The notes under the pieces were generated by a model that ran no database searches, had not been told where the DNA came from, and saw only the letters and a list, made by a program, of their open reading frames with translations. A stretch of DNA of 64,000 nucleotides from Pelagibacterium flavum (lineage in GTDB: Bacteria; Pseudomonadota; Alphaproteobacteria; Rhizobiales; Devosiaceae). The stretch lies in contig NZ_CP107716.1 of NCBI RefSeq assembly GCF_025854335.1, positions 1,109,001-1,173,000 of the forward strand. The letters are read 5' to 3'. Below are positions 1 to 64,000 of the stretch, in pieces. Each line of letters opens with the position of its first letter. Position 1 is the stretch's first letter. A program made the position numbers and the translations under genes.

Positions 1-434
1 TTCCTCGCTACGACTATGCGCGCGTGGCGGGGCAGGGCACCACCCTGCGCCGGGCGCTCCCTCCCGAGCGCGGGCTGGTTGCCGATTGGGTCGAGGCCCA
101 TTTCTCCCGCCATTGGCGCAGCGAAGTGGAGGTGGGGTTTTCCCATCAGCCCATCGATGTGTGGGTGGCCACCGATACGACAGGGCTATTGGGCTTCGCC
201 TGCGGCGATGTCACGGCGCGGGGTTTTTTCGGGCCGACCGGAGTGCTCGAATCCGCGCGCGGACGCGGCATTGGTGAGGCGCTGCTGTTCCGAACCCTCG
301 AGGATCTGCGCGACAGGGGTTTCGCCTATGCGGTGATCGGGGATCCGGGGCCGGTGGCGTTTTACAAAAAGAAGCTCGACGCCATCGAAATCCCCCATTC
401 CAAACCGGGTATCTACAAGGACATGCTGAAATAA
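1..434 (+). CDS. GNAT family N-acetyltransferase (5' truncated by window edge)
   Basis: The reading frame is open from the first bases (…PRYDYARVAGQGTTLRR…), so the gene begins upstream of the window; the GTG at 24 is internal and not a convincing start. The central part has the acetyl-CoA-binding GNAT signature, with a hydrophobic strand (GLLGFACGDV) followed by a pyrophosphate loop of the R-x-x-G-x-G/A type (SARGRGIGEALLF) and a late beta strand FAYAVIGDPGP leading to a YKK stretch. The substrate cannot be deduced. The stop codon abuts the start of the next gene (TAA then ATG with no gap), so the two are almost certainly co-transcribed. Family assignment is firm; specificity is unknown. Confidence 0.8.
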   Translation, partial: PRYDYARVAGQGTTLRRALPPERGLVADWVEAHFSRHWRSEVEVGFSHQPIDVWVATDTTGLLGFACGDVTARGFFGPTGVLESARGRGIGEALLFRTLEDLRDRGFAYAVIGDPGPVAFYKKKLDAIEIPHSKPGIYKDMLK

Positions 435-929
435 ATGGACCTTTACGCGCTTAACCCCTTTTCGGGTGACCCCGATCGCCGCGCCATCTGGGAAATGCTG
501 GTGGCGCGCGACATCGAGGCGTTTCTGGCCTGCGACTGGTCGATGGTCGAACCTGATTTCGCGGCCGACCGCTTCATGGGAATCGACGGCAAGGCTTCAG
601 CCAATCCCGACGACTGGCGGATCAGCTTTCCGACGCTGGAGGCCTATCGCGACTCATGGCTGGCCGGTGCCCGCGATTTCGCACCCCGCGCCGAGATCGC
701 AACGGCACGGGCTGGGGTATTCGGCGCGACACAGCTCACCGACATCGAAATCACCGGAGACCGCGCGCTGGCGCACAAGAAGTTCAACGGCAGGGTCGAA
801 ATGAAGGACGGCTCATTCGATGTCCTTGATTGGCAGTCGGTCTATACGCTGGCGCGGATCGGGGGCATTTGGAAGCTGACGGGGTTCATCGGCTATCTGC
901 CTTATCAGATGGGACAAACCGGCGACTGA
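435..929 (+). CDS. NTF2-like (SnoaL-type) hypothetical protein
   Basis: This 164-residue cytoplasmic protein has no signal peptide or membrane segment. Its make-up (an N-terminal helix containing an ExxxARDIEAFLACDW stretch, then alternating strands ending in DWQSVYTLARIGGIWKLTGFIGYLP) resembles the cone-shaped NTF2-like/SnoaL fold, which serves as small-molecule enzymes or binding scaffolds. I do not recognise a named family. It starts directly after the stop of the acetyltransferase, so it forms a two-gene unit with it, and it ends one base before the convergent SulP gene. Confidence 0.6.
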   Translation: MDLYALNPFSGDPDRRAIWEMLVARDIEAFLACDWSMVEPDFAADRFMGIDGKASANPDDWRISFPTLEAYRDSWLAGARDFAPRAEIATARAGVFGATQLTDIEITGDRALAHKKFNGRVEMKDGSFDVLDWQSVYTLARIGGIWKLTGFIGYLPYQMGQTGD

Positions 930-930
930 C

Positions 931-2196
931 TCACCGTTCAGGCGGCGTCCAATCGCTTTCCACCGACTTGCGCCGGCTCAGCCGCAGCGCCAGCCCCACG
1001 ATCACGCCCACACCGATAGCCACTGTGAGATCGACCACCACCGTCAGAACGAGGGTGAGCACAAGCAGCGCCTTGTCGCTGGTTCGCCCTTTTCCATATT
1101 CGGCCCATTTGTGGGGCTCGCTCATGTTCCAGGCGGTAACGATCAGCAAGGCAGCAAGCGCGGGCATGACGAGGTAGCCGGCCAGTGGGGCGGCAATGAG
1201 CATCACCAGCAGGATCACCGCCGCATGAACGATCCCAGCGACCGGCGTCTTGCCGCCGGCCCTCACATTGGTCGCGGTGCGGGCGATGGCACCGGTGGCG
1301 GGCAGACCGCCGAACAGGGCTGAACCGATATTGGCCGCTCCTTGCGCCAGAAGCTCTGCGTTGGGCCGGTGATGGCCTTCGATCATGCGGTCGGCGACCA
1401 TGGCCGAGAGCAGCGATTCCACTCCGGCGAGAAACGCGATGACAAGGGCCGAGGGAAACAGGTCCACCATGCGCGCGAGACTGAGGTCGGGCAGTTGCGG
1501 CCAGGGAAGATGGTTGGGCAAGGCGCCGAAACGCGATTGAAGCGTATCGACCGGCAATCCGGCAAGCACCACCAGAACCGACCCGATGCCAACGGCCACG
1601 ATCAATCCGGGAAAGCGTGGCGCCACGCGGCGCAGCACGATGATCAGCACCAGAGTTACAACGGCGATGCCGAAGGCGGCGAGGTTGAAACTTCCCCGCG
1701 CTTCCCAAAGCACCGGAATTTTTTCGAGGAATTCAGCCGGCACATGGGCGACCGACAGCCCGAGAAAATCGGGAAGCTGGCTGGTGGCGATCACCACGGC
1801 AATGCCGATGGTGAACCCGTTTACCACCGCTTCGGGGATGTAGGCGATCAGCCGCCCGGCCCGGAAATATCCCGCCACCAGCAGGATCACCCCGGCCATC
1901 AGCGTGGCCAGCACCAGCCCGTCATAGCCGTGCTCAGCGATAACTCCGAAAACGACGATAATGAAGGCACCCGTCGGTCCCCCGATCTGCACGCGGCTGC
2001 CGCCGAGCAGGGAAATCAGAAATCCTGCAACAATGGCGGTAATCAACCCCTTGGCCGGATCGGCACCCGACGCTATGGCGATGGCAAGGCTCAAGGGAAG
2101 CGCCACCATCGCAACGGTGGCCCCGGCGATCAGATCGGCCAGAAACAGCAACGAGGTGTAAGAACGAAGGGTGGTCAGGATTTTCGGCGAGCGCAT
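931..2196 (-). CDS. SulP family inorganic anion transporter, STAS-less
   Basis: This is a 421-residue integral membrane protein. The N-terminus (LLFLADLIAGATVAMVALPLSLAIAIASG) carries the SulP signature, and GGSRVQIGGPTGAFI matches the family's substrate-site loop. About ten to twelve hydrophobic segments follow. SulP proteins move sulfate, bicarbonate or other anions, often with sodium or protons. The protein stops shortly after the last helix (LRLSRRKSVESDWTPPER), so the usual C-terminal cytoplasmic STAS domain of about 120 residues is absent; family members are commonly 500-600 residues. The substrate is not predictable. It is convergent with the upstream two-gene unit and divergent from the osmoprotectant operon. 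Confidence 0.9.
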   Translation of the reverse strand: MRSPKILTTLRSYTSLLFLADLIAGATVAMVALPLSLAIAIASGADPAKGLITAIVAGFLISLLGGSRVQIGGPTGAFIIVVFGVIAEHGYDGLVLATLMAGVILLVAGYFRAGRLIAYIPEAVVNGFTIGIAVVIATSQLPDFLGLSVAHVPAEFLEKIPVLWEARGSFNLAAFGIAVVTLVLIIVLRRVAPRFPGLIVAVGIGSVLVVLAGLPVDTLQSRFGALPNHLPWPQLPDLSLARMVDLFPSALVIAFLAGVESLLSAMVADRMIEGHHRPNAELLAQGAANIGSALFGGLPATGAIARTATNVRAGGKTPVAGIVHAAVILLVMLIAAPLAGYLVMPALAALLIVTAWNMSEPHKWAEYGKGRTSDKALLVLTLVLTVVVDLTVAIGVGVIVGLALRLSRRKSVESDWTPPER

Positions 2197-2402
2197 GGCA
2201 ACCGACTAGCATAGCCGATGGGGGAATTCAGCAGATTTCGTCAGGCGCCAGCGTCCGCCCAGCGCAAGTTTGCACCAAGGTGTATCGCAAAGGGAACAAA
2301 TTCCGTTCACGATTATTTCTTGTCGCAGGGGTGGTCATCCCGGTGTCAGCCTGTAGGCTATAGACTGGAAATCATGACCTGAGCCAGACCGGGAGAAAAT
2401 CC

Positions 2403-3308
2403 GTGAAACTGCTTTCCATCATTGCTGGCGCGGCTGTCGCCGCCGCGCTGACCACGACTGCCTACGGACAGGTGGTTGTTTCGTCCAAGATCGACACCGA
2501 GGGCGGTGTGCTCGGCAACATCATCTTGCAGATGCTGCAGGCCAACGACATCGAGACCGAGAATCGCATTCAGCTGGGCGCGACGCCCATCGTGCGCGAG
2601 GCGATTGCCGCGGGACAGATCGACATCTACCCGGAATACACGGGCAATGGCGCGTTCTTTTTCGGGCTTACGGACGAGGACGTCTGGAACGATGCGCAGG
2701 CCGGCTTCGAGCGGGTTGCCGAGATGGACCTGCAAGAAAACGATGTGGTGTGGCTGACGCCTTCGCCGGCCAACAACACATGGGCCATTGCCGTGCGCTC
2801 GGATGTCGCCGAGGAAAACGGGCTGGCGACCATGTCCGACTTCGGCGCCTATATCGCTGATGGCGGTGAAATCGTGCTGGCCGCCTCGAGCGAGTTCGTG
2901 ACCTCGCCGGCTGCCTTGCCGGCCTTTCAGGAGGCTTACGGGTTCGAGTTGAGTTCGGACCAGTTGATCCAGCTATCGGGTGGCGATACGGCAGCAACGA
3001 TTTCGGCTGCGGCCAACCAGACCTCGGGTGCCAATGCGGCGATGGTCTACGGCACCGACGGCGGAATCGCACCCTCGGGGCTCGTTGTGATGGAGGACGA
3101 TATGGGCGTGCAGCCGGTCTATGCGCCCGCGCCGATCATCCGCCAGGATGTGCTGGAAGAGTATCCGCAGATCGAGGACATCCTTGCACCGGTGTTTGAG
3201 GGTCTGACGCTCGAAGTGCTGCAGGATCTCAACGGCCGCGTGCAGGTGGGAGGCGAGCCCGCCGAAGCGGTCGCTGAATCCTACCTGACCGAAAACGGCT
3301 TCCTCTAG
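2403..3308 (+). CDS. Glycine betaine/choline-type ABC transporter, periplasmic binding protein (OsmF/YehZ-like)
   Basis: The product has 301 residues, starts with GTG after a GGGAGAAAA stretch, and has a classic signal peptide (MKLLSIIAGAAVAAALTTTAYG). The mature part is an OpuAC-type quaternary-ammonium-binding domain: VVVSSKIDTEGGVLGNIILQML at the N-terminus and the conserved YPEYTGNGAFFF segment, in which the tyrosines line the ligand pocket. It is the first gene of a binding protein - permease - ATPase - permease operon, the same order as E. coli yehZ-Y-X-W. That system belongs to the osmoprotectant importers but may have low affinity for betaine. Likely cargo is glycine betaine, choline or a related compound; this is inference. 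Confidence 0.85.
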   Translation: MKLLSIIAGAAVAAALTTTAYGQVVVSSKIDTEGGVLGNIILQMLQANDIETENRIQLGATPIVREAIAAGQIDIYPEYTGNGAFFFGLTDEDVWNDAQAGFERVAEMDLQENDVVWLTPSPANNTWAIAVRSDVAEENGLATMSDFGAYIADGGEIVLAASSEFVTSPAALPAFQEAYGFELSSDQLIQLSGGDTAATISAAANQTSGANAAMVYGTDGGIAPSGLVVMEDDMGVQPVYAPAPIIRQDVLEEYPQIEDILAPVFEGLTLEVLQDLNGRVQVGGEPAEAVAESYLTENGFL

Positions 3309-3317
3309 AAAAGGAAA

Positions 3318-3343
3318 GGGCCGCGCCTGACCTCGCGCGGCCC
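3318..3343 (+). other. Intercistronic GC-rich hairpin after the binding-protein gene
   Basis: A perfect 9-bp inverted repeat (GGGCCGCGC / GCGCGGCCC) with an 8-base loop lies 10 bases after the stop of the binding-protein gene. No T-run follows, so it is not a classical terminator. Such hairpins commonly protect the 3' end of binding-protein mRNA and lower expression of the downstream permease. Confidence 0.6.
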
Positions 3344-3351
3344 AAGCCATC

Positions 3352-4536
3352 TTGACGGCGCTCGCCCGGGCCGGGACCCATTCATTGCGTATCGACAAGC
3401 TCGGAGTGGTGGTTGCCGCTCTGGGGCTTTTTGCGCTCGTCTTTCAGTCTTTCCTGGTCTTTCGTGCCAACCGGATCGTTCCCGGCGAGGCTGTTCCTGC
3501 CTGGGATGCGCTGGGTGCGGGCGGCGTTGTGCTTTATGGCGGGCTCGGTGTTGCGCTGTTGATCCTCCTGCTCAAGACCTCGCTTGCCGTTCGGCTGGGG
3601 GTTTCCAGTCTTGCGCTTGTCGCTCTGGCCGTTGCGGTGGGCATCGGGTCCTCCGCGCTGATCCCCGAAGGTGACACCTATGCCCGCGTGTCACCCGGTT
3701 CGGGTGTGTGGATCATGGTGTTTGCCTTTGCGCTGGCCGCAACCGACGCGCTGGCGCGGCTGCGGCTGGGGCCGTTCACGCGGGTGGGGCTTCTGATTGC
3801 CGTGGCGGTGGTGCTGTGGGGCATTCTTGCTTCGGGGCTGTGGGACGATCTGGCGGTTATGCGGGAGTATCAGGGGCGGCAATCGGCGTTCTTTGCCCAA
3901 TTGCAGGTGCATCTGTTTCTCGCCTTCGGAGCAGTGGCGGTGGCGGTGCTGGTCGGGGTGCCGGTGGGGATCTTGTGCTACCGTATCCCCAGGGTTAGGG
4001 CCGGCATTCTGGGCAGTCTCAATATCGTCCAGACCGTCCCCTCGATTGCGCTGTTCGGGCTTCTGATCGCGCCGATGGCGTGGGTGGGGGCCAATGTGCC
4101 GGGCGCGCGCGAGCTGGGGATCGGCGGGATCGGCTACGCGCCGGCCTTTCTGGCGCTGTTTGCCTATTCGCTGCTGCCCATTGTTTCCAACACCGTTGTC
4201 GGGCTCGATGGGGTGCCGCGCGATGCGAACGAAGCGGCGCGTGGCATGGGCATGACCAATGGCCAGCGCATGAGAGGCGTTCTGTTGCCGCTGGCTTTCC
4301 CGGTGATCCTCACCGGCATCCGCATCATTTTGGTCCAGAACATCGGTCTGGCGGTCATTGCCGGGCTGATCGGGGGCGGGGGGCTTGGCACCTTCGTGTT
4401 CCAGGGCATTTCGCAAACCGCCATGCCGCTCGTTTTGCTCGGGGCGATCCCCGCCGTCGCCATGGCGTTCGCGGCGGCCATCGTGCTCGACGCCGGGGTG
4501 GAATTGAGCCAGGGCCGCCAGAGGGCAAGACCATGA
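3352..4536 (+). CDS. Osmoprotectant ABC transporter permease (YehY-like)
   Basis: The product has 394 residues with two parts: an N-terminal block of several hydrophobic helices (about residues 15-180), as in the long YehY-type permeases, and a C-terminal binding-protein-dependent permease domain. The EAA loop that contacts the ATPase is visible as EAARGMGMTNGQRMRGVLLPLAFPVI (about residues 292-317). The start is uncertain: TTG at 3352 gives the full frame, and another TTG at 3388 (…LRIDKLGVVV) is possible. The stop overlaps the ATG of the ATPase gene by four bases (ATGA), indicating translational coupling. Confidence 0.85.
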   Translation: MTALARAGTHSLRIDKLGVVVAALGLFALVFQSFLVFRANRIVPGEAVPAWDALGAGGVVLYGGLGVALLILLLKTSLAVRLGVSSLALVALAVAVGIGSSALIPEGDTYARVSPGSGVWIMVFAFALAATDALARLRLGPFTRVGLLIAVAVVLWGILASGLWDDLAVMREYQGRQSAFFAQLQVHLFLAFGAVAVAVLVGVPVGILCYRIPRVRAGILGSLNIVQTVPSIALFGLLIAPMAWVGANVPGARELGIGGIGYAPAFLALFAYSLLPIVSNTVVGLDGVPRDANEAARGMGMTNGQRMRGVLLPLAFPVILTGIRIILVQNIGLAVIAGLIGGGGLGTFVFQGISQTAMPLVLLGAIPAVAMAFAAAIVLDAGVELSQGRQRARP

Positions 4537-5468
4537 TCGAAATCGACCATCTCACCAAGACCTATGACGGGCGCGCCGTGGTCGATGATGTGACGCTCAC
4601 CGTGCCCAGCCGGGAGATCGTTGCCATCGTGGGCACGTCGGGCTCGGGCAAGACGACGCTGTTGCGCATGATCAACCGTCTGGTCGAACCGAGCGCCGGC
4701 ACCATCCGCATCGACGGGCAGGATACTCACGATTTGCCTCCTTACGAATTGCGGCGCCAGATCGGCTACGCCATTCAGGGGCACGGGCTGTTTCCCCATC
4801 GCGACGTGGCGCACAATATCGGCACCGTCCCGCGCCTTCTGGGATGGGACAAGCACAAGATTTCCGCGCGGGTGGACGAACTTTTGGAGATGTTCCAGCT
4901 CGAGCCCGATCAATACCGCTCGCGCATGCCACACGAGCTTTCCGGTGGTCAGAAGCAGCGGGTCGGCGTGGCGCGGGCGCTGGCGGCGGGGCCGCTGGTT
5001 TTGCTCATGGACGAACCGTTCGGCGCGCTCGATCCGATCATCCGCGCCAAGGCGCAGGCCGATCTGGTGGAAATCCAGCAGCGGCTGGGGACAACCGTCG
5101 TTCTTGTCACCCATGACATGGACGAAGCGATAAGGCTGGGCGACCGCATTGCGGTGATGAGCGAGGGCAAGGTTTTGCAATACGCTTCGCCCGAGGAGAT
5201 CATCGCCAATCCGGTGGACGATTTCGTCGAGGCGATGCTGGGATCGGGGGACAAGGCGTTCCGGCTTTTGACCCTCGATCACGTCTCCTCTGTGGTCGAA
5301 CCGGGCGAGGCCGAGGGCCAGCCGGTCGACACAAACCTCTCTCTGCGCGACGCCTATTCGGAAATGCTGTGGTCGCAGCGCCCGGTGCTGCCGGTGACCA
5401 AAGATGGCGTTCCAGTCGGGATCGTCACCCGAGCGGCGCTGGAAAAACGGGCAGCGCGGCCGCAATGA
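4533..5468 (+). CDS. Osmoprotectant ABC transporter ATP-binding protein with CBS-like C-terminus (YehX-like)
   Basis: This is a 311-residue ATPase of the ProV/OpuA class. Walker A is GTSGSGKTT at residues 34-42, the signature is LSGGQKQR, Walker B is LLMDEPFGALD, and the switch histidine is in VLVTHDMDEA. After about residue 245 there is a CBS-type segment (LSLRDAYSEMLWSQRPVLPV, then GIVTR), the module that senses ionic strength or nucleotides in osmoregulatory transporters. The chosen ATG overlaps the preceding permease stop, and the frame extends upstream only as shadow sequence. The stop overlaps the start of the second permease gene by four bases. Confidence 0.9.
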   Translation: MIEIDHLTKTYDGRAVVDDVTLTVPSREIVAIVGTSGSGKTTLLRMINRLVEPSAGTIRIDGQDTHDLPPYELRRQIGYAIQGHGLFPHRDVAHNIGTVPRLLGWDKHKISARVDELLEMFQLEPDQYRSRMPHELSGGQKQRVGVARALAAGPLVLLMDEPFGALDPIIRAKAQADLVEIQQRLGTTVVLVTHDMDEAIRLGDRIAVMSEGKVLQYASPEEIIANPVDDFVEAMLGSGDKAFRLLTLDHVSSVVEPGEAEGQPVDTNLSLRDAYSEMLWSQRPVLPVTKDGVPVGIVTRAALEKRAARPQ

Positions 5469-6202
5469 GGATCGGGGTCGTCATTAGGCTGGTGGTTCTG
5501 GCGCTGCTCATCGCGTTTATCGTGACGCCGCAGAGCTTTGCGCCGCTGTTCGCGCCGCTGGTGCGCGAGGGAACGCCGCCGATCTACACCCAGACGACCA
5601 TTCTTTCCCTCACGCTGAGCCATCTGGCCATCGTAGGGTTCGCCACGGTGCTGGCGACGCTTTTCGCCGTTGGCCTGGCCATTCTGGTCACCCGCCCGTT
5701 CGGGGAGGAATTCCTGCCCCTTTCGCGCGCCATCGCCAATATTGGACAGACATTTCCGCCGGTCGCGGTGCTGGCGCTGGCGGTGCCCATGTTGGGGTTC
5801 GGCACAGGGCCGACGCTGGTGGCCCTGTTTCTGTACGGGCTGCTGCCGATTTTCGAGAACGCGCTGACCGGGCTGACCTCGCTGGCCCCTTCGGTGCGCG
5901 AGGCGGCGCGCGGCACCGGCATGACCGGCTGGCAGAGGCTCTCGGGGGTAGAATTGCCGCTGGCTCTCCCGGTGATCCTTGCGGGCATCAGGCTTTCGGC
6001 GGTCATTTCACTCTCGACCGCCACCATCGGCTCGACCGTTGCGGCGCGCACCCTGGGCGAAGTCATCATCGCCGGTCTGGTCTCTGGCAACACGGCGTTT
6101 GTGTTGCAGGGCGGGCTGATCGTTGGGGCTTTGGCAGTCTTGATCTATGACGGGTTTGTGGGGCTGGAAAAGTTCATGGCCCGGCGCATGGGGAATGTTT
6201 AG
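5465..6202 (+). CDS. Osmoprotectant ABC transporter permease (YehW-like)
   Basis: This is a 245-residue inner-membrane permease with about six hydrophobic segments. It carries the EAA loop REAARGTGMTGWQRLSGVELPLALPVI and the ending LGEVIIAGLVSGNTAFVLQGG typical of OpuBB/YehW proteins. It is shorter than its partner permease (245 versus 394 residues), as in the E. coli yehYW pair. The ATG lies inside the ATGA overlap with the ATPase gene. Its stop overlaps by four bases the stop of the convergent transglutaminase gene, so the two transcription units meet with no intergenic space. Confidence 0.88.
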   Translation: MRIGVVIRLVVLALLIAFIVTPQSFAPLFAPLVREGTPPIYTQTTILSLTLSHLAIVGFATVLATLFAVGLAILVTRPFGEEFLPLSRAIANIGQTFPPVAVLALAVPMLGFGTGPTLVALFLYGLLPIFENALTGLTSLAPSVREAARGTGMTGWQRLSGVELPLALPVILAGIRLSAVISLSTATIGSTVAARTLGEVIIAGLVSGNTAFVLQGGLIVGALAVLIYDGFVGLEKFMARRMGNV

Positions 6203-7077
6203 GCCACTTCCAAAACGTCGACGGCCTGGGTCGTTTCCTGCCCGCCCGCCGAGCGCAGCATGCCCACGATTGGGGTGACGTCGGAATAATCGCGCCCATA
6301 GCCGATGACGATGTGGTCCTGGCCGGCAAAGATCGCGTTGGTGGGATCGAACTCCACCCAGCCGGTTTCCCGTCCGCACCAGACCTTCACCCAGGCGTGC
6401 ATGGCGTCGGCGCCTTCGAGCCGCTCTTCGCCCTCGGGCGGGATGGTGCGCAGGAACCCCGAGACATAGCCGGCCGGAACGCCCAGCCCGCGCAGGCCGG
6501 CAATCATGATGTGCGCGAAATCCTGGCAGACCCCGCGCCTGAGCTCAAAAGCCTCATCGACGGGGGTATCGACCAGCGTCGCTTCGCCGTCATAGGCGAA
6601 ATCGGCATGGATGCGCAGGCAGAGATCATGGGCCATCTCGCGCACCGAAATCCCTTGCCTGACGCTCGATTTCGCATAGGCGGTGATCGCCGGATCGATG
6701 GCGATACGCGGGCTGGGGCTCAGGAAATGATGGGGAGAGAGCGGGCTCATGTCCCAATTGCCGGTGATTTCCTTTTGCAACGCGTCCAGCGTTGGAGTGA
6801 AGTCGATGCCGGGATCGCCGCGCAGCACCTCGACACGGGCGGCAATGGCGATTTCGAGGGTGTCATGGGCGCTGCGATAGGCGAGCGACCCAACACGCGT
6901 GCCGAAGAAATCGGTGAACTCGGAGCGCTCGGCCGGTTGAGGATCGACGGTCAGGCTTGCTGCCACCACCCGCTGGATGCCCGGCAGATTGGCCGGAAAC
7001 ACCCGCACAAGATGCCGCCCGCCCGAAACCGGGGCGTCATAGGCATAATCGAGCTTGAGCCGGATGTCGTAAAGCAT
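6199..7077 (-). CDS. Transglutaminase-like cysteine protease-fold protein
   Basis: The protein has 292 residues from the chosen ATG (MLYDIRLKLDYAYDAPV), which matches the start of the bacterial transglutaminase N-terminal beta domain; an upstream in-frame ATG would add 17 residues translated from a repeat element. The papain/transglutaminase triad is complete: Cys184 in RRGVCQDFAH, His227 in DAMHAWVKVW and Asp244 in VEFDPTNA. There is no signal peptide, so it is probably cytoplasmic. It is the last gene of an operon with an ATP-grasp/alpha-E fusion and a second, larger transglutaminase. Comparative genomics treats this gene set as a peptide-modification or amide-bond-forming system, but its product is not known. 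Confidence 0.88.
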   Translation of the reverse strand: MLYDIRLKLDYAYDAPVSGGRHLVRVFPANLPGIQRVVAASLTVDPQPAERSEFTDFFGTRVGSLAYRSAHDTLEIAIAARVEVLRGDPGIDFTPTLDALQKEITGNWDMSPLSPHHFLSPSPRIAIDPAITAYAKSSVRQGISVREMAHDLCLRIHADFAYDGEATLVDTPVDEAFELRRGVCQDFAHIMIAGLRGLGVPAGYVSGFLRTIPPEGEERLEGADAMHAWVKVWCGRETGWVEFDPTNAIFAGQDHIVIGYGRDYSDVTPIVGMLRSAGGQETTQAVDVLEVA

Positions 7078-7117
7078 GGTCAGGGCGCCATCGGGGGCAA
7101 GTCGGAGCGCGTGGATC

Positions 7118-7247
7118 GCACCCTCCACTCTCTCACCCCGGCCTTGAGGCGGGATCCGGTTCGCTCGGGCCCCGCAAACGATCCGCGGGCGCTGCCGTTT
7201 ACTGGATCCCGGCTCAAGGCCAGGATGACGGCTGGGGAGGAGGGTGC
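7118..7247. repeat. Long imperfect inverted repeat between operon genes
   Basis: The outer arms GCACCCTCC (7118-7126) and GGAGGGTGC (7239-7247) are perfect complements. The inner arms 7140-7160 and 7201-7221 match at 19 of 21 positions. The inner sequence (GGATCCCGGCTCAAGGCC, then GGATGACG) resembles the intergenic palindromes at 41455-41496, so this is probably a dispersed alphaproteobacterial intergenic repeat. It fills almost the whole gap between the ATP-grasp/alpha-E and transglutaminase genes. Confidence 0.65.
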
Positions 7248-7261
7248 GCCAATGCGAAACA

Positions 7262-9664
7262 TCAGAAATACATCTCCGAGATCAGGTTGGAGATGTTGGC
7301 CAGCCCGTTGCCGACTCCGATCAGCATGTCGGGGTTCACGTCGGCGGCGTCGATGACGGCCAGTTCGGTCTGGAGTTTGAGCGCGGCCTTGGCGGCGGCG
7401 GAAAGCTGGCCGTCGACATGGCCGCCGGGCAGCTCCTTGAGCTGTTCGAGCAGTTCGGTCAATTGGAACATCACCGAACGCGGATTGAGCGGATCGGAGA
7501 TCAGCAGTTCGACGGCGCCCAGATTGCCGTAGCCATAGCCGTAGCGGCGGCGGTGGGTCATTACGCTGTCGCCGATTTCGAGCAGCATTTCAGTGGCCCC
7601 GTCCGGCGCGTCGGGGGCGCACAGCCACGTGGCGATCTCGGCGATCTGGATGCCGCGTTCGAGCCGGCGGCCGATTTCAAGAAAGCGCCAGCCGGCAAAG
7701 CGGTACATGTTTTCATGCACGAGGCCGGAAAAGCCGGCCAGCTTGCGCAGCAGCACGGTCATGGCGCGGGTGGCGTCGTCGCCGGGTTTTATGGTGCGCC
7801 CGAACCGCTTGGCGGTTTTTTGCAGGTCGGTCAGCGCCAGCCAGCCATCGGGCGAAAAGCGGTCGCGGATCTGGCTGGCCGAGCGCACCGCGCCATCAAT
7901 GATGGCCAGAAGCCCGACTGGAACCGCTTCGGTCGCGTCGATGCCGAGCGGTTCGAGATAATCGCGGGTTGCGAGCAGGAGCGGGTTATCTTCGCGGCCC
8001 AGTTCGGCAAGGCGCAGATGGTAGGCGCGCAGGATGCGCACGCTCGCCTCGCAACGCTCGGCATAGCGCCCCAGCCAGATCAGATTGTCCCCGGCCCGCG
8101 AGGGCAGATTGCCCGAGGGATTTCGTTCGATCGGGGTGTTGGATTTGGCAAGCAGGGTCACCTGCTCGACTTCGCTTTCGCTCACCACCCACACATCGGC
8201 GGCCTGTCCGCCGCGCTGCATGGCGATGGCTGCCGTGTCGAGCGCATAGCCGACGCGGGCAAAGCCGCCAGGCATGATCGACCAGCCCTCTGCCGTGCGG
8301 GCCGCATAGACGCGCAGCGTTATGGGACGCGGCTCGAGCGCGCCGCCGACATAGACGGGAGCCGTGGAGAGCTTGACCGCCTCCTGCGCCGCAAAGGCTT
8401 TGGGGTCGGCCTCGATCTTTGCCAGAAGCTCTTTGCGCGCATCGGGGTCGAGGTCGGCAATGGCCGCGGTGCCGCCGTCATCGTCGATGGACAGCAGAGT
8501 GGAGAGCGCCGGGCCGACCAGAAGGGAATCGAAATTGTCGCGCACATAGGCGCGGGCTGCCTCGCCGCCACACCACCATGTGGCGATGTTGGGCAGGGCA
8601 AGATCGGAGCCGAGGCGCGATCTGGCGATGGCCGGCAGGAAGGCGCCGAGCGCACGGGTTTCCAGAATGCCGGCCCCAAGGGAATTGACAAAGCCCACCG
8701 AGCCGCGCCGCACCGCTTCGGCAAGGCCGGGCGTTCCGATCTGGCTGTCCTGGCGCAATTCGAGCGGGTCGGTGAAATCGCCATCGAGCCGCCGCCAGAG
8801 AACGGAAATCGGTTTGAGCCCGGAGACGGTGCGCACCATGACCTGGCCATCGACGACCACAAGGTCTTCGCCCTGCACCAGCAGGAACCCCAGATAGCGC
8901 GCGATATAGGCGTGCTCGAAATAGGTTTCGTTGAGAGGGCCGGGGGTGAGGATCGCCACGCGGCCCGCGCCCTCGCCGCCCATGTCGGTCAGCGAATTGC
9001 GGAAATCGCGGAAAAAGCCGGCCAGCCGGTGGACGTTGAGATCGGCATAGATGTCAGCCAGCGCGCGGGTAGTTGCCACGCGGTTTTCCAGTGCGAACCC
9101 CGCCCCCGAAGGCGCTTGCGTTCGATCGCCCAGCACCCACCAGCGCCCATCGGGGCCGCGGCCCAACTCGAAGGCGCAGAAATGGAGGTGATGGCCGCTC
9201 GTGGGCGCGATGCCGACTATGGGGCGCAAGAATTCGGGGTTGCCGGCGATCAGTTCGGGCGGCAACAGGCCCTCGCGGACCAGGGTGTTGTTGCCATAGA
9301 TGTCGGCAATCACCGTTTCGAGCAGGTCGGCGCGCTGGGCGAGCCCGGCTTCGATGCCGCGCCATTCGTCCTCGGCGATCAGCAGCGGGATATGGGCCAG
9401 CGGCCAGTCGCGCTCGCCCTGTTCGAGCCCGTCATACATGCGGTAGAAGACGCCCGCGTCGCGCAGATACTGGTCGGCGTGCTGGAAGCGGCTGGTCAGT
9501 TCCTCGGCGCCCAGCGCGTCCAGCGCCGACATGAATTTGAGCCAGCCGGGTTTGACCGTGCCGTCGGGCGCGACCATTTCGTCGGGCACGCCCGAGATCG
9601 GGCGGTAGGCGCCGATCAGTTCAGGCATCTTTTGTGCCCTGGCGCGCTTGGGAGAAAGGTCCAT
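7262..9664 (-). CDS. Circularly permuted ATP-grasp / alpha-E domain fusion protein
   Basis: This 800-residue protein fuses two modules that many genomes encode as adjacent genes. The N-terminal ~480 residues are a circularly permuted type 2 ATP-grasp (MPELIGAYRPISGVPDEMVAPDG…, GVFYRMYDG, DRTQAPSGAGFALENR, PGPLNETYFEHAYIARYLGFLLVQGEDLVV). The C-terminal ~300 residues are the all-helical alpha-E domain (NLPSRAGDNLIWLGRYAERCEASVRILRAYHLRL…, RYGYGYGNLGAVELL). ATP-grasp enzymes activate a carboxylate with ATP and join it to an amine or thiol, so the likely chemistry is ligation of an amino acid or peptide; the substrate is unknown. It is flanked by two transglutaminase-like genes, and its upstream neighbour ends immediately before it. 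Confidence 0.88.
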   Translation of the reverse strand: MDLSPKRARAQKMPELIGAYRPISGVPDEMVAPDGTVKPGWLKFMSALDALGAEELTSRFQHADQYLRDAGVFYRMYDGLEQGERDWPLAHIPLLIAEDEWRGIEAGLAQRADLLETVIADIYGNNTLVREGLLPPELIAGNPEFLRPIVGIAPTSGHHLHFCAFELGRGPDGRWWVLGDRTQAPSGAGFALENRVATTRALADIYADLNVHRLAGFFRDFRNSLTDMGGEGAGRVAILTPGPLNETYFEHAYIARYLGFLLVQGEDLVVVDGQVMVRTVSGLKPISVLWRRLDGDFTDPLELRQDSQIGTPGLAEAVRRGSVGFVNSLGAGILETRALGAFLPAIARSRLGSDLALPNIATWWCGGEAARAYVRDNFDSLLVGPALSTLLSIDDDGGTAAIADLDPDARKELLAKIEADPKAFAAQEAVKLSTAPVYVGGALEPRPITLRVYAARTAEGWSIMPGGFARVGYALDTAAIAMQRGGQAADVWVVSESEVEQVTLLAKSNTPIERNPSGNLPSRAGDNLIWLGRYAERCEASVRILRAYHLRLAELGREDNPLLLATRDYLEPLGIDATEAVPVGLLAIIDGAVRSASQIRDRFSPDGWLALTDLQKTAKRFGRTIKPGDDATRAMTVLLRKLAGFSGLVHENMYRFAGWRFLEIGRRLERGIQIAEIATWLCAPDAPDGATEMLLEIGDSVMTHRRRYGYGYGNLGAVELLISDPLNPRSVMFQLTELLEQLKELPGGHVDGQLSAAAKAALKLQTELAVIDAADVNPDMLIGVGNGLANISNLISEMYF

Positions 9665-12600
9665 CTAAAGCCACTGGTGAGGTCGCCTCAGGTCCAGCGT
9701 CAGAGGAAACTCGGGCGTGGGCGCTTCGGCCGGCAAATCGTAAGAACCGGCACTATGTCCATTGGGTATGAATCGCGCAAGCCGTCTTGCTTCGGCCTCG
9801 TTGGCATTCACAGGAAAGGTCTCATAGTTCCGACCCGCCGGATGGGCCACGTGGTAGATGCACCCGCCCACGGCGCGACCGGTCCAAGTATCATAGATGT
9901 CGAACACCAGGGGCGTGTTGACCGGGAGTTCGGGATGGAGGCCCGAGGCGGGTTGCCAGGCCTTGTAGCGCACCCCCGCCACCGAAACGCCTGACAGATC
10001 GGTCTTTGTCAACGGAACCGGCCGGCGGTTGCAGGCCACCGTGTAGCGTTCGGGCTCGGGACCGGTCAGCTTGACCTGCAGCCGCTCGAGCGAGGAATCC
10101 ACATAGCGTACAGTGCCGCCGATGGCGCCGGTTTCGCCCATCACGTGCCAGGGTTCGAGCGCCTGGCGGATTTCGAGCGTGTGGCCCGCAGCCATCACTT
10201 CGCCGCAGAAGGGGAAGCGGAATTCGAGCTGGGCTTCAAACCATTCGGGTTTGAAATCATAGCCGTGCTGGCGCAGGTCATCGAGCACGTCGAGAAAATC
10301 GGCCCAGACGTAATGGGGCAGCATGAATCGGTCGTGCAGCCGCGTGCCCCAGCGGACCAGCTTGCCCTTGATGGGGTCTTTCCAGAACCGCACGATCAGC
10401 GCGCGGACCAGTAATTGCTGGGCAAGGCTCATCCTAGCATTGGGTGGCATCTCGAAGCCGCGGAATTCGACAAGGCCCAGCCGTCCGGTCGGCCCGTCGG
10501 GGGAATAGAGCTTGTCGATGCAGATTTCCGAGCGGTGCGTGTTGCCGGTCACATCGACCAGAAGATTGCGGAACAGCCGGTCCACCAGCCAGGGCCGGGG
10601 CGCATCGCCCTCGCCGGGGGCGGGCACTTGGGCCATGGCGATTTCGAGTTCGTAAAGGCTGTCGTGCCGTGCCTCATCAAAGCGCGGAGCCTGGGAGGTG
10701 GGGCCGATGAAAAGGCCGGAAAACAGATAGGACAGGGAAGGGTGGCGCTGCCAGTGCAGGATCAGCGATTTGAGCAGGTCGGGGCGGCGCAGGAAGGGGC
10801 TGTCATTGGGCGTCGCGCCGCCGACAACCACGTGATTGCCGCCGCCGGTGCCCGTGTGCTTGCCGTCGATCATGAACTTGTCGGCGCCCAGCCGGGCGAG
10901 CCGCGCTTCTTCATAGACCGCCTCGGTGATCGAGACGCATTCGTCCCAATTGGCGGCCGGGTGGACATTGACCTCGATGACGCCGGGATCGGGTGCCACG
11001 CGGATCACATTGAGGCGCGGGTCATGCGGCGGCGCGTAGCCCTCGATGTGGACCGCAAGCCCGAGTTTTTCCGCGGCCGTTTCGGCGGCGGCGATCAGTT
11101 CGAGATAGTCCTCGAGCTTTTCGGTGGGCGGCATGAAGACGGTCAGGCGGCCATCGCGCGGTTCGACCGAGAGCGCGGTGCGTACCTTGCCTTCGATATG
11201 GGTGATTTCCTGTTCGACCCGGGTCTGGGCAATGGTGTCGTCAGCGACCAGGCTCGCAACCGGCAGTTCGTCGCGCGGCGGCAGATCCTTGCGCGGGATC
11301 GTGGGGTCTTCGGGAACGATATGAGGGTAATCGCTCTCGGGAATATGGGGCAGCGTGCCGAGCGGCAGGCGATAGCCGACGGGTGAATCCCCGGCCACCA
11401 GAAACAGCTTGCCGCGCCGCGTCTTCCACACTTCGGTCAGCCAGCGCGAGGGCTGGGCCGGCGCGTTCCATTTCTGGACCGGCAGCACGAAGCCGGTCGG
11501 TTCGGTCAGTCCGCGCTCGAAGACCCGGGTCATGCGCATGCGCTCTTCGGGGTCTTTGAGTTTGGGATTTGTCGGATCGACGTTCTCGGGAAGATTGCCT
11601 TCCTTTAAGATCCAGTCGGCGGGGTCTTCAAAAGCTGGCTGGATGGTCGAGCCGTCAAGGCCCAGTGCGATGGCAAATTCGATGAGATAGGCTTTGGCCT
11701 GATCGGGGCTCGGGGTCTTGTCCGATGTCTCGTGGGCGATCAGATCGGGATTTTTCCAGACCGGCTCGCCGTCCTTGCGCCAATAGAGCGAGAAGGTCCA
11801 GCGCGGCAAGGTCTCGCCCGGATACCATTTGCCCTGACCGTAATGGAGGAACCCGCCGGGCGCGAAGCGCTGCTGGAGGCGGCGGATCAGGATGTCGGCT
11901 TTTTCGCGCTTTGTGGGCCCCACGGCGTCGGCGTTCCACTCGCCGGATTCGAAGTCGTCGATGGAAACGAAGGTCGGTTCGCCCCCCATCGTCAAGCGAA
12001 CGTCATTGCTTGCCAGATCCTGATCGATCTTGCGGCCCAGGGAGCTCAGATCCATCCAGGACTGGTCCGAAAATGGCTTGGTGATGCGCGGATGCTCGGC
12101 CACACGGGTGACCTTCATGTCGAAGTCGAATTCGACATTGGCAAAGCTTGCCATCCCCGAAATCGGGGCGGCATTGGCATAATGGGGGGTTGCGGCGAGC
12201 GGGATATGGCTCTCCCCGGTCAGCAAGCCCGAGGTCGGATCGAGCCCCACCCAGCCGGCGCCGGGCAGATACACCTCGCACCAGGCATGGAGGTCGGTGA
12301 AGTCGTTTTCGGTGCCGGAGGGACCGTCGAGGGCCTTCAAATCAGGCTTTAGCTGAATGAGGTAGCCAGAAACAAACCGCGCCGCAAAGCCCAGATGTCT
12401 CAAGGTGTTGACCAGCAGCCAGCCGGTGTCACGGCAGCTCCCCTTCGCCTTTTCCAGCGTTTCTTCGGGCGTCTGCACGCCCGGTTCGAGCCGAACGATA
12501 TAGCCGATTTCACGCTGCAGCCGGGCGTTGAGTTCGACCACGAAATCGACCGTGTTCTTGGGCGTCGGGTCGATTGACGCCAGCAGATCCTTGAACAGCG

Positions 12601-12976
12601 GGCCAAAGCTTGGGTCGGGCTTTCTGTAGATCTCAAGATCGGGCGCTATCGCTTCGGGATAGGTAAACGGCCAGGTATCGGCCTCGGGCTCCACGAAAAA
12701 GTCGAACGGGTTGTAAACCGTCATGTCGGCGATCAGATCGACTTCGATCTTGAGCTCGGTCACCGGCTCGGGAAAGACATAGCGCGCCTGGAAGTTGCCG
12801 TAGGGGTCCTGCTGGATATTCACGAAATGGTTGGACGGGCCGACCTTGAGCGAATGGCTGAGCACCTTGGTGCGCGAATGGGGGGCGGGCTGGAGCCGGA
12901 TGATCTGCGGGCCGAGGGTGACGGGTCGGTCGTATTTGTAATGCGTGAGGTGATAGATCGCGGCCTTGATCGCCAT
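9665..12976 (-). CDS. Transglutaminase-DUF2126 protein
   Basis: The protein has 1103 residues from an ATG with a good AGGAG eight bases upstream; a longer in-frame start exists but lacks such a site. The N-terminal ~300 residues form a transglutaminase domain with the triad Cys181 ([11 protein letters not shown]), His230 ([12 protein letters not shown]) and Asp246 (GLDPTSG). The remaining ~800 residues are the DUF2126 region (COG4196-type), including [30 protein letters not shown] and [28 protein letters not shown]. The function of the DUF2126 part is unknown. It is the first gene of the three-gene minus-strand operon; its stop is at the border of the ATP-grasp gene. No Anbu-type protease gene, a frequent partner of this set, is present in the window. 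Confidence 0.88.
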
Positions 12977-13103
12977 AGGCAGACTCCTGATTGTTCCCAC
13001 GCTCGCGCAGCAACGATAGCGGTAAAGCGGACGCTTCCGCAATCGCGCTTTACCGGCAATGCGTTAGTCGTCATGGTCGGGGGAGACGCACAAGGAGGGC
13101 TCC

Positions 13104-13736
13104 ATGCTGCTGCACACGGTTTTCGTCATTGCGCTGGCCGCTGAATCGATGTCCGCCGCATTGGCGGCGGGGCGGCGCAACATGGACTGGTTCGGGGTGT
13201 GCGTTCTGGGGTGCGTGACGGCGCTGGGCGGGGGCACGGCGCGGGATCTGCTGCTTGGCCACTACCCTCTGTTGTGGGTCGATCAGCCCGCCTATCTGAT
13301 GGTCACCACGGCGGCGGCGCTGTTCACCATCGCGGTGGCGCGGATCATGGAACGGCTCAAGCTGATCTTTTTGCTGCTCGACGCCGTGGGGCTCGTGGTG
13401 TTCACTATTTCGGGCTGCATGGTGGCCATGGAAATGGGCCAGCCGGTGCTGATCGTCATCGTGGCGGGGATGATTACCGGGTGCGTGGGCGGTGTGCTGC
13501 GCGACGTGTTGTGCAACGACGTGCCGCTGCTGTTTTCCGGTGAACTCTACGCGACGGTGTCCGCCATTACCGCCTGCGTGTTCTTTTTCGGCATACAGGC
13601 CGGATTGCCCGTTGAGGTGACGACGATAACGGCCATGGCGGTGGGCTTTGCCCTGCGGACCCTGGCCATCGTTTTCAAGATCGAAATGCCGCGCTTCGTT
13701 TACGTGCCGGTACGCGATCAGTCCTCCAAGAGGTAG
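13104..13736 (+). CDS. TRIC/UPF0126 family membrane channel protein (YicG-like)
   Basis: The product has 210 residues with about seven hydrophobic segments. It shows the internal duplication of this family: each half carries a glycine-rich kinked helix followed by an arginine-aspartate pair, seen as TALGGGTARDLLLG and GCVGGVLRDVLCNDVP. Bacterial relatives of the eukaryotic trimeric intracellular cation channels share this architecture and act as potassium-type cation channels, although some UPF0126 members are proposed to transport small organic molecules. An AAGGAGG site precedes the ATG. Its 3' end overlaps the convergent deacylase gene by 19 bases. Confidence 0.85.
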   Translation: MLLHTVFVIALAAESMSAALAAGRRNMDWFGVCVLGCVTALGGGTARDLLLGHYPLLWVDQPAYLMVTTAAALFTIAVARIMERLKLIFLLLDAVGLVVFTISGCMVAMEMGQPVLIVIVAGMITGCVGGVLRDVLCNDVPLLFSGELYATVSAITACVFFFGIQAGLPVEVTTITAMAVGFALRTLAIVFKIEMPRFVYVPVRDQSSKR

Positions 13737-14854
13737 CCCTGTCGGCTGGCCAGTGGCTCGGTGCCGACGATCTTGGCGATCGAATTGCCCGGCACGACGA
13801 ATTTGGCGACGTTGCGCGATATGACCCGGCCCGAGGTGCCGGCAAGGACCGGTGTGCGCTCGGTGAAGGCGCCGGGGCCGTCAAGGGCGATGAGATCGGC
13901 GATGGGCTGGCCTTTTTCGACGTGATCGCCCAATTCCACGCGGTAGGCGAGAAGCCCGGCCTTATCGACACGCAGCATTTCGGTGGCGGTCAAGGGCGTC
14001 GGCGCGGGGGCCGGTTCGATCTCGGGCGGTGTGCCGGACGCAAAGCCCTTGGCCTGAAAAAAGGCGTAGAGCCGGGCAGCGTCATCCTTGCCGATGTGGT
14101 CGAACACATCGGGCTGGCCGCGATATTCGAGCGTTGCGGCACGAGCGGAAAAGGGAATGGGCTTATCAGGGTACGCCTGGCGCAGCCGCGTCCAGAGCGA
14201 GGGCCAGACTTCATCGAACGAGCCGCCACCCGAATCTTCGGCGGTCAGTTGAGCAACCGAGCCCATATGGTCGGCCAATGCGCCCAGTTCGGCCATGGAA
14301 TCGGGGGTGACAAACAGATGGACCAGCGCCTCGTTGTCGCAATGGAGATCGAGGACATAATCGGCGTCATAGGCTTCGGTCATCACCAGATGCCGCAGCT
14401 TCTGCATGGCCGTGGTCGGGCGCTGGGCATCGAGCCAGTCGCGCACGGCCTGGCGGATTATCGCGACATTGGCAGCGGCGTCATTGGTGAGTTTCGATGC
14501 GATTTCGGTATCCACGGCGGCAAAGAGGTCGGGCCAGCGGCGGTTGAAATTGGTGCCCGAGCGGAAATCATAACGGCCCACATGATCTTCGAACACACGC
14601 TGGCCCATGCCGAACGGGTTGACCATGGGGAAGATGGTGAAGCGGGCGCTGAGTTCACCCTTTTCGTCGGCGGATTTGAGCAGCGGCAGCAGGTGGTGCA
14701 GCGCCATGATGCCGGGCTGTTCGTCGGCATGGAGTGCGGCCTGCATGTAGATTTTGGTCGCCGCGTCGGCGGGACCGACCTTGAACAGCGTCAATTGGGT
14801 CGTCGTGCCGGGAGCATCGGCGTCGATGGTGTGGGTGATGCGGTCAAAGGCCAT
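13718..14854 (-). CDS. Succinylglutamate desuccinylase/aspartoacylase family zinc hydrolase
   Basis: This 378-residue member of the M14 AstE/AspA clan hydrolyses N-acyl amino acids or related amides. The zinc ligands are visible: His42 and Glu45 in LHADEQPG and His171 in LDLHCDNEALVHLF. NPFGMGQRVFEDHVGRYDFRSGTNFNRRWPDL matches the substrate-binding NFNR region. The C-terminal ~90 residues (about 290-370) look like a biotinyl/lipoyl-like beta barrel (LRVDKAGLLAYRVELGDHVEKGQPIADL), a common tail in the DoeB-like branch. It is the last gene of the amino acid ABC operon, six bases after the permease gene, which suggests that the imported compound is an acylated amino acid. The actual substrate is unknown. 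Confidence 0.85.
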   Translation of the reverse strand: MAFDRITHTIDADAPGTTTQLTLFKVGPADAATKIYMQAALHADEQPGIMALHHLLPLLKSADEKGELSARFTIFPMVNPFGMGQRVFEDHVGRYDFRSGTNFNRRWPDLFAAVDTEIASKLTNDAAANVAIIRQAVRDWLDAQRPTTAMQKLRHLVMTEAYDADYVLDLHCDNEALVHLFVTPDSMAELGALADHMGSVAQLTAEDSGGGSFDEVWPSLWTRLRQAYPDKPIPFSARAATLEYRGQPDVFDHIGKDDAARLYAFFQAKGFASGTPPEIEPAPAPTPLTATEMLRVDKAGLLAYRVELGDHVEKGQPIADLIALDGPGAFTERTPVLAGTSGRVISRNVAKFVVPGNSIAKIVGTEPLASRQGYLLED

Positions 14855-14860
14855 AAGGAA

Positions 14861-15619
14861 CTACCGGATATATTTGGGGCCGAAACGCAGGCGCGGGCGG
14901 GATGTCGTGCGCTCTTTGGGCATGTGGCGCATCATGCGTTCATAAACGCGCCCGAAGACAAAGAAAATCACCATGGTGATGGCAAGAAACCACAGCGCTG
15001 CGATGGAAAAGTGAAGGAAGGCGTTGAAGTCGCGCTCGAACAGGTTCTGCGCGGTGTTGAGGATGTCGCGCTGGGCGTTGATGACTGGCAGGGTGAAATA
15101 GACCAGCGCCGTAGAGTGGAACAGGAACACCACTTCATTGGTATAGGCGGGCCAGGCAACGCGAATTGTGTTGGGCCAGGTGACGGTTCGGAACACCTGA
15201 AAGGGTGTCATTCCGAAGGCGCGGGCTGCCTCCAGCTCTCCTTTCGGGACTGTGCGCAGGGCGCCGTAGAGGATCTCGGCACTGTAGGCGGCGGTGTTCA
15301 TCACCAGGGCCAGCGGGCCGATGAACAACGGATTCATCATCAGCCAGGCGATGCCCCAAGGGCGCCACCAGACGGGGTTGAGCGCCAGCATGATGGAATA
15401 GAACATGAAGAACTGGATAAACAGCGGCGAGCCGCGGAAGGCATAGATATAGGCCGAGCACAAGCGCCGGATGATGGCATTTTTCGAGTTCTTGCCGAGC
15501 GCGAGCAGTACGGCAAAGACAAAGCCTATCGGTAGCGAGGCGGCCGCGAAATAGATGTTGAACAGCGCCGGCTGGGCGTAAAGCGGGATCTCGGCGAAGA
15601 TCTTGTGGATCAATTCCAT
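14861..15619 (-). CDS. Polar amino acid ABC transporter permease (HisM/OccM type)
   Basis: This is a 252-residue inner-membrane permease of the HisQM family: RGSPLFIQFFMFYSIMLAL is the family's N-terminal signature. The EAA loop is GALRTVPKGELEAARAFGMTPFQVFRTVTWPNTIRVAWPAYTNEVVFLFHSTALVYF. It starts three bases after the stop of the other permease gene and is followed at six bases by the deacylase gene. With its partner it should form the heterodimeric channel for a basic or polar amino acid, by analogy with histidine, arginine and opine importers. Confidence 0.88.
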   Translation of the reverse strand: MELIHKIFAEIPLYAQPALFNIYFAAASLPIGFVFAVLLALGKNSKNAIIRRLCSAYIYAFRGSPLFIQFFMFYSIMLALNPVWWRPWGIAWLMMNPLFIGPLALVMNTAAYSAEILYGALRTVPKGELEAARAFGMTPFQVFRTVTWPNTIRVAWPAYTNEVVFLFHSTALVYFTLPVINAQRDILNTAQNLFERDFNAFLHFSIAALWFLAITMVIFFVFGRVYERMMRHMPKERTTSRPRLRFGPKYIR

Positions 15620-15622
15620 CGC

Positions 15623-16462
15623 CTAGCCCTCCACCGGCATGCCGCGCCGCGCCCAGATGGTGAGCCTGGAAAAGCCCTTTTCCGAAAGCAGCGTGACGAG
15701 GATGTAGAAGACAAACAGCGCAATGAAATAGGCCCAGCGCCAGTCGCCATGCACAAGACCGGCCTGGGGCAGGAAGTTGGGTGAACCCAATTGGCCCGCC
15801 CACCAGACGATATCGGCGATCTGGAGCAGGGAGAGCAGCGACGTGGCCTTGATGAGCAGCAGCCAGACATTGGAAAGGCCGGGCAGGGCATAGACCCACA
15901 TCTGGCGGATATGGATGCGCGTTAACACCTGAAAATCGCTCATGCCGTAGGCGCGGGCGGCTTCGAGCTGGCCCTGCGGAACGGCGCGCATGGCGCCGTG
16001 GATGACGTTGGCGGTGAACGCGCCGAAAATGATGCCCAGCGATACGCAGGCAAGGATCAGATATTCATAGGTCGAGAGCAGCCAGTTGGCCTCGCGGCAG
16101 GGCGGCCAGTTCGCCTGGTTGGCTGCGATGGAATCGGGCGTGCAGACCTGCATCGACCACACCCACTCGACCCCTTGCTCGAAGGCCAGCGGGAAGAACA
16201 GAAAGAACAGTACATCGGGAACACCGCGCACCATGCTGACATAGACGGTGCCTATGGCCCTGAGCGGCGCAAAGCGTGAGGCCTTTGCGGCGGCGCCCAG
16301 CAGGCCGAACACAAGCGCAAGGCAGCCGCCGAAGATGGCTGCCATGATGGTGAAGCGGAAACTGGCGTACCAGTTGAGATGCTTGCCGTTTGTCAGATAG
16401 CTGAGCCAGAAGGCGATATCTTCGCCCACCAGATCGAAAAGCCAGAAGGCGTCAGCGTCCAC
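15623..16462 (-). CDS. Polar amino acid ABC transporter permease (HisQ/OccQ type)
   Basis: This is a 279-residue permease. VYVSMVRGVPDVLFFLFFPLAFEQGVEW matches the HisQ signature, and GAMRAVPQGQLEAARAYGMSDFQVLTRIHIRQMWVYALPGLSNVWLLLIKATSLLSLL is the EAA region. Compared with HisQ of about 230 residues it has an insertion around residues 100-130 (SMQVCTPDSIAANQANWPPCREANW) with two cysteines, predicted to be periplasmic. It is separated from the upstream binding-protein gene by a stable hairpin and coupled closely to the HisM-type gene. Confidence 0.87.
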   Translation of the reverse strand: MDADAFWLFDLVGEDIAFWLSYLTNGKHLNWYASFRFTIMAAIFGGCLALVFGLLGAAAKASRFAPLRAIGTVYVSMVRGVPDVLFFLFFPLAFEQGVEWVWSMQVCTPDSIAANQANWPPCREANWLLSTYEYLILACVSLGIIFGAFTANVIHGAMRAVPQGQLEAARAYGMSDFQVLTRIHIRQMWVYALPGLSNVWLLLIKATSLLSLLQIADIVWWAGQLGSPNFLPQAGLVHGDWRWAYFIALFVFYILVTLLSEKGFSRLTIWARRGMPVEG

Positions 16463-16483
16463 GCGCGTGCCCCTTGCGTGAGA

Positions 16484-16520
16484 TGCCCGGCGAATGTCCC
16501 AGTCGGACGCCCGCCGGGCA
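16484..16520 (-). other. Intercistronic hairpin after the binding-protein gene
   Basis: A perfect 9-bp inverted repeat (TGCCCGGCG at 16484-16492, CGCCGGGCA at 16512-16520) lies between the binding-protein stop and the first permease on the minus strand. No T-run follows, so it should act as an mRNA stabiliser or partial transcription barrier, allowing more binding protein than permease. Confidence 0.6.
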
Positions 16521-16531
16521 CAGGTTTGCGA

Positions 16532-17284
16532 TTATTCCGTGTAGAACGGACCCGCGCCGTCGAACCATTCGGCGATCAGCGCATCGACGGTGCCATCGGC
16601 CTTGAGCGCCGTGAGGGCTTCGTCAAGCGTTGCGAGCAGCTCGGTATCTTCCTTGCGCACACCACCGCCGACGCCGCCGCCGATCATGACATCGGGGCCG
16701 AACATTTCCAGCGCGCCGCCGGAATTGGCGACGACCGGATCGAGCGAGGAGCCGTCAGCGAGGACCACATCGACATTGCCGGCGGCCAGATCGGCGATCG
16801 ACTGATCGAAGGTGGCAAACGAGACGATGGTGTTATCGGCGGCAAAGTTTTCCTCGGCATAGGCTGCCTGGATGGTGTTGCCCTGAACGCCGATGCGCAG
16901 ACCCGAGGGGCTTTCGATATCGATGCCCGCACCGGTTGCGGCGATGTAGTTGGAGGGATCGGGCGGGAAATAGTCCTGGGTGAAATTGATGGTCTCAAGC
17001 CGCTCGTCGGTAATCGACATGCCGGCCATGATGACATCATAGTTGCCCGCGACGAGGTTGGGGATGATGGGGTCCCATTCGCTCTGCACGAATTCGCAGG
17101 TCATGCCCGTGTGTTCGCAGATGGCGTTGCCCAGGTCGATTTCAAATCCGGCCAGCTCGCCGGCGTCGTTGACGAAATTCCAGGGCGCGTATGCACCCTC
17201 GGTGCCAATCCGCAGGGTTTCCTGGGCGTTGGCGGCTGTTGAAAGTGCTGCCAGAGCGGCAGCCGCGAGTATCACCTTTTTCAT
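16532..17284 (-). CDS. Polar amino acid ABC transporter, periplasmic binding protein
   Basis: The product has 250 residues from the ATG at 17284, which gives a perfect signal peptide (MKKVILAAAALAALSTAANAQ) preceded by AAGGGAA; an upstream in-frame start would spoil it. The SBP family 3 signature follows: LRIGTEGAYAPWNFVNDAGELAGFEIDLGNAIC, then CEFVQSEWDPIIPNLVAGNYDVIMAGMSITDERLETINFTQDYF. The phenylalanine/aspartate/arginine set of the lysine-arginine-ornithine class is present (the aspartate in GFEIDL and the arginine in ITDERL bind the alpha-amino acid head). It lies between the ATPase and permease genes of the operon. Ligand class: basic or opine-like amino acid, possibly acylated. Confidence 0.88.
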   Translation of the reverse strand: MKKVILAAAALAALSTAANAQETLRIGTEGAYAPWNFVNDAGELAGFEIDLGNAICEHTGMTCEFVQSEWDPIIPNLVAGNYDVIMAGMSITDERLETINFTQDYFPPDPSNYIAATGAGIDIESPSGLRIGVQGNTIQAAYAEENFAADNTIVSFATFDQSIADLAAGNVDVVLADGSSLDPVVANSGGALEMFGPDVMIGGGVGGGVRKEDTELLATLDEALTALKADGTVDALIAEWFDGAGPFYTE

Positions 17285-17352
17285 ATGTCGAGTTCCCTTT
17301 GTTGGTTGGTGAGGCGACCGGGTCCCTTTTTGCATGATGGTTGCCGCCCCGG

Positions 17353-18120
17353 TCAGGCGTGACCCGCGGCGCTCAGGAACTGGCGCAGCCGGTCGGATTT
17401 GGTGGCGCCGAAGACTTCATCGACTGTGCCCTGTTCCTCGATCTTGCCCAGATGGAGGAAGACGACCTTGTCGGAGACTTCGCGCGCAAATTTCATGTCG
17501 TGGGTGACAAGGATCATGGTGCGGCCTTCATCGGCCAGCATCTTTATGACGCCCAGCACCTCGACTTCGAGTTCCGGATCGAGCGCCGAAGTGGGCTCGT
17601 CGAACAACATGAGTGTGGGATTGATGCAGAGCGCGCGCGCAATGGCGGCACGCTGCTGCTGGCCGCCCGACAGCTGGGCGGGAAAGGCTTCGGCCTTGGC
17701 CGCGATGCCCACCTTGTCGAGCAGGGCAAGCGCCTGTTCGCGCACTTCTTCCCTGTTACGCTTTTGAACGAGGAGCGGTGCTTCCATGACGTTTTCGAGG
17801 ATCGTCATGTGCGACCAGAGATTGAATGACTGGAACACCATGCCGAGCTTGGAGCGGATACGGCGCAATTGAGATGCGTCGGTGGGGTGACGGTCGGGAC
17901 CTTCGGCCGAAAGCGACACGTGCTCGCCATCGATGGTCACGTCTCCCCGGTTGGGGATTTCGAGCATGTTGATGCAGCGCAAAAGGGTGGACTTTCCCGA
18001 ACCTGACGACCCGATGAGCGAGACCACGTCGCCGCCCATGGCACCAAGCGAAACGCCCTTGAGAACTTCAAGACTGCCAAAGGACTTGTGGAGGTCCGTG
18101 ATCTCCAGAATTTGCGTCAT
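17353..18120 (-). CDS. Polar amino acid ABC transporter ATP-binding protein
   Basis: This 255-residue ATPase of the HisP/GlnQ class is the first gene of the minus-strand operon. Walker A is GSSGSGKSTLL, preceded by the family-specific LKGVSL; the insertion SLSAEGPDRHPTDASQLRRIRSKLGMVFQSFNLWSHMTILENV matches HisP-type Q-loops. The signature is LSGGQQQRAAIARAL, Walker B is LMLFDEPTSALDPEL and the switch is ILVTHDMKFA. The ATG at 18120 is chosen because the conserved domain starts at once (MTQILEITDLHKSFG); the frame continues upstream without family similarity. Confidence 0.9.
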   Translation of the reverse strand: MTQILEITDLHKSFGSLEVLKGVSLGAMGGDVVSLIGSSGSGKSTLLRCINMLEIPNRGDVTIDGEHVSLSAEGPDRHPTDASQLRRIRSKLGMVFQSFNLWSHMTILENVMEAPLLVQKRNREEVREQALALLDKVGIAAKAEAFPAQLSGGQQQRAAIARALCINPTLMLFDEPTSALDPELEVEVLGVIKMLADEGRTMILVTHDMKFAREVSDKVVFLHLGKIEEQGTVDEVFGATKSDRLRQFLSAAGHA

Positions 18121-18385
18121 TCGGTACGGGTTTACCCCTTGTTGGTTTTGCCGAGCCCGCTGCAGTTCCCCATTACCCCGATGGGGGCCGCCCACACAAA
18201 CAGGAAACCAGAAAGCGCCGCGATACAAAAGCGAAAACGACAATCTCGTGTCGCTTTTTCGACCAAACGGTAAAAACTACGCGCGGGGCGATAACCGTTT
18301 GAATACCAGTCCGCCAAGTTGATTTCCGCTGTCAACTTGGCCGGTGCTAAGGTCCGGCGGGACGCAAACGAGATTCGCCGGCACC

Positions 18386-19537
18386 ATGGGTTTCGACTAC
18401 AATTCGCTTCTGATGGCCTCAGGCGCAGCGGGGATTGCGCTTTGTTTCACGCTGATGAGTTCGTGGCTGCGCGAGCGTGGGTCGACATTCCTTCTCACCT
18501 GGGCGCTGTGTATCGCCATCATCATCGCAGCGATCGTCGCCTTTTCGGTTTTCCACAGCACCGTCAACGTGCTGCATTCCATGCTTGCCGGCGTGTTGCT
18601 CACCACAGCCTTTGCGATCAGTTACGGTGGATTTACCCAGTTCAGCACCGGACGGTTTGCAAGTGGACCGGTTGTTGTTCTGGCCGTCGTCAGCGCCGCA
18701 CCGATCATTGTGAGCGGCGCTTTTGGATTTGACGGGCTGAGCTTTGTTTTCATCAACGCGATGAGCGCGTTGCTCCTGGGGTTCTGCGGCTATCAGTACT
18801 GGACGGCACGGGCGGAATCTCCCGGTCCGATCACGGCTATTGCCGCATTGCACTGGATGCTGACACTTTCCTATGTGTTTTGCGTGATCGTCGTCGCCGC
18901 GGAAACGCCGCTCTATCTCGATGGCCGAGTGCCCGACAACTGGGCCGAAGCCCTTAATCTGATGGTTTCAGTGATCGCGCTTACCGGGATCGGCGGGCTG
19001 TTCGTCACGGTGCATCAGGAGCGCATCAGCCGCAGGCATCGCGATGCATCATTGATCGATCCCCTGACCGGGTTGAACAACCGACGGGCGCTTTTCGAGA
19101 GATTTCCCGATGGTCTTGTGCCGCAGGGGGCCGGACTGATCGTTTTCGACCTCGACGATTTCAAGGGGCTCAACGACCGGCATGGCCATGCGTTCGGCGA
19201 TACAGTGTTGCGCAGTTTCGCGCGCATGGTGGAGGAAAACTGCCGCGCGGAGGATATGGCCGTGCGGCTGGGCGGCGAGGAATTCGTTCTGGTGCTGCCG
19301 CAAAGCTCGGCCACCCATGCACTGGCACTGGCCGAACGCATCCGCAGCATAATGGGCCGGATGATCCATACCATGGACAACCAGCCGGTGATCTGTACGG
19401 TCAGCGCCGGCGTTGCGATGGCCGAAAAGCCCGGGCTGAGCCTCGATACGCTGATCCGCAAGGCGGACAATGCGCTCTATCTCTCAAAGCGCTCGGGGCG
19501 CAACCGCGTGTCGCAAACGGCTTCTTCAGCGGCTTGA
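18386..19537 (+). CDS. Membrane-anchored diguanylate cyclase (GGDEF)
   Basis: The product has 383 residues from the ATG at 18386; a GTG 42 bases upstream would add 14 residues and is less likely. The first ~210 residues contain about six hydrophobic segments, a membrane sensor region of the AdrA style without a recognisable ligand motif. The C-terminal ~165 residues are a GGDEF domain: LIDPLTGLNNRRAL, then FDLDDFKGLNDRHGHAFGD, then the active-site GGEEF. The inhibitory RxxD (RAED) sits exactly five residues before GGEEF, so product inhibition by c-di-GMP is expected. No EAL domain. It stands alone, divergent from the amino acid transport operon. Confidence 0.9.
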   Translation: MGFDYNSLLMASGAAGIALCFTLMSSWLRERGSTFLLTWALCIAIIIAAIVAFSVFHSTVNVLHSMLAGVLLTTAFAISYGGFTQFSTGRFASGPVVVLAVVSAAPIIVSGAFGFDGLSFVFINAMSALLLGFCGYQYWTARAESPGPITAIAALHWMLTLSYVFCVIVVAAETPLYLDGRVPDNWAEALNLMVSVIALTGIGGLFVTVHQERISRRHRDASLIDPLTGLNNRRALFERFPDGLVPQGAGLIVFDLDDFKGLNDRHGHAFGDTVLRSFARMVEENCRAEDMAVRLGGEEFVLVLPQSSATHALALAERIRSIMGRMIHTMDNQPVICTVSAGVAMAEKPGLSLDTLIRKADNALYLSKRSGRNRVSQTASSAA

Positions 19538-19542
19538 TGACC

Positions 19543-20382
19543 CTATCGCGCCGGGCCTGTTTCGACCGGCGCATCGTCGCGTCCGCCCCATTCGGTCCAT
19601 GAGCCGTCATACAGCGCGACCTTTTCGGCGCCGATGGTGTCGAGCGCCAGGGCCAGAACCGCGGCGGTCACGCCCGATCCGCATGAGGTGATGACCGGCC
19701 TTGCCGGATCGATACCGGCGGCGCGGATGGCTTTTTCCAGTTCAGCGTCCGGCTTGAGCGCGCCATCGGCAATGAGCGCGTCAAAGGGCAGGTTACGGCT
19801 CTGCGGGATATGGCCCGATCTGAGCCCGGCGCGCGGCTCGGGCGTGTCGCCTGTAAAGCGGGCCGCGCCGCGGGCGTCGAGAATCTGGTGGCCCGCCTGG
19901 CTGGCGGCCAGAACCTCATCGAAGCCGGCGACGGCACCGCTGTCGAATTTCGCATCGAATGCTGCCGGCGGCGCGACCGAATCGCCGGTTTCGAGCGGGC
20001 GATTTTCGGCTCGCCATCTCGGCCCGCCGCCCGCGAGAATTTTGACCTCGCGCGCGCCCATGACCGTGAAGGTCCACCAGGCGCGCGGGGCCGAAAAAAG
20101 CCCCGCTTCGTCGTAAACGACAAGGACTTTGTCCGAAGCGATGCCCAGCGCGCCGGCCATTGCGGAAAAGGTCTCGGCATCCGGCAGCATGTGGGGCAGG
20201 CCCGATGAGAGGTCGGCGTTTTTGTCGAGATCGAAAAAGACTGCGCCGGGGATGTGACCGGCGAGATATTCAGCGTGCGCGTTACGCCCGGAATTGGGCA
20301 TGTGCCAGGAGGCATCGATCACCTGGACATCGGGATCATCGAGATGGTCGGCCAACCATTGTGTGGTGACGAAACGGGACAT
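19543..20382 (-). CDS. sseA: 3-mercaptopyruvate sulfurtransferase
   Basis: This is a 279-residue two-rhodanese-domain enzyme. The catalytic Cys234 lies in CGSGVTA, the loop sequence diagnostic for mercaptopyruvate rather than thiosulfate sulfurtransferases. The inactive N-terminal rhodanese (VIDASWHMPNSGRNAHAEYLAGHIPGAVFFDLD) and the linker DEAGLFSAPRAWWTFTVMGA are typical of SseA. It transfers sulfur from 3-mercaptopyruvate to thiols or cyanide in the cytoplasm. It lies 10 bases after the nucleoside hydrolase gene on the same strand, so the two may be co-transcribed although functionally unrelated. Confidence 0.92.
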   Translation of the reverse strand: MSRFVTTQWLADHLDDPDVQVIDASWHMPNSGRNAHAEYLAGHIPGAVFFDLDKNADLSSGLPHMLPDAETFSAMAGALGIASDKVLVVYDEAGLFSAPRAWWTFTVMGAREVKILAGGGPRWRAENRPLETGDSVAPPAAFDAKFDSGAVAGFDEVLAASQAGHQILDARGAARFTGDTPEPRAGLRSGHIPQSRNLPFDALIADGALKPDAELEKAIRAAGIDPARPVITSCGSGVTAAVLALALDTIGAEKVALYDGSWTEWGGRDDAPVETGPAR

Positions 20383-20392
20383 GGATTTCTCC

Positions 20393-21334
20393 TTAGGGCA
20401 GGCGCGCGATGCGGTCTGTCAGAAGCGCGTAGAACGCATCGGAATCGCCTGAACGGATGAACGTCGCGTTGCGCGGGCGGTCGGTGACGTGCCAGTAATC
20501 GGCGACCGTCATGCCGCGTGTCAAAGGGCTGGCGCATTCGATTTCGACATTGCACAGCCGGCCCTTGAAAATCTCGGGTGCGATCATGTAGGCGGTGACG
20601 CAGGGATCGTGGAGTGGGGCGCCGGGCCAGCCGTATTTTTCAAGATCGAAGCGCTCGGAAAAGCCCAGCATTGCAGCAACCGCCTCGCCCGAGCGGTTGC
20701 TGATGGCCCGGAACGCTTCGACGCGCTCGGGGGTGCCGATCATCTGATGGGTGACATCGAGCGGCATCATGGTGATTGGTGCGCCGCATTTGAGCACGGT
20801 CTGGGCGGCTTCGGGATCGACATAGATATTGAATTCAGCGGCCGGGGTGATGTTGCCGACCTCGAAATAGGCACCACCCATCAGGACGATTTCCTGGATG
20901 CGGGCGGCGATGTCGGGGGCTTTGACCAACGCCATGGCGAGATTGGTCAGCGGGCCGAGCGCACAAAGCGTGACCGTTTTTTCCGGCTCGCGCCGAATCG
21001 TGTCGATGATGAAATCGACGCCGTGCTTGGCCTCGAGGCGCAGTTTGGGCTCGGGCAGGTCGGGGCCGTCCAGCCCGGTCTGACCGTGGACGTGCTCGGC
21101 GGTAACCAACTCGCGCATGAGGGGGCGGGCGCATCCGGCATAGACCGGAACATCGCGGCGTCCGGAGAGTTCAACCACCTTGAGGGCGTTCTTGGCGTTC
21201 TGGGCAAGACCCACATTGCCGGCCACGGCCACGATGCCGAGCGTTTCGATCTCCTCGGGGCTGGCCAATGCCAAAAGGATGGCGACGGCGTCGTCCTGGC
21301 CGGGGTCGGTGTCGATGATGATCTTGCGTGCCAA
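20393..21334 (-). CDS. Inosine-uridine-type nucleoside hydrolase
   Basis: The 313-residue protein has the calcium-binding signature of the family at the very N-terminus (KIIIDTDPGQDDAVAILLAL). VTLCALGPLTNLAMAL, VLMGGAYFEVGNITPAAEFNIYVDPEAA and the late HDPCVTAYMIAPE segment carry the other metal and ribose ligands. It should cleave the N-glycosidic bond of purine and/or pyrimidine ribonucleosides to free base and ribose in the cytoplasm. This fits the nucleoside importer, deaminases and base-degradation genes elsewhere in the window. Specificity cannot be fixed from sequence. Confidence 0.92.
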   Translation of the reverse strand: MARKIIIDTDPGQDDAVAILLALASPEEIETLGIVAVAGNVGLAQNAKNALKVVELSGRRDVPVYAGCARPLMRELVTAEHVHGQTGLDGPDLPEPKLRLEAKHGVDFIIDTIRREPEKTVTLCALGPLTNLAMALVKAPDIAARIQEIVLMGGAYFEVGNITPAAEFNIYVDPEAAQTVLKCGAPITMMPLDVTHQMIGTPERVEAFRAISNRSGEAVAAMLGFSERFDLEKYGWPGAPLHDPCVTAYMIAPEIFKGRLCNVEIECASPLTRGMTVADYWHVTDRPRNATFIRSGDSDAFYALLTDRIARLP

Positions 21335-21419
21335 GGTGAGCCTCCAGGTCGTGTCGTTTGCGGCGCGATCCTAGTCATGGCGCGGGAAAAGGGAAGGGGC
21401 GTGGTGCGGCGTTAAAACA

Positions 21420-21434
21420 TGAAATGTACAGTCA
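21420..21434. promoter_or_regulatory. Candidate RirA iron-responsive operator upstream of rirA
   Basis: The sequence fits TGA-N9-TCA exactly (TGA at 21420, TCA at 21432), the published iron-responsive operator of rhizobial RirA. It lies just before promoter-like elements TTGACA (21442-21447) and TATAAT (21462-21467), whose 14-base spacing is short. It suggests autoregulation of rirA by iron status. Confidence 0.6.
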
Positions 21435-21553
21435 GCTTTTCTTGACATAGTTTAGAATTGTTATAATCTTTGACGGCAGCGCATGAAGCGATATTGTGCG
21501 TTCTGTTCTAGATTCTCCGGCGCTTTGGCGCTTTCAATGACAGGGCATGCCCC

Positions 21554-22009
21554 ATGAGACTGACCCGCCAGACAAGCTATGCCGTTCGGACGCTGATGTA
21601 TTGCGCCATCAACGCGCCCGATCTTTCGCGCGTGGCCGATATCGCCAAGGCTTACGGGATTTCGGAGTTGTTCCTGTTCAAGCTGATCAAGCCGCTTGTG
21701 GAAAACGACATTCTGGAGACGGTGCGGGGCCGTCATGGCGGCGTCCGCCTTGCGCGTCCCGCAGCGGAAATCACCCTGCTCGACGTCATTTCGCTGACCG
21801 AAGAAAATTTTGCGCTGGCGGAATGTTTCGAAGGCGGAGAAACCAGTTGTCCGCTGGTCGGCGGATGCGAGCTCAATGTCGCCCTGCACGAAGCGCTCGA
21901 GGCGTTCTTTGCGGTTTTGCGCTCCTACACGATCGCCGATCTCACCGACAAGCGCCGTGCCATGCGCTCGCGTCTGGGTATCGAGATGCTGGGCCTGGAG
22001 CTGAACTAG
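21554..22009 (+). CDS. rirA: Iron-responsive Rrf2-family regulator RirA
   Basis: The product has 151 residues. The N-terminus MRLTRQTSYAVRTLMYCA and the recognition region AKAYGISELFLFKLIKPL…TVRGRHGGVRLARPA follow rhizobial RirA closely. Three conserved cysteines, Cys91, Cys99 and Cys105 (AECFEGGETSCPLVGGCELN), are the iron-sulfur cluster ligands by which RirA senses iron and oxygen. It represses iron uptake genes when iron is plentiful. It is monocistronic as far as can be seen, with a RirA-type operator 120 bases upstream and another 54 bases downstream of its stop. Confidence 0.92.
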   Translation: MRLTRQTSYAVRTLMYCAINAPDLSRVADIAKAYGISELFLFKLIKPLVENDILETVRGRHGGVRLARPAAEITLLDVISLTEENFALAECFEGGETSCPLVGGCELNVALHEALEAFFAVLRSYTIADLTDKRRAMRSRLGIEMLGLELN

Positions 22010-22062
22010 CCTTCCCCAACGGATTCTGATTCTCGGCGAAAAATTTCGCAGGGCTTAAAATA

Positions 22063-22077
22063 TGATCTTTACAGTCA
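22063..22077. promoter_or_regulatory. Second candidate RirA operator, downstream of rirA
   Basis: A second exact TGA-N9-TCA (TGA at 22063, TCA at 22075) lies in a context resembling the first site: both have TAAAA-C/T-ATGA, a T-rich half and TACAGTCA, followed by a TTTT stretch. No protein gene follows on the plus strand before the terminator at 22126-22168. Confidence 0.5.
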
Positions 22078-22168
22078 TGTTTTGATGGGATAGACACGGT
22101 CCTGCAGGAGTGAGGCCTGCCCCTTGACCCTGTATACGGAGCGCCAAAGCCGTGTACAGGGTCTTTTT
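22078..22168 (+). ncRNA. Possible iron-regulated small RNA
   Basis: About 90 bases lie between the RirA-type operator and a strong Rho-independent terminator, with no credible open reading frame. Two hairpins can be drawn: GCAGG / CCTGC around 22103-22120 and the terminator stem itself. The transcript is inferred only from operator plus terminator. The alternative is that the terminator simply ends the rirA mRNA. Confidence 0.3.
22126..22168 (+). terminator. Rho-independent terminator
   Basis: A 14-bp stem with one G-U pair (22126-22139 with 22150-22163, outer part GACCCTGTA / TACAGGGTC) is followed immediately by TTTTT on the plus strand. It ends rirA transcription or the proposed small RNA. 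The minus strand has no T-run, so it does not serve rutR. Confidence 0.85.
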
Positions 22169-22201
22169 CGTCTCAGCGCGGGCGTGGTTGCCGATCGCGG
22201 C

Positions 22202-22846
22202 TCAGCGTTTGTTCTGCGGCGTCAGGCCGTGCAGGAACAACTGGTCGAGGAAACGCGCGGCATCCTCGAATCGCCCCTCGCCGCCGCGTTCACGGCCGAG
22301 GACGGCCTTCACCTGAATGTCGAAATCGGCGTAATGCTGGGTGGTGGCCCAGATCGAGAAGATCAGGTGATAAGGGTCCGCCTTGGCGATCTTGCCCTCG
22401 GCCATCCAGCCCTTGATGATCTTGACCTTTTCGTCGACCAGGTCTTTGAGATCGGTGTGCAGGATCTCGTAAAAACCCGGCGCGCCGCGCAGCATTTCAT
22501 TGGCGAACAGACGGCTTTCACGGGGAAAATCGCGGCTCATCTCCAGCTTGCGGCGGATATAGGACTGGATCTCGGGCAGAGGGTCGCCGTCGGGGTCCAT
22601 TTCCCGCAAGGGCTCGAGCCAGGTATCGAGAATACGCGCCAGAAGCGGGGCATGGATATCTTCCTTGGATTTGAAATAATAGAGCAGATTGGGCTTGCTC
22701 ATCCCTGCCGCTTCGGCGATCTGGTCGATGGTCGAGCCGCGGAAACCGAACTGGGAAAAGACGTCGAGCGCGGCTTCCAGGATGACTTCCTGCTTTTCGC
22801 GCTGGATCCGGGTTGCCGGTCTCGGCGTCTCTGCTTCGGTGGTCAT
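22202..22846 (-). CDS. rutR: TetR-family pyrimidine regulator RutR
   Basis: The product has 214 residues from the ATG at 22846; further upstream ATGs in frame lack similarity. The helix-turn-helix region FGFRGSTIDQIAEAAGMSKPNLLYYFKSKEDIHAPLLARILDTW and the ligand domain (YIRRKLEMSRDFPRESRLFANEML, HLIFSIWATTQHYADF) follow E. coli RutR closely, including the SKxNLLYYF recognition helix. E. coli RutR binds TTGACCANNTGGTCAA and is released by uracil or thymine. It is divergent from the pyrimidine catabolic operon; operator-like sequences lie in the gap and also in front of the 5'-nucleotidase gene. Confidence 0.9.
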   Translation of the reverse strand: MTTEAETPRPATRIQREKQEVILEAALDVFSQFGFRGSTIDQIAEAAGMSKPNLLYYFKSKEDIHAPLLARILDTWLEPLREMDPDGDPLPEIQSYIRRKLEMSRDFPRESRLFANEMLRGAPGFYEILHTDLKDLVDEKVKIIKGWMAEGKIAKADPYHLIFSIWATTQHYADFDIQVKAVLGRERGGEGRFEDAARFLDQLFLHGLTPQNKR

Positions 22847-22944
22847 TTTCGGCTGCTGCCTCCCATAAAGAATCCCGGAGCCGGAATCCTGAACCGGTTC
22901 GGGGCCGTTTCCGTGACCCGGAGCGGGCATGAGAATTATACCCC

Positions 22945-22972
22945 TTGAACCTTGCATTGAGAGTGCTAGAAT
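22945..22972 (+). promoter_or_regulatory. Promoter-like sequence of the pyrimidine catabolic operon
   Basis: TTGAAC (22945-22950) and TAGAAT (22967-22972) are separated by 16 bases and lie about 85 bases before the aminotransferase start. An inverted repeat follows directly after the -10, where a repressor would block initiation. Confidence 0.5.
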
Positions 22973-23003
22973 TTTTCCAATCGGTCAAAAAAATTCTGAC
23001 CGA
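22973..23003. promoter_or_regulatory. Candidate RutR operator
   Basis: The 16-mer at 22973-22988 (TTTTCCAATCGGTCAA) matches 11 of the 14 fixed positions of the E. coli RutR consensus TTGACCANNTGGTCAA. It overlaps a perfect 7-bp inverted repeat TCGGTCA-N9-TGACCGA (22981-23003). The position just downstream of the -10 fits repression. Confidence 0.45.
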
Positions 23004-23056
23004 AATCAACAACCGGCCGCCCGAAACAATCGGGAAACGCCGGAGAGGGAATATTC

Positions 23057-24385
23057 ATGTCGCAGGGCGCTCCGTCCATCCCCAATGATCTCAATGCTTT
23101 CTGGATGCCATTCACGGCCAACCGGCAGTTCAAGAAGAGCCCACGCATGTTCGTGGGCGCCAAGGACATGCACTATAGAACCGCTGATGGGCGGGACGTG
23201 CTCGATGGCACCGCGGGTCTGTGGTGCGTCAATGCCGGTCACTGTCGACCGCTGATCACCGAAGCTATCGCCAATCAGGCAGCCGAACTCGATTACGCTC
23301 CGGCCTTCCAGATGGGCCATCCCAAGGCGTTCGAGCTTGCCAACAGGCTGGTCGATCTGGCGCCCGACGGGCTCGACCACGTGCTGTTCACCAATTCGGG
23401 GTCCGAATCGGTGGAAACGGCGCTCAAGGTGGCGCTGGCTTACCAGAAGACCATCGGTCAGGGCTCACGCACCCGGCTGATCGGGCGGGAGCGCGGCTAT
23501 CACGGGGTCAATTTCGGCGGCATTTCGGTGGGCGGGATCGTCGCCAACCGCAAGATGTTCGGAACGCTTCTGACCGGCGTCGATCATCTGCCGCACACCC
23601 ATTTACCGGCAAAGAACGCCTTTTCGCGCGGTGAGCCGCAGCATGGGGTGGAACTGGCCGAGGAACTGGAGCGCATCGTCACGCTCCACGATGCTTCGAC
23701 GATCGCCGCGGTGATCGTTGAGCCGGTGGCGGGGTCTACGGGGGTTCTGATCCCGCCACCGGGTTATCTCAAGCGCCTGCGCGAAATCTGCGACAAGCAC
23801 GGCATATTGCTGATCTTCGATGAGGTCATCACCGGATATGGCCGGCTCGGAACGCCATTCGGCGCCGATTACTTCGGGGTGACGCCCGACATCATGGTCA
23901 CCGCCAAGGGGCTGACCAATGGCGTTATTCCCATGGGCGCGGTGTTCACGTCGTCGAAAATCCACGACGCATTCATGACCGGGCCCGAACACCTGATCGA
24001 ATTTTTCCACGGCTATACCTATTCGGGCAATCCGATCGCCTCGGCGGCGGGGCTGGCGACGCTGGAGACCTACAAGCAGGAAGGCTTGCTGACCAGGGGC
24101 GCCGAACTTGGACCCTATTTCGAGGATGCGCTCCATTCGCTCAAGGGCGCGCCGCATGTGATCGACGTGCGCAATATCGGGCTGGTGGGGGCAATCGAAC
24201 TCGAGCCCATTGCCGGCGAGCCGACAAAACGCGCGTTCTCAGCTTTCGTGAAGGCCTTCGAAAAAGGCGTTCTGATCCGCACGACGGGCGATATCATCGC
24301 GCTTTCGCCCCCGCTGATCGTGGAAAAACAACAGATCGACCAAATCGTCGACACCATTCGCACGGTCCTCGGGGAGGTGGATTGA
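23057..24385 (+). CDS. Omega-amino acid--pyruvate aminotransferase (beta-alanine transaminase type)
   Basis: This 442-residue class III PLP-dependent aminotransferase shows LDGTAGLWCVNAGHCRPLITEAIANQAAELDYAPAFQMGHPKAFELA, which matches the beta-alanine:pyruvate transaminases. FTNSGSESVETALK binds the PLP phosphate, and LLIFDEVITGYGRLGTPFG plus TAKGLTNGVIPMGAV contain the PLP aspartate and the Schiff-base lysine. In this operon the substrate should be beta-alanine from uracil (or beta-aminoisobutyrate from thymine), giving malonate semialdehyde. It is the first gene of the operon and lies three bases before the dehydrogenase gene. Confidence 0.9.
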   Translation: MSQGAPSIPNDLNAFWMPFTANRQFKKSPRMFVGAKDMHYRTADGRDVLDGTAGLWCVNAGHCRPLITEAIANQAAELDYAPAFQMGHPKAFELANRLVDLAPDGLDHVLFTNSGSESVETALKVALAYQKTIGQGSRTRLIGRERGYHGVNFGGISVGGIVANRKMFGTLLTGVDHLPHTHLPAKNAFSRGEPQHGVELAEELERIVTLHDASTIAAVIVEPVAGSTGVLIPPPGYLKRLREICDKHGILLIFDEVITGYGRLGTPFGADYFGVTPDIMVTAKGLTNGVIPMGAVFTSSKIHDAFMTGPEHLIEFFHGYTYSGNPIASAAGLATLETYKQEGLLTRGAELGPYFEDALHSLKGAPHVIDVRNIGLVGAIELEPIAGEPTKRAFSAFVKAFEKGVLIRTTGDIIALSPPLIVEKQQIDQIVDTIRTVLGEVD

Positions 24386-24388
24386 GTC

Positions 24389-25882
24389 ATGCAGATCATC
24401 GAAAACGCCATAGGCGGCAAGCTGGTCGTTTCGGCATCGAGCCGCAAATCGGCAGTCTATAACCCGGCGACCGGCGAGCAGATTGCGCAGTTGCCGCTTT
24501 CGACAAATGCCGAGATCGACGCCGCTGTGGCCTCGGCAAAGGCCGCGCAGCCGGCCTGGGGCGCCACGCCGCCGCTCAAGCGGGCGCGGGTGATGTTTCG
24601 GTTCAAGGAACTGCTCGACAAACACGCCGCCGATCTGGCCCGGGAAATCTCGCGCGAACACGGCAAGACCCATGACGACGCTTTGGGCGAAGTGCAGCGC
24701 GGCATTGAGTGCGTGGAATATGCCTGTGGCATCCCCGAGCTCTTGAAAGGCACGTTCACCCGCAATGTCGGCCCGGCCATCGATGCCTATGCTGATCGCC
24801 AGCCGCTGGGCGTTGTGGCGGGAATCACCCCGTTCAACTTTCCGGCCATGGTGCCGATGTGGATGTATCCTTCGGCCATCGCGTGCGGCAACACCTTCAT
24901 ACTCAAGCCCTCCGAGCGCGATCCGTCGGCGCCGATGCTGGCCTGGAATTTGTTCATGGAGGCCGGGCTGCCCGAGGGCGTGCTCAATATCGTCCATGGC
25001 GACAAGGAAGCCGTCGATCACATTTTGGACCATCCCGATATCAAGGCGGTGAGCTTTGTCGGCTCCACGCCAATCGCCGAATATGTCTATCAACGTGGCA
25101 CCAAAGCCGGGAAGCGCGTGCAGGCGCTGGGCGGCGCGAAAAACCACATGGTGATCCTCCCCGACGCGGATCTGGACCAGGCAGCCGATGCTCTGATGGG
25201 TGCCGGGTACGGATCCGCTGGGGAGCGCTGCATGGCGATTTCGGTGGCCGTGCCGGTGGGCGAAAAAACAGCCGATGCGCTGATCGAAAGGCTCAAGCCG
25301 CGCGTTGAAAGCCTCAAGATCGGCCCGGCGACCGACAAGGACGCCGAGATGGGTCCGCTGGTGACCGCGATGCATCGCGACAAGGTGGTGGGCTATATCG
25401 ACAAGGGGGTCGCCGAAGGCGCCGAGCTTGTGGTCGATGGACGCGGGTTCAAGCTGCAGGGCTATGAGGATGGATATTATGTCGGCGGTACGCTGTTTGA
25501 TCGCGTGAAGCCGGAAATGACCATCTACAAGGAGGAGATTTTCGGTCCCGTCCTTTCGGTGGTCCGCGCGCCCGATTATGCTGACGCAGTCAAGATGATC
25601 AACGAGCACGAATACGGAAACGGCGTTGCGATCTTCACCCGCGACGGCGATGCGGCGCGCGACTTTGCCGACCGGATCGAGGTTGGTATGGTGGGGGTCA
25701 ACGTCCCCATTCCGGTGCCTGTGGCCTATCATTCGTTCGGGGGCTGGAAGCGGTCCCTGTTCGGGGATCATTCGATCTACGGGCCGGAGGGCGTGCATTT
25801 TTATACGCGGCTCAAAACCGTTACCACGCGCTGGCCTGCCGGCATCAAGTCGGGCGCACAATTTACATTTCCAACCCTCTGA
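24389..25882 (+). CDS. mmsA: CoA-acylating methylmalonate-semialdehyde dehydrogenase
   Basis: The 497-residue ALDH-fold enzyme has a catalytic cysteine in [11 protein letters not shown], the hallmark of the CoA-dependent MMSDH subfamily; the general-base glutamate of hydrolytic ALDHs is not expected. The cofactor regions [32 protein letters not shown] and [32 protein letters not shown] are intact. It converts malonate or methylmalonate semialdehyde to acetyl-CoA or propionyl-CoA with NAD and CoA. Placed right after the transaminase, it completes the route from beta-alanine to central metabolism. Confidence 0.92.
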
Positions 25883-25909
25883 TCATTTCAAAAGAAGGGA
25901 GCAAAGAGC

Positions 25910-27160
25910 ATGGCGACACTCGGAGACAATCTAAAGGTCAACGGCGACAGGCTCTGGGATTCCCTTATGGAGATGGCCAAGATCGGGCCGGGCGTGGCTG
26001 GTGGCAACAACCGCCAGACGCTGACCGATGCCGACAAGGAGGGGCGCGAACTGTTCAAGCGCTGGTGCGATGAGGCCGGGCTTGAAATGGGCGTCGACAA
26101 GATGGGCACCATGTTTGCGCGCCGCGAGGGCACCGACCCCGACGCGTTGCCGGTTTATGTGGGGTCTCACCTCGATACCCAGCCGACCGGCGGGAAATAT
26201 GACGGCGTGCTCGGCGTGCTGGGCGGGCTGGAATTGATCCGAACGCTCAACGATCTCGACATCAAGACAAAGCATCCTATCGTCGTGACCAACTGGACCA
26301 ATGAGGAGGGCACCCGCTTTGCGCCCGCCATGCTGGCCTCGGGCGTTTTCGCAGGGGTGCATGAGCTCGATTGGGCCTATGACCGGGTCGATGCCAAGGG
26401 GCTCAAATTCGGCGATGAACTCAAGCGCATTGGCTGGGTCGGTGACGAAGAGGTCGGTACGCGAAAGATGAAGGCGTTTTTCGAGCTTCATATCGAGCAG
26501 GGCCCGATCCTTGAAGCCGAAGGCAAGGATATCGGCGTTGTCACCCACGTGCAGGGCTTGTGGTGGCTGCAGGTGACACTGACCGGCAAGGACGCGCACA
26601 CCGGCTCGACCCCGATGCCGATGCGCAGGAACGCCGGACTCGGTATGGCGCGGATGACCGAGCTGGTCCACCAGATCGCCATGAGCCATCAGCCCGAAGC
26701 GGTGGGCGCCATCGGTCATTGCGATGTCTATCCCAATTCGCGCAACGTCATTCCCGGCAAGGTGGTGTTCACCATCGATTTCCGCTCGCCGCGCCAGGAC
26801 GTGCTGGATGCGATGAAGGCGCGGTTCGAGACCGAGGCGCCGAAAATCGCCGAGGAGTTGGGGCTGGGCATGGAAATCGAGGTGGCGGGCCATTTCGATC
26901 CCGTAACGTTCGATGAAGGCTGCGTCACAGCAGTCCGCAACGCTGCCGAACGGCTCGGCTATTCGCACCGCGACATCGTCTCGGGCGCCGGCCACGATGC
27001 GTGCTGGATCAACAAGATCTATCCGACCGCCATGGTCATGTGCCCGTGCGTGGATGGCCTGAGCCACAACGAAGCCGAGGACATTTCAAAGGAATGGGCG
27101 ACGGCCGGCGCCGACGTGCTGCTGCATGCGGTGGTTGAGACGGCGGAGATTGTCGGCTAG
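25910..27160 (+). CDS. Beta-ureidopropionase-type Zn-dependent amidohydrolase (M20 family)
   Basis: This is a 416-residue amidohydrolase of the HyuC/AmaB branch. The metal ligands are seen in VGSHLDTQPTGGKYDGVLGVL, in WTNEEGTRFAPAMLASGVFAG and in ELHIEQGPILE. The dimerisation lid contains TGKDAHTGSTPMPMRRNA and the final metal histidine is in CVDGLSHNEAED. Next to dihydropyrimidinase it should hydrolyse N-carbamoyl-beta-alanine to beta-alanine, CO2 and ammonia. Allantoate amidohydrolase belongs to the same family, and no other gene of that family is in the window, so a dual role is conceivable but unproven. An AAGGGAG site precedes the start. Confidence 0.88.
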   Translation: MATLGDNLKVNGDRLWDSLMEMAKIGPGVAGGNNRQTLTDADKEGRELFKRWCDEAGLEMGVDKMGTMFARREGTDPDALPVYVGSHLDTQPTGGKYDGVLGVLGGLELIRTLNDLDIKTKHPIVVTNWTNEEGTRFAPAMLASGVFAGVHELDWAYDRVDAKGLKFGDELKRIGWVGDEEVGTRKMKAFFELHIEQGPILEAEGKDIGVVTHVQGLWWLQVTLTGKDAHTGSTPMPMRRNAGLGMARMTELVHQIAMSHQPEAVGAIGHCDVYPNSRNVIPGKVVFTIDFRSPRQDVLDAMKARFETEAPKIAEELGLGMEIEVAGHFDPVTFDEGCVTAVRNAAERLGYSHRDIVSGAGHDACWINKIYPTAMVMCPCVDGLSHNEAEDISKEWATAGADVLLHAVVETAEIVG

Positions 27161-27232
27161 CTCAAAAAGAACAGGGTCCAGCACGCGCACGGCAAATGCG
27201 CGCCAGTGGGCGATCAGACAAGGGGAAACATC

Positions 27233-28687
27233 ATGAGCACAGTCATCAAGAACGGCACCATCGTCACCGCCGATCTGACCTACAAGGCCGATATCAGGAT
27301 CGAGGGCGAGACCATCGTCGAGATCGGGCCGGACCTTTCCGGTGATAGTGTGCTCGATGCCTCGGGATGCTATGTGATGCCGGGCGGAATCGATCCGCAT
27401 GTGCATCTGGAAATGCCCTTCATGGGCACCTATTCCTCCGACGATTTCGAATCCGGCACCCGCGCCGCGCTGGCGGGCGGGACGACAATGGTTGTCGATT
27501 TCTGCCTGCCGAGCCCCGGCCAGAGCCTGCTCGAAGCGCTTTCGATGTGGGACAACAAATCGGGCCGCGCCCATTGCGATTATTCCTATCACATGGCGAT
27601 CACCTGGTGGAGCGAGCAGGTGTTTGATGAAATGGAGACGGTGGTCAAAGAGAAGGGCATCAACACCTTCAAGCACTTCATGGCGTACAAGGGTGCGCTG
27701 ATGGTGCAGGATGATGAGATGTATGCCTCGTTCCAGCGCTGTGCCGAGCTTGGGGCGATGCCGCTGGTGCATGCCGAAAACGGCGATGTGGTTGCCGATT
27801 TGTCGGCAAAGCTCCTGGCAGCAGGCAATAACGGGCCCGAAGGCCATGCCTATTCACGCCCGCCCCAGGTCGAGGGCGAAGCCACCAATCGGGCGATCAT
27901 GATTGCCGATATGGCCGGGGTGCCGCTCTATGTGGTCCATACGAGCTGCGAGGAAAGCCACGAGGCGATCCGCAGGGCACGTCAGCAGGGCAAGCGGGTT
28001 TATGGCGAGCCGCTGATCCAGCATCTGACCCTCGATGAGTCAGAATATTTCGACAAGGACTGGGACCATGCCGCCCGGCGCGTCATGAGCCCGCCTTTCC
28101 GCAACAAGACGCACCAGGATTCGCTGTGGGCCGGGCTGCAGTCGGGCTCGCTGCAGGTGGTCGCGACCGATCATTGCGCCTTTACCACCGAGCAGAAGCG
28201 CACGGGTGTCGGTGATTTCACCAAGATCCCCAACGGCACGGGCGGGCTTGAAGACCGCATGCCGATGCTGTGGACCTATGGTGTGTCGACGGGACGACTG
28301 ACCATGAACGAATTCGTCGCCGTTACCTCGACCAATATCGCCAAGATCCTCAACGTCTATCCCAAAAAGGGCGCCATTCTTGTCGGTGCGGATGCCGATA
28401 TCGTTGTCTGGGACCCCGAAAAGGAAAAGACCATTTCCGCCAAATCCCAGCAATCGTCCATCGACTACAACGTATTCGAGGGCAAGCACGTCAAGGGCCT
28501 GCCGCGCTATACGCTGACGCGAGGCCGGGTGGCTGTCGAGGACGGGGCGATACAGCCGAAAGAGGGGCACGGCCAGTTTGTGCCGCGCGATCCCTTCCAG
28601 GCTGTGAACAAAGCGCTTTCGAAGTGGAAAGAGCTCACCGCACCGCGCAAGGTGGAGCGGAGCGGCATACCGGCATCTGGTGTCTGA
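27233..28687 (+). CDS. hydA: Dihydropyrimidinase (D-hydantoinase family)
   Basis: The product has 484 residues from the ATG at 27233, preceded by AGGGGAAA; an earlier in-frame start gives nine unconserved residues. This is a binuclear-zinc amidohydrolase: GGIDPHVHLEMPFMGTYSSDDFESGTRAALAGGTTMVVDF carries the HxH ligands, FKHFMAYKGALM the carboxylated lysine, MPLVHAENGD and VVHTSCEESHEAI two further histidines, and VVATDHCAFT the aspartate. It opens dihydrouracil or dihydrothymine to the N-carbamoyl beta-amino acid. It precedes the ABC importer genes in the same direction. Confidence 0.93.
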   Translation: MSTVIKNGTIVTADLTYKADIRIEGETIVEIGPDLSGDSVLDASGCYVMPGGIDPHVHLEMPFMGTYSSDDFESGTRAALAGGTTMVVDFCLPSPGQSLLEALSMWDNKSGRAHCDYSYHMAITWWSEQVFDEMETVVKEKGINTFKHFMAYKGALMVQDDEMYASFQRCAELGAMPLVHAENGDVVADLSAKLLAAGNNGPEGHAYSRPPQVEGEATNRAIMIADMAGVPLYVVHTSCEESHEAIRRARQQGKRVYGEPLIQHLTLDESEYFDKDWDHAARRVMSPPFRNKTHQDSLWAGLQSGSLQVVATDHCAFTTEQKRTGVGDFTKIPNGTGGLEDRMPMLWTYGVSTGRLTMNEFVAVTSTNIAKILNVYPKKGAILVGADADIVVWDPEKEKTISAKSQQSSIDYNVFEGKHVKGLPRYTLTRGRVAVEDGAIQPKEGHGQFVPRDPFQAVNKALSKWKELTAPRKVERSGIPASGV

Positions 28688-28738
28688 TACCAAACGGCAA
28701 ATTTGGAATCGGGTGCAAATTCAAGGGGAATAGAGGGT

Positions 28739-29527
28739 TTGGCGAACGGGGCAAGCGTGGTCGAAGCCAAAGGGCTCGGGCTGACATTTGAAACTGCGGA
28801 CGGGCCGGTACACGCGCTTTCGGACGTTAATCTGGCGATTTCCAAAGGCGAATTCGTTTCGTTCATCGGTCCATCGGGGTGCGGGAAAACCACGTTTCTG
28901 CGGGTGATCGCCGATCTCGAACAGCCGACATCGGGCACGATCACCGTCAACGGGCACAGCCCCGAACAGGCGCGCAAGGATCGGTCGTACGGATATGTGT
29001 TCCAGGCCGCCGCGCTTTATCCGTGGCGGACCATCGAGCGCAATGTGGGCCTGCCACTCGAGATCATGGGCTATTCGAAGGCCGAGCGGCAAAAGCGCAT
29101 CGCGCGGACGCTGGAGATGGTCAATCTTTCAGGGTTCGAGCAGAAATTTCCCTGGCAGCTTTCGGGCGGCATGCAGCAGCGCGCCTCGATTGCCCGCGCG
29201 CTGGCCTTCGATGCTGATCTGCTCTTGATGGACGAACCGTTCGGGGCGCTCGACGAGATCGTGCGCGATCATCTCAATGAGCAGCTGCTCGAACTTTGGG
29301 CCAAGACCGACAAGACGATCTGTTTTGTCACCCACTCGATCCCCGAAGCGGTTTATCTTTCGACCAAGATCGTGGTGATGAGCCCGCGTCCAGGCCGGGT
29401 GACCGACATTATCGAAAGCACACTCCCCAAAGAGCGTCCGCTCGATATCCGCGAGACGCCGGAATTCCTCGAAATTGCCGCCCGGGTCCGTGAGGGACTG
29501 CGGGCCGGGCATTCCTATGAGGAATAG
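28739..29527 (+). CDS. NitT/TauT-type ABC transporter ATP-binding protein (pyrimidine operon)
   Basis: The product has 262 residues from a TTG at 28739 with AAGGGG ten bases upstream; a TTG at 28703 or a GTG at 28757 are alternatives. Walker A is GPSGCGKTTFL, the signature LSGGMQQRASIARAL, Walker B LLLMDEPFGALDE and the switch ICFVTHSIPEAVYL. It is of the SsuB/TauB/ThiZ class that works with NMT1-like binding proteins. Its place between dihydropyrimidinase and two permeases points to import of a pyrimidine or related heterocycle; the cargo is inferred. Confidence 0.87.
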   Translation: MANGASVVEAKGLGLTFETADGPVHALSDVNLAISKGEFVSFIGPSGCGKTTFLRVIADLEQPTSGTITVNGHSPEQARKDRSYGYVFQAAALYPWRTIERNVGLPLEIMGYSKAERQKRIARTLEMVNLSGFEQKFPWQLSGGMQQRASIARALAFDADLLLMDEPFGALDEIVRDHLNEQLLELWAKTDKTICFVTHSIPEAVYLSTKIVVMSPRPGRVTDIIESTLPKERPLDIRETPEFLEIAARVREGLRAGHSYEE

Positions 29528-29530
29528 TAA

Positions 29531-30412
29531 ATGAAGCGGCTGGCTGAGGGGAGTTTCGTTCCGGTCCTGGTGGTGGTGCTCGCCATCATCGCCATCTGGT
29601 ATGGCGGCACGATTGTTCTCAACACGCCCTGGCAGCAGAGCGTTTATGCGCGGGCCGATCTTGTCGATGTGCCGCTCACCCAGTTTCTGGCTGACGTTTT
29701 CGCCCAGCAGCGCCCTGTGTTGCCGGCGCCCCATCAGGTGGCCGTCGAATTTTACAATTCGGTGTTCAACGCCAATCCTTCCACCCCGCGCAGCCTGATC
29801 TTTCACGCCTGGATCACCCTTTCGGCAACGGGGCTGGGGTTCATCTTCGGCACGTTGCTGGGGATCGGGCTGGCGGTGCTGATCGTTCACAACCGGGCGA
29901 TGGACCGCTCGCTGATGCCGTGGATCATTGCCAGCCAGACCATCCCCATTCTGGCGATTGCGCCGATGGTGGTGGTGGTGCTCAATTCGGTGGGGCTGAC
30001 CGGGCTGATCCCCAAGGCGCTGATTTCAACCTATCTTTCGTTCTTTCCGGTGGTGGTGGGCATGGTCAAGGGTTTCCGCAGCCCCGAGGCCATCCATCTC
30101 GATCTGATGCGCACCTATAATGCCTCGGGCAATCAGGTGTTCTGGAAGCTGCGCTGGCCGGCGGCCATTCCCTATCTCTTCACATCGATGAAGGTGGGTG
30201 TTGCCGCTTCGCTGGTCGGGGCCATCGTCGGCGAATTGCCGACAGGGGCTGCGGGCGGGCTCGGTTCGCGCCTGCTGGCCGGGTCGTATTACGGGCAGAC
30301 GACGCAGATCTGGGCGGCGCTTTTGATGGCTGCGGCGCTTTCGGCGGCGCTGATCTTTGCGATTGGCGCCATCCAGTCGCTCACCTCGAAAATGATGGGA
30401 GCGCCCGCATGA
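29531..30412 (+). CDS. NitT/TauT-type ABC transporter permease 1
   Basis: This is a 293-residue permease with about six membrane segments. After a first helix there is an unusually long external region (about residues 30-85), then the TM domain with FIFGTLLGIGLAVLIVHN and the EAA-type loop LDLMRTYNASGNQVFWKLRWPAAIPYLFTSMKVGVAASLVGAIVGE. It starts three bases after the ATPase gene and its stop overlaps the next permease by four bases (ATGA). Confidence 0.85.
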   Translation: MKRLAEGSFVPVLVVVLAIIAIWYGGTIVLNTPWQQSVYARADLVDVPLTQFLADVFAQQRPVLPAPHQVAVEFYNSVFNANPSTPRSLIFHAWITLSATGLGFIFGTLLGIGLAVLIVHNRAMDRSLMPWIIASQTIPILAIAPMVVVVLNSVGLTGLIPKALISTYLSFFPVVVGMVKGFRSPEAIHLDLMRTYNASGNQVFWKLRWPAAIPYLFTSMKVGVAASLVGAIVGELPTGAAGGLGSRLLAGSYYGQTTQIWAALLMAAALSAALIFAIGAIQSLTSKMMGAPA

Positions 30413-31281
30413 ACGGCTGGATTGTAACGGCGCTGGCGGTCTGGCTGGCCGGGTGGGGGATCAACGAATTTCTGGTGCGGATCGGAACGCGCGACCGCGT
30501 TGCGGCGAGCGCCATCAACATTGCCGTTCCGGTGATCTTCGGCGTCGTCCTGCTCGTGGTCTGGGAGGGGCTGGTGCGGGGCTTGAACGTTCCCGCCGTG
30601 CTGCTGCCGCCACCATCGGTGATCTGGGAGCGGCTTTTGGCCTCGATCCCCAACCCCATCTGGCCGGACTTTCAGCAGACATTCTTGAAATCGGTCCTTG
30701 TCGGCTATGCCATAGGCTGCGGATCGGCGTTTATCGTGGCCGTCGCCATCGACCGCTCGCCCTTTCTCAAGCGGGGTCTGCTGCCGGTGGGAAATTTCGT
30801 TTCCGCGCTGCCGCTGGTGGCCATCGCGCCGATCATGGTGATGTGGTTCGGGTTCGACTGGCAGTCGAAAGCCGCCGTCGTGGTCGTGATGACGTTCTTT
30901 CCAATGCTGGTAAACACCGTGGCGGGGCTGAACGCCACCGGGCAGATCGAAAAAGACCTCATGCGGACCTATGCGGCCAGCTATTGGCAGACACTCGCAA
31001 AATTGCGCTTGCCCATGGCATGGCCCTTCATCTTCAATGCGTTAAAGATCAATTCGACGCTGGCGCTCATCGGGGCCATCGTCGCCGAGTTTTTCGGCAC
31101 TCCTGTCGTGGGAATGGGGTTCCGGATATCCGCGGCCATCGGACGGCTTCAAGTCGATATGGTCTGGGCCGAGATCGCGGTTGCCGCGCTCGCCGGCTCG
31201 CTGTTCTACGGGGTGATCGCGCTCATCGAGCGCGCCGTCACCTTCTGGCACCCGTCCATGCGTGGGGGACGCGGAGGCTAG
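30409..31281 (+). CDS. NitT/TauT-type ABC transporter permease 2
   Basis: This is a 290-residue permease homologous to its upstream neighbour, with an extra N-terminal helix. The family loop is KDLMRTYAASYWQTLAKLRLPMAWPFIFNALKINSTLALIGAIVAEFFGTPVVGMGF. The two permeases should form a heterodimer. The ATG overlaps the stop of the first permease. It is followed by a 109-base gap before the binding-protein gene. Confidence 0.86.
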   Translation: MNGWIVTALAVWLAGWGINEFLVRIGTRDRVAASAINIAVPVIFGVVLLVVWEGLVRGLNVPAVLLPPPSVIWERLLASIPNPIWPDFQQTFLKSVLVGYAIGCGSAFIVAVAIDRSPFLKRGLLPVGNFVSALPLVAIAPIMVMWFGFDWQSKAAVVVVMTFFPMLVNTVAGLNATGQIEKDLMRTYAASYWQTLAKLRLPMAWPFIFNALKINSTLALIGAIVAEFFGTPVVGMGFRISAAIGRLQVDMVWAEIAVAALAGSLFYGVIALIERAVTFWHPSMRGGRGG

Positions 31282-31390
31282 GGACGAAACCATTCCGTTC
31301 GCCGCGCGGCAAACGCGGGGGGCGGGGAAACAACGGGTGGTTTGTGTCCGGCATGGCGCCGGGTAGCCATCGAAAAGCAAGGGGAACATC

Positions 31391-32386
31391 ATGAAAGCTC
31401 TTAAAATCGCGACCCTGGCCGGCATGCTTATGGCTTCGGCCAGCCCGGTCTTCGCCCAGGATCTCTATCCACTGACCTTCCAGCTCAAATGGGTCAATCA
31501 GGGCCAGTTCGCCGGCTACCTGGTGGCCAAGGAACTTGGCTACTATGAAGAAGCCGGTCTCGACGTCACCATCAATCCCGGTGGCCCCGACATCGCCCCC
31601 GAGCAGGTGATCGCCGGCGGCGGCGCCGATGTCATCACCACATGGATGGCGGCGGGCCTTGCGGCGCGCGAACGCGGCGTGCCGCTGGTCAATATCGCCC
31701 AGCCCTTCGCCACCACGGCTCTGGAAATGGTCTGCTCGGAAGAAAGCGGCGTGGAAACCACTGCCGATTTCCCCGGCAAGACGCTGGGTGTCTGGTTCTT
31801 CGGCAATGAATACCCGTTCTATGCGTGGATGGCTCAGTTGGGGCTGTCCACCGATGGCGGCGAGGACGGGGTCGAAGTCTTGCGGCAGGCCTTCTCGGCC
31901 GACCCGCTGCTTCAGGGGCAGGCCGATTGCATCTCGGTCATGCGCTACAATGAATACAAGCAGGTGCTCGACGCGGGCATTCCCGAAGACAGCCTGACCC
32001 TGTTCAACTTCGCCGATGAAGGCGTGGGCATGCTCGAAGACGGTCTTTACGTCATGGAAGACCGGCTCGAAGACCCAGAGTTCGTCGAGGCGATGGCGGC
32101 GTTTGTCGAAGCCTCGATGGCCGGCTGGGCCTATGCCGAGGAGAATCCCGAGGAAGCTGCCGAGATTGTTCTCAACAATGACATGTCCGGCGCGTTGACG
32201 CTTGAAAGCCAGATCTATCAGGTCAACGAAGCTGCCGCGTTGGTGGGCGATAGCCCGGCGCTCGATATCGAAGCGTATGAGCAGACCGTCGCGACGCTGC
32301 TTTCGGCAGTGTCCCCGGACAATCCCGCGATTACCGCGGAGCCGGAAGGCGCCTATACGACGGTGGTCACCGACCTCATCGAATAG
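31391..32386 (+). CDS. NMT1/THI5-like ABC transporter binding protein (pyrimidine operon)
   Basis: The product has 331 residues with a signal peptide (MKALKIATLAGMLMASASPVFAQ) followed by LTFQLKWVNQGQFAGYLVAKELGYYEEAGLDVTINPGGPDIAPEQVIAGGGADV. This is the SBP fold used for thiamine pyrimidine precursors, riboflavin and similar heterocycles. The conserved tryptophan and the EAGLDV and GGPD segments are family hallmarks. In this operon a pyrimidine base or dihydropyrimidine is the natural guess for ligand. It is the last gene of the operon, directly before a strong terminator. Confidence 0.88.
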   Translation: MKALKIATLAGMLMASASPVFAQDLYPLTFQLKWVNQGQFAGYLVAKELGYYEEAGLDVTINPGGPDIAPEQVIAGGGADVITTWMAAGLAARERGVPLVNIAQPFATTALEMVCSEESGVETTADFPGKTLGVWFFGNEYPFYAWMAQLGLSTDGGEDGVEVLRQAFSADPLLQGQADCISVMRYNEYKQVLDAGIPEDSLTLFNFADEGVGMLEDGLYVMEDRLEDPEFVEAMAAFVEASMAGWAYAEENPEEAAEIVLNNDMSGALTLESQIYQVNEAAALVGDSPALDIEAYEQTVATLLSAVSPDNPAITAEPEGAYTTVVTDLIE

Positions 32387-32409
32387 GGCCGGTTACAAGC
32401 CCGACTGAA

Positions 32410-32437
32410 AGAGGCGGAACCTTCCGCCTCTTTTTTT
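32410..32437 (+). terminator. Rho-independent terminator of the pyrimidine operon
   Basis: AGAGGCGGAA (32410-32419) pairs perfectly with TTCCGCCTCT (32422-32431), with a two-base apex and a run of T to 32437. It lies 23 bases after the binding-protein stop. Confidence 0.93.
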
Positions 32438-32593
32438 ATTCGCCTGTTGCATTTTGCCTCTCCAAATTCGCTCGCAAACACGATAGAGCGGAAAAGGAAT
32501 TTCGCCGCGCCGGGGAAGTGGGGGTGCGGCAATCATGAAGACACGTTGCGCAGGAAGCGCCTGAAATGGCGGCGTTTCGGCGCATATGCAAAT

Positions 32594-32607
32594 CCAAAAC
32601 GTTTTGG
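32594..32607. promoter_or_regulatory. LacI-type palindrome upstream of thuA
   Basis: CCAAAACGTTTTGG is a perfect 14-bp palindrome with the central CG typical of LacI/GalR-family operators. It ends 33 bases before the ThuA start codon, in position to block transcription. The cognate regulator is not adjacent. Confidence 0.5.
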
Positions 32608-32640
32608 CTCGCGGCAGGGCCGCGACAGGAGTGACGGACA

Positions 32641-33426
32641 ATGACGATCAAGGCGCTCGTCTGGGGCGAGAACGTTCACGAGCAGAAAAGCGAAGTGGTG
32701 GCCGACCTCTATCCGGAGGGAATGCACGCTCAAATAGCCAAATTGCTGGCTGAAGACGCCGGTATCTCAGTCGATACCGTGGTGCTGCAGGACCCAGAGC
32801 ATGGCCTGACCGACGCCGTTCTGGCCGATACCGATGTGCTGTTGTGGTGGGGGCACGCGGCGCATGGCGATGTCGATGACGTCATCGTCGAGCGCGTGGC
32901 AAAACGCGTCTGGGAGGGCATGGGGCTTATCCTTTTGCACTCGGCGCATTTCTCCAAGATCTTCAAGCGACTCATGGGCACACCCTGTGCGCTCAAATGG
33001 CGCGAGGCGGGCGAGCGTGAACGGTTGTGGGTCGTCAATCCGCGCCATCCCATCGCCGAAGGGCTTGGCGAATTTTTCGAGCTCGAGAATGAGGAAATGT
33101 ATGGAGAGCCGTTCTCGGTGCCCGAACCGCTCGAAACCGTGTTCATTTCCTGGTTCCAGGGCGGGGAAGTTTTCCGCTCGGGGCTGACCTATCGGCGCGG
33201 GGCGGGCAACATCTTTTATTTCCGGCCCGGACACGAAACCTATCCCACCTATTACGACGCGACGGTGGGCAAGGTTTTGCGCAACGCGGTCAAATGGGCG
33301 CACAACCCGCAAGGGCGGTATGAGGGCGTTCACGACGCACCCAACGTGCCGGTGGACAAGGCTCTCGAAAAGATCGAAGAGCGCGGCGGCAAGCTGCACA
33401 AGGCGGGCGAGGAAGGCTTCCGCTAG
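32641..33426 (+). CDS. thuA: ThuA-domain trehalose-utilisation protein
   Basis: The 261-residue protein has a glutamine-amidotransferase-like flavodoxin fold typical of ThuA: the N-terminal [49 protein letters not shown] and [20 protein letters not shown]. In rhizobia ThuA and ThuB take part in catabolism of trehalose and related disaccharides via 3-keto intermediates. It is followed after 44 bases by the ThuB-like dehydrogenase. The usual thuEFGK importer genes are not next to it. A GGAGTGA site precedes the ATG. Confidence 0.88.
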
Positions 33427-33470
33427 GGGCCTGAATCTCAATCAATCAAATTCTTTTGCGGGAGCGCAGC

Positions 33471-34517
33471 ATGCGTCTTGTGATCCTTGGCACGGGCAAT
33501 ATGGCGTCCAGCCATGCGGCGCATTTTGGTGCCATCGACGGCGTTGAAATCGTGGGGGCTGTCGATCTCGATGCCGAGCGTGCCCAGCGCTTTGCCCAGA
33601 GCTACGATATTCCCCGCACCTTCACCTCGCTTGACGAGGCGCTCGATTGGGGCCAGTTCGACTCGATCGCCAACGTCACGCCCGACCGGTTCCATTTCGA
33701 AACCTCGATGAAAGCGATCGCGGCGGGCAAGAACGTATTCTGCGAAAAGCCTTTGGCGACCCATTACGGGCATGCCGAGGGTATGGCCGATGCTGCCGAA
33801 GCGGCGGGGCTGATCAACATGGTCAACCTCACCTACCGCAACGTTGCCGAGTTGCAGAAATTCCGGCAATTGGTCGATGAAGGCGTTATCGGTGACATCA
33901 AGCACGTGGAGGCGAGCTATCTGCAAAGCTGGCTGGTCTCGAAAGCCTGGGGCGACTGGCGGACCGATCCGACATGGCTCTGGCGGCTGTCGACCGCGCA
34001 CGGCTCGAACGGAACGCTGGGCGATATTGGCATCCACATTCTCGATTTCGCGTCGTTCGGCATCAATGCGCCGATTGCATCGATGTTCTGCCGGCTCAAG
34101 GCCTTCGACAAGGATCCGGACGGGCGGATCGGGGATTATGTGCTCGATGCCAATGACAGCTTCACAATGAGCCTTGAATTCGGCTCGGGTGCCCTGGGCG
34201 TGGTGCATGCGACGCGCTGGGCATCGGGCTATCTCAATACGCTTCGCCTGCGGGCCTATGGCGACAAGGGCGGACTGGAAGTCCAGCACGGTATGAACGG
34301 GTCCTCGCTGCAGATGTGCGCGGGAGAGGACGCCGAAGTCGCCCACTGGCAGGACGTGCCGGTCGAGCCCGTGCCGACCAATTATCACCGTTTTGTCGAG
34401 GCGGTGCATTCGGGCGTTAATGGCGATCCCAGCTTCCGCTACGCTGCGGACATGCAAAAGGTGCTCGATCTGGGTTTTGTATCCGAGACCAAGCGGCAGG
34501 AAATCACCGTAGGATAA
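33471..34517 (+). CDS. ThuB-like Gfo/Idh/MocA family oxidoreductase
   Basis: The product has 348 residues from the ATG at 33471, preceded by GGGAG. The Rossmann motif is LVILGTGNMASSHAAHF; the conserved EKP motif is in NVFCEKPLATHYGHAEGMA, where the lysine is catalytic. The C-terminal half is the mixed beta-sheet substrate domain (DWRTDPTWLWRLSTAHGSNGTLGDIGIHILDFASFG). Paired with ThuA, the likely reaction is oxidation of a disaccharide or hexoside at C3 with NAD(P). The name ThuB rests on context. Confidence 0.82.
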   Translation: MRLVILGTGNMASSHAAHFGAIDGVEIVGAVDLDAERAQRFAQSYDIPRTFTSLDEALDWGQFDSIANVTPDRFHFETSMKAIAAGKNVFCEKPLATHYGHAEGMADAAEAAGLINMVNLTYRNVAELQKFRQLVDEGVIGDIKHVEASYLQSWLVSKAWGDWRTDPTWLWRLSTAHGSNGTLGDIGIHILDFASFGINAPIASMFCRLKAFDKDPDGRIGDYVLDANDSFTMSLEFGSGALGVVHATRWASGYLNTLRLRAYGDKGGLEVQHGMNGSSLQMCAGEDAEVAHWQDVPVEPVPTNYHRFVEAVHSGVNGDPSFRYAADMQKVLDLGFVSETKRQEITVG

Positions 34518-34532
34518 ATCTCCCCCTCTGGT

Positions 34533-34619
34533 CGCTTCCCCTGCGAAAGCCGGGGCCCAGCAGCATGAACCGAGCCACTGACGCCGCCCCCATCGGCCCC
34601 GGCTTTCGCCGGGGAAGCG
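34533..34619. repeat. Intergenic inverted repeat with 25-bp arms
   Basis: The arms 34533-34557 and 34595-34619 are complementary at 24 of 25 positions (core GGCGAAAGCCGGGGCC type), with a 37-base loop. There is no T-run on the plus strand. It looks like a dispersed intergenic palindrome of the kind common in Hyphomicrobiales rather than a plain terminator. Confidence 0.65.
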
Positions 34620-34660
34620 CGGGACGTTGGGTAGAATCTTCATAACGTTAAGCGGTGCCG

Positions 34661-34692
34661 GAAAAGAAAAGGGCGCGTCTGGTGACGCGCCC
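34661..34692 (-). terminator. Rho-independent terminator of the 5'-nucleotidase gene
   Basis: On the minus strand a perfect 9-bp stem GGGCGCGTC / GACGCGCCC with a four-base loop is followed by TTTTCTTTTC. It lies 28 bases after the nucleotidase stop. Confidence 0.88.
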
Positions 34693-34719
34693 TTCGTGCA
34701 TGATGGATAAGCTGTTTGC

Positions 34720-36333
34720 TTATTCGATAATCGTGATGCGACCGTCGGTGTAGGGGGTGTATTCACCGCCCTGCGCTGCGATGTAATCGGCCAGAACCTG
34801 CTCGAGCGGCGGGCCGAAATCGTAGGGGTTGTCGCCTTCGGCAAATGTGCCGTAGCCGTCGCCGCCGCCACGCATATAGTTGTTGGTGACGATGATGTAG
34901 GTGGCTTCCTCGTCGATCGGCACCCATTCCCCGCCCTCATTGACAAGCACGTCACTGATGCGCTCACCGACCGGATTGGCCAGGGTGTAGGAATATTTCA
35001 GCCCCGCGACCTGCGGGAAGCGACCGGCGCCGTTCTCGATGTCGGACACGCCGTTTTCCAGAGCGTCAATCACATCGGCGCCGGAAATCTCGACAGTAGC
35101 CATGGTGTTGGAGAAGGGCAGGACGGTCAGCACTTCGCCCATGGTGATTTCGCCTTCGTCGATGGACGAGCGCAGGCCGCCGCCGTTCTGGATGGCGATG
35201 GTCGCACCCTGTGCGGAGGCGCGGTCGAGGATCGCATCGGCAACCAGGTTACCCATGGAACATTCCTCGACACGGCAGACTTCACGGCTGCCTTCGATGA
35301 CCGCAGTGGTGGTTCCGATCACCTCTGACATCAGTTCCTGAAGCGGTTCTTCGAGTTCGGCGAGACGAGCGACATATTCCTCGTTCGGGGTCACCGAGGC
35401 ATCGATAAGGATCGGAGCGCCTTCAGCGGATACGACATTGCCTTCAGCGTCCCAGGTCACGGCGATCTCGCCGAGATATTTGCCATAGGCGTAGGCTGTG
35501 ACGACGGGCACCTCATTGCCATCGACGCCGTCGATGAGTGTCGGATAGCCGCCCACCGCGCTTTCGTCGGTGTTGGAGAGCAGCGAGTGCGAATGGCCGC
35601 CAACCACGACGTCCACGCCGGGAACGTTGGAGGCGATCTCAAGGTCACGGCTGTAGCCGACATGGGTCAGCGCGATGATCTTGTCGATGCCTTGGGCGGT
35701 GAGGGCTTCGGCCTGTGCGGTGAGGCTGTCGATCACGTCCTCGAACTCGACATTGTCGCCGGGCGAAGAGGTTTCGTCGGTGTCTTCGGCCAGGGCCGAG
35801 ATGATGCCGATCTGTTCGCCGCCGATTTCCAGAACATGGGTCCCCGGGATGCGGCCTTCGAGCAAGGGCTCGTTTTCGACATTGGTGTTGCCCGAGATCA
35901 GCGGGTATTCGATGGCGTCGAGCAGCGCGGCCAGTTCTTCCGGTCCGTCGTCAAACTCGTGATTGCCAACGGCCATCACGTCGATGCCGAGATCGTTGGA
36001 GAACTCGGCGACGATTTCGCTGCGGTACTGGGTGTAGAACAGCGAGCCCTGGAACCAGTCACCGGCGTCGAGCAGGACGACGTTTTCGCCGTCGAGTTCA
36101 GCCCGCTTGTCGTCGATCGCTGTCTTGACGCGCGCAATGCCGCCGAAACACTCACCGGCGGCGTCGGCTTCCGCATCGCAATTGGCGTCGAAGGCGTTAA
36201 TGGGGCCGAAACGCGAATGGAAATCGTTAAGGTGGAGGATATTGAGCGTGAATTCGCCTTCCTGCGCGCTGATGGGGCCGGTCAGCCCCACGGTCAGCGC
36301 CAGCGCGGAGGCGCCGAGCAACAGATGTTTCAT
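34720..36333 (-). CDS. Periplasmic bifunctional metallophosphatase / 5'-nucleotidase (UshA family)
   Basis: The product has 537 residues with a signal peptide (MKHLLLGASALALTVGLTGPISAQ). The metallophosphoesterase domain shows LNILHLNDFHSRF, LLDAGDWFQGSLFYT, VMAVGNHEFDDG, ALTHVGYSRD and VVGGHSHSL, which give the full set of dimetal ligands. The C-terminal 5'-nucleotidase domain (about residues 330-530) has the substrate stacking region IVTNNYMRGGGDGYGTF. It should dephosphorylate nucleotides in the periplasm to nucleosides that the BMP importer in this window could take up. A RutR-like palindrome lies 138 bases upstream. Confidence 0.92.
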   Translation of the reverse strand: MKHLLLGASALALTVGLTGPISAQEGEFTLNILHLNDFHSRFGPINAFDANCDAEADAAGECFGGIARVKTAIDDKRAELDGENVVLLDAGDWFQGSLFYTQYRSEIVAEFSNDLGIDVMAVGNHEFDDGPEELAALLDAIEYPLISGNTNVENEPLLEGRIPGTHVLEIGGEQIGIISALAEDTDETSSPGDNVEFEDVIDSLTAQAEALTAQGIDKIIALTHVGYSRDLEIASNVPGVDVVVGGHSHSLLSNTDESAVGGYPTLIDGVDGNEVPVVTAYAYGKYLGEIAVTWDAEGNVVSAEGAPILIDASVTPNEEYVARLAELEEPLQELMSEVIGTTTAVIEGSREVCRVEECSMGNLVADAILDRASAQGATIAIQNGGGLRSSIDEGEITMGEVLTVLPFSNTMATVEISGADVIDALENGVSDIENGAGRFPQVAGLKYSYTLANPVGERISDVLVNEGGEWVPIDEEATYIIVTNNYMRGGGDGYGTFAEGDNPYDFGPPLEQVLADYIAAQGGEYTPYTDGRITIIE

Positions 36334-36470
36334 GATCCCTTGTTCCCTTTATCTTCGAGACGCTTGCCACGTCTCTATTCCATGCCTTTGCGACGGTCGT
36401 GTTACAGCGCCGCCGTTGTGCACATGGGAGCAAAGTCAAACACGTTTGTCTGGAGAGGGGAAGCGAAAAT

Positions 36471-36486
36471 TTGACCGGCTGGTCAA
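36471..36486. promoter_or_regulatory. RutR-like palindrome upstream of the 5'-nucleotidase
   Basis: TTGACCGGCTGGTCAA has perfect TTGACC / GGTCAA arms and matches 13 of 14 fixed positions of the E. coli RutR site TTGACCANNTGGTCAA. It lies in the only intergenic space between the nucleotidase and nrsF genes and can control only the nucleotidase, since nrsF ends there. Confidence 0.55.
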
Positions 36487-36512
36487 TTTATGACGTCCTT
36501 GTCACAAATGCC

Positions 36513-37154
36513 CTACCAGCGCAGGAGTTTCCGGCCCAGCAGCGCACCGGAGAGGGCGACCAGCCCGACCCCCACAGAATACCAAAGAGCCAGGAAAAGC
36601 ATCCCGTATTCCCCACAATGGAACGCATAGACCGAAGCGCCTGCACCACCCGACGCGAGGCCCGCGGCCAGGCCGGCCAGAGTTGGATTGGCCGGGGCAA
36701 GGCGCCGCATGACCGCCAGCATGATGGCCAGCACGGGGGCGGAGAATGCGACAATGAAGAACGGGCAGACCAGCGCCGTGCTGCCAAAGATCAGAACGGG
36801 CCTGACTGCCTCGGGCGCGTTGCCCCACTGCCAGAGCCCACCGGCCAGCGTGAGGGCGAACACTCCGCCAACCGCCCACAGACCCGGCCAGCTGTCTTTC
36901 TCCGGGCGTGACAGCGCCATGGCAGCCGCCAGGCCAAGCAGGGCGAGCACGCTCGTATAGCCAAGCTTGATCCAGAACATGGCGGTGCCCGGTGCCGTGA
37001 GGATGTCGGTGCGCAGGCCGATCCAGAACACCATCATGATCGCGGCAATGATGGCACCAGCGGTTACCGCGCAAGCCAGCATCCATTGCGGCGTGCCGCG
37101 CCGGGTGGGGCGCAAATCGTCGACGAGGCGATCGATCAGATCGGGATTGTTCAT
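36513..37154 (-). CDS. nrsF: NrsF-type membrane anti-sigma factor (DUF1109)
   Basis: This 213-residue inner-membrane protein has six hydrophobic helices after a short cytoplasmic N-terminus (MNNPDLIDRLVDDLRPTRR). It belongs to the DUF1109/NrsF family that holds the ECF factor SigF inactive. Two cysteines in the family-typical places, Cys130 (STALVCPFF) and Cys180 (YAFHCGEYG), are likely redox or metal sensors; Cys28 is a third. The ATG overlaps the sigF stop by four bases (ATGA), so the two are translationally coupled. Confidence 0.88.
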   Translation of the reverse strand: MNNPDLIDRLVDDLRPTRRGTPQWMLACAVTAGAIIAAIMMVFWIGLRTDILTAPGTAMFWIKLGYTSVLALLGLAAAMALSRPEKDSWPGLWAVGGVFALTLAGGLWQWGNAPEAVRPVLIFGSTALVCPFFIVAFSAPVLAIMLAVMRRLAPANPTLAGLAAGLASGGAGASVYAFHCGEYGMLFLALWYSVGVGLVALSGALLGRKLLRW

Positions 37155-37696
37155 CGTCTGTCTCCCGCAAAGCGCGCCATGAGCGCTTTCAAGCCCCGGT
37201 GGATGGCGATTTTTGCCGCGCCCTCGGTCATGCCATGGGCCGATGCGGCTTCAGAAACCGAAGAGCCTTCGACCTTGACCTTGCGGATCAGGGTCGAAGT
37301 GCGCTCGGGCAGGGTTGCGAGCACCCGGTCGAGATCGTGGGCAGCCATAGTGCTGCCCGGCTGCGAGCCATCGGCGAAGTCATCGTCCAGCGGCACTGTG
37401 GCACGGATGGAGTGGCGGCGCAGATGATCGACGAGCTTGTAATGGGCAATGGCGTGCAGCCAGGCGGTAAACGGCCGGTCCGGATCGTAGGTCAGACGTC
37501 TTGTGTGCACGGCCAACAGCGTCTCCTGAATCAAGTCCTCGACATGGGCGGCATGGGTTGGAGCGAGCCGCCGGGAAAAATAGATGCGCAGATAATGGGT
37601 CAACTCGCCGAGAAGCTGACGATAGGCCGGCTTGTCGCCGTCGAGCGACGACAGCACCAGCGCACGGAGCTGCGTTTCGAGAGAATCCATATGCAT
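37151..37696 (-). CDS. sigF: ECF RNA polymerase sigma factor SigF
   Basis: The product has 181 residues from the ATG at 37696, which has GAGG five bases upstream; an ATG six bases further on is possible. Region 2 is YLRIYFSRRLAPTHAAHVEDLIQETLLAVHTRRLTYDPDRPFTAWLHAIAHYKLVDHLRR. Region 4 is LATLPERTSTLIRKVKVEGSSVSEAASAHGMTEGAAKIAIHRGLKAL. It pairs with the NrsF anti-sigma factor. Its own promoter and that of the divergent operon both have GTAAC-N16-CGAA, so it should activate itself and the methionine-rich protein/YedZ/YedY genes. Confidence 0.92.
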   Translation of the reverse strand: MHMDSLETQLRALVLSSLDGDKPAYRQLLGELTHYLRIYFSRRLAPTHAAHVEDLIQETLLAVHTRRLTYDPDRPFTAWLHAIAHYKLVDHLRRHSIRATVPLDDDFADGSQPGSTMAAHDLDRVLATLPERTSTLIRKVKVEGSSVSEAASAHGMTEGAAKIAIHRGLKALMARFAGDRR

Positions 37697-37706
37697 CAGG
37701 CCTCTA

Positions 37707-37732
37707 TTCGTCCCACGCCGCCGAAACGTTAC
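37707..37732 (-). promoter_or_regulatory. SigF-type ECF promoter of sigF-nrsF
   Basis: On the minus strand GTAACG (37732-37727) is followed after exactly 16 bases by CGAA (37710-37707), 10 bases before the sigF start codon. The same elements with the same spacing occur on the other strand. Confidence 0.75.
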
Positions 37733-37779
37733 AGCGGGGCCGCGAAATAATCGAGTTGGGTACACGATTTCGTGAGGGT

Positions 37780-37805
37780 GTAACCTGGGCTGAACCGAAA
37801 ACGAA
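37780..37805 (+). promoter_or_regulatory. SigF-type ECF promoter of the methionine-rich/YedZY operon
   Basis: GTAACC (37780-37785), 16 bases, then CGAA (37802-37805) fit the known SigF consensus. The start codon of the small methionine-rich protein is 53 bases downstream. Confidence 0.8.
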
Positions 37806-37858
37806 TGTTGAGCCGTACCGTATCAATGAGCTGCGGTCGCAACCTCAAGGGAGACTAA

Positions 37859-38197
37859 ATGATGTTCACCAAAACGATTTTTGCCGCCGCCGTTCTTGCG
37901 CTGACCCTTCCGGCCGCCGTCCAGGCTCAGGATGCAATGGCCAGCGACAGCATGGCCAGTGACTCGATGGCGAGCGATTCCATGGCCATGGATTCCATGG
38001 CGCCGATGATGTCGGAGGAGGATCTCGCGCTCTGCATCGAGCAGGCCCAGGCGATCACCTTTGCTGACGTGGCCGCAGCGGCGGAAGAAGCATGCCATAC
38101 GGTTCACAATGGCGAGGCCATGGGTTCCGACGCCATGGCGGGTGATGCTATGGCGAGCGAGACAATGGAAGGCGACGCTATGGCGCCGCAGCAGTAA
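37859..38197 (+). CDS. Methionine-rich periplasmic repeat protein (MrpX-like)
   Basis: The protein has 112 residues with a signal peptide (cut after about residue 23, AVQA). The mature chain of 89 residues has 13 methionines, no lysine and no arginine. Five methionines are spaced exactly five residues apart at 27, 32, 37, 42 and 47 (MASDS units), and again at 88, 93, 98, 103 and 108, flanking a helical middle with Cys59 and Cys79. In Azospira such a protein (MrpX) under SigF is oxidised by hypochlorite and repaired by the YedY1/YedZ1 methionine sulfoxide reductase. Here it is followed by just such genes. The role is inferred from composition and context. Confidence 0.82.
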   Translation: MMFTKTIFAAAVLALTLPAAVQAQDAMASDSMASDSMASDSMAMDSMAPMMSEEDLALCIEQAQAITFADVAAAAEEACHTVHNGEAMGSDAMAGDAMASETMEGDAMAPQQ

Positions 38198-38268
38198 GCC
38201 TGCTCTAATGCCGCTTCGCCCCGATTGGCGGATGCCATGGGGCGAAGCATTCCGACAGGGAGAACGAG

Positions 38269-39108
38269 ATGTCCGGAGCTTCCAGCCAGGACCCCACCGC
38301 CAGGCAGGTCATCAAGCGTCAGTCGATCTGGACGCGGCTCACCCATTGGGTGTGGGTGATTTGCCTGTTCTTTCTGTTGTTTACCGGACTGCAGATTTTC
38401 AACGCCCATCCGAGCCTCTATATCGGGCAGCAATCGGGGTTCGAATTTTCCAATTCGATCCTGTCGATGGGCGCCGTCCGCAATCCCGACGGATCGATCT
38501 CGGGGATCACGACAATCTTCGGGCATCGCTTCGATACCACCGGTATCTTCGGCTATTCGGGGCCGGAAGGTCAGGAACGGGTGCGCGGCTTTCCCGCGTG
38601 GGCGACCATTCCCTCCTATCAGGATCTGGGCACCGGTCGTGTCGTTCACCTGTTCTTCGGCTGGCTTCTGGTCGGCACCATGTTCGTCTGGTTCGTTGCC
38701 AGTCTCATCAACGGACATTTGCGGCGCGACATCATTCCGACCGGCACGGACATCAAGTCGCTGCCTTCCGATGTTGCCGCCCATGCGCGGCTGAAATTCC
38801 GTCACACGCGGCATTACAACGTGCTGCAAAAGCTCAGCTACGGCGTCGTGCTGCTGATCCTGTTTCCGCTGATCGTTCTGACCGGGCTCTCCATGTCACC
38901 GGGCATGAACGCGGCCTGGCCGTGGCTGATTGAAATCTTCGGTGGGCGGCAGACGGCGCGCACCATCCATTTCATCACCATGGCGCTGCTGGTGGGGTTC
39001 TTTATCGTCCATATCGTCATGGTGCTGCTGGCAGGACCGCTCAACACGATGCGCTCGATGGTTACCGGCAAATACAGGATCGACCCCGAAACGGAGGGAG
39101 AGAAATGA
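38269..39108 (+). CDS. Cytochrome b561-type membrane subunit (YedZ1-like)
   Basis: The product has 279 residues with four main membrane helices. Histidines placed within helices, His26 (TRLTHWVW), His127 (RVVHLFFGW), His234 and His248 (TIHFITMALLVGFFIVHIV), are good candidates for the ligands of two b hemes. A periplasmic loop of about 60 residues separates helices 1 and 2. It resembles hydrogenase/formate dehydrogenase-type cytochrome b rather than canonical MsrQ. It should feed quinol electrons to the molybdoenzyme encoded next, whose ATG overlaps its stop by four bases. Confidence 0.85.
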   Translation: MSGASSQDPTARQVIKRQSIWTRLTHWVWVICLFFLLFTGLQIFNAHPSLYIGQQSGFEFSNSILSMGAVRNPDGSISGITTIFGHRFDTTGIFGYSGPEGQERVRGFPAWATIPSYQDLGTGRVVHLFFGWLLVGTMFVWFVASLINGHLRRDIIPTGTDIKSLPSDVAAHARLKFRHTRHYNVLQKLSYGVVLLILFPLIVLTGLSMSPGMNAAWPWLIEIFGGRQTARTIHFITMALLVGFFIVHIVMVLLAGPLNTMRSMVTGKYRIDPETEGEK

Positions 39109-39893
39109 AGCGCTTTTCAATGCAGCGGCGAAAGTTCCTCACCGCGTCGGCGGCCGGCGTGGCCGGGGTGACGCTGGCGGGGTGCGATCAGTTCGATTCC
39201 CTGTTGCGGCCCGGCCATCCGGTGCGCGACACGCTCGCTTCGGCGAACGATCTGACCCTTGCCGCCCAAAGACTGTTTTTGGGCGATGAGGCACTGGCCA
39301 AGGAATTTGCCGAAAGCGAAATCCGCCAGGGCATGCGTCCTAACGGGACAACCGACCCGCAGAAGGCCGACTACGTCGCGCTGCGGAATAATGATTTTGC
39401 CGACTATCAACTGGTGGTCGACGGACTTGTGGAAACCCCGCAATCCTACTCTCTCAACCAGTTGCGCAATATGCCGTCGCGGACCCAGATCACCCGCCAC
39501 GACTGCGTCGAGGGTTGGAGCTGTATTGCCAAATGGACCGGCGTGCCGCTTACGCTCATCCTCGACGAGGTTCGCCCCACGGCCAATGCGCGCTATTGCG
39601 TTTTCCATTGCTACGACAATTACGGGGGCGGGCTTTCGGCCTCACCTTATTACGAAAGTGTCGATCTGATCGATGCGCGCCATCCTCAGACGATTCTGGC
39701 CTATGGCATGAACGATGCCGCTTTGCCGGTGCGCAACGGCGCGCCTGTGCGGGTGCGGATCGAGCGCCAGCTTGGCTACAAGATGGCCAAATATCTGCGT
39801 CGCATCGAACTTGTCGACGATTTCAGCCAGTTGCACCGCGGCAAGGGCAGCTATTGGGCCGATCACGGGTATGATTGGTACGCAGGGATATAG
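39105..39893 (+). CDS. YedY/MsrP-like molybdopterin-dependent oxidoreductase
   Basis: The product has 262 residues. The N-terminus has a twin-arginine signal (MQRRKFLTASAAG) and a possible lipobox (TLAGC, Cys27), pointing to Tat export and perhaps lipid anchoring. The sulfite-oxidase-fold core has the molybdenum-ligand Cys134 in RHDCVEGWSCIAKWTGVPL, close to the RCVEAWS motif of YedY, and APVRVRIERQLGYKMAKYLRRIELVDDF for the cofactor. Together with the cytochrome b it should reduce protein methionine sulfoxide in the periplasm. It ends ten bases before the convergent allA gene. Confidence 0.87.
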   Translation: MKRFSMQRRKFLTASAAGVAGVTLAGCDQFDSLLRPGHPVRDTLASANDLTLAAQRLFLGDEALAKEFAESEIRQGMRPNGTTDPQKADYVALRNNDFADYQLVVDGLVETPQSYSLNQLRNMPSRTQITRHDCVEGWSCIAKWTGVPLTLILDEVRPTANARYCVFHCYDNYGGGLSASPYYESVDLIDARHPQTILAYGMNDAALPVRNGAPVRVRIERQLGYKMAKYLRRIELVDDFSQLHRGKGSYWADHGYDWYAGI

Positions 39894-39902
39894 GCCGTCC
39901 GA

Positions 39903-40403
39903 TTACGTTTGGTCGAGCTTAACGCTAAAGGGCACCTCAAAGACGTGCTCTTGGAGATTGTCGCCATCGCCGCCGCGATCGACGACAAGGAAGTCGCCTT
40001 CCTCTTCAAGCGTCGTCAAGACGCCGTGCCAGACATTGCGCCCGATATTGATCCCAACGCCGGGTTCGGTCAGGAAAGCCAGTGGCGTACCGGGGACGCC
40101 ATCGCGATCCGGTGCGACGATCACCAGGAAGGGGCGCCGATGGAGCGGCATGAAGGCCTGCGAGCCCAGCGGATGGCGTTCGACCAGCGTCAGGGACAAG
40201 GGCAACTGATAGGGCTTGCCGCGAAAGATCGAGATCAGCGTGCGCCCGTTCTCACCACCGATTTCGACATTGGCGAGATCGTGGAAGCGCTCGGTCATCC
40301 CGTTGTTGATGGGATAGTGATGCGCGCCCTCGGTGGTCAGCACCTGCCCGAACGGGGCGAAGGCCTCTTTGGTCAGCGGCGCGGCCAGAATTGTTTTCGT
40401 CAT
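39903..40403 (-). CDS. allA: Ureidoglycolate lyase
   Basis: The product has 166 residues from the ATG that overlaps the stop of the upstream gene. Family features are LTKEAFAPFGQVL, RTLISIFRGKPYQLPLSLTLVERHPLGSQAFMPLHRRPFLVIVAPD and GVGINIGRNVWHGVLTTLEEEGDFLVVDRGGDGDNLQEH, a cupin-like bicupin fold. It splits ureidoglycolate into glyoxylate and urea, the last step of purine-ring breakdown. It forms a two-gene unit with the ureidoglycine aminohydrolase gene. Confidence 0.92.
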   Translation of the reverse strand: MTKTILAAPLTKEAFAPFGQVLTTEGAHHYPINNGMTERFHDLANVEIGGENGRTLISIFRGKPYQLPLSLTLVERHPLGSQAFMPLHRRPFLVIVAPDRDGVPGTPLAFLTEPGVGINIGRNVWHGVLTTLEEEGDFLVVDRGGDGDNLQEHVFEVPFSVKLDQT

Positions 40404-41227
40404 GGGCGGCCCAGCTTCATGTGTCGGTTGACGTCCTTGTAAAGCAGGTAGCGGAACGGGCCGGGACCGCCTGCGTAACAGGCCTGCGGGCAAAAGGCGC
40501 GCAGCCACATGTAATCGCCGGCTTCCACTTCCACCCAGTCCTGATTGAGCCGATAGACCGCCTTGCCCTCGAGCACGTAAAGCCCGTGCTCCATGACATG
40601 GGTTTCGGCAAAGGGGATGACCGCGCCGGGCTGCAGGGTGACGATATTGACGTGCATGTCGTGGCGCAGATCGGTGGGCTCGACAAAGCGCGTCGTTGCC
40701 CATTGGCCCTCGGTTCCGGGCATGGAGGTGGGGTCGATTTCCTGATCGGAGGAGACGAAGGCGGGCGGGGTGTCGAGCCCTTCGACCTTTTCGTATGCCT
40801 TGCGGATCCAGTGAAAACGGGCAGGTTCAGCGCCGGTGCTGCGCAGGGTCCATTCGGTTGCGGGCGGGATATAGGCATAACCGCCCGGCGCCAATGTGTA
40901 GGTGGTTCCGACCAGCGAGAGCGAAATTTCACCGGCGGTAACAAACAACACGGCCTGGGCCTGCGGGTCGGGCTCGGGCCTGTCGCTGCCGCCACCCGGC
41001 GCGACTTCCATGATGTATTGGGAAAACGTCTCGGCAAAGCCCGAAAGCGGGCGCGAGATCACCCATAGCCGCGTCTTGTCCCAGTGGGGAAGATAACTCG
41101 TCACGATATCGCGCATCACGCCCTTGGGGATCACCGCATAGGCATCGGTAAACACCGCGCGGTCGCTGAGAATCTGGGTCTGGGGCGGGTGCCCGCCAGG
41201 GGCGGAAGCATAGGGGTGATCGGTCAT
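40400..41227 (-). CDS. allE: (S)-ureidoglycine aminohydrolase
   Basis: This 275-residue bicupin of the YlbA/UGHY family shows DRAVFTDAYAVIPKGVMRDIVTSYLPHWDKTRLWVISRPLSGFAETFSQYIMEVAPGGGSDRPE and, in the second cupin, PGAVIPFAETHVMEHGLYVLEGKAVYRLNQDWVEVEAGDYMWLRAFCPQACYAGG, with the manganese-binding ETHVMEHG region. It removes ammonia from ureidoglycine to give ureidoglycolate for AllA. The start at 41227 matches the family length; the frame continues upstream without similarity. The gene that should make its substrate, allC, is not in the window. Confidence 0.9.
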   Translation of the reverse strand: MTDHPYASAPGGHPPQTQILSDRAVFTDAYAVIPKGVMRDIVTSYLPHWDKTRLWVISRPLSGFAETFSQYIMEVAPGGGSDRPEPDPQAQAVLFVTAGEISLSLVGTTYTLAPGGYAYIPPATEWTLRSTGAEPARFHWIRKAYEKVEGLDTPPAFVSSDQEIDPTSMPGTEGQWATTRFVEPTDLRHDMHVNIVTLQPGAVIPFAETHVMEHGLYVLEGKAVYRLNQDWVEVEAGDYMWLRAFCPQACYAGGPGPFRYLLYKDVNRHMKLGRP

Positions 41228-42051
41228 CAAAAACGCTTGTCGGTCAATCGGAATGATCAGACTGACAGCGCCGAGCCCGATTTGGCAATATGGGCGAGGA
41301 GAGAAACTTGCGCGGCGCTTCGTTGCCAGCGCTTGGAGGAGCCTCCCACTCGTAATCGGCAGGGCTGGTGCTCCTTCACGATCGCTTACCTCACCCCCCT
41401 GCGCGCCATCCTCGGGCTCGCTCCGCTCTCTACCCATCACCATCACCCGCCCCACCCCGTCGTCATCCCCGGGTCAAGCCCGAGGATGACGCGGGGAGGA
41501 GTGTGGGATTCTGGAGAACATGCCACCCCTCCCTTGTCATTCCGGGGCTTGTTCCCGGAAACCATCATGATGAGCGTCCACGCCCCAGCCGCAAAGAAAC
41601 TTATCCCCGCTTCCGTGACCTCCCCCATACTCCCTCTCACGAACCCGCGCATATGGACGCAAGCGCAACGAACGTTTGGGTGGGTTTGGTCCGGGTTCCT
41701 TGCGGGTCGCCGCAGGGAAGGCCCAAACGTCACAAGCGCCGGACGGCGTGAACCGGCCGCCTGATCTCGATTTCGAGACTGGCGCGATTTTGCTAACGCC
41801 GTCGTACTCTCGAAAGGGAGAAGGGATTGACCCTAGCCTTCTGAAGGGCGACTAAGCCAAAAACCCCGGGCGCGTGGGGCGATGATCGCTTCATATACTA
41901 AAATACAGTGCGGAGCGTTCATCGCCCCATGCCGTTCTTCGATCCGTCCTTCGGCCAATCGTGCCGGTGGCGCGATTGGAGGTGAGAAGGCCATGAGAGC
42001 TAAGCTCGAATGGCGATCATAGCCCGAGGCCATTGGCCGTCGGAGGTTTTG
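41228..42051. other. 824-base stretch without recognised gene; palindromic and structured
   Basis: No reading frame here has family similarity or a convincing start. Up to about 41600 it holds intergenic palindromes (41455-41496 and 41540-41560). Between 41660 and 41880 it is dense in inverted repeats: ACGTTTGGG / CCCAAACGT (41672-41680 with 41722-41730) enclosing TTCCTTGCGG / CCGCAGGGAA (41696-41719), and TCTCGA-TT-TCGAGA (41765-41778). A structured RNA or a decayed element is possible. The last 150 bases before the ArsR gene show nothing recognisable. Confidence 0.6.
41455..41496. repeat. Intergenic palindrome, GTCATCC-type
   Basis: Left arm 41455-41468 and right arm 41484-41496 pair except for one unpaired base (CCCCG-T-CGTCATCC / GGATGACG-CGGGG). 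The core GTCATCC…GGATGAC resembles the right part of the repeat at 7201-7230. A related shorter palindrome, TTCCGGG…CCCGGAA, follows at 41540-41560. Confidence 0.6.
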
Positions 42052-42375
42052 TCATGCCTTCAGTTCGGTCTCCAGCCGCGACATCAGCCCGACAGCGTTT
42101 CGGGCATAGTCGCCGATCCAGCGGTCGTGGATGGATTTTATGGGCAGGGCGTTGAGATGGTTCCAGCGCTCGCGACCTTCCTTACGCGCCACGATTAGTC
42201 CGGCGGTTTCGAGCACCTTCATGTGCTGCATCACCGTGCAGCGGTCGATCTGGGGAAACAGTGCAACCAACTGGCCGGTGGTTTTCGGTTCGTCCTTTAA
42301 GGCATCGAGGATCGCCCGGCGCTTCCGGTCGGCAAGGGCTTTGAAAATAGTGTCCGAATCATCGTCGCTTGACAT
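42052..42375 (-). CDS. ArsR-family transcriptional regulator
   Basis: This 107-residue winged-helix protein (IFKALADRKRRAILDALKDEPKTTGQLVALFPQIDRCTVMQHMKVLETAGLIVARKEGRERWNHLNALPIKSIHDRWIGDYA) belongs to the branch usually paired with SRPBCC/AHSA1 proteins. No metal-binding cysteine pair is seen (one Cys only). It is divergent from two SRPBCC genes. Its start codon lies within a 20-bp perfect palindrome and no ribosome-binding site precedes it, so the mRNA may be leaderless and self-repressed. Confidence 0.88.
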   Translation of the reverse strand: MSSDDDSDTIFKALADRKRRAILDALKDEPKTTGQLVALFPQIDRCTVMQHMKVLETAGLIVARKEGRERWNHLNALPIKSIHDRWIGDYARNAVGLMSRLETELKA

Positions 42376-42393
42376 GTTATAAATTTATAACAT
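42374..42393. promoter_or_regulatory. Palindromic operator between ArsR and SRPBCC genes
   Basis: A perfect 20-bp palindrome (ATGTTATAAA / TTTATAACAT) overlaps the ArsR start codon and lies 31 bases before the SRPBCC start. It is AT-rich in a GC-rich region and is probably both the ArsR operator and part of the divergent promoters. Confidence 0.7.
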
Positions 42394-42424
42394 AATGGCC
42401 GAAACGCAAGCGGGAGATCGCGAG

Positions 42425-42886
42425 ATGGAGTTCAAATTCACGGTATCGGGCCGGATTTCAAAGCCGGTCCATGAGGTATTCGAGGCGGTGGCCGATCCGA
42501 AAAAGCTCTCTGGCTATTTCACCACCGGCGGAGCCCAGGGACGTCTCGAAACCGGCGCCACGGTCACCTGGGATTTCCACGATTTCCCCGGCGCGTTTCC
42601 GGTCAATGTTGTGGAGGTGGTGCCCGACGAAAAGATCGTTCTCACCTGGGAAGCGGCGCCCGAAGGCGACGGGAGTGGCAATTACGACACCACCGTGACC
42701 ATGGTTTTCGAGCCGCTGGACGACAACACACGCACGCTCGTCTCGATCACCGAGCAGGGATGGAAGCAGACCGAGACGGGGCTGAAATCGTCGTATAACA
42801 ATTGCGAAGGCTGGACCGGCATGCTCGCGGCCATGAAGGCCTATGTCGAGCATGGCATCAATCTGCGCGATGGCTTTTACAAATAG
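42425..42886 (+). CDS. SRPBCC (AHSA1-like) domain protein 1
   Basis: The product has 153 residues from the ATG at 42425, which has GGGAG eight bases upstream; an in-frame ATG at 42395 has none. The START/Bet v1-like fold is seen from FKFTVSGRISKPVHEVFEAVADPKKLSGYF to TLVSITEQGWKQTETGLKSSYNNCEGWTGMLAAMKAYVEHG. It has no known reaction; such proteins bind hydrophobic ligands. It is co-transcribed with a second, diverged SRPBCC gene eight bases downstream. Confidence 0.85.
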   Translation: MEFKFTVSGRISKPVHEVFEAVADPKKLSGYFTTGGAQGRLETGATVTWDFHDFPGAFPVNVVEVVPDEKIVLTWEAAPEGDGSGNYDTTVTMVFEPLDDNTRTLVSITEQGWKQTETGLKSSYNNCEGWTGMLAAMKAYVEHGINLRDGFYK

Positions 42887-42894
42887 GAGGCGGC

Positions 42895-43347
42895 ATGCCC
42901 AATGTTATCGCGAAAACCGAGCATCACTTTCCCAGTCTTTCAGCTGGCGAAGTCTATGCGGCATGGCTCGATCCGGCCGCAGTGCGGGCCTGGATGCAGC
43001 GCAACCTCGAGCGCACGGGACGTTCGGCGCGCATCACTGAAATCACGATCGATCCCAGGGTCGGTGGCAAATACCGGTTCTCCGACATCGACGATGAGGG
43101 GCAGGAGAACCCCGCCTGGGGTTATTATCGCGAGCTGATGCCAGGTCGCCGAATTGTCTTTACCTGGTTTGTCGAACCTGCCGAAGAGGCTGAAGACAAT
43201 TCAACGGTGACCCTGGAACTCCGCCCGGACGGGGAGGGATGCGTGGCGATCATGGCCCATGAAATGGACGCGCAATGGGCCGACTATATCGAACCGACCG
43301 CCAAGGCTTGGAAGGGCATGCTTGAATCGATCGAGGAGAGCACCTAG
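42895..43347 (+). CDS. SRPBCC (AHSA1-like) domain protein 2
   Basis: The product has 150 residues, with start ATG at 42895 after AGGAGG. It has the same fold as its neighbour (HFPSLSAGEVYAAWLDPAAVRAWMQRNL, ITIDPRVGGKYRF, GYYRELMPGRRIVFTWFVEPAEEAEDNSTVTLELRPDG, AKAWKGMLESIEE) but a clearly different sequence. With the ArsR gene it makes a small regulator-effector cassette inserted between the allantoin genes. Its stop overlaps the convergent puuE-uraD stop by four bases. Confidence 0.85.
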   Translation: MPNVIAKTEHHFPSLSAGEVYAAWLDPAAVRAWMQRNLERTGRSARITEITIDPRVGGKYRFSDIDDEGQENPAWGYYRELMPGRRIVFTWFVEPAEEAEDNSTVTLELRPDGEGCVAIMAHEMDAQWADYIEPTAKAWKGMLESIEEST

Positions 43348-44762
43348 TCCGCAAACAGCGCCTCGATCCGCAATTGCGCGATGCGTTCGACCTGGGCGCA
43401 GGCGGTGGCGAATTCGGTGTCGCGGTCGTTTTCGAGACGATTCTTGAACGCTTCGAGGATCGACGCCTTGGTGTTGTCGCGCACTGCGATAATGAAGGGG
43501 AAGCCGAATTTTTCGACATAGCGCGTGTTGAGGTCGGTAAAGGTTGCCCGCTCCCCGTCAGTCAGCGCATCGAGACCGGCCGAGGCTTGTTCGGAGGTCG
43601 AATCTGCGGTGAGCCGCCTGGCGGCCGCCAGTTTTCCGGCGAGGTCCGGATGGGCATTGAGCACGCCGAGCCGCTCGTCGTCGGACGCCATGCGGAACTG
43701 GTTGCGCAGGGCAAAGTGGATGCCGAGCGGGCTGTCGTTCGCCGGCCCCAGCTCGGCCTCCCAGGCCCGCTGTGCGATAAAGGGGGAATGCTCAAACACG
43801 CCGCCGAATGTCGCCATGAAGCTCTCGGCGTCCATTTGCGAGGGCGCGAGGCGGGGCGGCTGATAGGGGTGGTGATCGGCCCAGTGCCGGGCGATATCGA
43901 CCCGCCTCGCGACCCAGACCTTGTCGAAACCCCCGATATAGTCGACGAAGCGCCTCAGCCCTTCAAATCGTCCCGGTTGTCCGACGAGACGGCAATGCAG
44001 GCCGATCGACATCATCTTGGGGCTGCCCTCCTCGCCTTCGCGATAGAGGCAATCGAAGCTGTCCTTGAGCGCCTGGAAAAACTCTTCGCCATTGGCAAAG
44101 CCCGAGGCGGTAACGAACCGCATATCGTTATTCGCCAGCGTGTAGGGAATGATAAGCTGCGGCTTTGCGTTGTGAACCCGCCAGTATGGAAGGTCATCGT
44201 CATAGGTGTCGGAGATGTAGGCAAAGCCGCCCTGTTCTGACACCAGATCCACGGTGTTGACCGAACAGCGCCCCGTGTACCAGCCAAGCGGTCGCGAGCC
44301 CGTGGCGACGGTATGAAGGCGCACCGCTTGGGCGATCTGGTCGGCCTCGTCCTGCCGCTCCATGTCCTTGTGCTCGACCCATTTATAGCCATGGGAGGCA
44401 ATTTCCCAATCGGCGTCGAGCATGGCCTGCACCTGCTGTGGCGCGCGCATCAGCGCGGTGGCGACGCCATAGACGGTTAGGGGCAGTTCCGCTTGCGTGA
44501 AAAGCTTGTGCAGCCGCCAGAACCCGGCGCGGGCGCCGTATTCATACATGGATTCGATGTTCCAGTGCCGGGCACCGGGCCAGGGCGCCGCGCCCACCAC
44601 ATCGGCCAGAAAGGCTTCGGACGCGTCGTCGCCATGCAGGATGTTGTTTTCCCCGCCCTCCTCGTAATTGAGGACGAACTGGACTGCGACATTGGCCCCG
44701 CCGGGCCAATTGGCATGGGGCGGGTTGGGGCCGTGACCGGCCAGATCGCGGGGATAACGCAT
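43344..44762 (-). CDS. puuE: Bifunctional allantoinase (PuuE) / OHCU decarboxylase (UraD)
   Basis: The product has 472 residues from the ATG at 44762, chosen because GGAG lies six bases upstream and MRYPRDLAGHGPNPPHANWPGG matches the family start. Residues ~1-300 are a polysaccharide-deacetylase-fold, metal-independent-type allantoinase (FVLNYEEGGENNILHGD, EIASHGYKWVEH, WYTGRCSVNT). Residues ~310-470 are an OHCU decarboxylase with NAHPDLAGKLA, SEQASAGLDALTDGE and YVEKFGFPFIIAVRDN. The fused enzyme would decarboxylate 5-hydroxy-OHCU to (S)-allantoin and then hydrolyse it to allantoate. It is divergent from uraH-xdhABC. Confidence 0.92.
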   Translation of the reverse strand: MRYPRDLAGHGPNPPHANWPGGANVAVQFVLNYEEGGENNILHGDDASEAFLADVVGAAPWPGARHWNIESMYEYGARAGFWRLHKLFTQAELPLTVYGVATALMRAPQQVQAMLDADWEIASHGYKWVEHKDMERQDEADQIAQAVRLHTVATGSRPLGWYTGRCSVNTVDLVSEQGGFAYISDTYDDDLPYWRVHNAKPQLIIPYTLANNDMRFVTASGFANGEEFFQALKDSFDCLYREGEEGSPKMMSIGLHCRLVGQPGRFEGLRRFVDYIGGFDKVWVARRVDIARHWADHHPYQPPRLAPSQMDAESFMATFGGVFEHSPFIAQRAWEAELGPANDSPLGIHFALRNQFRMASDDERLGVLNAHPDLAGKLAAARRLTADSTSEQASAGLDALTDGERATFTDLNTRYVEKFGFPFIIAVRDNTKASILEAFKNRLENDRDTEFATACAQVERIAQLRIEALFAD

Positions 44763-44810
44763 GGCGCACTCCATGACGGACATACAAAACAGGAGCTTAC
44801 CTTAGACACA

Positions 44811-44837
44811 AATTTTTCGATCATGTGGTAAAAAATT
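44811..44837. promoter_or_regulatory. Inverted repeat in the puuE/uraH divergent promoter
   Basis: AATTTTT (44811-44817) and AAAAATT (44831-44837) form an inverted repeat with a 13-base centre between the divergent allantoin and urate genes. A GC-rich hairpin GCCCC…GGGGC and AATTTTT follow at 44846-44869, just before uraH. The regulator is unknown. Confidence 0.35.
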
Positions 44838-44911
44838 CTGCCCCCGCCCCCTTTCGCGGGGCAATTTTTGGGTTGATAGTCGGGGGAAATCCAATGGCGC
44901 TTGGAGCAGGC

Positions 44912-45268
44912 ATGACCACAACCGGACGGCTGACGACCCACGTTCTCGATACCGCGAACGGGACCCCTGCCAAGGGAATGACCATCGATCTTTACAGGGT
45001 CGATGGGGATGCGGCGGTGTTCGAGCGGTCGGTGGTCACCAATGCTGACGGGCGGTGCGACGGGCCATTGCTGGAAGGGGAGGCATTTGCGGAAGGGGCA
45101 TACCGGCTGAACTTCCATGTCGGCGAGTATTTCAGCAAAATCAACGGCAAAGCGGTGGATTTCCTGGACGTGGTGGCGGTGGATTTCCGGGTGAGCGACG
45201 GTGGGGCGCACTATCACGTGCCGCTGCTGGTTTCGCCCTTCGGCTATTCGACCTATCGCGGGAGCTGA
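44912..45268 (+). CDS. uraH: 5-hydroxyisourate hydrolase
   Basis: The product has 118 residues from the ATG at 44912 (GGAG five bases before); an ATG at 44894 with its own SD would add six residues. This transthyretin-like protein has the family's three marks: GRLTTHVLDTANGTPAKGM at the start (catalytic His), the arginine in the RVDGDAAVFERSVVTNADGR region, and the C-terminal YRGS. It hydrolyses 5-hydroxyisourate to OHCU, linking PuuD to the UraD domain. The next gene begins two bases after its stop. Confidence 0.93.
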   Translation: MTTTGRLTTHVLDTANGTPAKGMTIDLYRVDGDAAVFERSVVTNADGRCDGPLLEGEAFAEGAYRLNFHVGEYFSKINGKAVDFLDVVAVDFRVSDGGAHYHVPLLVSPFGYSTYRGS

Positions 45269-45270
45269 TC

Positions 45271-46728
45271 TTGGAAACGCGCACCACTGTCCGCTTCTAT
45301 CTTAACGGCGATCTGGTCGAGCTGGATGCGCTCGAGCCGGATCGGACGCTGCTCGATTTCCTGCGCCTGGACCGTGTCTTGCGTGGGACCAAGGAGGGCT
45401 GCGCAGAGGGGGATTGCGGGGCCTGTACGGTCATTGTCGGTCGCATGGATGGTGGCGTTGTGCGCTATTTGCCCGCAAATGCGTGCATAATGCTGGTGTC
45501 GATGCTGGACGGCGCGCATGTGGTGACCGTTGAGCATCTCAAGGGCGCCGATGGCGGTTTGCATCCGGTGCAACAGGCCATGGTCGATTACCATGGCAGC
45601 CAGTGCGGGTTCTGCACGCCGGGGTTCGTGATGAGCCTTTACGGGTTGTGGCTGGCCAATCCCAGTCCATCCGTTCCCGAGATCGAAAAGGCGCTGCAGG
45701 GCAATCTGTGCCGTTGTACGGGGTATGCGCCGATCGTCCGGGCGGCACAGGCCGTCTCCAATTACGGGTCGGTGCTCGAAGACGTGCTCAACAGGGAGCG
45801 CGATGCGATCATTGCAAACCTGACCGCGCTCAGGGACGGGCGGCGGGTGGTTGTCGAGGGGACGCGGGGCAAGACGATCATTCCGGCCAATGTCGATGAT
45901 CTTGCGGCGGTGCTCGAAGGGTTGCCGGAAGCAACGCTTGTCGCGGGGGCGACCGATGTGGGGCTGTGGGTCACCAAATTCATGCGCGAGATCGCCCCAG
46001 TGGTGATCGTGGGGCATCTGATGGGGGAGGTGTCCGTCGAGGATGGACGCATCGTTTTCGGGGCGGGGGTGAGCTACGCCAGGGTGTTTGAGACCATCGC
46101 CACTCACATTCCGCAGATGGTCGAGTTGTTCGATCGGATCGGCGGCGTGCAGGTGCGGGCCATGGGAACCATCGGCGGCAATATCGCCAATGGCTCACCA
46201 ATCGGCGACACGCCGCCGCCGCTGATCGCGCTGGGGGCCGAGGTTACATTGCGCAAGGGTGATCGCCGTCGCGTGGTGAGGCTCGAGGAGTTCTTCATCG
46301 CCTATGGCAAGCAGGACCGGGAGAAGGGAGAGTTTGTCGAAAGCGTCTCGGTGCCCCTGCCGGGGGCCGATGAGTTGTTCGGGGTCCACAAGGTTACCAA
46401 GCGGCGGGAGGAGGATATCACTGCAACGCTGGGGGCGTTTCGCATCAAGGTTGCCGACGGCGTGGTGGCCGGAGCGGTCATCGCCTTTGGGGGCATGGCC
46501 GCGACCCCAAAGCGGGCAAGGGCGGTCGAGGCGGCGCTGATCGGCAAGCCCTGGACGCTTGAGACGGTCGAAGCCGCGCTGGACAAATTCGAGGAGGATT
46601 TCCAGCCTCTGACCGATTGGCGGGCCAGCGCTGACTACCGGATGCTGGCTGCGAAAAACCTTCTGAAGCGGGTCTATTTCGAGACTATCGAAGGGCCGAG
46701 CCATATCGTTCGGCATGAGGTGGCATAA
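45271..46728 (+). CDS. xdhA: Xanthine dehydrogenase small subunit (2Fe-2S and FAD)
   Basis: The product has 485 residues from a TTG at 45271 preceded by GGGAGC; the frame is open further upstream only as shadow. The ferredoxin-like cluster is bound by GCAEGDCGACT, the second cluster by SQCGFCTPGFVMS and NLCRCTGY. The FAD domain starts near residue 200 (TIIPANVDDLAAVLEGLPEATLVAGATDVGLWVTKF; GTIGGNIANGSPIGDTPPPLIALGA). It passes electrons from the molybdenum site to NAD. Its stop overlaps the xdhB ATG by one base. Confidence 0.94.
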   Translation: METRTTVRFYLNGDLVELDALEPDRTLLDFLRLDRVLRGTKEGCAEGDCGACTVIVGRMDGGVVRYLPANACIMLVSMLDGAHVVTVEHLKGADGGLHPVQQAMVDYHGSQCGFCTPGFVMSLYGLWLANPSPSVPEIEKALQGNLCRCTGYAPIVRAAQAVSNYGSVLEDVLNRERDAIIANLTALRDGRRVVVEGTRGKTIIPANVDDLAAVLEGLPEATLVAGATDVGLWVTKFMREIAPVVIVGHLMGEVSVEDGRIVFGAGVSYARVFETIATHIPQMVELFDRIGGVQVRAMGTIGGNIANGSPIGDTPPPLIALGAEVTLRKGDRRRVVRLEEFFIAYGKQDREKGEFVESVSVPLPGADELFGVHKVTKRREEDITATLGAFRIKVADGVVAGAVIAFGGMAATPKRARAVEAALIGKPWTLETVEAALDKFEEDFQPLTDWRASADYRMLAAKNLLKRVYFETIEGPSHIVRHEVA

Positions 46729-49064
46729 TGACCGCGCTCGATAACAAGCCCGCCATTCGTGGCGGCGTGCATGTGCCGCAAAAGCACGATTCCGGGCACA
46801 AGCATGTGTCGGGAACGGCGGAATACATCGATGATATGGTTGAGCCGGCGGGCACGCTGCATGCGTATCTTGGGCTTTCCACCAGCGCGCACGGGGAAAT
46901 CGTGTCGCTCGACCTCGAGCCCGTGCGGCGGGCGCCGGGCGTGCTCGGGGTGCTGACGGCGGACGATGTGCCTGGGCACAACGATATTTCGCAGCCCGGC
47001 AAGCATGACGAGCCGATCTTTGCCGAAACGCGCGTCGAATTTTTCGGGCAGCCGCTTTTCGCGGTGGTCGCAACCACGCGCGAAGCGGCGCGGCGCGCGG
47101 CGAAACTGGCGCAGGTCAGTTATACCGAACTGCCCTTTGCGCTCGATGTCGGCGCGGCGCGGGCGGCAGGTGGAGCATTGGTGACGCCGGGCATGAAGCT
47201 CGAACGCGGCGACGTTACTGCGGGCATGGCGGCTGCCAGAAACCGGGTTAAAGGCTCGATGGAGATGGGCGGACAGGACCATTTCTATCTCGAAGGCCAT
47301 ATCGCTTTGGCGATCCCCGGCGAGGATGATGAGGTAACCGTTCACTCCTCCACCCAGCACCCGAGCGAGGTCCAGCATATGGTGGGGCACGCGTTGGGTG
47401 TGCCCTCCAACGCGGTCAATGTCGTAGTGCGCCGCATGGGCGGGGGGTTCGGGGGCAAGGAAACCCAGAGCAATCTGTTTGCCGCGGTGGCGGCCATCGC
47501 GGCGAAAAAATTCGGCCGCGCCGTCAAGATCAGGCCCGACCGGGACGACGACATGATCGCCACGGGCAAGCGGCACGATTTCGTCGTCGACTACGAAGTC
47601 GGTTATGACGATGAGGGGCGGATTGAAGCGGTGGACGCGGTTTTCGCCGCGCGCTGCGGGTTTTCCGCGGACCTTTCCGGGCCGGTGACCGACCGGGCGC
47701 TGTTTCATGCGGACAACGCATATTATTATCCCAATGTGCGGCTCAAATCCGAGCCGCTCAAGACCAATACGGTTTCCAACACCGCGTTTCGCGGGTTCGG
47801 CGGGCCGCAGGGCATGGTGGGCTGCGAGCGCTGGATCGAGGACATCGCCTATGCGCTTGGCAAGGATCCGCTCGATATTCGCAAGGCCAATTTCTATGGC
47901 GATACCGACCGCAACCTCACGCCCTACCATCAGACGGTCACCGACAACATCATCGGGCGGGTGGTCGATGAGCTTGAGGCAAGCTCGGACTATCGCAGGC
48001 GGCGCGAAGATATCATCGCCTTCAACAGGACGTCCAGGGTCCTCAAGCGCGGCATCGCGCTGACGCCGGTCAAGTTCGGGATCAGCTTTACCATGACGGC
48101 CTTCAACCAGGCCGGGGCGCTTGTTCATGTTTATCGCGACGGGTCGATCCATCTCAACCATGGCGGCACCGAGATGGGGCAGGGGCTTTACGTCAAGGTG
48201 GCGCAGGTTCTGGCCGATTGCTTCCAGATTGATCTCGACAAGGTCAAGATCACAGCTACGACCACAGGCAAGGTGCCCAACACCTCGGCAACTGCAGCCT
48301 CGTCGGGCTCGGACCTCAATGGCATGGCTGCGGCCAATGCCGCCGAGCAGATCAAGGACCGGTTGGTCCGGTTTGCTATGAACAAATTCAGTGTGCCCGA
48401 GGACGCTGTTTCGTTCGAGCCCAATTGCGTGATGGTGGGCAATCAGCGCCATGACTGGGCCGATTTCATCGATCAGGCCTATCTGGCCCGCGTGCAGCTT
48501 TCGGCCGCGGGATTTTACAAGACGCCGGACATTCACTGGGACCGTGCAGCGGGCAAGGGGCAGCCCTTTTATTACTTTGCTTATGGCGCTGCGTGTTCGG
48601 AGGTGGTGGTGGACAGCCTGACCGGAGAATACATGGTCGAGCGGGTCGATGTGCTGCACGATGTGGGCAAATCGCTCAACCCGGCCATCGATATCGGGCA
48701 GATCGAGGGTGGGTTCATCCAGGGCATGGGGTGGCTCACAACCGAGGAATTGTGGTGGGACGACAAGGGGCAGTTGCGCACGCACGCGCCCTCCACATAC
48801 AAGATCCCGGTCGTTTCCGACGTCCCCAAGATTTTTGACGTGAAGCTGGCCGAATGGTCGGCCAACACCGCCCCAACCATCCGCCGTTCCAAGGCGGTGG
48901 GCGAGCCCCCGTTCATGCTGGCGCTTTCGGTACTCGAAGCGCTCTCGATGGCTGCGGCCAGCGTTGCCGACTATAAGATCGCGCCGCGTATGGATGCTCC
49001 GGCCACGCCCGAACGGGTGCTGATGACCATCGAACGGCTCAGGCGCGAGGCGGCCGGGCGGTGA
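46728..49064 (+). CDS. xdhB: Xanthine dehydrogenase large subunit (molybdopterin)
   Basis: This 778-residue Moco-binding subunit has the cofactor loops intact: RRMGGGFGGKETQSN, FRGFGGPQGM, GGTEMGQGLYVKVAQ and TSATAASSGSDLNGMAA. The catalytic glutamate is in RSKAVGEPPFMLALSV near the C-terminus, and the arginine in NTAFRGFG fits the substrate-orienting residue of xanthine oxidoreductases. It hydroxylates hypoxanthine and xanthine to urate. The end overlaps the GTG start of xdhC by four bases. Confidence 0.95.
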   Translation: MTALDNKPAIRGGVHVPQKHDSGHKHVSGTAEYIDDMVEPAGTLHAYLGLSTSAHGEIVSLDLEPVRRAPGVLGVLTADDVPGHNDISQPGKHDEPIFAETRVEFFGQPLFAVVATTREAARRAAKLAQVSYTELPFALDVGAARAAGGALVTPGMKLERGDVTAGMAAARNRVKGSMEMGGQDHFYLEGHIALAIPGEDDEVTVHSSTQHPSEVQHMVGHALGVPSNAVNVVVRRMGGGFGGKETQSNLFAAVAAIAAKKFGRAVKIRPDRDDDMIATGKRHDFVVDYEVGYDDEGRIEAVDAVFAARCGFSADLSGPVTDRALFHADNAYYYPNVRLKSEPLKTNTVSNTAFRGFGGPQGMVGCERWIEDIAYALGKDPLDIRKANFYGDTDRNLTPYHQTVTDNIIGRVVDELEASSDYRRRREDIIAFNRTSRVLKRGIALTPVKFGISFTMTAFNQAGALVHVYRDGSIHLNHGGTEMGQGLYVKVAQVLADCFQIDLDKVKITATTTGKVPNTSATAASSGSDLNGMAAANAAEQIKDRLVRFAMNKFSVPEDAVSFEPNCVMVGNQRHDWADFIDQAYLARVQLSAAGFYKTPDIHWDRAAGKGQPFYYFAYGAACSEVVVDSLTGEYMVERVDVLHDVGKSLNPAIDIGQIEGGFIQGMGWLTTEELWWDDKGQLRTHAPSTYKIPVVSDVPKIFDVKLAEWSANTAPTIRRSKAVGEPPFMLALSVLEALSMAAASVADYKIAPRMDAPATPERVLMTIERLRREAAGR

Positions 49065-49897
49065 GCGTTACCCCGCAACAGCTGCGCGACTTTCTCAACC
49101 GCCACAGGCAAGCCGTGCTGGTCGAGGTGACGGAAGCGAAGGGATCGACACCGCGCGAGGCCGGAGCGTGGATGGTGGTCTCGTCCGAGGACGAAATCGG
49201 TACCATTGGCGGTGGGCAGCTCGAGTTTCTGGCAATCGCAAGGGCGCGGGAGGCGTTGGCTTCGGGGGAAGCTGCGGCGGCGCTCGATATCCCGCTTGGG
49301 CCCGAAATCGGACAATGCTGCGGCGGACGGGTGGCAATCGGCATGCGGGCGGTCGATGCGGATGTGGCCCAAGATGTGCGGGTGCGTGCCGAACGGGCCT
49401 ATATGGCGCGGCCACACGTTTATGTGTTCGGGGCCGGGCATGTAGGCAATGCGCTGGGTCAGGCGCTGTCGCTTTTGCCGCTGCGCACGCTGGTCGTGGA
49501 CAATCGCGCGGCCGAAATCGCCAGGGTTCCGCGCGGGGTGGAAGCGCGGCACGCTCCGGTGGCTGAAGCGCTGGTTCGGGAGGCGCCGAAGGGATCGTGT
49601 TTTGTTGTTCTCACCCACGATCACGGGCTCGATTTCCTTATCGCGTCCGAAGCGCTGATGCGGGACGATTCCGCCTATGTGGGGATGATCGGATCGAAAA
49701 CCAAAAAAGCCACCTTCAAAAGCTGGCTTTCCGATATGGGGCTGGATACGGGGATGGTCGAAAAACTCGCCATGCCGATTGGCGGAGCCGATGTGCACGA
49801 CAAGCGGCCCGAGGTGATCGCGGCGCTCACGGCGGCAGAGATTTTGCGGGCTCTGGCCGATCAGGATTTAGGATTAGGGCAAACCATAAATGACTGA
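49061..49897 (+). CDS. xdhC: Xanthine dehydrogenase accessory protein XdhC
   Basis: The product has 278 residues with a GTG start overlapping xdhB. The N-terminal XdhC/CoxI domain shows VLVEVTEAKGSTPREAGAWMVVS, GTIGGGQLEF and GPEIGQCCGGRVAI with the cysteine pair. The C-terminal Rossmann domain shows VYVFGAGHVGNALGQAL and YVGMIGSKTKKATF. XdhC carries and sulfurates the molybdenum cofactor before inserting it into XdhB. Its stop overlaps puuD by eight bases. Confidence 0.94.
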   Translation: MSVTPQQLRDFLNRHRQAVLVEVTEAKGSTPREAGAWMVVSSEDEIGTIGGGQLEFLAIARAREALASGEAAAALDIPLGPEIGQCCGGRVAIGMRAVDADVAQDVRVRAERAYMARPHVYVFGAGHVGNALGQALSLLPLRTLVVDNRAAEIARVPRGVEARHAPVAEALVREAPKGSCFVVLTHDHGLDFLIASEALMRDDSAYVGMIGSKTKKATFKSWLSDMGLDTGMVEKLAMPIGGADVHDKRPEVIAALTAAEILRALADQDLGLGQTIND

Positions 49898-51125
49898 TTT
49901 CACGCTGTTTTGGGAATGGATGGCGTTTGCCGTGCGTTGGAGCCATGTGATCGTGGGGATCGCGTGGATCGGATCGTCCTTCTATTTCATCGCGCTCGAT
50001 CTCGGGCTGCGCAAGCATGCCGATCTGCCAGCCGGGGTGCAGGGCGAGGAGTGGCAGGTGCATGGGGGCGGATTCTACCACGTCAACAAATACATGGTCG
50101 CGCCGCCCAACCTGCCCGAGCACCTGGTCTGGTTCAAATGGGAGAGCTATTCGACCTGGCTGACCGGGTTTGCGATGCTCATCATCGTCTATTACGCCGG
50201 CGCCGACCTGTTCCTGATCGACCGCACCGTGTTGGATGTCGATGCGCCGGTTGCCATCGGCATATCGCTGGCCTCGCTGGCGCTCGGATGGGTGCTCTAC
50301 GATCTGCTCTGCAAGTCACCGCTGGGCAAAAGCCAGAACGGGCTGATGATCGTCCTGTTTGCGATCCTTCTGGCCATGTCGTGGGGCTATATGCAGGTGT
50401 TCACCGGCCGCGCCGCCTTTCTGCATATGGGCGCATTCACGGCGACAATCATGTCGGCGAACGTCTTTTTCATCATCATTCCCAACCAGAAGAAGATCGT
50501 CGTTTCGATGAAGGCCGGCGAGGCGCCCGATCCGGCGCTTGGGGCGCAGAGCAAGCAGCGCAGCGTGCACAACAATTACCTGACGCTGCCGGTGCTGTTC
50601 TTCATGCTCTCGAACCATTACCCGCTGGCGTTCGCGACCGAATACAGCTGGGCGATCGCCGGACTGATCTTTCTCATTGGGGTTGTGATCCGGCATTTCT
50701 TCAACACCATGCATTCAACAGGGCGGCGCGAATACTGGACGTTTGCGCTGGCACTGGTGCTGTTTATCGGGATCATCTGGCTTTCGAGCTATCCGAAAGC
50801 GCGGGCCGAAACCGGAGACGTCGCGCTCAGCTCGACTGCGCAGAGTTTTCTCGAAGATGCCCATTTTCAGCAGGCGTCCCAGATTGTGCTGGGTCGATGT
50901 TCGATGTGCCATGCCGCCGAGCCTGCCTATGACGGCGTGCATATGGCGCCAAAGGATGTGCGGCTCGACACGCCCGAGCTGATCGCCGAACATGCACGGG
51001 AAATCTACATCCAGTCGGCGCGCAGCCATGCCATGCCACCGGGCAATGTGTCGTTCATGACCGATGAGGAGCGGCAGATGCTGACCGTCTGGTATCAGTC
51101 GGTAACCGGGGAGCGGAGCCTGTGA
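49890..51125 (+). CDS. puuD: Membrane urate hydroxylase PuuD with C-terminal cytochrome c
   Basis: The product has 411 residues. The first ~310 contain eight hydrophobic helices of the DUF989/urate oxidase type (FAVRWSHVIVGIAWIGSSFYFIALD, HGGGFYHVNKYMVAP, NHYPLAFATEYSWAI). The C-terminal ~100 residues carry a c-type heme site CSMCH (about residues 337-341) and a later methionine in HAMPPGNVSFM as sixth ligand. It oxidises urate to 5-hydroxyisourate and passes electrons to the respiratory chain instead of making peroxide. It lies between XDH and guanine deaminase genes with overlapping ends. Confidence 0.93.
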   Translation: MTDFTLFWEWMAFAVRWSHVIVGIAWIGSSFYFIALDLGLRKHADLPAGVQGEEWQVHGGGFYHVNKYMVAPPNLPEHLVWFKWESYSTWLTGFAMLIIVYYAGADLFLIDRTVLDVDAPVAIGISLASLALGWVLYDLLCKSPLGKSQNGLMIVLFAILLAMSWGYMQVFTGRAAFLHMGAFTATIMSANVFFIIIPNQKKIVVSMKAGEAPDPALGAQSKQRSVHNNYLTLPVLFFMLSNHYPLAFATEYSWAIAGLIFLIGVVIRHFFNTMHSTGRREYWTFALALVLFIGIIWLSSYPKARAETGDVALSSTAQSFLEDAHFQQASQIVLGRCSMCHAAEPAYDGVHMAPKDVRLDTPELIAEHAREIYIQSARSHAMPPGNVSFMTDEERQMLTVWYQSVTGERSL

Positions 51126-52426
51126 CCGCAAAGATTTTGCGCGGCCGCGTTCTGACCTTCATCGCCGAACCCTCCGGGGCCGACGATCACGAAAGCTATC
51201 GCTATATCGAGGATGGGGCGGTGGTTGTCGATCAGGGAAGGATCGTTTCGGTCGGGGAGTGGAACGAGGGGGTCAGGCTCGTCGCGCCCAAGGCTGAGAT
51301 CATCGATCACCGGCCCAATCTGATTATGCCGGGGTTTATCGATACCCATATCCACTATCCACAGATGCAGGTGATCGGCTCGTATGCCAAGGACCTCCTG
51401 GAGTGGCTCAATACCTACACGTTCGTAGAAGAACAACGCTTCGCCGATGCAGAGCATGCGGCGCGCATCGCCTCACTGTTCTGTGACGAACTGGTGCGGT
51501 ACGGGACGACTACGGCGGCGGTTTATTGCTCGGTGCATCCGCAATCGGTGGACGCGTTTTTCGCCGAGGCGAAAAAGCGCGACATGCGCATGATTGCCGG
51601 CAAGGTGATGATGGATCGCAACGCGCCCCAAGGGCTGCTCGATACGCCGCGACGGGGGTATGACGAAAGCAAGGCGTTGCTGGAAAAATGGGACGGCGTC
51701 GGGCGGCTGCACTACGCGATTACCCCGCGTTTTGCGCTGACCTCTACCCACGCACAAATGGAAATGGCGCAGGATCTGGTCCGCGAATTTCCCGATGTCT
51801 ATGTCCAGACGCATGTGAACGAGAGCCTGGGCGAAATCGAGTTTGTCAGGGAACTGTTTCCCAACTTGCCTGACTATGTCGGCGTCTATGAGCATTACGG
51901 GCTGCTGGGCCCGCGGACATTGCTCGGCCATTGCATCCACATGACCGACCGGGAAATCGCGGCACTTTCGGAAACGGGATCGGTGGCGGTGTTCTGCCCG
52001 ACATCGAACCTGTTCATCGGCTCGGGGCTGTTCGACCGCGAACGGCTGATGGCGTCCAATGTGCGGATCGGGGTAGCGACCGATGTGGGCGGAGGCACTT
52101 CCTATTCGATGTTGCGCACGCTCGATGAGGGCTACAAGGTGCTGCAGTTGCGCGGCCAGCGCCTCTCACCGCTCGAAAGCTTTTTCATGATGACGCTGGG
52201 CAATGCGCGGGCGCTTTTGCTCGAGCACACCATCGGCACGCTGGAGCCTGGCGCCGATGCCGATATCGTGGTGCTCGATGCCCGGGCCCTGCCGCATATG
52301 GCGCTCAAGATGGAGCAGGTGGAACATCTGTCCGAGGAGTTGTTTCTGCTCCAGACATGCGGTGACGACCGGGTGATTGCGCAAACCTATGTGGCGGGCG
52401 AGGCGGCCAAGACTCCGCCAAGCTGA
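51122..52426 (+). CDS. guaD: Guanine deaminase
   Basis: This 434-residue amidohydrolase starts with GTG overlapping the puuD stop by four bases. The zinc ligands are in PGFIDTHIHYPQMQVIGSYAKDLLEWLNTYTFVEE, QTHVNESLGEI, LGHCIHMTDREI and GVATDVGGGTSYSML. The subfamily signature (YPQMQVIGSYGxxLLxWLxxYTFPxE type) is clear. It converts guanine to xanthine for XDH, so it belongs functionally to this operon. Confidence 0.94.
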   Translation: MTAKILRGRVLTFIAEPSGADDHESYRYIEDGAVVVDQGRIVSVGEWNEGVRLVAPKAEIIDHRPNLIMPGFIDTHIHYPQMQVIGSYAKDLLEWLNTYTFVEEQRFADAEHAARIASLFCDELVRYGTTTAAVYCSVHPQSVDAFFAEAKKRDMRMIAGKVMMDRNAPQGLLDTPRRGYDESKALLEKWDGVGRLHYAITPRFALTSTHAQMEMAQDLVREFPDVYVQTHVNESLGEIEFVRELFPNLPDYVGVYEHYGLLGPRTLLGHCIHMTDREIAALSETGSVAVFCPTSNLFIGSGLFDRERLMASNVRIGVATDVGGGTSYSMLRTLDEGYKVLQLRGQRLSPLESFFMMTLGNARALLLEHTIGTLEPGADADIVVLDARALPHMALKMEQVEHLSEELFLLQTCGDDRVIAQTYVAGEAAKTPPS

Positions 52427-52514
52427 TTTCCACATCGTGGAAGGGTTTTCCACGACCGCTTGGCGGAAATAGGCTGGCGCGTTAGCTGGGCAGGAAACGA
52501 GCAGGAGAGAGACG

Positions 52515-54683
52515 ATGAGTAGCTATGTCACGCGGGCCGGTTTGCAGGTCGATGAACAGCTTGCCGCGTTTGTCGAACAGGAGGCGCTCAACGGGCTCGA
52601 TATAGCGTCGGACAGCTTCTGGGCGGGGTTTGCCGAGATGGTCGCAGCCTATATGCCGGGCAATCGCGAACTCCTGGAAATCCGCGACAGGATGCAGAAC
52701 CAGATCGATGATTGGCATCGTGACAATGGCCCGGCTACCAAGGACCCCGAGGCCTATCAGGCGTTTTTGCGCGAGATCAAATATCTCGAGGACGAGCCAG
52801 AGGATTTCCGGATTGAGACGGAAGATCTCGATTCCGAGATTGCCTCGATCTGCGGCCCGCAACTGGTGGTGCCGGTCTCAAATGCCCGCTATGCGCTCAA
52901 TGCCGCCAATGCCCGCTGGGGCAGTCTATACGATGCGCTTTATGGCACCGATGTGATTGCCCGCGAGGGCGATCTGGCGCCTGGGCGCGCCTACAATCCC
53001 AGGCGCGGCGCCGAGGTGTTCGCGCGGGCCGGCCATTTTCTTGATGAGACGTTTCCGCTGCTCGGCGTCAAGCATTGGGCGGTGACACGCTATGGCGTCG
53101 ATACATCGGGAGATATTGCCAGATTGGTGATCGAAAGTCAGGATGGCCCAGCGAAACTGGCTTATCCCGAGGCGTTCGCGGGCTATTCGCGCCATGGCGA
53201 CGTGCTGCGCATTCTGCTCAAACACCACGGATTGCATGTTGAACTGGTGATCGACGCAAACCATCCGGTGGGCAAGGACCATCCGGCCAATCTGGCAGAT
53301 GTGGTGATCGAAAGCGCGCTGACCACAATTCAGGATTGCGAGGATTCGGTCGCGGCGGTGGATGCCGAGGACAAGGTCGGGGTCTATCGCAACTGGCTCG
53401 GGCTGATGAAGGGCGATCTGGCCGATACGTTCGAAAAGGGCGGCAAGAGCGTTACACGGACGCTTAATGCCGACCGGGCCTACACTGCACCGGATGGAAG
53501 CGAGTTGACCCTCAAGGGTCGCGCGCTGCTGCTGGTGCGCAATGTCGGGCATCTGATGACGACCGATGCCATCCTCGATGCGGACGGGCAGCCGATCGGC
53601 GAGGGAATGATGGATGCGGCGATCACCACGCTTTGCGCCCTGCACGACCTCAAGCGTAGGGCCAATTCGACAACCGGCTCGATCTACATAGTCAAACCCA
53701 AGATGCACGGGCCGACCGAGGTGCTGTTTGCGTGCAATGTGTTCGGGGAGGTCGAAAAGATCCTCGGATTACCGCTCAACACAATCAAGATCGGCATCAT
53801 GGACGAGGAGCGGCGGACATCGGCCAACCTCAAGGCCTGTATCCACGCGGCGCGTGAACGGGTGTTTTTCATCAACACCGGCTTCCTAGACCGCACGGGT
53901 GACGAGATCCACACCTCTATGGAAGCCGGGCCGGTGTTGCTCAAGGATCAGATCAAGGCCGAGCGCTGGATCCAGGCTTACGAGGATCGCAACGTCACGA
54001 TAGGGATCGCGTGCGGGCTGACCGGCCGCGCCCAGATCGGCAAGGGCATGTGGGCCCGGCCCGACGATATGGCGGCGATGATGGAGCAGAAGGTCGGACA
54101 TCCAAAATCGGGCGCCAATTGCGCCTGGGTGCCTTCGCCGACGGCGGCAACGCTGCATGCGCTGCACTATCATGAGGTCGACGTGTTCGAGGCGCAAAAG
54201 CGCAGGCACAACGAGCCCATTCCCGGTCTGGACGCCTTGTTCTCCATGCCTGTGCTCGATCCGTCGACTTTGTCGGCTGAGCAGATCCAGCGCGAACTTG
54301 ATAACAATGCGCAGGGCATTCTGGGCTATGTGGTGCGCTGGGTCGACGCGGGGGTGGGGTGCTCGAAAGTGCCCGACATCAATGATGTGGGCTTGATGGA
54401 GGACCGGGCAACCTGTCGCATCTCATCGCAGGCGATTGCCAACTGGCTCTGGCATGGTGTGGTAACACAGGACGAGGTGGTGGCGACGTTCACACGGATG
54501 GCCCGGGTGGTCGATCAGCAGAATGCCGGCGATCCAGCCTATGACCCCATGAGCGACGATCCCGAACACTCGGTCGCTTTTCAGGCTGCATTGGCGCTGG
54601 CGCTGGAAGGGGTAGAACAGCCCTCAGGCTATACCGAGCCCCTGCTGCACGCCAAGCGGGCGGAAAAGAAGGCTCAGCGATAA
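52515..54683 (+). CDS. glcB: Malate synthase G
   Basis: The 722-residue length is that of the monomeric G isoform. Recognisable parts are [65 protein letters not shown] with [46 protein letters not shown] (the general acid/base and magnesium region), and [17 protein letters not shown]. It condenses glyoxylate with acetyl-CoA to malate. Placed after guaD in the same direction (88-base gap), it handles the glyoxylate released by AllA. An AGGAGAGAG site precedes the ATG. Confidence 0.95.
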
Positions 54684-55060
54684 TCGTTGCGATTGTCGGA
54701 AAGGCGCGGTGCCGGCTGCGCCTTTTGCTTGTCATCCGAGGCGTTCTGCGCCGATTTCCGGTCGCGGCGGCTGCGGTGCCAAAGGTGCCACTGGCGTTCT
54801 CCGCGCAGGATAATCCCGTTCATTGGGCGCTGGAGGAAGGGCAGGTCAATGGCCAGCAACAACAGGCCGAGCGGTAGCATCCAGACGCCGAGGATCGGAA
54901 GAAAGGACGCAATCCCCCCGAGGCACAACAGGATGCCCAGCGGGATACGAATGAGCATGGCCCAAGGCTGGCGCAGCACATAGATGATCATCGCAAAGCG
55001 CGGAAAGCGCGCTTCGAGGCGTAGGAACAGGCGTTCGAGGCGGGTCCGCTCTTTGGTCAT
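54674..55060 (-). CDS. Small membrane protein of unknown function
   Basis: The product has 128 residues with one long or two short hydrophobic helices ([37 protein letters not shown]) between a basic N-terminus ([20 protein letters not shown]) and a basic, polar C-terminal tail. I do not recognise the family. The [31 protein letters not shown] arrangement recurs in small alphaproteobacterial membrane proteins. It is convergent with glcB, overlapping it by ten bases. Confidence 0.6.
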
Positions 55061-55106
55061 GCTCTAAGAGATAAGAGGGAAAGTGGCTTAATCAAGCCGT
55101 GCACGG

Positions 55107-56816
55107 TCATGAGACGAAATCGAACTTGTCGACGTCAAACAGACCGTTGTCGGTCATTTTCAGGTGCGGAATGACCGGCAGGGCAAGAAAAGCGACCTGA
55201 AGGAAGGGTTCAGGCAGGGTGCAATCGAGCGCCCTTGCCGCCTCGCGCAAATGTTCGAGGTGTTCGGTGACGATCTCGAAGGGTTCCGGACTCATCAGTC
55301 CAGCAATGGGCAGAGCGAGGTCGGCGAGGATTTCGCCCTCGCAAGCAACGGAAAAGCCGCCACCGATTTCGATGAGGCGATTGACGGCCAGCGCCATATC
55401 CTCATCGGTCACACCGACCACGGTGATATTATGGCTGTCATGGCCGACTGAAGAGGCGATGGCGCCGCGCTTGAGCCCGAAGCCCTTGACGAAGGACCGG
55501 CCGATATTGCCGTTGATGCCATGGCGCTCGATGACCGCCACCTTGATGACATCGGCACTGGTGTCCGGTTTCAGCCCGTCTTCGTCGCTAGCCAGGGCCG
55601 CGCTCTCGCGGAAGGTTAGAATGAGGCCGGGTTTGACGCCGATTACCGGCACTTCGTTCTTGTCGGGATCGGGCGCTGTAATGAAAGCCGATGGCTCGAC
55701 CGGCTTTGCCTTCATGGAGTCAAGACCAACCGGGGCGACCTGTTCGCGGGTTGCCCAGAGTGCTTCGGTGACAAGGCGACCGGCCGAAACGACATCGGAA
55801 ACGCGGCAATCCTCCAGGCTATCGAGCAGCGCGATGTCCGCGCGCCAGCCCGACGCGACGTGCCCGCGGTCCTTGAGGCCGAAAATGCGAGCAGCAGAAT
55901 GGGAGGCGGCGCGATAGACGTGATGGAGCGGGCAACCATGGGCGATCAGGCGGCGGATCGAAGAATCCAGATGGCCCTCTTCGGCAATGTCGAGCGGGTT
56001 ACGGTCGTCCGTGCAGAGCGCAACGAAGGCCGAGGTGTTTGCGTCGAGGATCTCAGCCAGTGCGTCGAGGTCTTTTGACACCGAGCCCTCGCGAATGAGG
56101 ATCGCCATGCCCTTGGAGAGCTTTTCGCGAGCCTCGGTCGCGCTCGTCGCTTCATGGTCTGTGCGGATGCCAGCAGCCAGATAGGCGTTAAGATCGAACC
56201 CGGAGAGCAGCGGTGCGTGGCCATCCATGTGCCGGTGTTGGAAGGCTTCGAGCTTGGCCAGAATTCCCGGATCGCAATTGATTACGCCGGGAAAGTTCAT
56301 CATTTCGGCAAGGCCGATGACCTTGGGGTGATCGACAAAGGGTAACAAATCTTCGATCTCGAGGCGCGCGCCGGCCGTCTCGAATGGGGTGGCGGGGACG
56401 CAGGAAGAAAGGTTGATGCGGATATCCATGATCGATTGCTCGGCGCAATCGAGGAAGTAACTGATCCCCCTGGCACCGAGCACGTTAGCAATTTCGTGGG
56501 GATCGCAGATGACGGTTGTGACGCCGTGGGGCAGCACGCAACGGTCGAATTCGAGCGGGGTGACGAGCGAGGATTCGATGTGAAGATGGGTATCGATGAA
56601 GCCGGGCACGGCAAAGCGGCCGGCGCCATCGATTTCGCTGTGGCCCGCATAAGTGCCATGGGTGCCGACGATGCGATCTGCGACGATGGCGATGTCGGTC
56701 TGGGTGACTTCACCGGTAACAATATCGAGCCGCCGGACGTTCCTGATGACCAGATCGGCAGGATCAAGCCCGCGTCCGGCGCGGATCATGCGGGCGAGAG
56801 TGGCAGCGTCAGTCAT
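55107..56816 (-). CDS. ade: Adenine deaminase
   Basis: This 569-residue amidohydrolase of the AdeC type has metal ligands in [61 protein letters not shown] and [10 protein letters not shown]. The C-terminal adenine-specific region contains [32 protein letters not shown]. It deaminates adenine to hypoxanthine, which XDH then oxidises. It lies 112 bases after the nucleoside-importer operon on the same strand, beyond a terminator, so it may be transcribed partly by read-through. Confidence 0.94.
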
Positions 56817-56870
56817 CAGCTATTGTCCTTGGTCTTGTACCAGAAGGGTGTCGCGGCGCGGGTGTTCGGT

Positions 56871-56906
56871 CAAGAAACAAAAGCGGCGGCATTGCTGCCG
56901 CCGCTT
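56871..56906 (-). terminator. Rho-independent terminator of the nucleoside-importer operon
   Basis: An 11-bp perfect stem AAGCGGCGGCA / TGCCGCCGCTT (56881-56906) with a four-base loop is followed on the minus strand by TTGTTTCTTG. It lies 23 bases after the binding-protein stop. Confidence 0.85.
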
Positions 56907-56928
56907 TCGATTGACAGAACCTTGGAGC

Positions 56929-58002
56929 TTACTGCGGAAGCTGGTCGTCCACGCCTTCGACATAGAAGTTCAGACCCAGCAGAGTGCCGTCATCGGCCTG
57001 TTCGCCTTCGGCGAGCCATTGGGTGCCGTCCTGCTTGTTGATCGGGCCGGTAAAGACAAAGAGTTCGCCGGATTTGATGGCTTCCTCGGTTTCTTCGGCT
57101 AGCGCTGCGACCTCTTCGGGCATGTTGGTGTAAGGTGCCATTGTCAGAATGCCGTCGACCAGCCCGTCCCAGCTGTCCGAGGTTTCCCAGGTGCCATCGA
57201 TCACCGCGCCGACGCGTTCGATGTAATAGGGCGCCCAGGTGTCCACGATGGCCGTCAGCTGGGTTTCAGGACCAGCTTCGATCATGTCGGAAGCCTGACC
57301 GAACGCCTTGATGCCGCGGGCGGCGGCTTCCTGCATGGGGGCGGTGGAGTCGGTGTGCTGGGTGATGATATCGACGCCCTGGTCCATCAGAACCTTGGCG
57401 GCATCGGCTTCCGCGCCGGGATCATACCAGGAGTTGGCCCAGACCACCTTGACGGCGAAATCGGGGTCGATCGACTGCGCACCAAGCATGAAGGCATTGA
57501 TGCCCTGCACAACTTCAGGGATCGGGAACGAGCCAATGTAGCCGGCAACCCCTGCTTCCGACATCGAGGCGGCGATCACGCCCTGAATGTAGCGGCCTTC
57601 ATAAAAGCGCGAATTGTAGACCGAGACGTTGGGCGCGGTCTTGTAGCCGGTAGCGTGCTCGAACTTGACGTCCGGAAAGCGTTCGGCAACGGCGATGGTG
57701 GGGTCCATGAAGCCGAAGGAGGTGGTGAAGATGATGTCACAGCCGGAACGCGCCATGCGCTCGATGGCACCCTCGGAGGTGGCTTCGGCGACGTTTTCGA
57801 TGAAGCGGGTTTCGACGGCATCGCCATATTCCTCTTCCACCGCGAGGCGCGCGATGTCGTGAGCCTGGCTCCAGCCGCCATCGGTGTGCGAACCGACATA
57901 GACAAAGCAGGCTTCGACGGGCTCGTCCTGCGCCATGGCTGCAGGAACCACAGTCAGCGACAGTGCCGTGGCTGCCGCAAGAGTTGAGAGGAGCGTTTTC
58001 AT
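56929..58002 (-). CDS. BMP-family nucleoside-binding lipoprotein-like periplasmic protein
   Basis: The product has 357 residues with a signal peptide (MKTLLSTLAAATALSLTVVPAAMAQ) without lipobox cysteine. The BMP/PnrA-type domain follows: ACFVYVGSHTDGGWSQAHDIARLAVEEEYGD, ERMARSGCDIIFTTSFGFMDPTIAVAERFPDVKFEHATGY, RYIQGVIAASMSEAGVAGYIGSFPIPEVVQGINAFMLGAQSIDPD. The paralog class found with two RbsC-like permeases and a double ATPase binds purine nucleosides. It is the last gene of the importer operon and ends just before the terminator. Confidence 0.9.
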   Translation of the reverse strand: MKTLLSTLAAATALSLTVVPAAMAQDEPVEACFVYVGSHTDGGWSQAHDIARLAVEEEYGDAVETRFIENVAEATSEGAIERMARSGCDIIFTTSFGFMDPTIAVAERFPDVKFEHATGYKTAPNVSVYNSRFYEGRYIQGVIAASMSEAGVAGYIGSFPIPEVVQGINAFMLGAQSIDPDFAVKVVWANSWYDPGAEADAAKVLMDQGVDIITQHTDSTAPMQEAAARGIKAFGQASDMIEAGPETQLTAIVDTWAPYYIERVGAVIDGTWETSDSWDGLVDGILTMAPYTNMPEEVAALAEETEEAIKSGELFVFTGPINKQDGTQWLAEGEQADDGTLLGLNFYVEGVDDQLPQ

Positions 58003-58028
58003 GAGTGTCCCTTCCTTGAACTTTGGTT

Positions 58029-58943
58029 TTAGCGATCCGGCACGAAGCTCTTGCCGAGCGAGGCCGGGGTGTTAATCAGCGTCAGCCGCCGGTTCTGGGA
58101 AATCAAGACCAGAACCAGGACGGTGGCGAGATAGGGGAGTGCCGAAAGGAACTGGGACGGAATGCCGATCCCCAGAGCCTGGGCGTGCAACTGGCCAATC
58201 GAGACCGCGCCGAACAGATAGGCGCCCGCCAGCACCCGGGCCGGTCGCCAGGAGGCGAAAACCACGAGCGCCAACGCAATCCAGCCTCGGCCCGCCGACA
58301 TGTTTTCGGTCCATTGGGGAGTGTAAACGAGTGAGAGATGGGCGCCAGCCAGGCCCGCACAAGCCCCACCGAACAGGACGGCCAGATAGCGATAGCGGAT
58401 GACCTTGATGCCGAGTGCGTGGGCCGATTGCGGATTGTCACCGATCGAGCGCAGAGTGAGGCCCTTTTTTGTTCTGAACAGGAACCAGGCCACGCCGATG
58501 ACAAGCGCGATGGATATATAGAAGATGACGTCCTGGCCGAACAGCAGGCGGCCGATGATCGGAATATCGGACAGTACGGGGATATCGAGAACCGGCATGC
58601 GGACAGCCGAACGGCCGACATAGGGCTCGCCGATCAATCCGGATAGGCCAAGGCCCAGAATGGTGAGGGCAAGGCCGGTTGCATATTGGTTTGTTGCCAG
58701 CGTGAGCGCCAGAAAGGCAAAGAGCAGCGAGAGGACGGTGCCGAACAGCACGCCGACCAGCGCGCCGATGAAGGGATTGCCGGTGACGATCATGCCGACA
58801 AAACCGCCGACGGCACCCATGACCATCATGCCCTCGACGCCGAGATTGAGGGTGCCGGAGCGTTCGACGACCAACTCGCCGAGGGCGGCCAACAAAAGCG
58901 GCGTTGCGGCCGTGATGATGGTGAGAAGGATCGATTCAAGCAT
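58029..58943 (-). CDS. Nucleoside ABC transporter permease (NupQ-like)
   Basis: The product has 304 residues from the ATG at 58943, overlapping the previous gene by eight bases. The BPD-transport family 2 features are LLLAALGELVVERSGTLNLGVEGMMVMGAVGGF and LRSIGDNPQSAHALGIKVIRYRYLAVLFGGACAGLAGAHLSLVYTPQWTENMSAGRGWIALALVVFA, the latter typical of BMP-linked permeases. It forms the channel together with the larger permease. Confidence 0.88.
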   Translation of the reverse strand: MLESILLTIITAATPLLLAALGELVVERSGTLNLGVEGMMVMGAVGGFVGMIVTGNPFIGALVGVLFGTVLSLLFAFLALTLATNQYATGLALTILGLGLSGLIGEPYVGRSAVRMPVLDIPVLSDIPIIGRLLFGQDVIFYISIALVIGVAWFLFRTKKGLTLRSIGDNPQSAHALGIKVIRYRYLAVLFGGACAGLAGAHLSLVYTPQWTENMSAGRGWIALALVVFASWRPARVLAGAYLFGAVSIGQLHAQALGIGIPSQFLSALPYLATVLVLVLISQNRRLTLINTPASLGKSFVPDR

Positions 58944-60030
58944 CGGCGACACTCCCCGATGCCTTTGGCGCGCGGGCAAAGCGGATGCGGTAATGGATCA
59001 GCGTATCGCAGGCCAGGATATAGAGCAGCAACGCGCCCTGAAAGACTCGGGCGACCTTGTCGGAAAGTCCAAGCGAAATCTGGGCGGCCTCTCCGCCGAG
59101 ATAGGTAAGCGCCAGCACCAATCCCGCGACGATCACGCCGAGCGGATTGAGACGGCCCAGGAAAGCCACGATGATGGCAGTGAACCCGTAGCCCGGCGAG
59201 ATGATGGGGCGCAACTGCGCCGAGGCACCAGCCACTTCGATGATGCCAGCCAGCCCGGCACAGGCGCCGGCCAGAAGGAAGGAGAAAAAGATCATCTTCT
59301 TTGCGTCGAAACCGGCGAATTTGCCGGCACGGGGGCTGGTGCCGAGCACCTTGATCTCGAAGCCCTTCAGCGTGCGCGAGAGCATGACCCAGATGGCGAT
59401 GGCGACGACAATCGCGATCACGATGCCCCAATTGGCACGGCCATCGGCTGGCATCAGTTCGGGGATGCGGGCGAAAGAATGGAAGCGCACCGATTCGGGG
59501 AAATTCATGCCACCCGGATTGCGCCACGGGCCACGCACGAGATAGTCGAGAATCAGTTCCGCTACATAGACCAGCATCAGGCTGACGAGGATTTCGTTGG
59601 TGTTGAATTTGGCCTTGAGCAGCGCGGGAATGCCGGCCCAGAGTGCGCCGCCAACGATGGCGAACACCATCATCAGCGGCAGAACAAACGGGGTTTGGAG
59701 GTCGGTGAACAGGACCGGGAAGATCGACCCGGCCAAAGCGCCCATGATGAACTGACCTTCGGCGCCGATGTTCCAGTTGTTGGAAAGATAGCAGACCGAA
59801 AGACCGGCCCCCATGAGAATCAGCGGTGCGGCTTTGATGAGCAGTTCGTGGACGGACCACAGCTCGGTCAGCGGCTCGACGAAATAGACATAGAGCGCCG
59901 CCAGCGGGTCTTTGCCCAGAATGGCGAACATGATCGCGCCAGTGACTACCGCCAGCGCAAGGCCGATCAGCGGGGAGAGAAATTGCAGCGCGCGCGAGGG
60001 GTTGCCGCGTTTTATGAGTTCGAGCCTCAT
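58936..60030 (-). CDS. Nucleoside ABC transporter permease (NupP-like)
   Basis: This 364-residue permease has about ten hydrophobic segments (LIKAAPLILMGAGLSVCYLSNNWNIGAEGQFIMGALAGSIFPVLF; FEIKVLGTSPRAGKFAGFDAKKMIFFSFLLAGACAGLAGIIEVAGASAQLRP). The NWNIGAEGQ segment is typical of the guanosine/nucleoside importers. Its ATG overlaps the ATPase stop by four bases. Confidence 0.88.
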   Translation of the reverse strand: MRLELIKRGNPSRALQFLSPLIGLALAVVTGAIMFAILGKDPLAALYVYFVEPLTELWSVHELLIKAAPLILMGAGLSVCYLSNNWNIGAEGQFIMGALAGSIFPVLFTDLQTPFVLPLMMVFAIVGGALWAGIPALLKAKFNTNEILVSLMLVYVAELILDYLVRGPWRNPGGMNFPESVRFHSFARIPELMPADGRANWGIVIAIVVAIAIWVMLSRTLKGFEIKVLGTSPRAGKFAGFDAKKMIFFSFLLAGACAGLAGIIEVAGASAQLRPIISPGYGFTAIIVAFLGRLNPLGVIVAGLVLALTYLGGEAAQISLGLSDKVARVFQGALLLYILACDTLIHYRIRFARAPKASGSVADA

Positions 60031-61565
60031 GCGGTCTGCCCCTCGAAAATGCCCGACATCTTGAGCCCGATGGCATTGCGGTCGGTCTGGGCCACGGGAG
60101 CGAAATCGGAGAGGCGGCCTTCGGCGATCGCGGCGAGGCGGTCGGTGAATTCAAAAAGCTCGTCAAGGTCCTGGCTGATGACCAGAACCGCGGCGCCGCC
60201 CTCGGCGAGGTCGACCAGGGTCTGACGGATGCGCGCCGCCGATCCGGCATCAACGCCCCAGGTGGGTTGGTTGACGATGATCACCTTGGGATCTTCGAGT
60301 ACTTCGCGCCCGATGATGAACTTCTGGAGGTTGCCCCCCGAAAGCGATTGGGCCGCCGGATCGGGCGCACTTTTGCGAACGTCGAGGGCATCAACGATGG
60401 TGCCGAGCAGGCTTTTGGCCTTGCCTCGGTTGAGGAACATGCCCGATTTGAGCCCCGGATTGACCCTGTAGCGGGTGAGGATAACGTTTTCGCTCAACGA
60501 AAGGGATGGCACGGTGGCATGACCCAGACGCTCCTCGGAGATAAAGACAGCGCCCTTGGCGCGCCGGGCGGTGATGTCGTCGTGGCCTACGGGTTTTCCG
60601 AAAAGCGTGACCTGTTCGGGACGGCCGGCAAGGCGTTCGCCGGAGAGCACATCGAAGAGCTCCGACTGCCCGTTTCCGGCAATTCCTGCGATACCCACAA
60701 TCTCGCCGGGGAACAGATCGAGCGAGATATCCTTTAACGGTGTGCCGAAAACGTCGCGGGAGTCCATCGAAAGATTCGAGATGGAGAGCAGCGGTTCGGC
60801 GCCTTGCGGGCGCGCCTTGGCCGGCCGGATCTGGTGAATATCGGCGCCGACCATCATGCGCGCGATGGAGGCGGCGGTTTCATCGCGCGGAATACAGGTG
60901 CCTACGACCTTGCCGTGCCTGAGGATGGTTGCGCGTTCGCACAGCGCCCGAACTTCTTCGAGCTTGTGCGAAATATAGAGGATGGCCTTTCCCTCGTCGC
61001 GCAGCTTGCGCAATACAGCAAAAAGGTCGTCGACCTCCTGGGGCGTGAGCACCGAGGTCGGCTCGTCCATGATGACGAGATCGGGATGGCCCAGAAGGCA
61101 GCGCACGATTTCGATGCGTTGACGCTCACCCACCGAGAGATCGTGCACATAGGCACCGGCCTTGAGCGGCAGGCCATATTCCCTTGATACGGTTTCGACG
61201 TCGGCGGCCACCTTTTTGATCGGAGTGTCACCGGGCAGGGCGACAGCAACATTTTCGGCAACCGTAAGGGCTTCAAAGAGCGAAAAGTGCTGGAACACCA
61301 TGCCCACGCCGAGCTGACGCGCAAAGGCGGGGCTGGGAATGGAAACGGGCTTTCCCCGCCAGACCATTTCGCCGGCATCGGGCTGGAGTGCGCCATAGAG
61401 CATTTTGACGAAGGTCGATTTTCCGGCGCCATTCTCACCGAGCAGAGCATGAATTTCGCCCGGGATAATCTGGAGATCTACGGAATCGTTGGCCTTGAAA
61501 CTCCCGAAGGATTTGGTGAGACCTTTAAGGGTCAGCAATGCTTCGGGGCCGCTTGCGGTCATCAC
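60027..61565 (-). CDS. Nucleoside ABC transporter ATP-binding protein (two ABC domains)
   Basis: This 512-residue tandem ATPase has a complete first domain: GENGAGKSTFVKMLYG, LSVGERQRIEIVRCLL, LVIMDEPTSVLTP. The second is degenerate: GIAGNGQSELFDVLSG in place of Walker A, signature LSGGNLQKFIIGREV, and IIVNQPTWGVD instead of a catalytic DEP-containing Walker B. This asymmetry is usual for the NupA/YufO-type and sugar ATPases. It is the first gene of the four-gene importer operon. Confidence 0.9.
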   Translation of the reverse strand: MMTASGPEALLTLKGLTKSFGSFKANDSVDLQIIPGEIHALLGENGAGKSTFVKMLYGALQPDAGEMVWRGKPVSIPSPAFARQLGVGMVFQHFSLFEALTVAENVAVALPGDTPIKKVAADVETVSREYGLPLKAGAYVHDLSVGERQRIEIVRCLLGHPDLVIMDEPTSVLTPQEVDDLFAVLRKLRDEGKAILYISHKLEEVRALCERATILRHGKVVGTCIPRDETAASIARMMVGADIHQIRPAKARPQGAEPLLSISNLSMDSRDVFGTPLKDISLDLFPGEIVGIAGIAGNGQSELFDVLSGERLAGRPEQVTLFGKPVGHDDITARRAKGAVFISEERLGHATVPSLSLSENVILTRYRVNPGLKSGMFLNRGKAKSLLGTIVDALDVRKSAPDPAAQSLSGGNLQKFIIGREVLEDPKVIIVNQPTWGVDAGSAARIRQTLVDLAEGGAAVLVISQDLDELFEFTDRLAAIAEGRLSDFAPVAQTDRNAIGLKMSGIFEGQTA

Positions 61566-61791
61566 GCGCCAAAATTAGACCAAATGGACAAAAACACTAT
61601 GTCGTCACATGCGGCGGGGCGCAAGGCCGATTGCACGCGCGATGGTGACTTGTTGAACGATATTTTCCATTTGCCCAATTTTGCGTCACCAGCGTCGTGG
61701 AACGGGATCTCCGACCATGCGTTCTACCCTTGCCGTGCACTTTGCCCGGTCCGTTGGGTTCCGGTCGAGCCCACATGTCGAGGGACGCACA

Positions 61792-62172
61792 ATGAGCGAT
61801 GAAAAGCCTGATCTCACCAAGACTGAAGCGCGGCAGGGAAACAGCCGTCTAATGAACTCGCGTGCGCTGATCTATGGGCTGGTTGCGATCGTCGTTCTGT
61901 TCGCGGCTGTCTATTGGTTCAGCACGGCGACATACGATGAAACAGCAACCACAACCGATGGTGGCGCTACGCTTGAAGATGTGCCCGCTGCCGACGATGA
62001 AGTGGCCACTGATCTGGACGCCTTGCCAACACCAGCTCCCACCGACGAGGCCGTGACCGAGCCAGAGGGCTCTGACGCACCGGCGATCGATACGCCCATC
62101 GAAACCACACCGGTTGATCCGGTGGGACCGGCGACCGAATCGTTGGAAACCGAGCCAGCGCCGGCCGAATAG
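61792..62172 (+). CDS. Single-pass membrane protein with acidic Pro/Thr/Ala-rich tail
   Basis: The product has 126 residues from the ATG at 61792 (GAGGGA upstream). A basic cytoplasmic N-terminus of ~30 residues, one membrane helix (ALIYGLVAIVVLFAAVYWFS), then ~75 residues of very acidic, low-complexity sequence rich in Asp, Glu, Pro, Thr and Ala with no lysine or arginine. Topology suggests a periplasmic tail. Family unknown. It is convergent with the LacI-family gene, three bases apart. Confidence 0.6.
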   Translation: MSDEKPDLTKTEARQGNSRLMNSRALIYGLVAIVVLFAAVYWFSTATYDETATTTDGGATLEDVPAADDEVATDLDALPTPAPTDEAVTEPEGSDAPAIDTPIETTPVDPVGPATESLETEPAPAE

Positions 62173-62175
62173 GCT

Positions 62176-63243
62176 TCAGGCTGGTCGACGCAGAGCGACC
62201 GAATTGCGCAGAATAAGTTCGGAGCGCAGAAGGATTTCGCGTCTTGCTGGTCTTTCACCTTCCAGCATTTCAAGCAGCAGGTCCATGCTGGCCTCGCCGA
62301 TTCTGAGGCGGGGCTGTTTCATGGTCGTTAGCGAGGGTGTTACGAAACTGGCAAAGGAAATGTCGTCAAAGCCCATAACCGAGAATTCGCGAGGCAGATC
62401 GTAGCCGCGCGCGGTGAGCGCGATCAATACGCCCAATGCGGTGGCGTCGTTGACGCAGAAAAAGGCGGTCGGAAGCTTGTCGCGCACGAACATGCGTTCG
62501 GCCGCCGCGCGTCCGCTTTCGGTGGTTCCATCGGCTTCGAGCACGAAGCTAGATTGGACAGATATGCCGGCCGCTGCGAGGGCTGTGCGAAAGCCTTGCT
62601 CGCGCAATTGGGCGACGGTCCGGCCAGAAGATTGGCCGATGAACGCGATTTCGCGATGGCCCTGGCTGATCAGGTGGTCGGTGGCAACGCGGGCGCCTTC
62701 CACGTTGTCGACACCGACAAAGGGAATGTCGGAATTGGGGATCGGCTCGTTGATCGCCACCATGGGCGGAAGCCGCACGCCGGGCTGATTGTCGACGAGG
62801 CCGAAGGGCAGATGCCCGGTCAGCAAGATGATGCCATCGGCCTGGTTGGAAGAGATGAAGCGCAGATAATCGGTTTCCCGAACGGGATCGTTCTGTGTGT
62901 TGCCGATCAGGACACCATAGCCGCGCTTGGACGCTTCGGTTTCAAGACCCACCAGGATGTTGGAAAAGTTGGGATCGCCAACGTCCGGCGCCAAAATGAG
63001 GATCATATGCGAACGCCGGGTGCGCAGATTGCGTGCCATGGCATTGGTCGTATAGCCGGTTTGCGCAACGGCTTCGATAACCCGGCGGCGCGTGGAATCG
63101 GCGACTTTGCCCGGTTCGTTGAGTGCGCGTGATACCGTGGCGATCGATACGCCAGCGATCAGTGCAACATCCTCGATCGTTGCTGGTTTGACCGCGCTCA
63201 AGGCTCTCCCCCTGCCGATGCTTTCCCTGTAAAGCACGGCCAT
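62176..63243 (-). CDS. LacI-family transcriptional regulator
   Basis: The product has 355 residues. The helix-turn-helix and hinge are TIEDVALIAGVSIATVSRALNEPGKVADSTRRRVIEAVAQTGYTTNAMARNLRTRR. The periplasmic-binding-protein-like domain shows ILAPDVGDPNFSNILVGLETEASKRGYGVLIGNTQND and VMGFDDISFASFVTPSLTTMKQP, as in sugar-responsive members. The first 15 or so residues precede the HTH and the exact start is uncertain. It is divergent from a sugar-type ABC ATPase gene; repeated GTAAAC/GTTTAC motifs lie in the gap, so it probably controls that importer and itself. Confidence 0.9.
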   Translation of the reverse strand: MAVLYRESIGRGRALSAVKPATIEDVALIAGVSIATVSRALNEPGKVADSTRRRVIEAVAQTGYTTNAMARNLRTRRSHMILILAPDVGDPNFSNILVGLETEASKRGYGVLIGNTQNDPVRETDYLRFISSNQADGIILLTGHLPFGLVDNQPGVRLPPMVAINEPIPNSDIPFVGVDNVEGARVATDHLISQGHREIAFIGQSSGRTVAQLREQGFRTALAAAGISVQSSFVLEADGTTESGRAAAERMFVRDKLPTAFFCVNDATALGVLIALTARGYDLPREFSVMGFDDISFASFVTPSLTTMKQPRLRIGEASMDLLLEMLEGERPARREILLRSELILRNSVALRRPA

Positions 63244-63309
63244 TCAAGGCATGCCGGAAACGCTCCAGCCACCTCAATCCCGACGCTATGGTTTATACAC
63301 ATCTACGTC

Positions 63310-63348
63310 TGTGTAAACCTTTACATGCCAAATGAAAAGGTTTACACA
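63310..63348. promoter_or_regulatory. Two LacI-type operators between the regulator and ABC genes
   Basis: TGTAAACCTTTACA (63312-63325) is a palindrome apart from its two central bases. TGTGTAAACCTTT (63310-63322) and AAAGGTTTACACA (63336-63348) form a perfect 13-bp inverted pair. A weaker relative, GTTTATACACA, lies at about 63292-63302. Confidence 0.65.
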
Positions 63349-63408
63349 ACTCGACAATTGGAGATGCTGGCCGCTCGGCCGGTAGGGAGATCGGGGGAGG
63401 ACTGGTGA

Positions 63409-64000
63409 ATGGCCGAAAGCGCCAGTGCGCCACATATTCTAGCAGCCAGCAGAGTTTCCAAGAGTTTTGGAGAAGTGCCGGTTCTGTTCAGTATCGATTT
63501 CGACGTTCGTGAAGGCGAAGTTCACGCGCTGATCGGGGAGAACGGTGCGGGCAAGTCCACGCTCATCAAGATACTTTCGGGCATCGAGCAGCCGACCTCG
63601 GGCACTATCGTGCTCGATGGAGAGCCGATTCGCCTTCCCTCCAATGGCGAAAGCGCGTCCCTGGGCATCGTCGTTATTCATCAGGAGCTCAATCTTGCCG
63701 AGCACCTGACCGTGGCCGAGAGCATTTTTCTGGGCCGGGAATGGGTGCGGTTCGGTTTCTTGCGCCGCAAGGACATGCTGGCCGAGGCGCAACGGATTCT
63801 CGACGGTCTTCATGTCGCCATCGACCCAAATGCCCGTATCAATACCCTTTCGGTCGCCGACAAACAGATGGTTGAAATCGCCAAGGCGATAAGCCGTGAT
63901 GCGCGGGTGCTCATCATGGACGAGCCGACGGCCGTTTTGACATCGGCTGAAACCGACATTTTTTTCGAGCAGGTGCGGCGTCTGAAATCCAAGGGCGTGG
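63409..64000 (+). CDS. Sugar-type ABC transporter ATP-binding protein (3' truncated by window edge)
   Basis: The first 197 residues are present, starting at an ATG with GGGGGAGG eight bases upstream. Walker A is GENGAGKSTLIKILSG, the Q-loop IVVIHQELNLAEHLTVAESIFLG is that of the RbsA/MglA class, and the degenerate signature LSVADKQMVEIAKAI and Walker B VLIMDEPTAVLT follow. A second ABC domain is expected beyond the edge. The divergent LacI-family regulator suggests a carbohydrate substrate. Confidence 0.9.
   Translation, partial: MAESASAPHILAASRVSKSFGEVPVLFSIDFDVREGEVHALIGENGAGKSTLIKILSGIEQPTSGTIVLDGEPIRLPSNGESASLGIVVIHQELNLAEHLTVAESIFLGREWVRFGFLRRKDMLAEAQRILDGLHVAIDPNARINTLSVADKQMVEIAKAISRDARVLIMDEPTAVLTSAETDIFFEQVRRLKSKGV

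What the first reader, a model, noticed from the sequence alone, without database searches (positions are those of the whole stretch)
36513..39893. Complete SigF-NrsF / methionine-rich protein / YedZ-YedY hypochlorite-repair regulon
Seen: ECF sigma factor coupled to a DUF1109 anti-sigma factor, divergent from a periplasmic Met-rich protein, a cytochrome b and a Tat-exported YedY-like molybdoenzyme. Known: in Azospira, SigF/NrsF controls mrpX-yedY1-yedZ1, where MrpX is a sacrificial target of hypochlorite repaired by YedY1/YedZ1. Inference: this Hyphomicrobiales organism carries the same defence, with the gene order Met protein - cytochrome - molybdoenzyme and a different repeat unit.
Basis: partly seen in the sequence, partly recalled or inferred. 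Interest (0 to 1): 0.75.

Follow-up and report, generated by a model that had tools for sequence, protein, structure and literature searches.

The report
Hypochlorite-defence operon with unusual cytochrome partner
This is a small gene set by which a free-living bacterium probably senses bleach-like oxidants and repairs oxidised methionines outside its inner membrane; the same gene set is already known from a relative, but its electron-carrying cytochrome belongs to another family than its usual name says and its methionine-rich protein has a local design of its own.

Summary
Window 36513-39893 encodes an ECF sigma factor and NrsF anti-sigma factor, and divergently a Met-rich exported protein, a cytochrome b and a twin-arginine molybdoenzyme. 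Both operons start at ECF16 promoters. Two corrections. The cytochrome is not YedZ/MsrQ: it is PF01292, with a formate-dehydrogenase-gamma-like model, and the genome has no PF01794 match. The molybdoenzyme is YedY-like but falls outside the MsrP rows. Two additions. In 11 of 12 Devosiaceae loci the Met-rich protein has a C-X19-C core, absent from the Brucella tritici one. The enzyme pair stands without sigma, nrsF and Met-rich gene at the same place in 8 of 10 other genus genomes that have it, and 4 of 22 SigF loci lack the Met-rich gene, so that protein is probably an accessory. Induction by hypochlorite here is inferred, not shown.

The parts
36513..37154 (-). NrsF-family anti-sigma factor (family described as six-helix membrane protein, PMC3511200); C130 and C180 are the conserved pair
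   Evidence: PF06532 E 3.3e-60; C130 in 34 of 36 and C180 in 36 of 36 aligned NrsF proteins
37151..37696 (-). ECF sigma factor (ECF16 / SigF / BcrS type); start at 37696 or 37690
   Evidence: PF04542, PF08281; sigma+NrsF tree: in a 19-row clade (97/98) with loci that carry the molybdoenzyme
37707..37732 (-). ECF16-type promoter of sigF-nrsF (GTAACG-N16-CGAA)
   Evidence: 0.10 matches expected per window
37780..37805 (+). ECF16-type promoter of the Met-rich/cytochrome/molybdoenzyme operon (GTAACC-N16-CGAA)
   Evidence: same consensus in PMC3511200 and PMC8315932
37859..38197 (+). exported Met-rich protein (MrpX/BcrX-like) with SDSMA/GDAMA-type repeats around a C-X19-C core
38269..39108 (+). membrane cytochrome b of the b561 / formate dehydrogenase gamma kind; quinol-side electron donor (inferred)
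   Evidence: PF01292 E 3.9e-19; best PDB fold match 1kqf_C, E 4.5e-4; no significant BLASTP match to E. coli MsrQ
39105..39893 (+). twin-arginine molybdoenzyme of the sulfite oxidase fold, YedY/MsrP-like, Mo-ligand motif HDCVEGWS, lipobox
   Evidence: PF00174 E 5.1e-35; first 8 PDB fold matches are YedY chains 1xdq/1xdy, TM about 0.5; tree

Best explanation
A periplasmic oxidant, most likely hypochlorite or another strong methionine/thiol oxidant, modifies the conserved NrsF cysteines (C130, C180) and frees the ECF16 sigma factor. The sigma factor drives its own operon and the divergent operon. That operon makes (i) a periplasmic Met-rich protein that reacts with the oxidant, (ii) a membrane cytochrome b of the formate-dehydrogenase-gamma/b561 kind that takes electrons from quinol, and (iii) a Tat-exported, probably lipid-anchored, YedY-like molybdoenzyme that uses them to reduce methionine sulfoxide in envelope proteins, the Met-rich protein among them. 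Shown by sequence: gene content, promoter sites, families, conserved cysteines, conserved gene set. Inferred from published relatives: HOCl as signal, cysteine sensing, MetSO reduction. Inferred only: electron path and lipid anchor.
For: Two exact ECF16 promoter sites. The sigma/NrsF pair lies in one supported clade with that of Brucella tritici. The operon has the order of Brucella bcrXQP, for which HOCl induction, sigma dependence and lower HOCl survival of the triple mutant at 1.5 h are reported (PMC8315932). A table in PMC9751292 names DUF1109 proteins near chlorite dismutase genes 'RCS-sensing anti-sigma factor'. Nearest solved relative is YedY. msrA and msrB lie beside the same genes in Microvirga and Kozakia. 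The cytochrome is in 79 of the 80 named loci fetched for the molybdoenzyme, so the two probably work as a pair.
Against: No expression or enzyme data from this organism. SigF relatives answer to other stresses: chromium and cadmium, and not ROS agents, in Caulobacter (PMC3511200); H2O2 and singlet oxygen in Bradyrhizobium (PMC3420878); none of H2O2, Cd and chromate in fusions with S. meliloti rpoE7 and its target (PMC6180224). The molybdoenzyme scores 103.6 bits against the MsrP equivalog cut-off of 207, so MsrP activity cannot be read off. In Brucella the triple mutant was weaker at 1.5 h, but at 4.5 h only the sigma mutant was lower than the other strains; I saw no MetSO assay in the sections read.
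Confidence: 0.7

Rival explanations
1. The enzyme pair is a general envelope MetSO repair system and the Met-rich protein is a dispensable accessory (sink or oxidant buffer), not its dedicated substrate.
For: 8 of the 10 other genus genomes that have the molybdoenzyme keep cytochrome and molybdoenzyme at the same chromosomal place without sigma, nrsF or a Met-rich gene there. 4 of 22 loci with sigma, nrsF and both enzymes (L111, L118, L193, L195) have the cytochrome directly behind the promoter and no secreted Met-rich frame in the locus, judged by eye. A profile of the Met-rich protein gave nothing better than E 0.002 in those 8 genomes and nothing in G314 and G330.
Against: 18 of 22 such loci do carry a Met-rich gene, so the link is strong where the sigma factor is present. 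The profile missed a known case (G307) and had been built partly from genomes it was tested on, so absence elsewhere in a genome is not certain.
Confidence: 0.45
2. The module answers mainly to metals or other oxidants (chromate, cadmium, singlet oxygen, peroxide) and hypochlorite is a laboratory proxy.
For: Caulobacter SigF answers to Cr and Cd; Bradyrhizobium EcfF to H2O2 and singlet oxygen.
Against: The window pair clusters with the Brucella-type sigma/NrsF, apart from the bufferin-linked SigF of the same genus (branch 100/100); Brucella mutants showed no H2O2 phenotype, data not shown in the paper.
Confidence: 0.25
3. The Met-rich protein is a copper or other metal-binding protein.
For: Met-rich motifs can bind Cu(I) (recalled); other ECF16 loci belong to bufferin clusters, said to help under copper stress (PMC12452194); DUF692/DUF2063/DoxX-like genes, recognised by eye, sit by the second SigF of G292-G294.
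Against: It travels with a YedY-like reductase, and in two loci near msrA/msrB. I did not search for copper genes around it.
Confidence: 0.12
4. The molybdoenzyme is a sulfite dehydrogenase or another S-/N-oxide reductase.
For: Fold is shared with sulfite oxidases; weak family scores to SorA 59 and SoxC 54 bits.
Against: The MsrP model scores higher, 103.6 bits; first fold matches are YedY; Mo-ligand motif CVEGWS, as CVE(A/G)WS in the four MsrP rows, against CSGNSR in one sulfite-type row.
Confidence: 0.1

Closest known systems
Brucella melitensis bcrS-abcS / bcrXQP (PMC8315932; abstract, passages and sections 6, 7, 13 read)
   Same: Same five genes, same order, divergent layout, same promoter consensus; the Brucella tritici homologues are 51, 42, 49 and 58% identical for sigma, NrsF, cytochrome and molybdoenzyme.
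   Different: The Brucella tritici Met-rich protein has MXKDX-type repeats and no cysteine; here SDSMA/GDAMA-type repeats and a C-X19-C core. The paper calls BcrQ homologous to MsrQ; the B. tritici homologue is PF01292. B. melitensis itself was not examined.
Azospira suillum SigF/NrsF-MrpX-YedY1-YedZ1 (Melnyk 2015, not held; seen only as described in passages of PMC5748585, PMC4623255, PMC8315932, PMC10746228)
   Same: Sigma/anti-sigma, Met-rich peptide, YedY-like molybdoenzyme, membrane partner.
   Different: Sequence not available here, so the family of YedZ1 and the tree position of YedY1 are untested.
E. coli MsrPQ (YedYZ)
   Same: Molybdoenzyme fold, CVE(A/G)WS motif, 34.7% identity over 147 aa to MsrP.
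   Different: Four MsrP rows form a separate clade (99); E. coli MsrQ is PF01794, the partner here PF01292.
Caulobacter SigF-NrsF (PMC3511200, passages read)
   Same: ECF16 sigma, NrsF with two cysteines, promoter GTAACC-N16-CGAA, a YedY gene in the regulon.
   Different: Most targets are DUF2282/DUF692/DUF2063/DoxX genes; signal Cr and Cd.

Membership tests
ECF16 sigma / NrsF system | ECF sigma with regions 2 and 4 only | tested here: met
ECF16 sigma / NrsF system | DUF1109/NrsF anti-sigma encoded next to it, two conserved cysteines | tested here: met
   PF06532 E 3.3e-60; C130 34 of 36, C180 36 of 36. The NCBIfam AntiSigF_NrsF equivalog cut-off of 300 bits is not reached (150 bits)
ECF16 sigma / NrsF system | GTAACC-N16-CGAA promoter before the sigma operon and target | tested here: met
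   GTAACG and GTAACC forms present; use of the promoters not testable
BcrXQP / MrpX-type hypochlorite module | exported Met-rich protein, cytochrome and YedY-like molybdoenzyme in one gene row behind the sigma-type promoter | tested here: met
   co-transcription not testable
BcrXQP / MrpX-type hypochlorite module | MXKDX repeat protein family | tested here: inconclusive
   TIGR02953 38.3 bits against cut-off 41
BcrXQP / MrpX-type hypochlorite module | induction by and protection from HOCl | not testable with these tools
   needs bench work
MsrPQ (YedYZ) | catalytic subunit is an MsrP equivalog | tested here: not met
   103.6 bits, cut-off 207; outside the clade of four MsrP rows
MsrPQ (YedYZ) | membrane partner of the MsrQ/Ferric_reduct family PF01794 | tested here: not met
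   PF01292 instead; 0 PF01794 matches in the genome, the same search rings in E. coli
Sulfite dehydrogenase (SorA/SorT/SoxC) | NCBIfam equivalog score | tested here: not met
   59, 29 and 54 bits against cut-offs 600, 570, 420

The most novel reading that the evidence does not exclude
The b561/FdnI-type cytochrome plus YedY-like molybdoenzyme is a second, non-orthologous quinol-fed periplasmic methionine-sulfoxide repair system, scattered through Alphaproteobacteria (18 of 289 sampled class genomes at E 1e-30) and, in a more distant form, on an E. coli plasmid, that has been mistaken for MsrPQ. It was coupled to and uncoupled from a SigF/NrsF/Met-rich cassette several times, and in Devosiaceae the Met-rich protein has become a combined methionine sink and thiol/disulfide element (C-X19-C).
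Probability: 0.35. Interest if true: 0.55.

Novelty: new member of a known kind. Interest (0 to 1): 0.38.

Why it matters
It extends a hypochlorite-defence operon known from Brucella and Azospira to a free-living Devosiaceae genus. The genus offers a natural experiment: the same chromosomal place with and without the regulators and the Met-rich gene. That makes an open question testable, namely whether the Met-rich peptide is the enzyme's main substrate or an optional sink. It also corrects a family label: the electron donor is not MsrQ, so the electron path into this reductase has to be worked out separately.

Tried and rejected
Regulon search: 17 exact promoter matches in the genome against 28 for the reversed control pattern, so beyond the two divergent sites nothing can be called a target. 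Testing whether the 12 fetched sites lie in open frames was useless, because the two sites in question do too.

Promoter kept in trans: 2 of 8 cassette-less genus loci (L250, L253) still have a sigma-type site before the cytochrome, both in genomes with a distant SigF/NrsF; the two other cassette-less genomes with a distant NrsF (G291, G292) lack it. No conclusion drawn.

Gain or loss: adjacency of sigma/nrsF needs at least 8 changes on the 52-row molybdoenzyme tree (6 forced by starred branches) but only 1 within the genus. Parsimony within the genus favours one gain. In 6 of 6 family loci outside the genus (L177, L178, L180, L181, L193, L195) the same nucleotidase gene lies on the nrsF side, 1.0-2.3 kb away (0.2 kb in the genus), which favours old presence and repeated loss. 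Left open.

One search picked the most Met-rich upstream frame mechanically and mostly returns noise; only loci confirmed are used. Structure models are of middling confidence (pLDDT 75 and 80) and used at family level only. The MXKDX paper search gave two unrelated Asaia papers in the listing.
Full report
What is there. The window lies in a 3.93 Mb single-contig genome. Two assemblies of its genus have contigs of the same lengths as Pelagibacterium luteolum (471,935) and P. lentulum (318,129) in the named collection, so I infer Pelagibacterium, Devosiaceae. Between a 5'-nucleotidase gene and ureide-catabolism genes (named by eye) lie sigma and nrsF on the minus strand and, divergently, a Met-rich gene, a cytochrome b gene and a molybdoenzyme gene. 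The cytochrome and molybdoenzyme frames overlap by 4 bases.

Regulation. Exact ECF16 promoters sit at 37707-37732 (minus) and 37780-37805 (plus): 3 matches in the window against 0.10 expected, 0 of 100 shuffles reaching 3; the third is inside a long open frame. The consensus GTAACC-N16-CGAA is that of Caulobacter SigF (PMC3511200, passages) and, in effect, Brucella BcrS (PMC8315932, section 7). The -10 element ends 10 or 16 bases before the two possible sigma start codons, so its mRNA is probably nearly leaderless (inference). NrsF cysteines C130 and C180 are conserved in 34 and 36 of 36 aligned proteins; these were chosen from 97 loci with both genes. The matching pair is needed for normal control in Caulobacter and Bradyrhizobium (passages).

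Which SigF. In a tree of joined sigma and NrsF (36 rows), the window pair lies in a 19-row clade (97/98) with the Brucella tritici, Microvirga, Devosia and two unnamed same-order loci; all 19 come from loci that carry the molybdoenzyme. The SigF/NrsF of three other genus genomes that sit by bufferin-like genes (G292, G293, G294) lie across a branch of 100/100. Two more molybdoenzyme-bearing loci (L199, L202) lie elsewhere in that tree. This favours the Brucella-like role over the metal role without proving it.

The cytochrome. It matches PF01292 (E 3.9e-19) and not PF01794. The whole genome has no PF01794 match, while the same search rings in E. coli and Caulobacter. The predicted model (pLDDT 80) matches E. 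coli formate dehydrogenase N gamma first (1kqf_C, E 4.5e-4), then hydrogenase-1 cytochrome b at E 0.013 and 0.039. BLASTP against MsrQ gives nothing below E 3.7. So 'YedZ' is the wrong family. The listings of paper searches showed me no paper on this partner type, but the Azospira paper is not held, so I cannot say it is unreported.

The molybdoenzyme. Its nearest solved relative by sequence is 1xdq (YedY, E 2.5e-18) and by fold the first 8 hits are 1xdq/1xdy (TM about 0.5, model pLDDT 75); its motif is CVEGWS. But it reaches half the MsrP equivalog score, and in a 73-row tree four MsrP rows form a separate clade (99) on a long branch; that was a quick search with a long-branch warning. An RR motif and a lipobox occur together in 48 of 52 family rows by pattern, suggesting a lipid anchor. 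The genome has one other PF00174 match, short and weak.

The Met-rich protein. Its repeats (SDSMA, GDAMA) differ from MXKDX. In 11 of 12 Devosiaceae loci with the gene (9 of them aligned) it has two cysteines 19 residues apart and a His four residues after the second, flanked by Met repeats; the exception is L177 with 7 Cys. The Brucella tritici and L199 proteins have no Cys; two same-order ones (L179, L203) have three.

Uncoupling. Of 11 other genus genomes searched, 10 have the molybdoenzyme (the missing one is 84% complete) and 6 have NrsF, but only G296 and G297 have both together. In the other 8 the cytochrome and molybdoenzyme sit at the same place, with the nucleotidase on one side and ureide genes on the other (in L249 and L250 about 1 kb with another frame lies between cytochrome and nucleotidase), and no sigma, nrsF or Met-rich gene there. 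Of 22 loci in hand with sigma, nrsF and both enzymes, 18 have a Met-rich gene (16 right behind the promoter, L024 further down, L202 behind the molybdoenzyme) and 4 (L111, L118, L193, L195) do not. A profile search for the Met-rich protein over 29 genomes found it strongly in 6 (G000, G296, G297, G323, G325, G333), of which four had given rows to the profile, at E 1e-11 in G305, weakly (E 0.001-0.004) in G291, G294 and G318, and missed the known one in G307. On a 52-row tree adjacency of sigma/nrsF changed at least 8 times.

Published state. Brucella bcrS-abcS/bcrXQP is the same arrangement: HOCl-induced and sigma-dependent; the bcrXQP deletion lowered HOCl survival at 1.5 h, at 4.5 h only the sigma mutant was lower; no H2O2 effect (PMC8315932; abstract, passages, sections 6, 7, 13). 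The Azospira system was seen only through passages of PMC5748585, PMC4623255 and PMC10746228.

Verdict. Real, well supported as a gene set, and a member of a known kind of system. The new content is the corrected cytochrome family, the Devosiaceae Met-rich design, and the evidence that the enzyme pair stands on its own.

Noticed in passing
36471-36486: Perfect palindrome TTGACC-N4-GGTCAA between nrsF and the 5'-nucleotidase gene; the same form is seen in the 330 bases before the cytochrome in 6 of 8 cassette-less genus loci. Possible operator of the nucleotidase gene.
   Followed up: partly
L270 (E. coli plasmid p899091_2): A cytochrome b/b6-domain and molybdoenzyme pair of the more distant clade sits on an E. 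coli plasmid near an IS26-family transposase; tblastn listed 75 Escherichia plasmid records with some match to the window molybdoenzyme.
   Followed up: partly
L184, L186, L188, L191: In four other genus genomes a second SigF/NrsF type stands by DUF692/DUF2063/DoxX-like genes resembling bufferin operons; families named by eye, not scanned.
   Followed up: partly
L048: A contig labelled Thermomicrobiales MAG carries a molybdoenzyme 61% identical to the window's, with no cytochrome match in its 4 kb; perhaps mis-binned.
   Followed up: no
L057, L099, L122 upstream of the cytochrome gene: In three loci without SigF a secreted fasciclin-like protein (recognised by eye) precedes the cytochrome-molybdoenzyme pair, a possible other substrate.
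   Followed up: no
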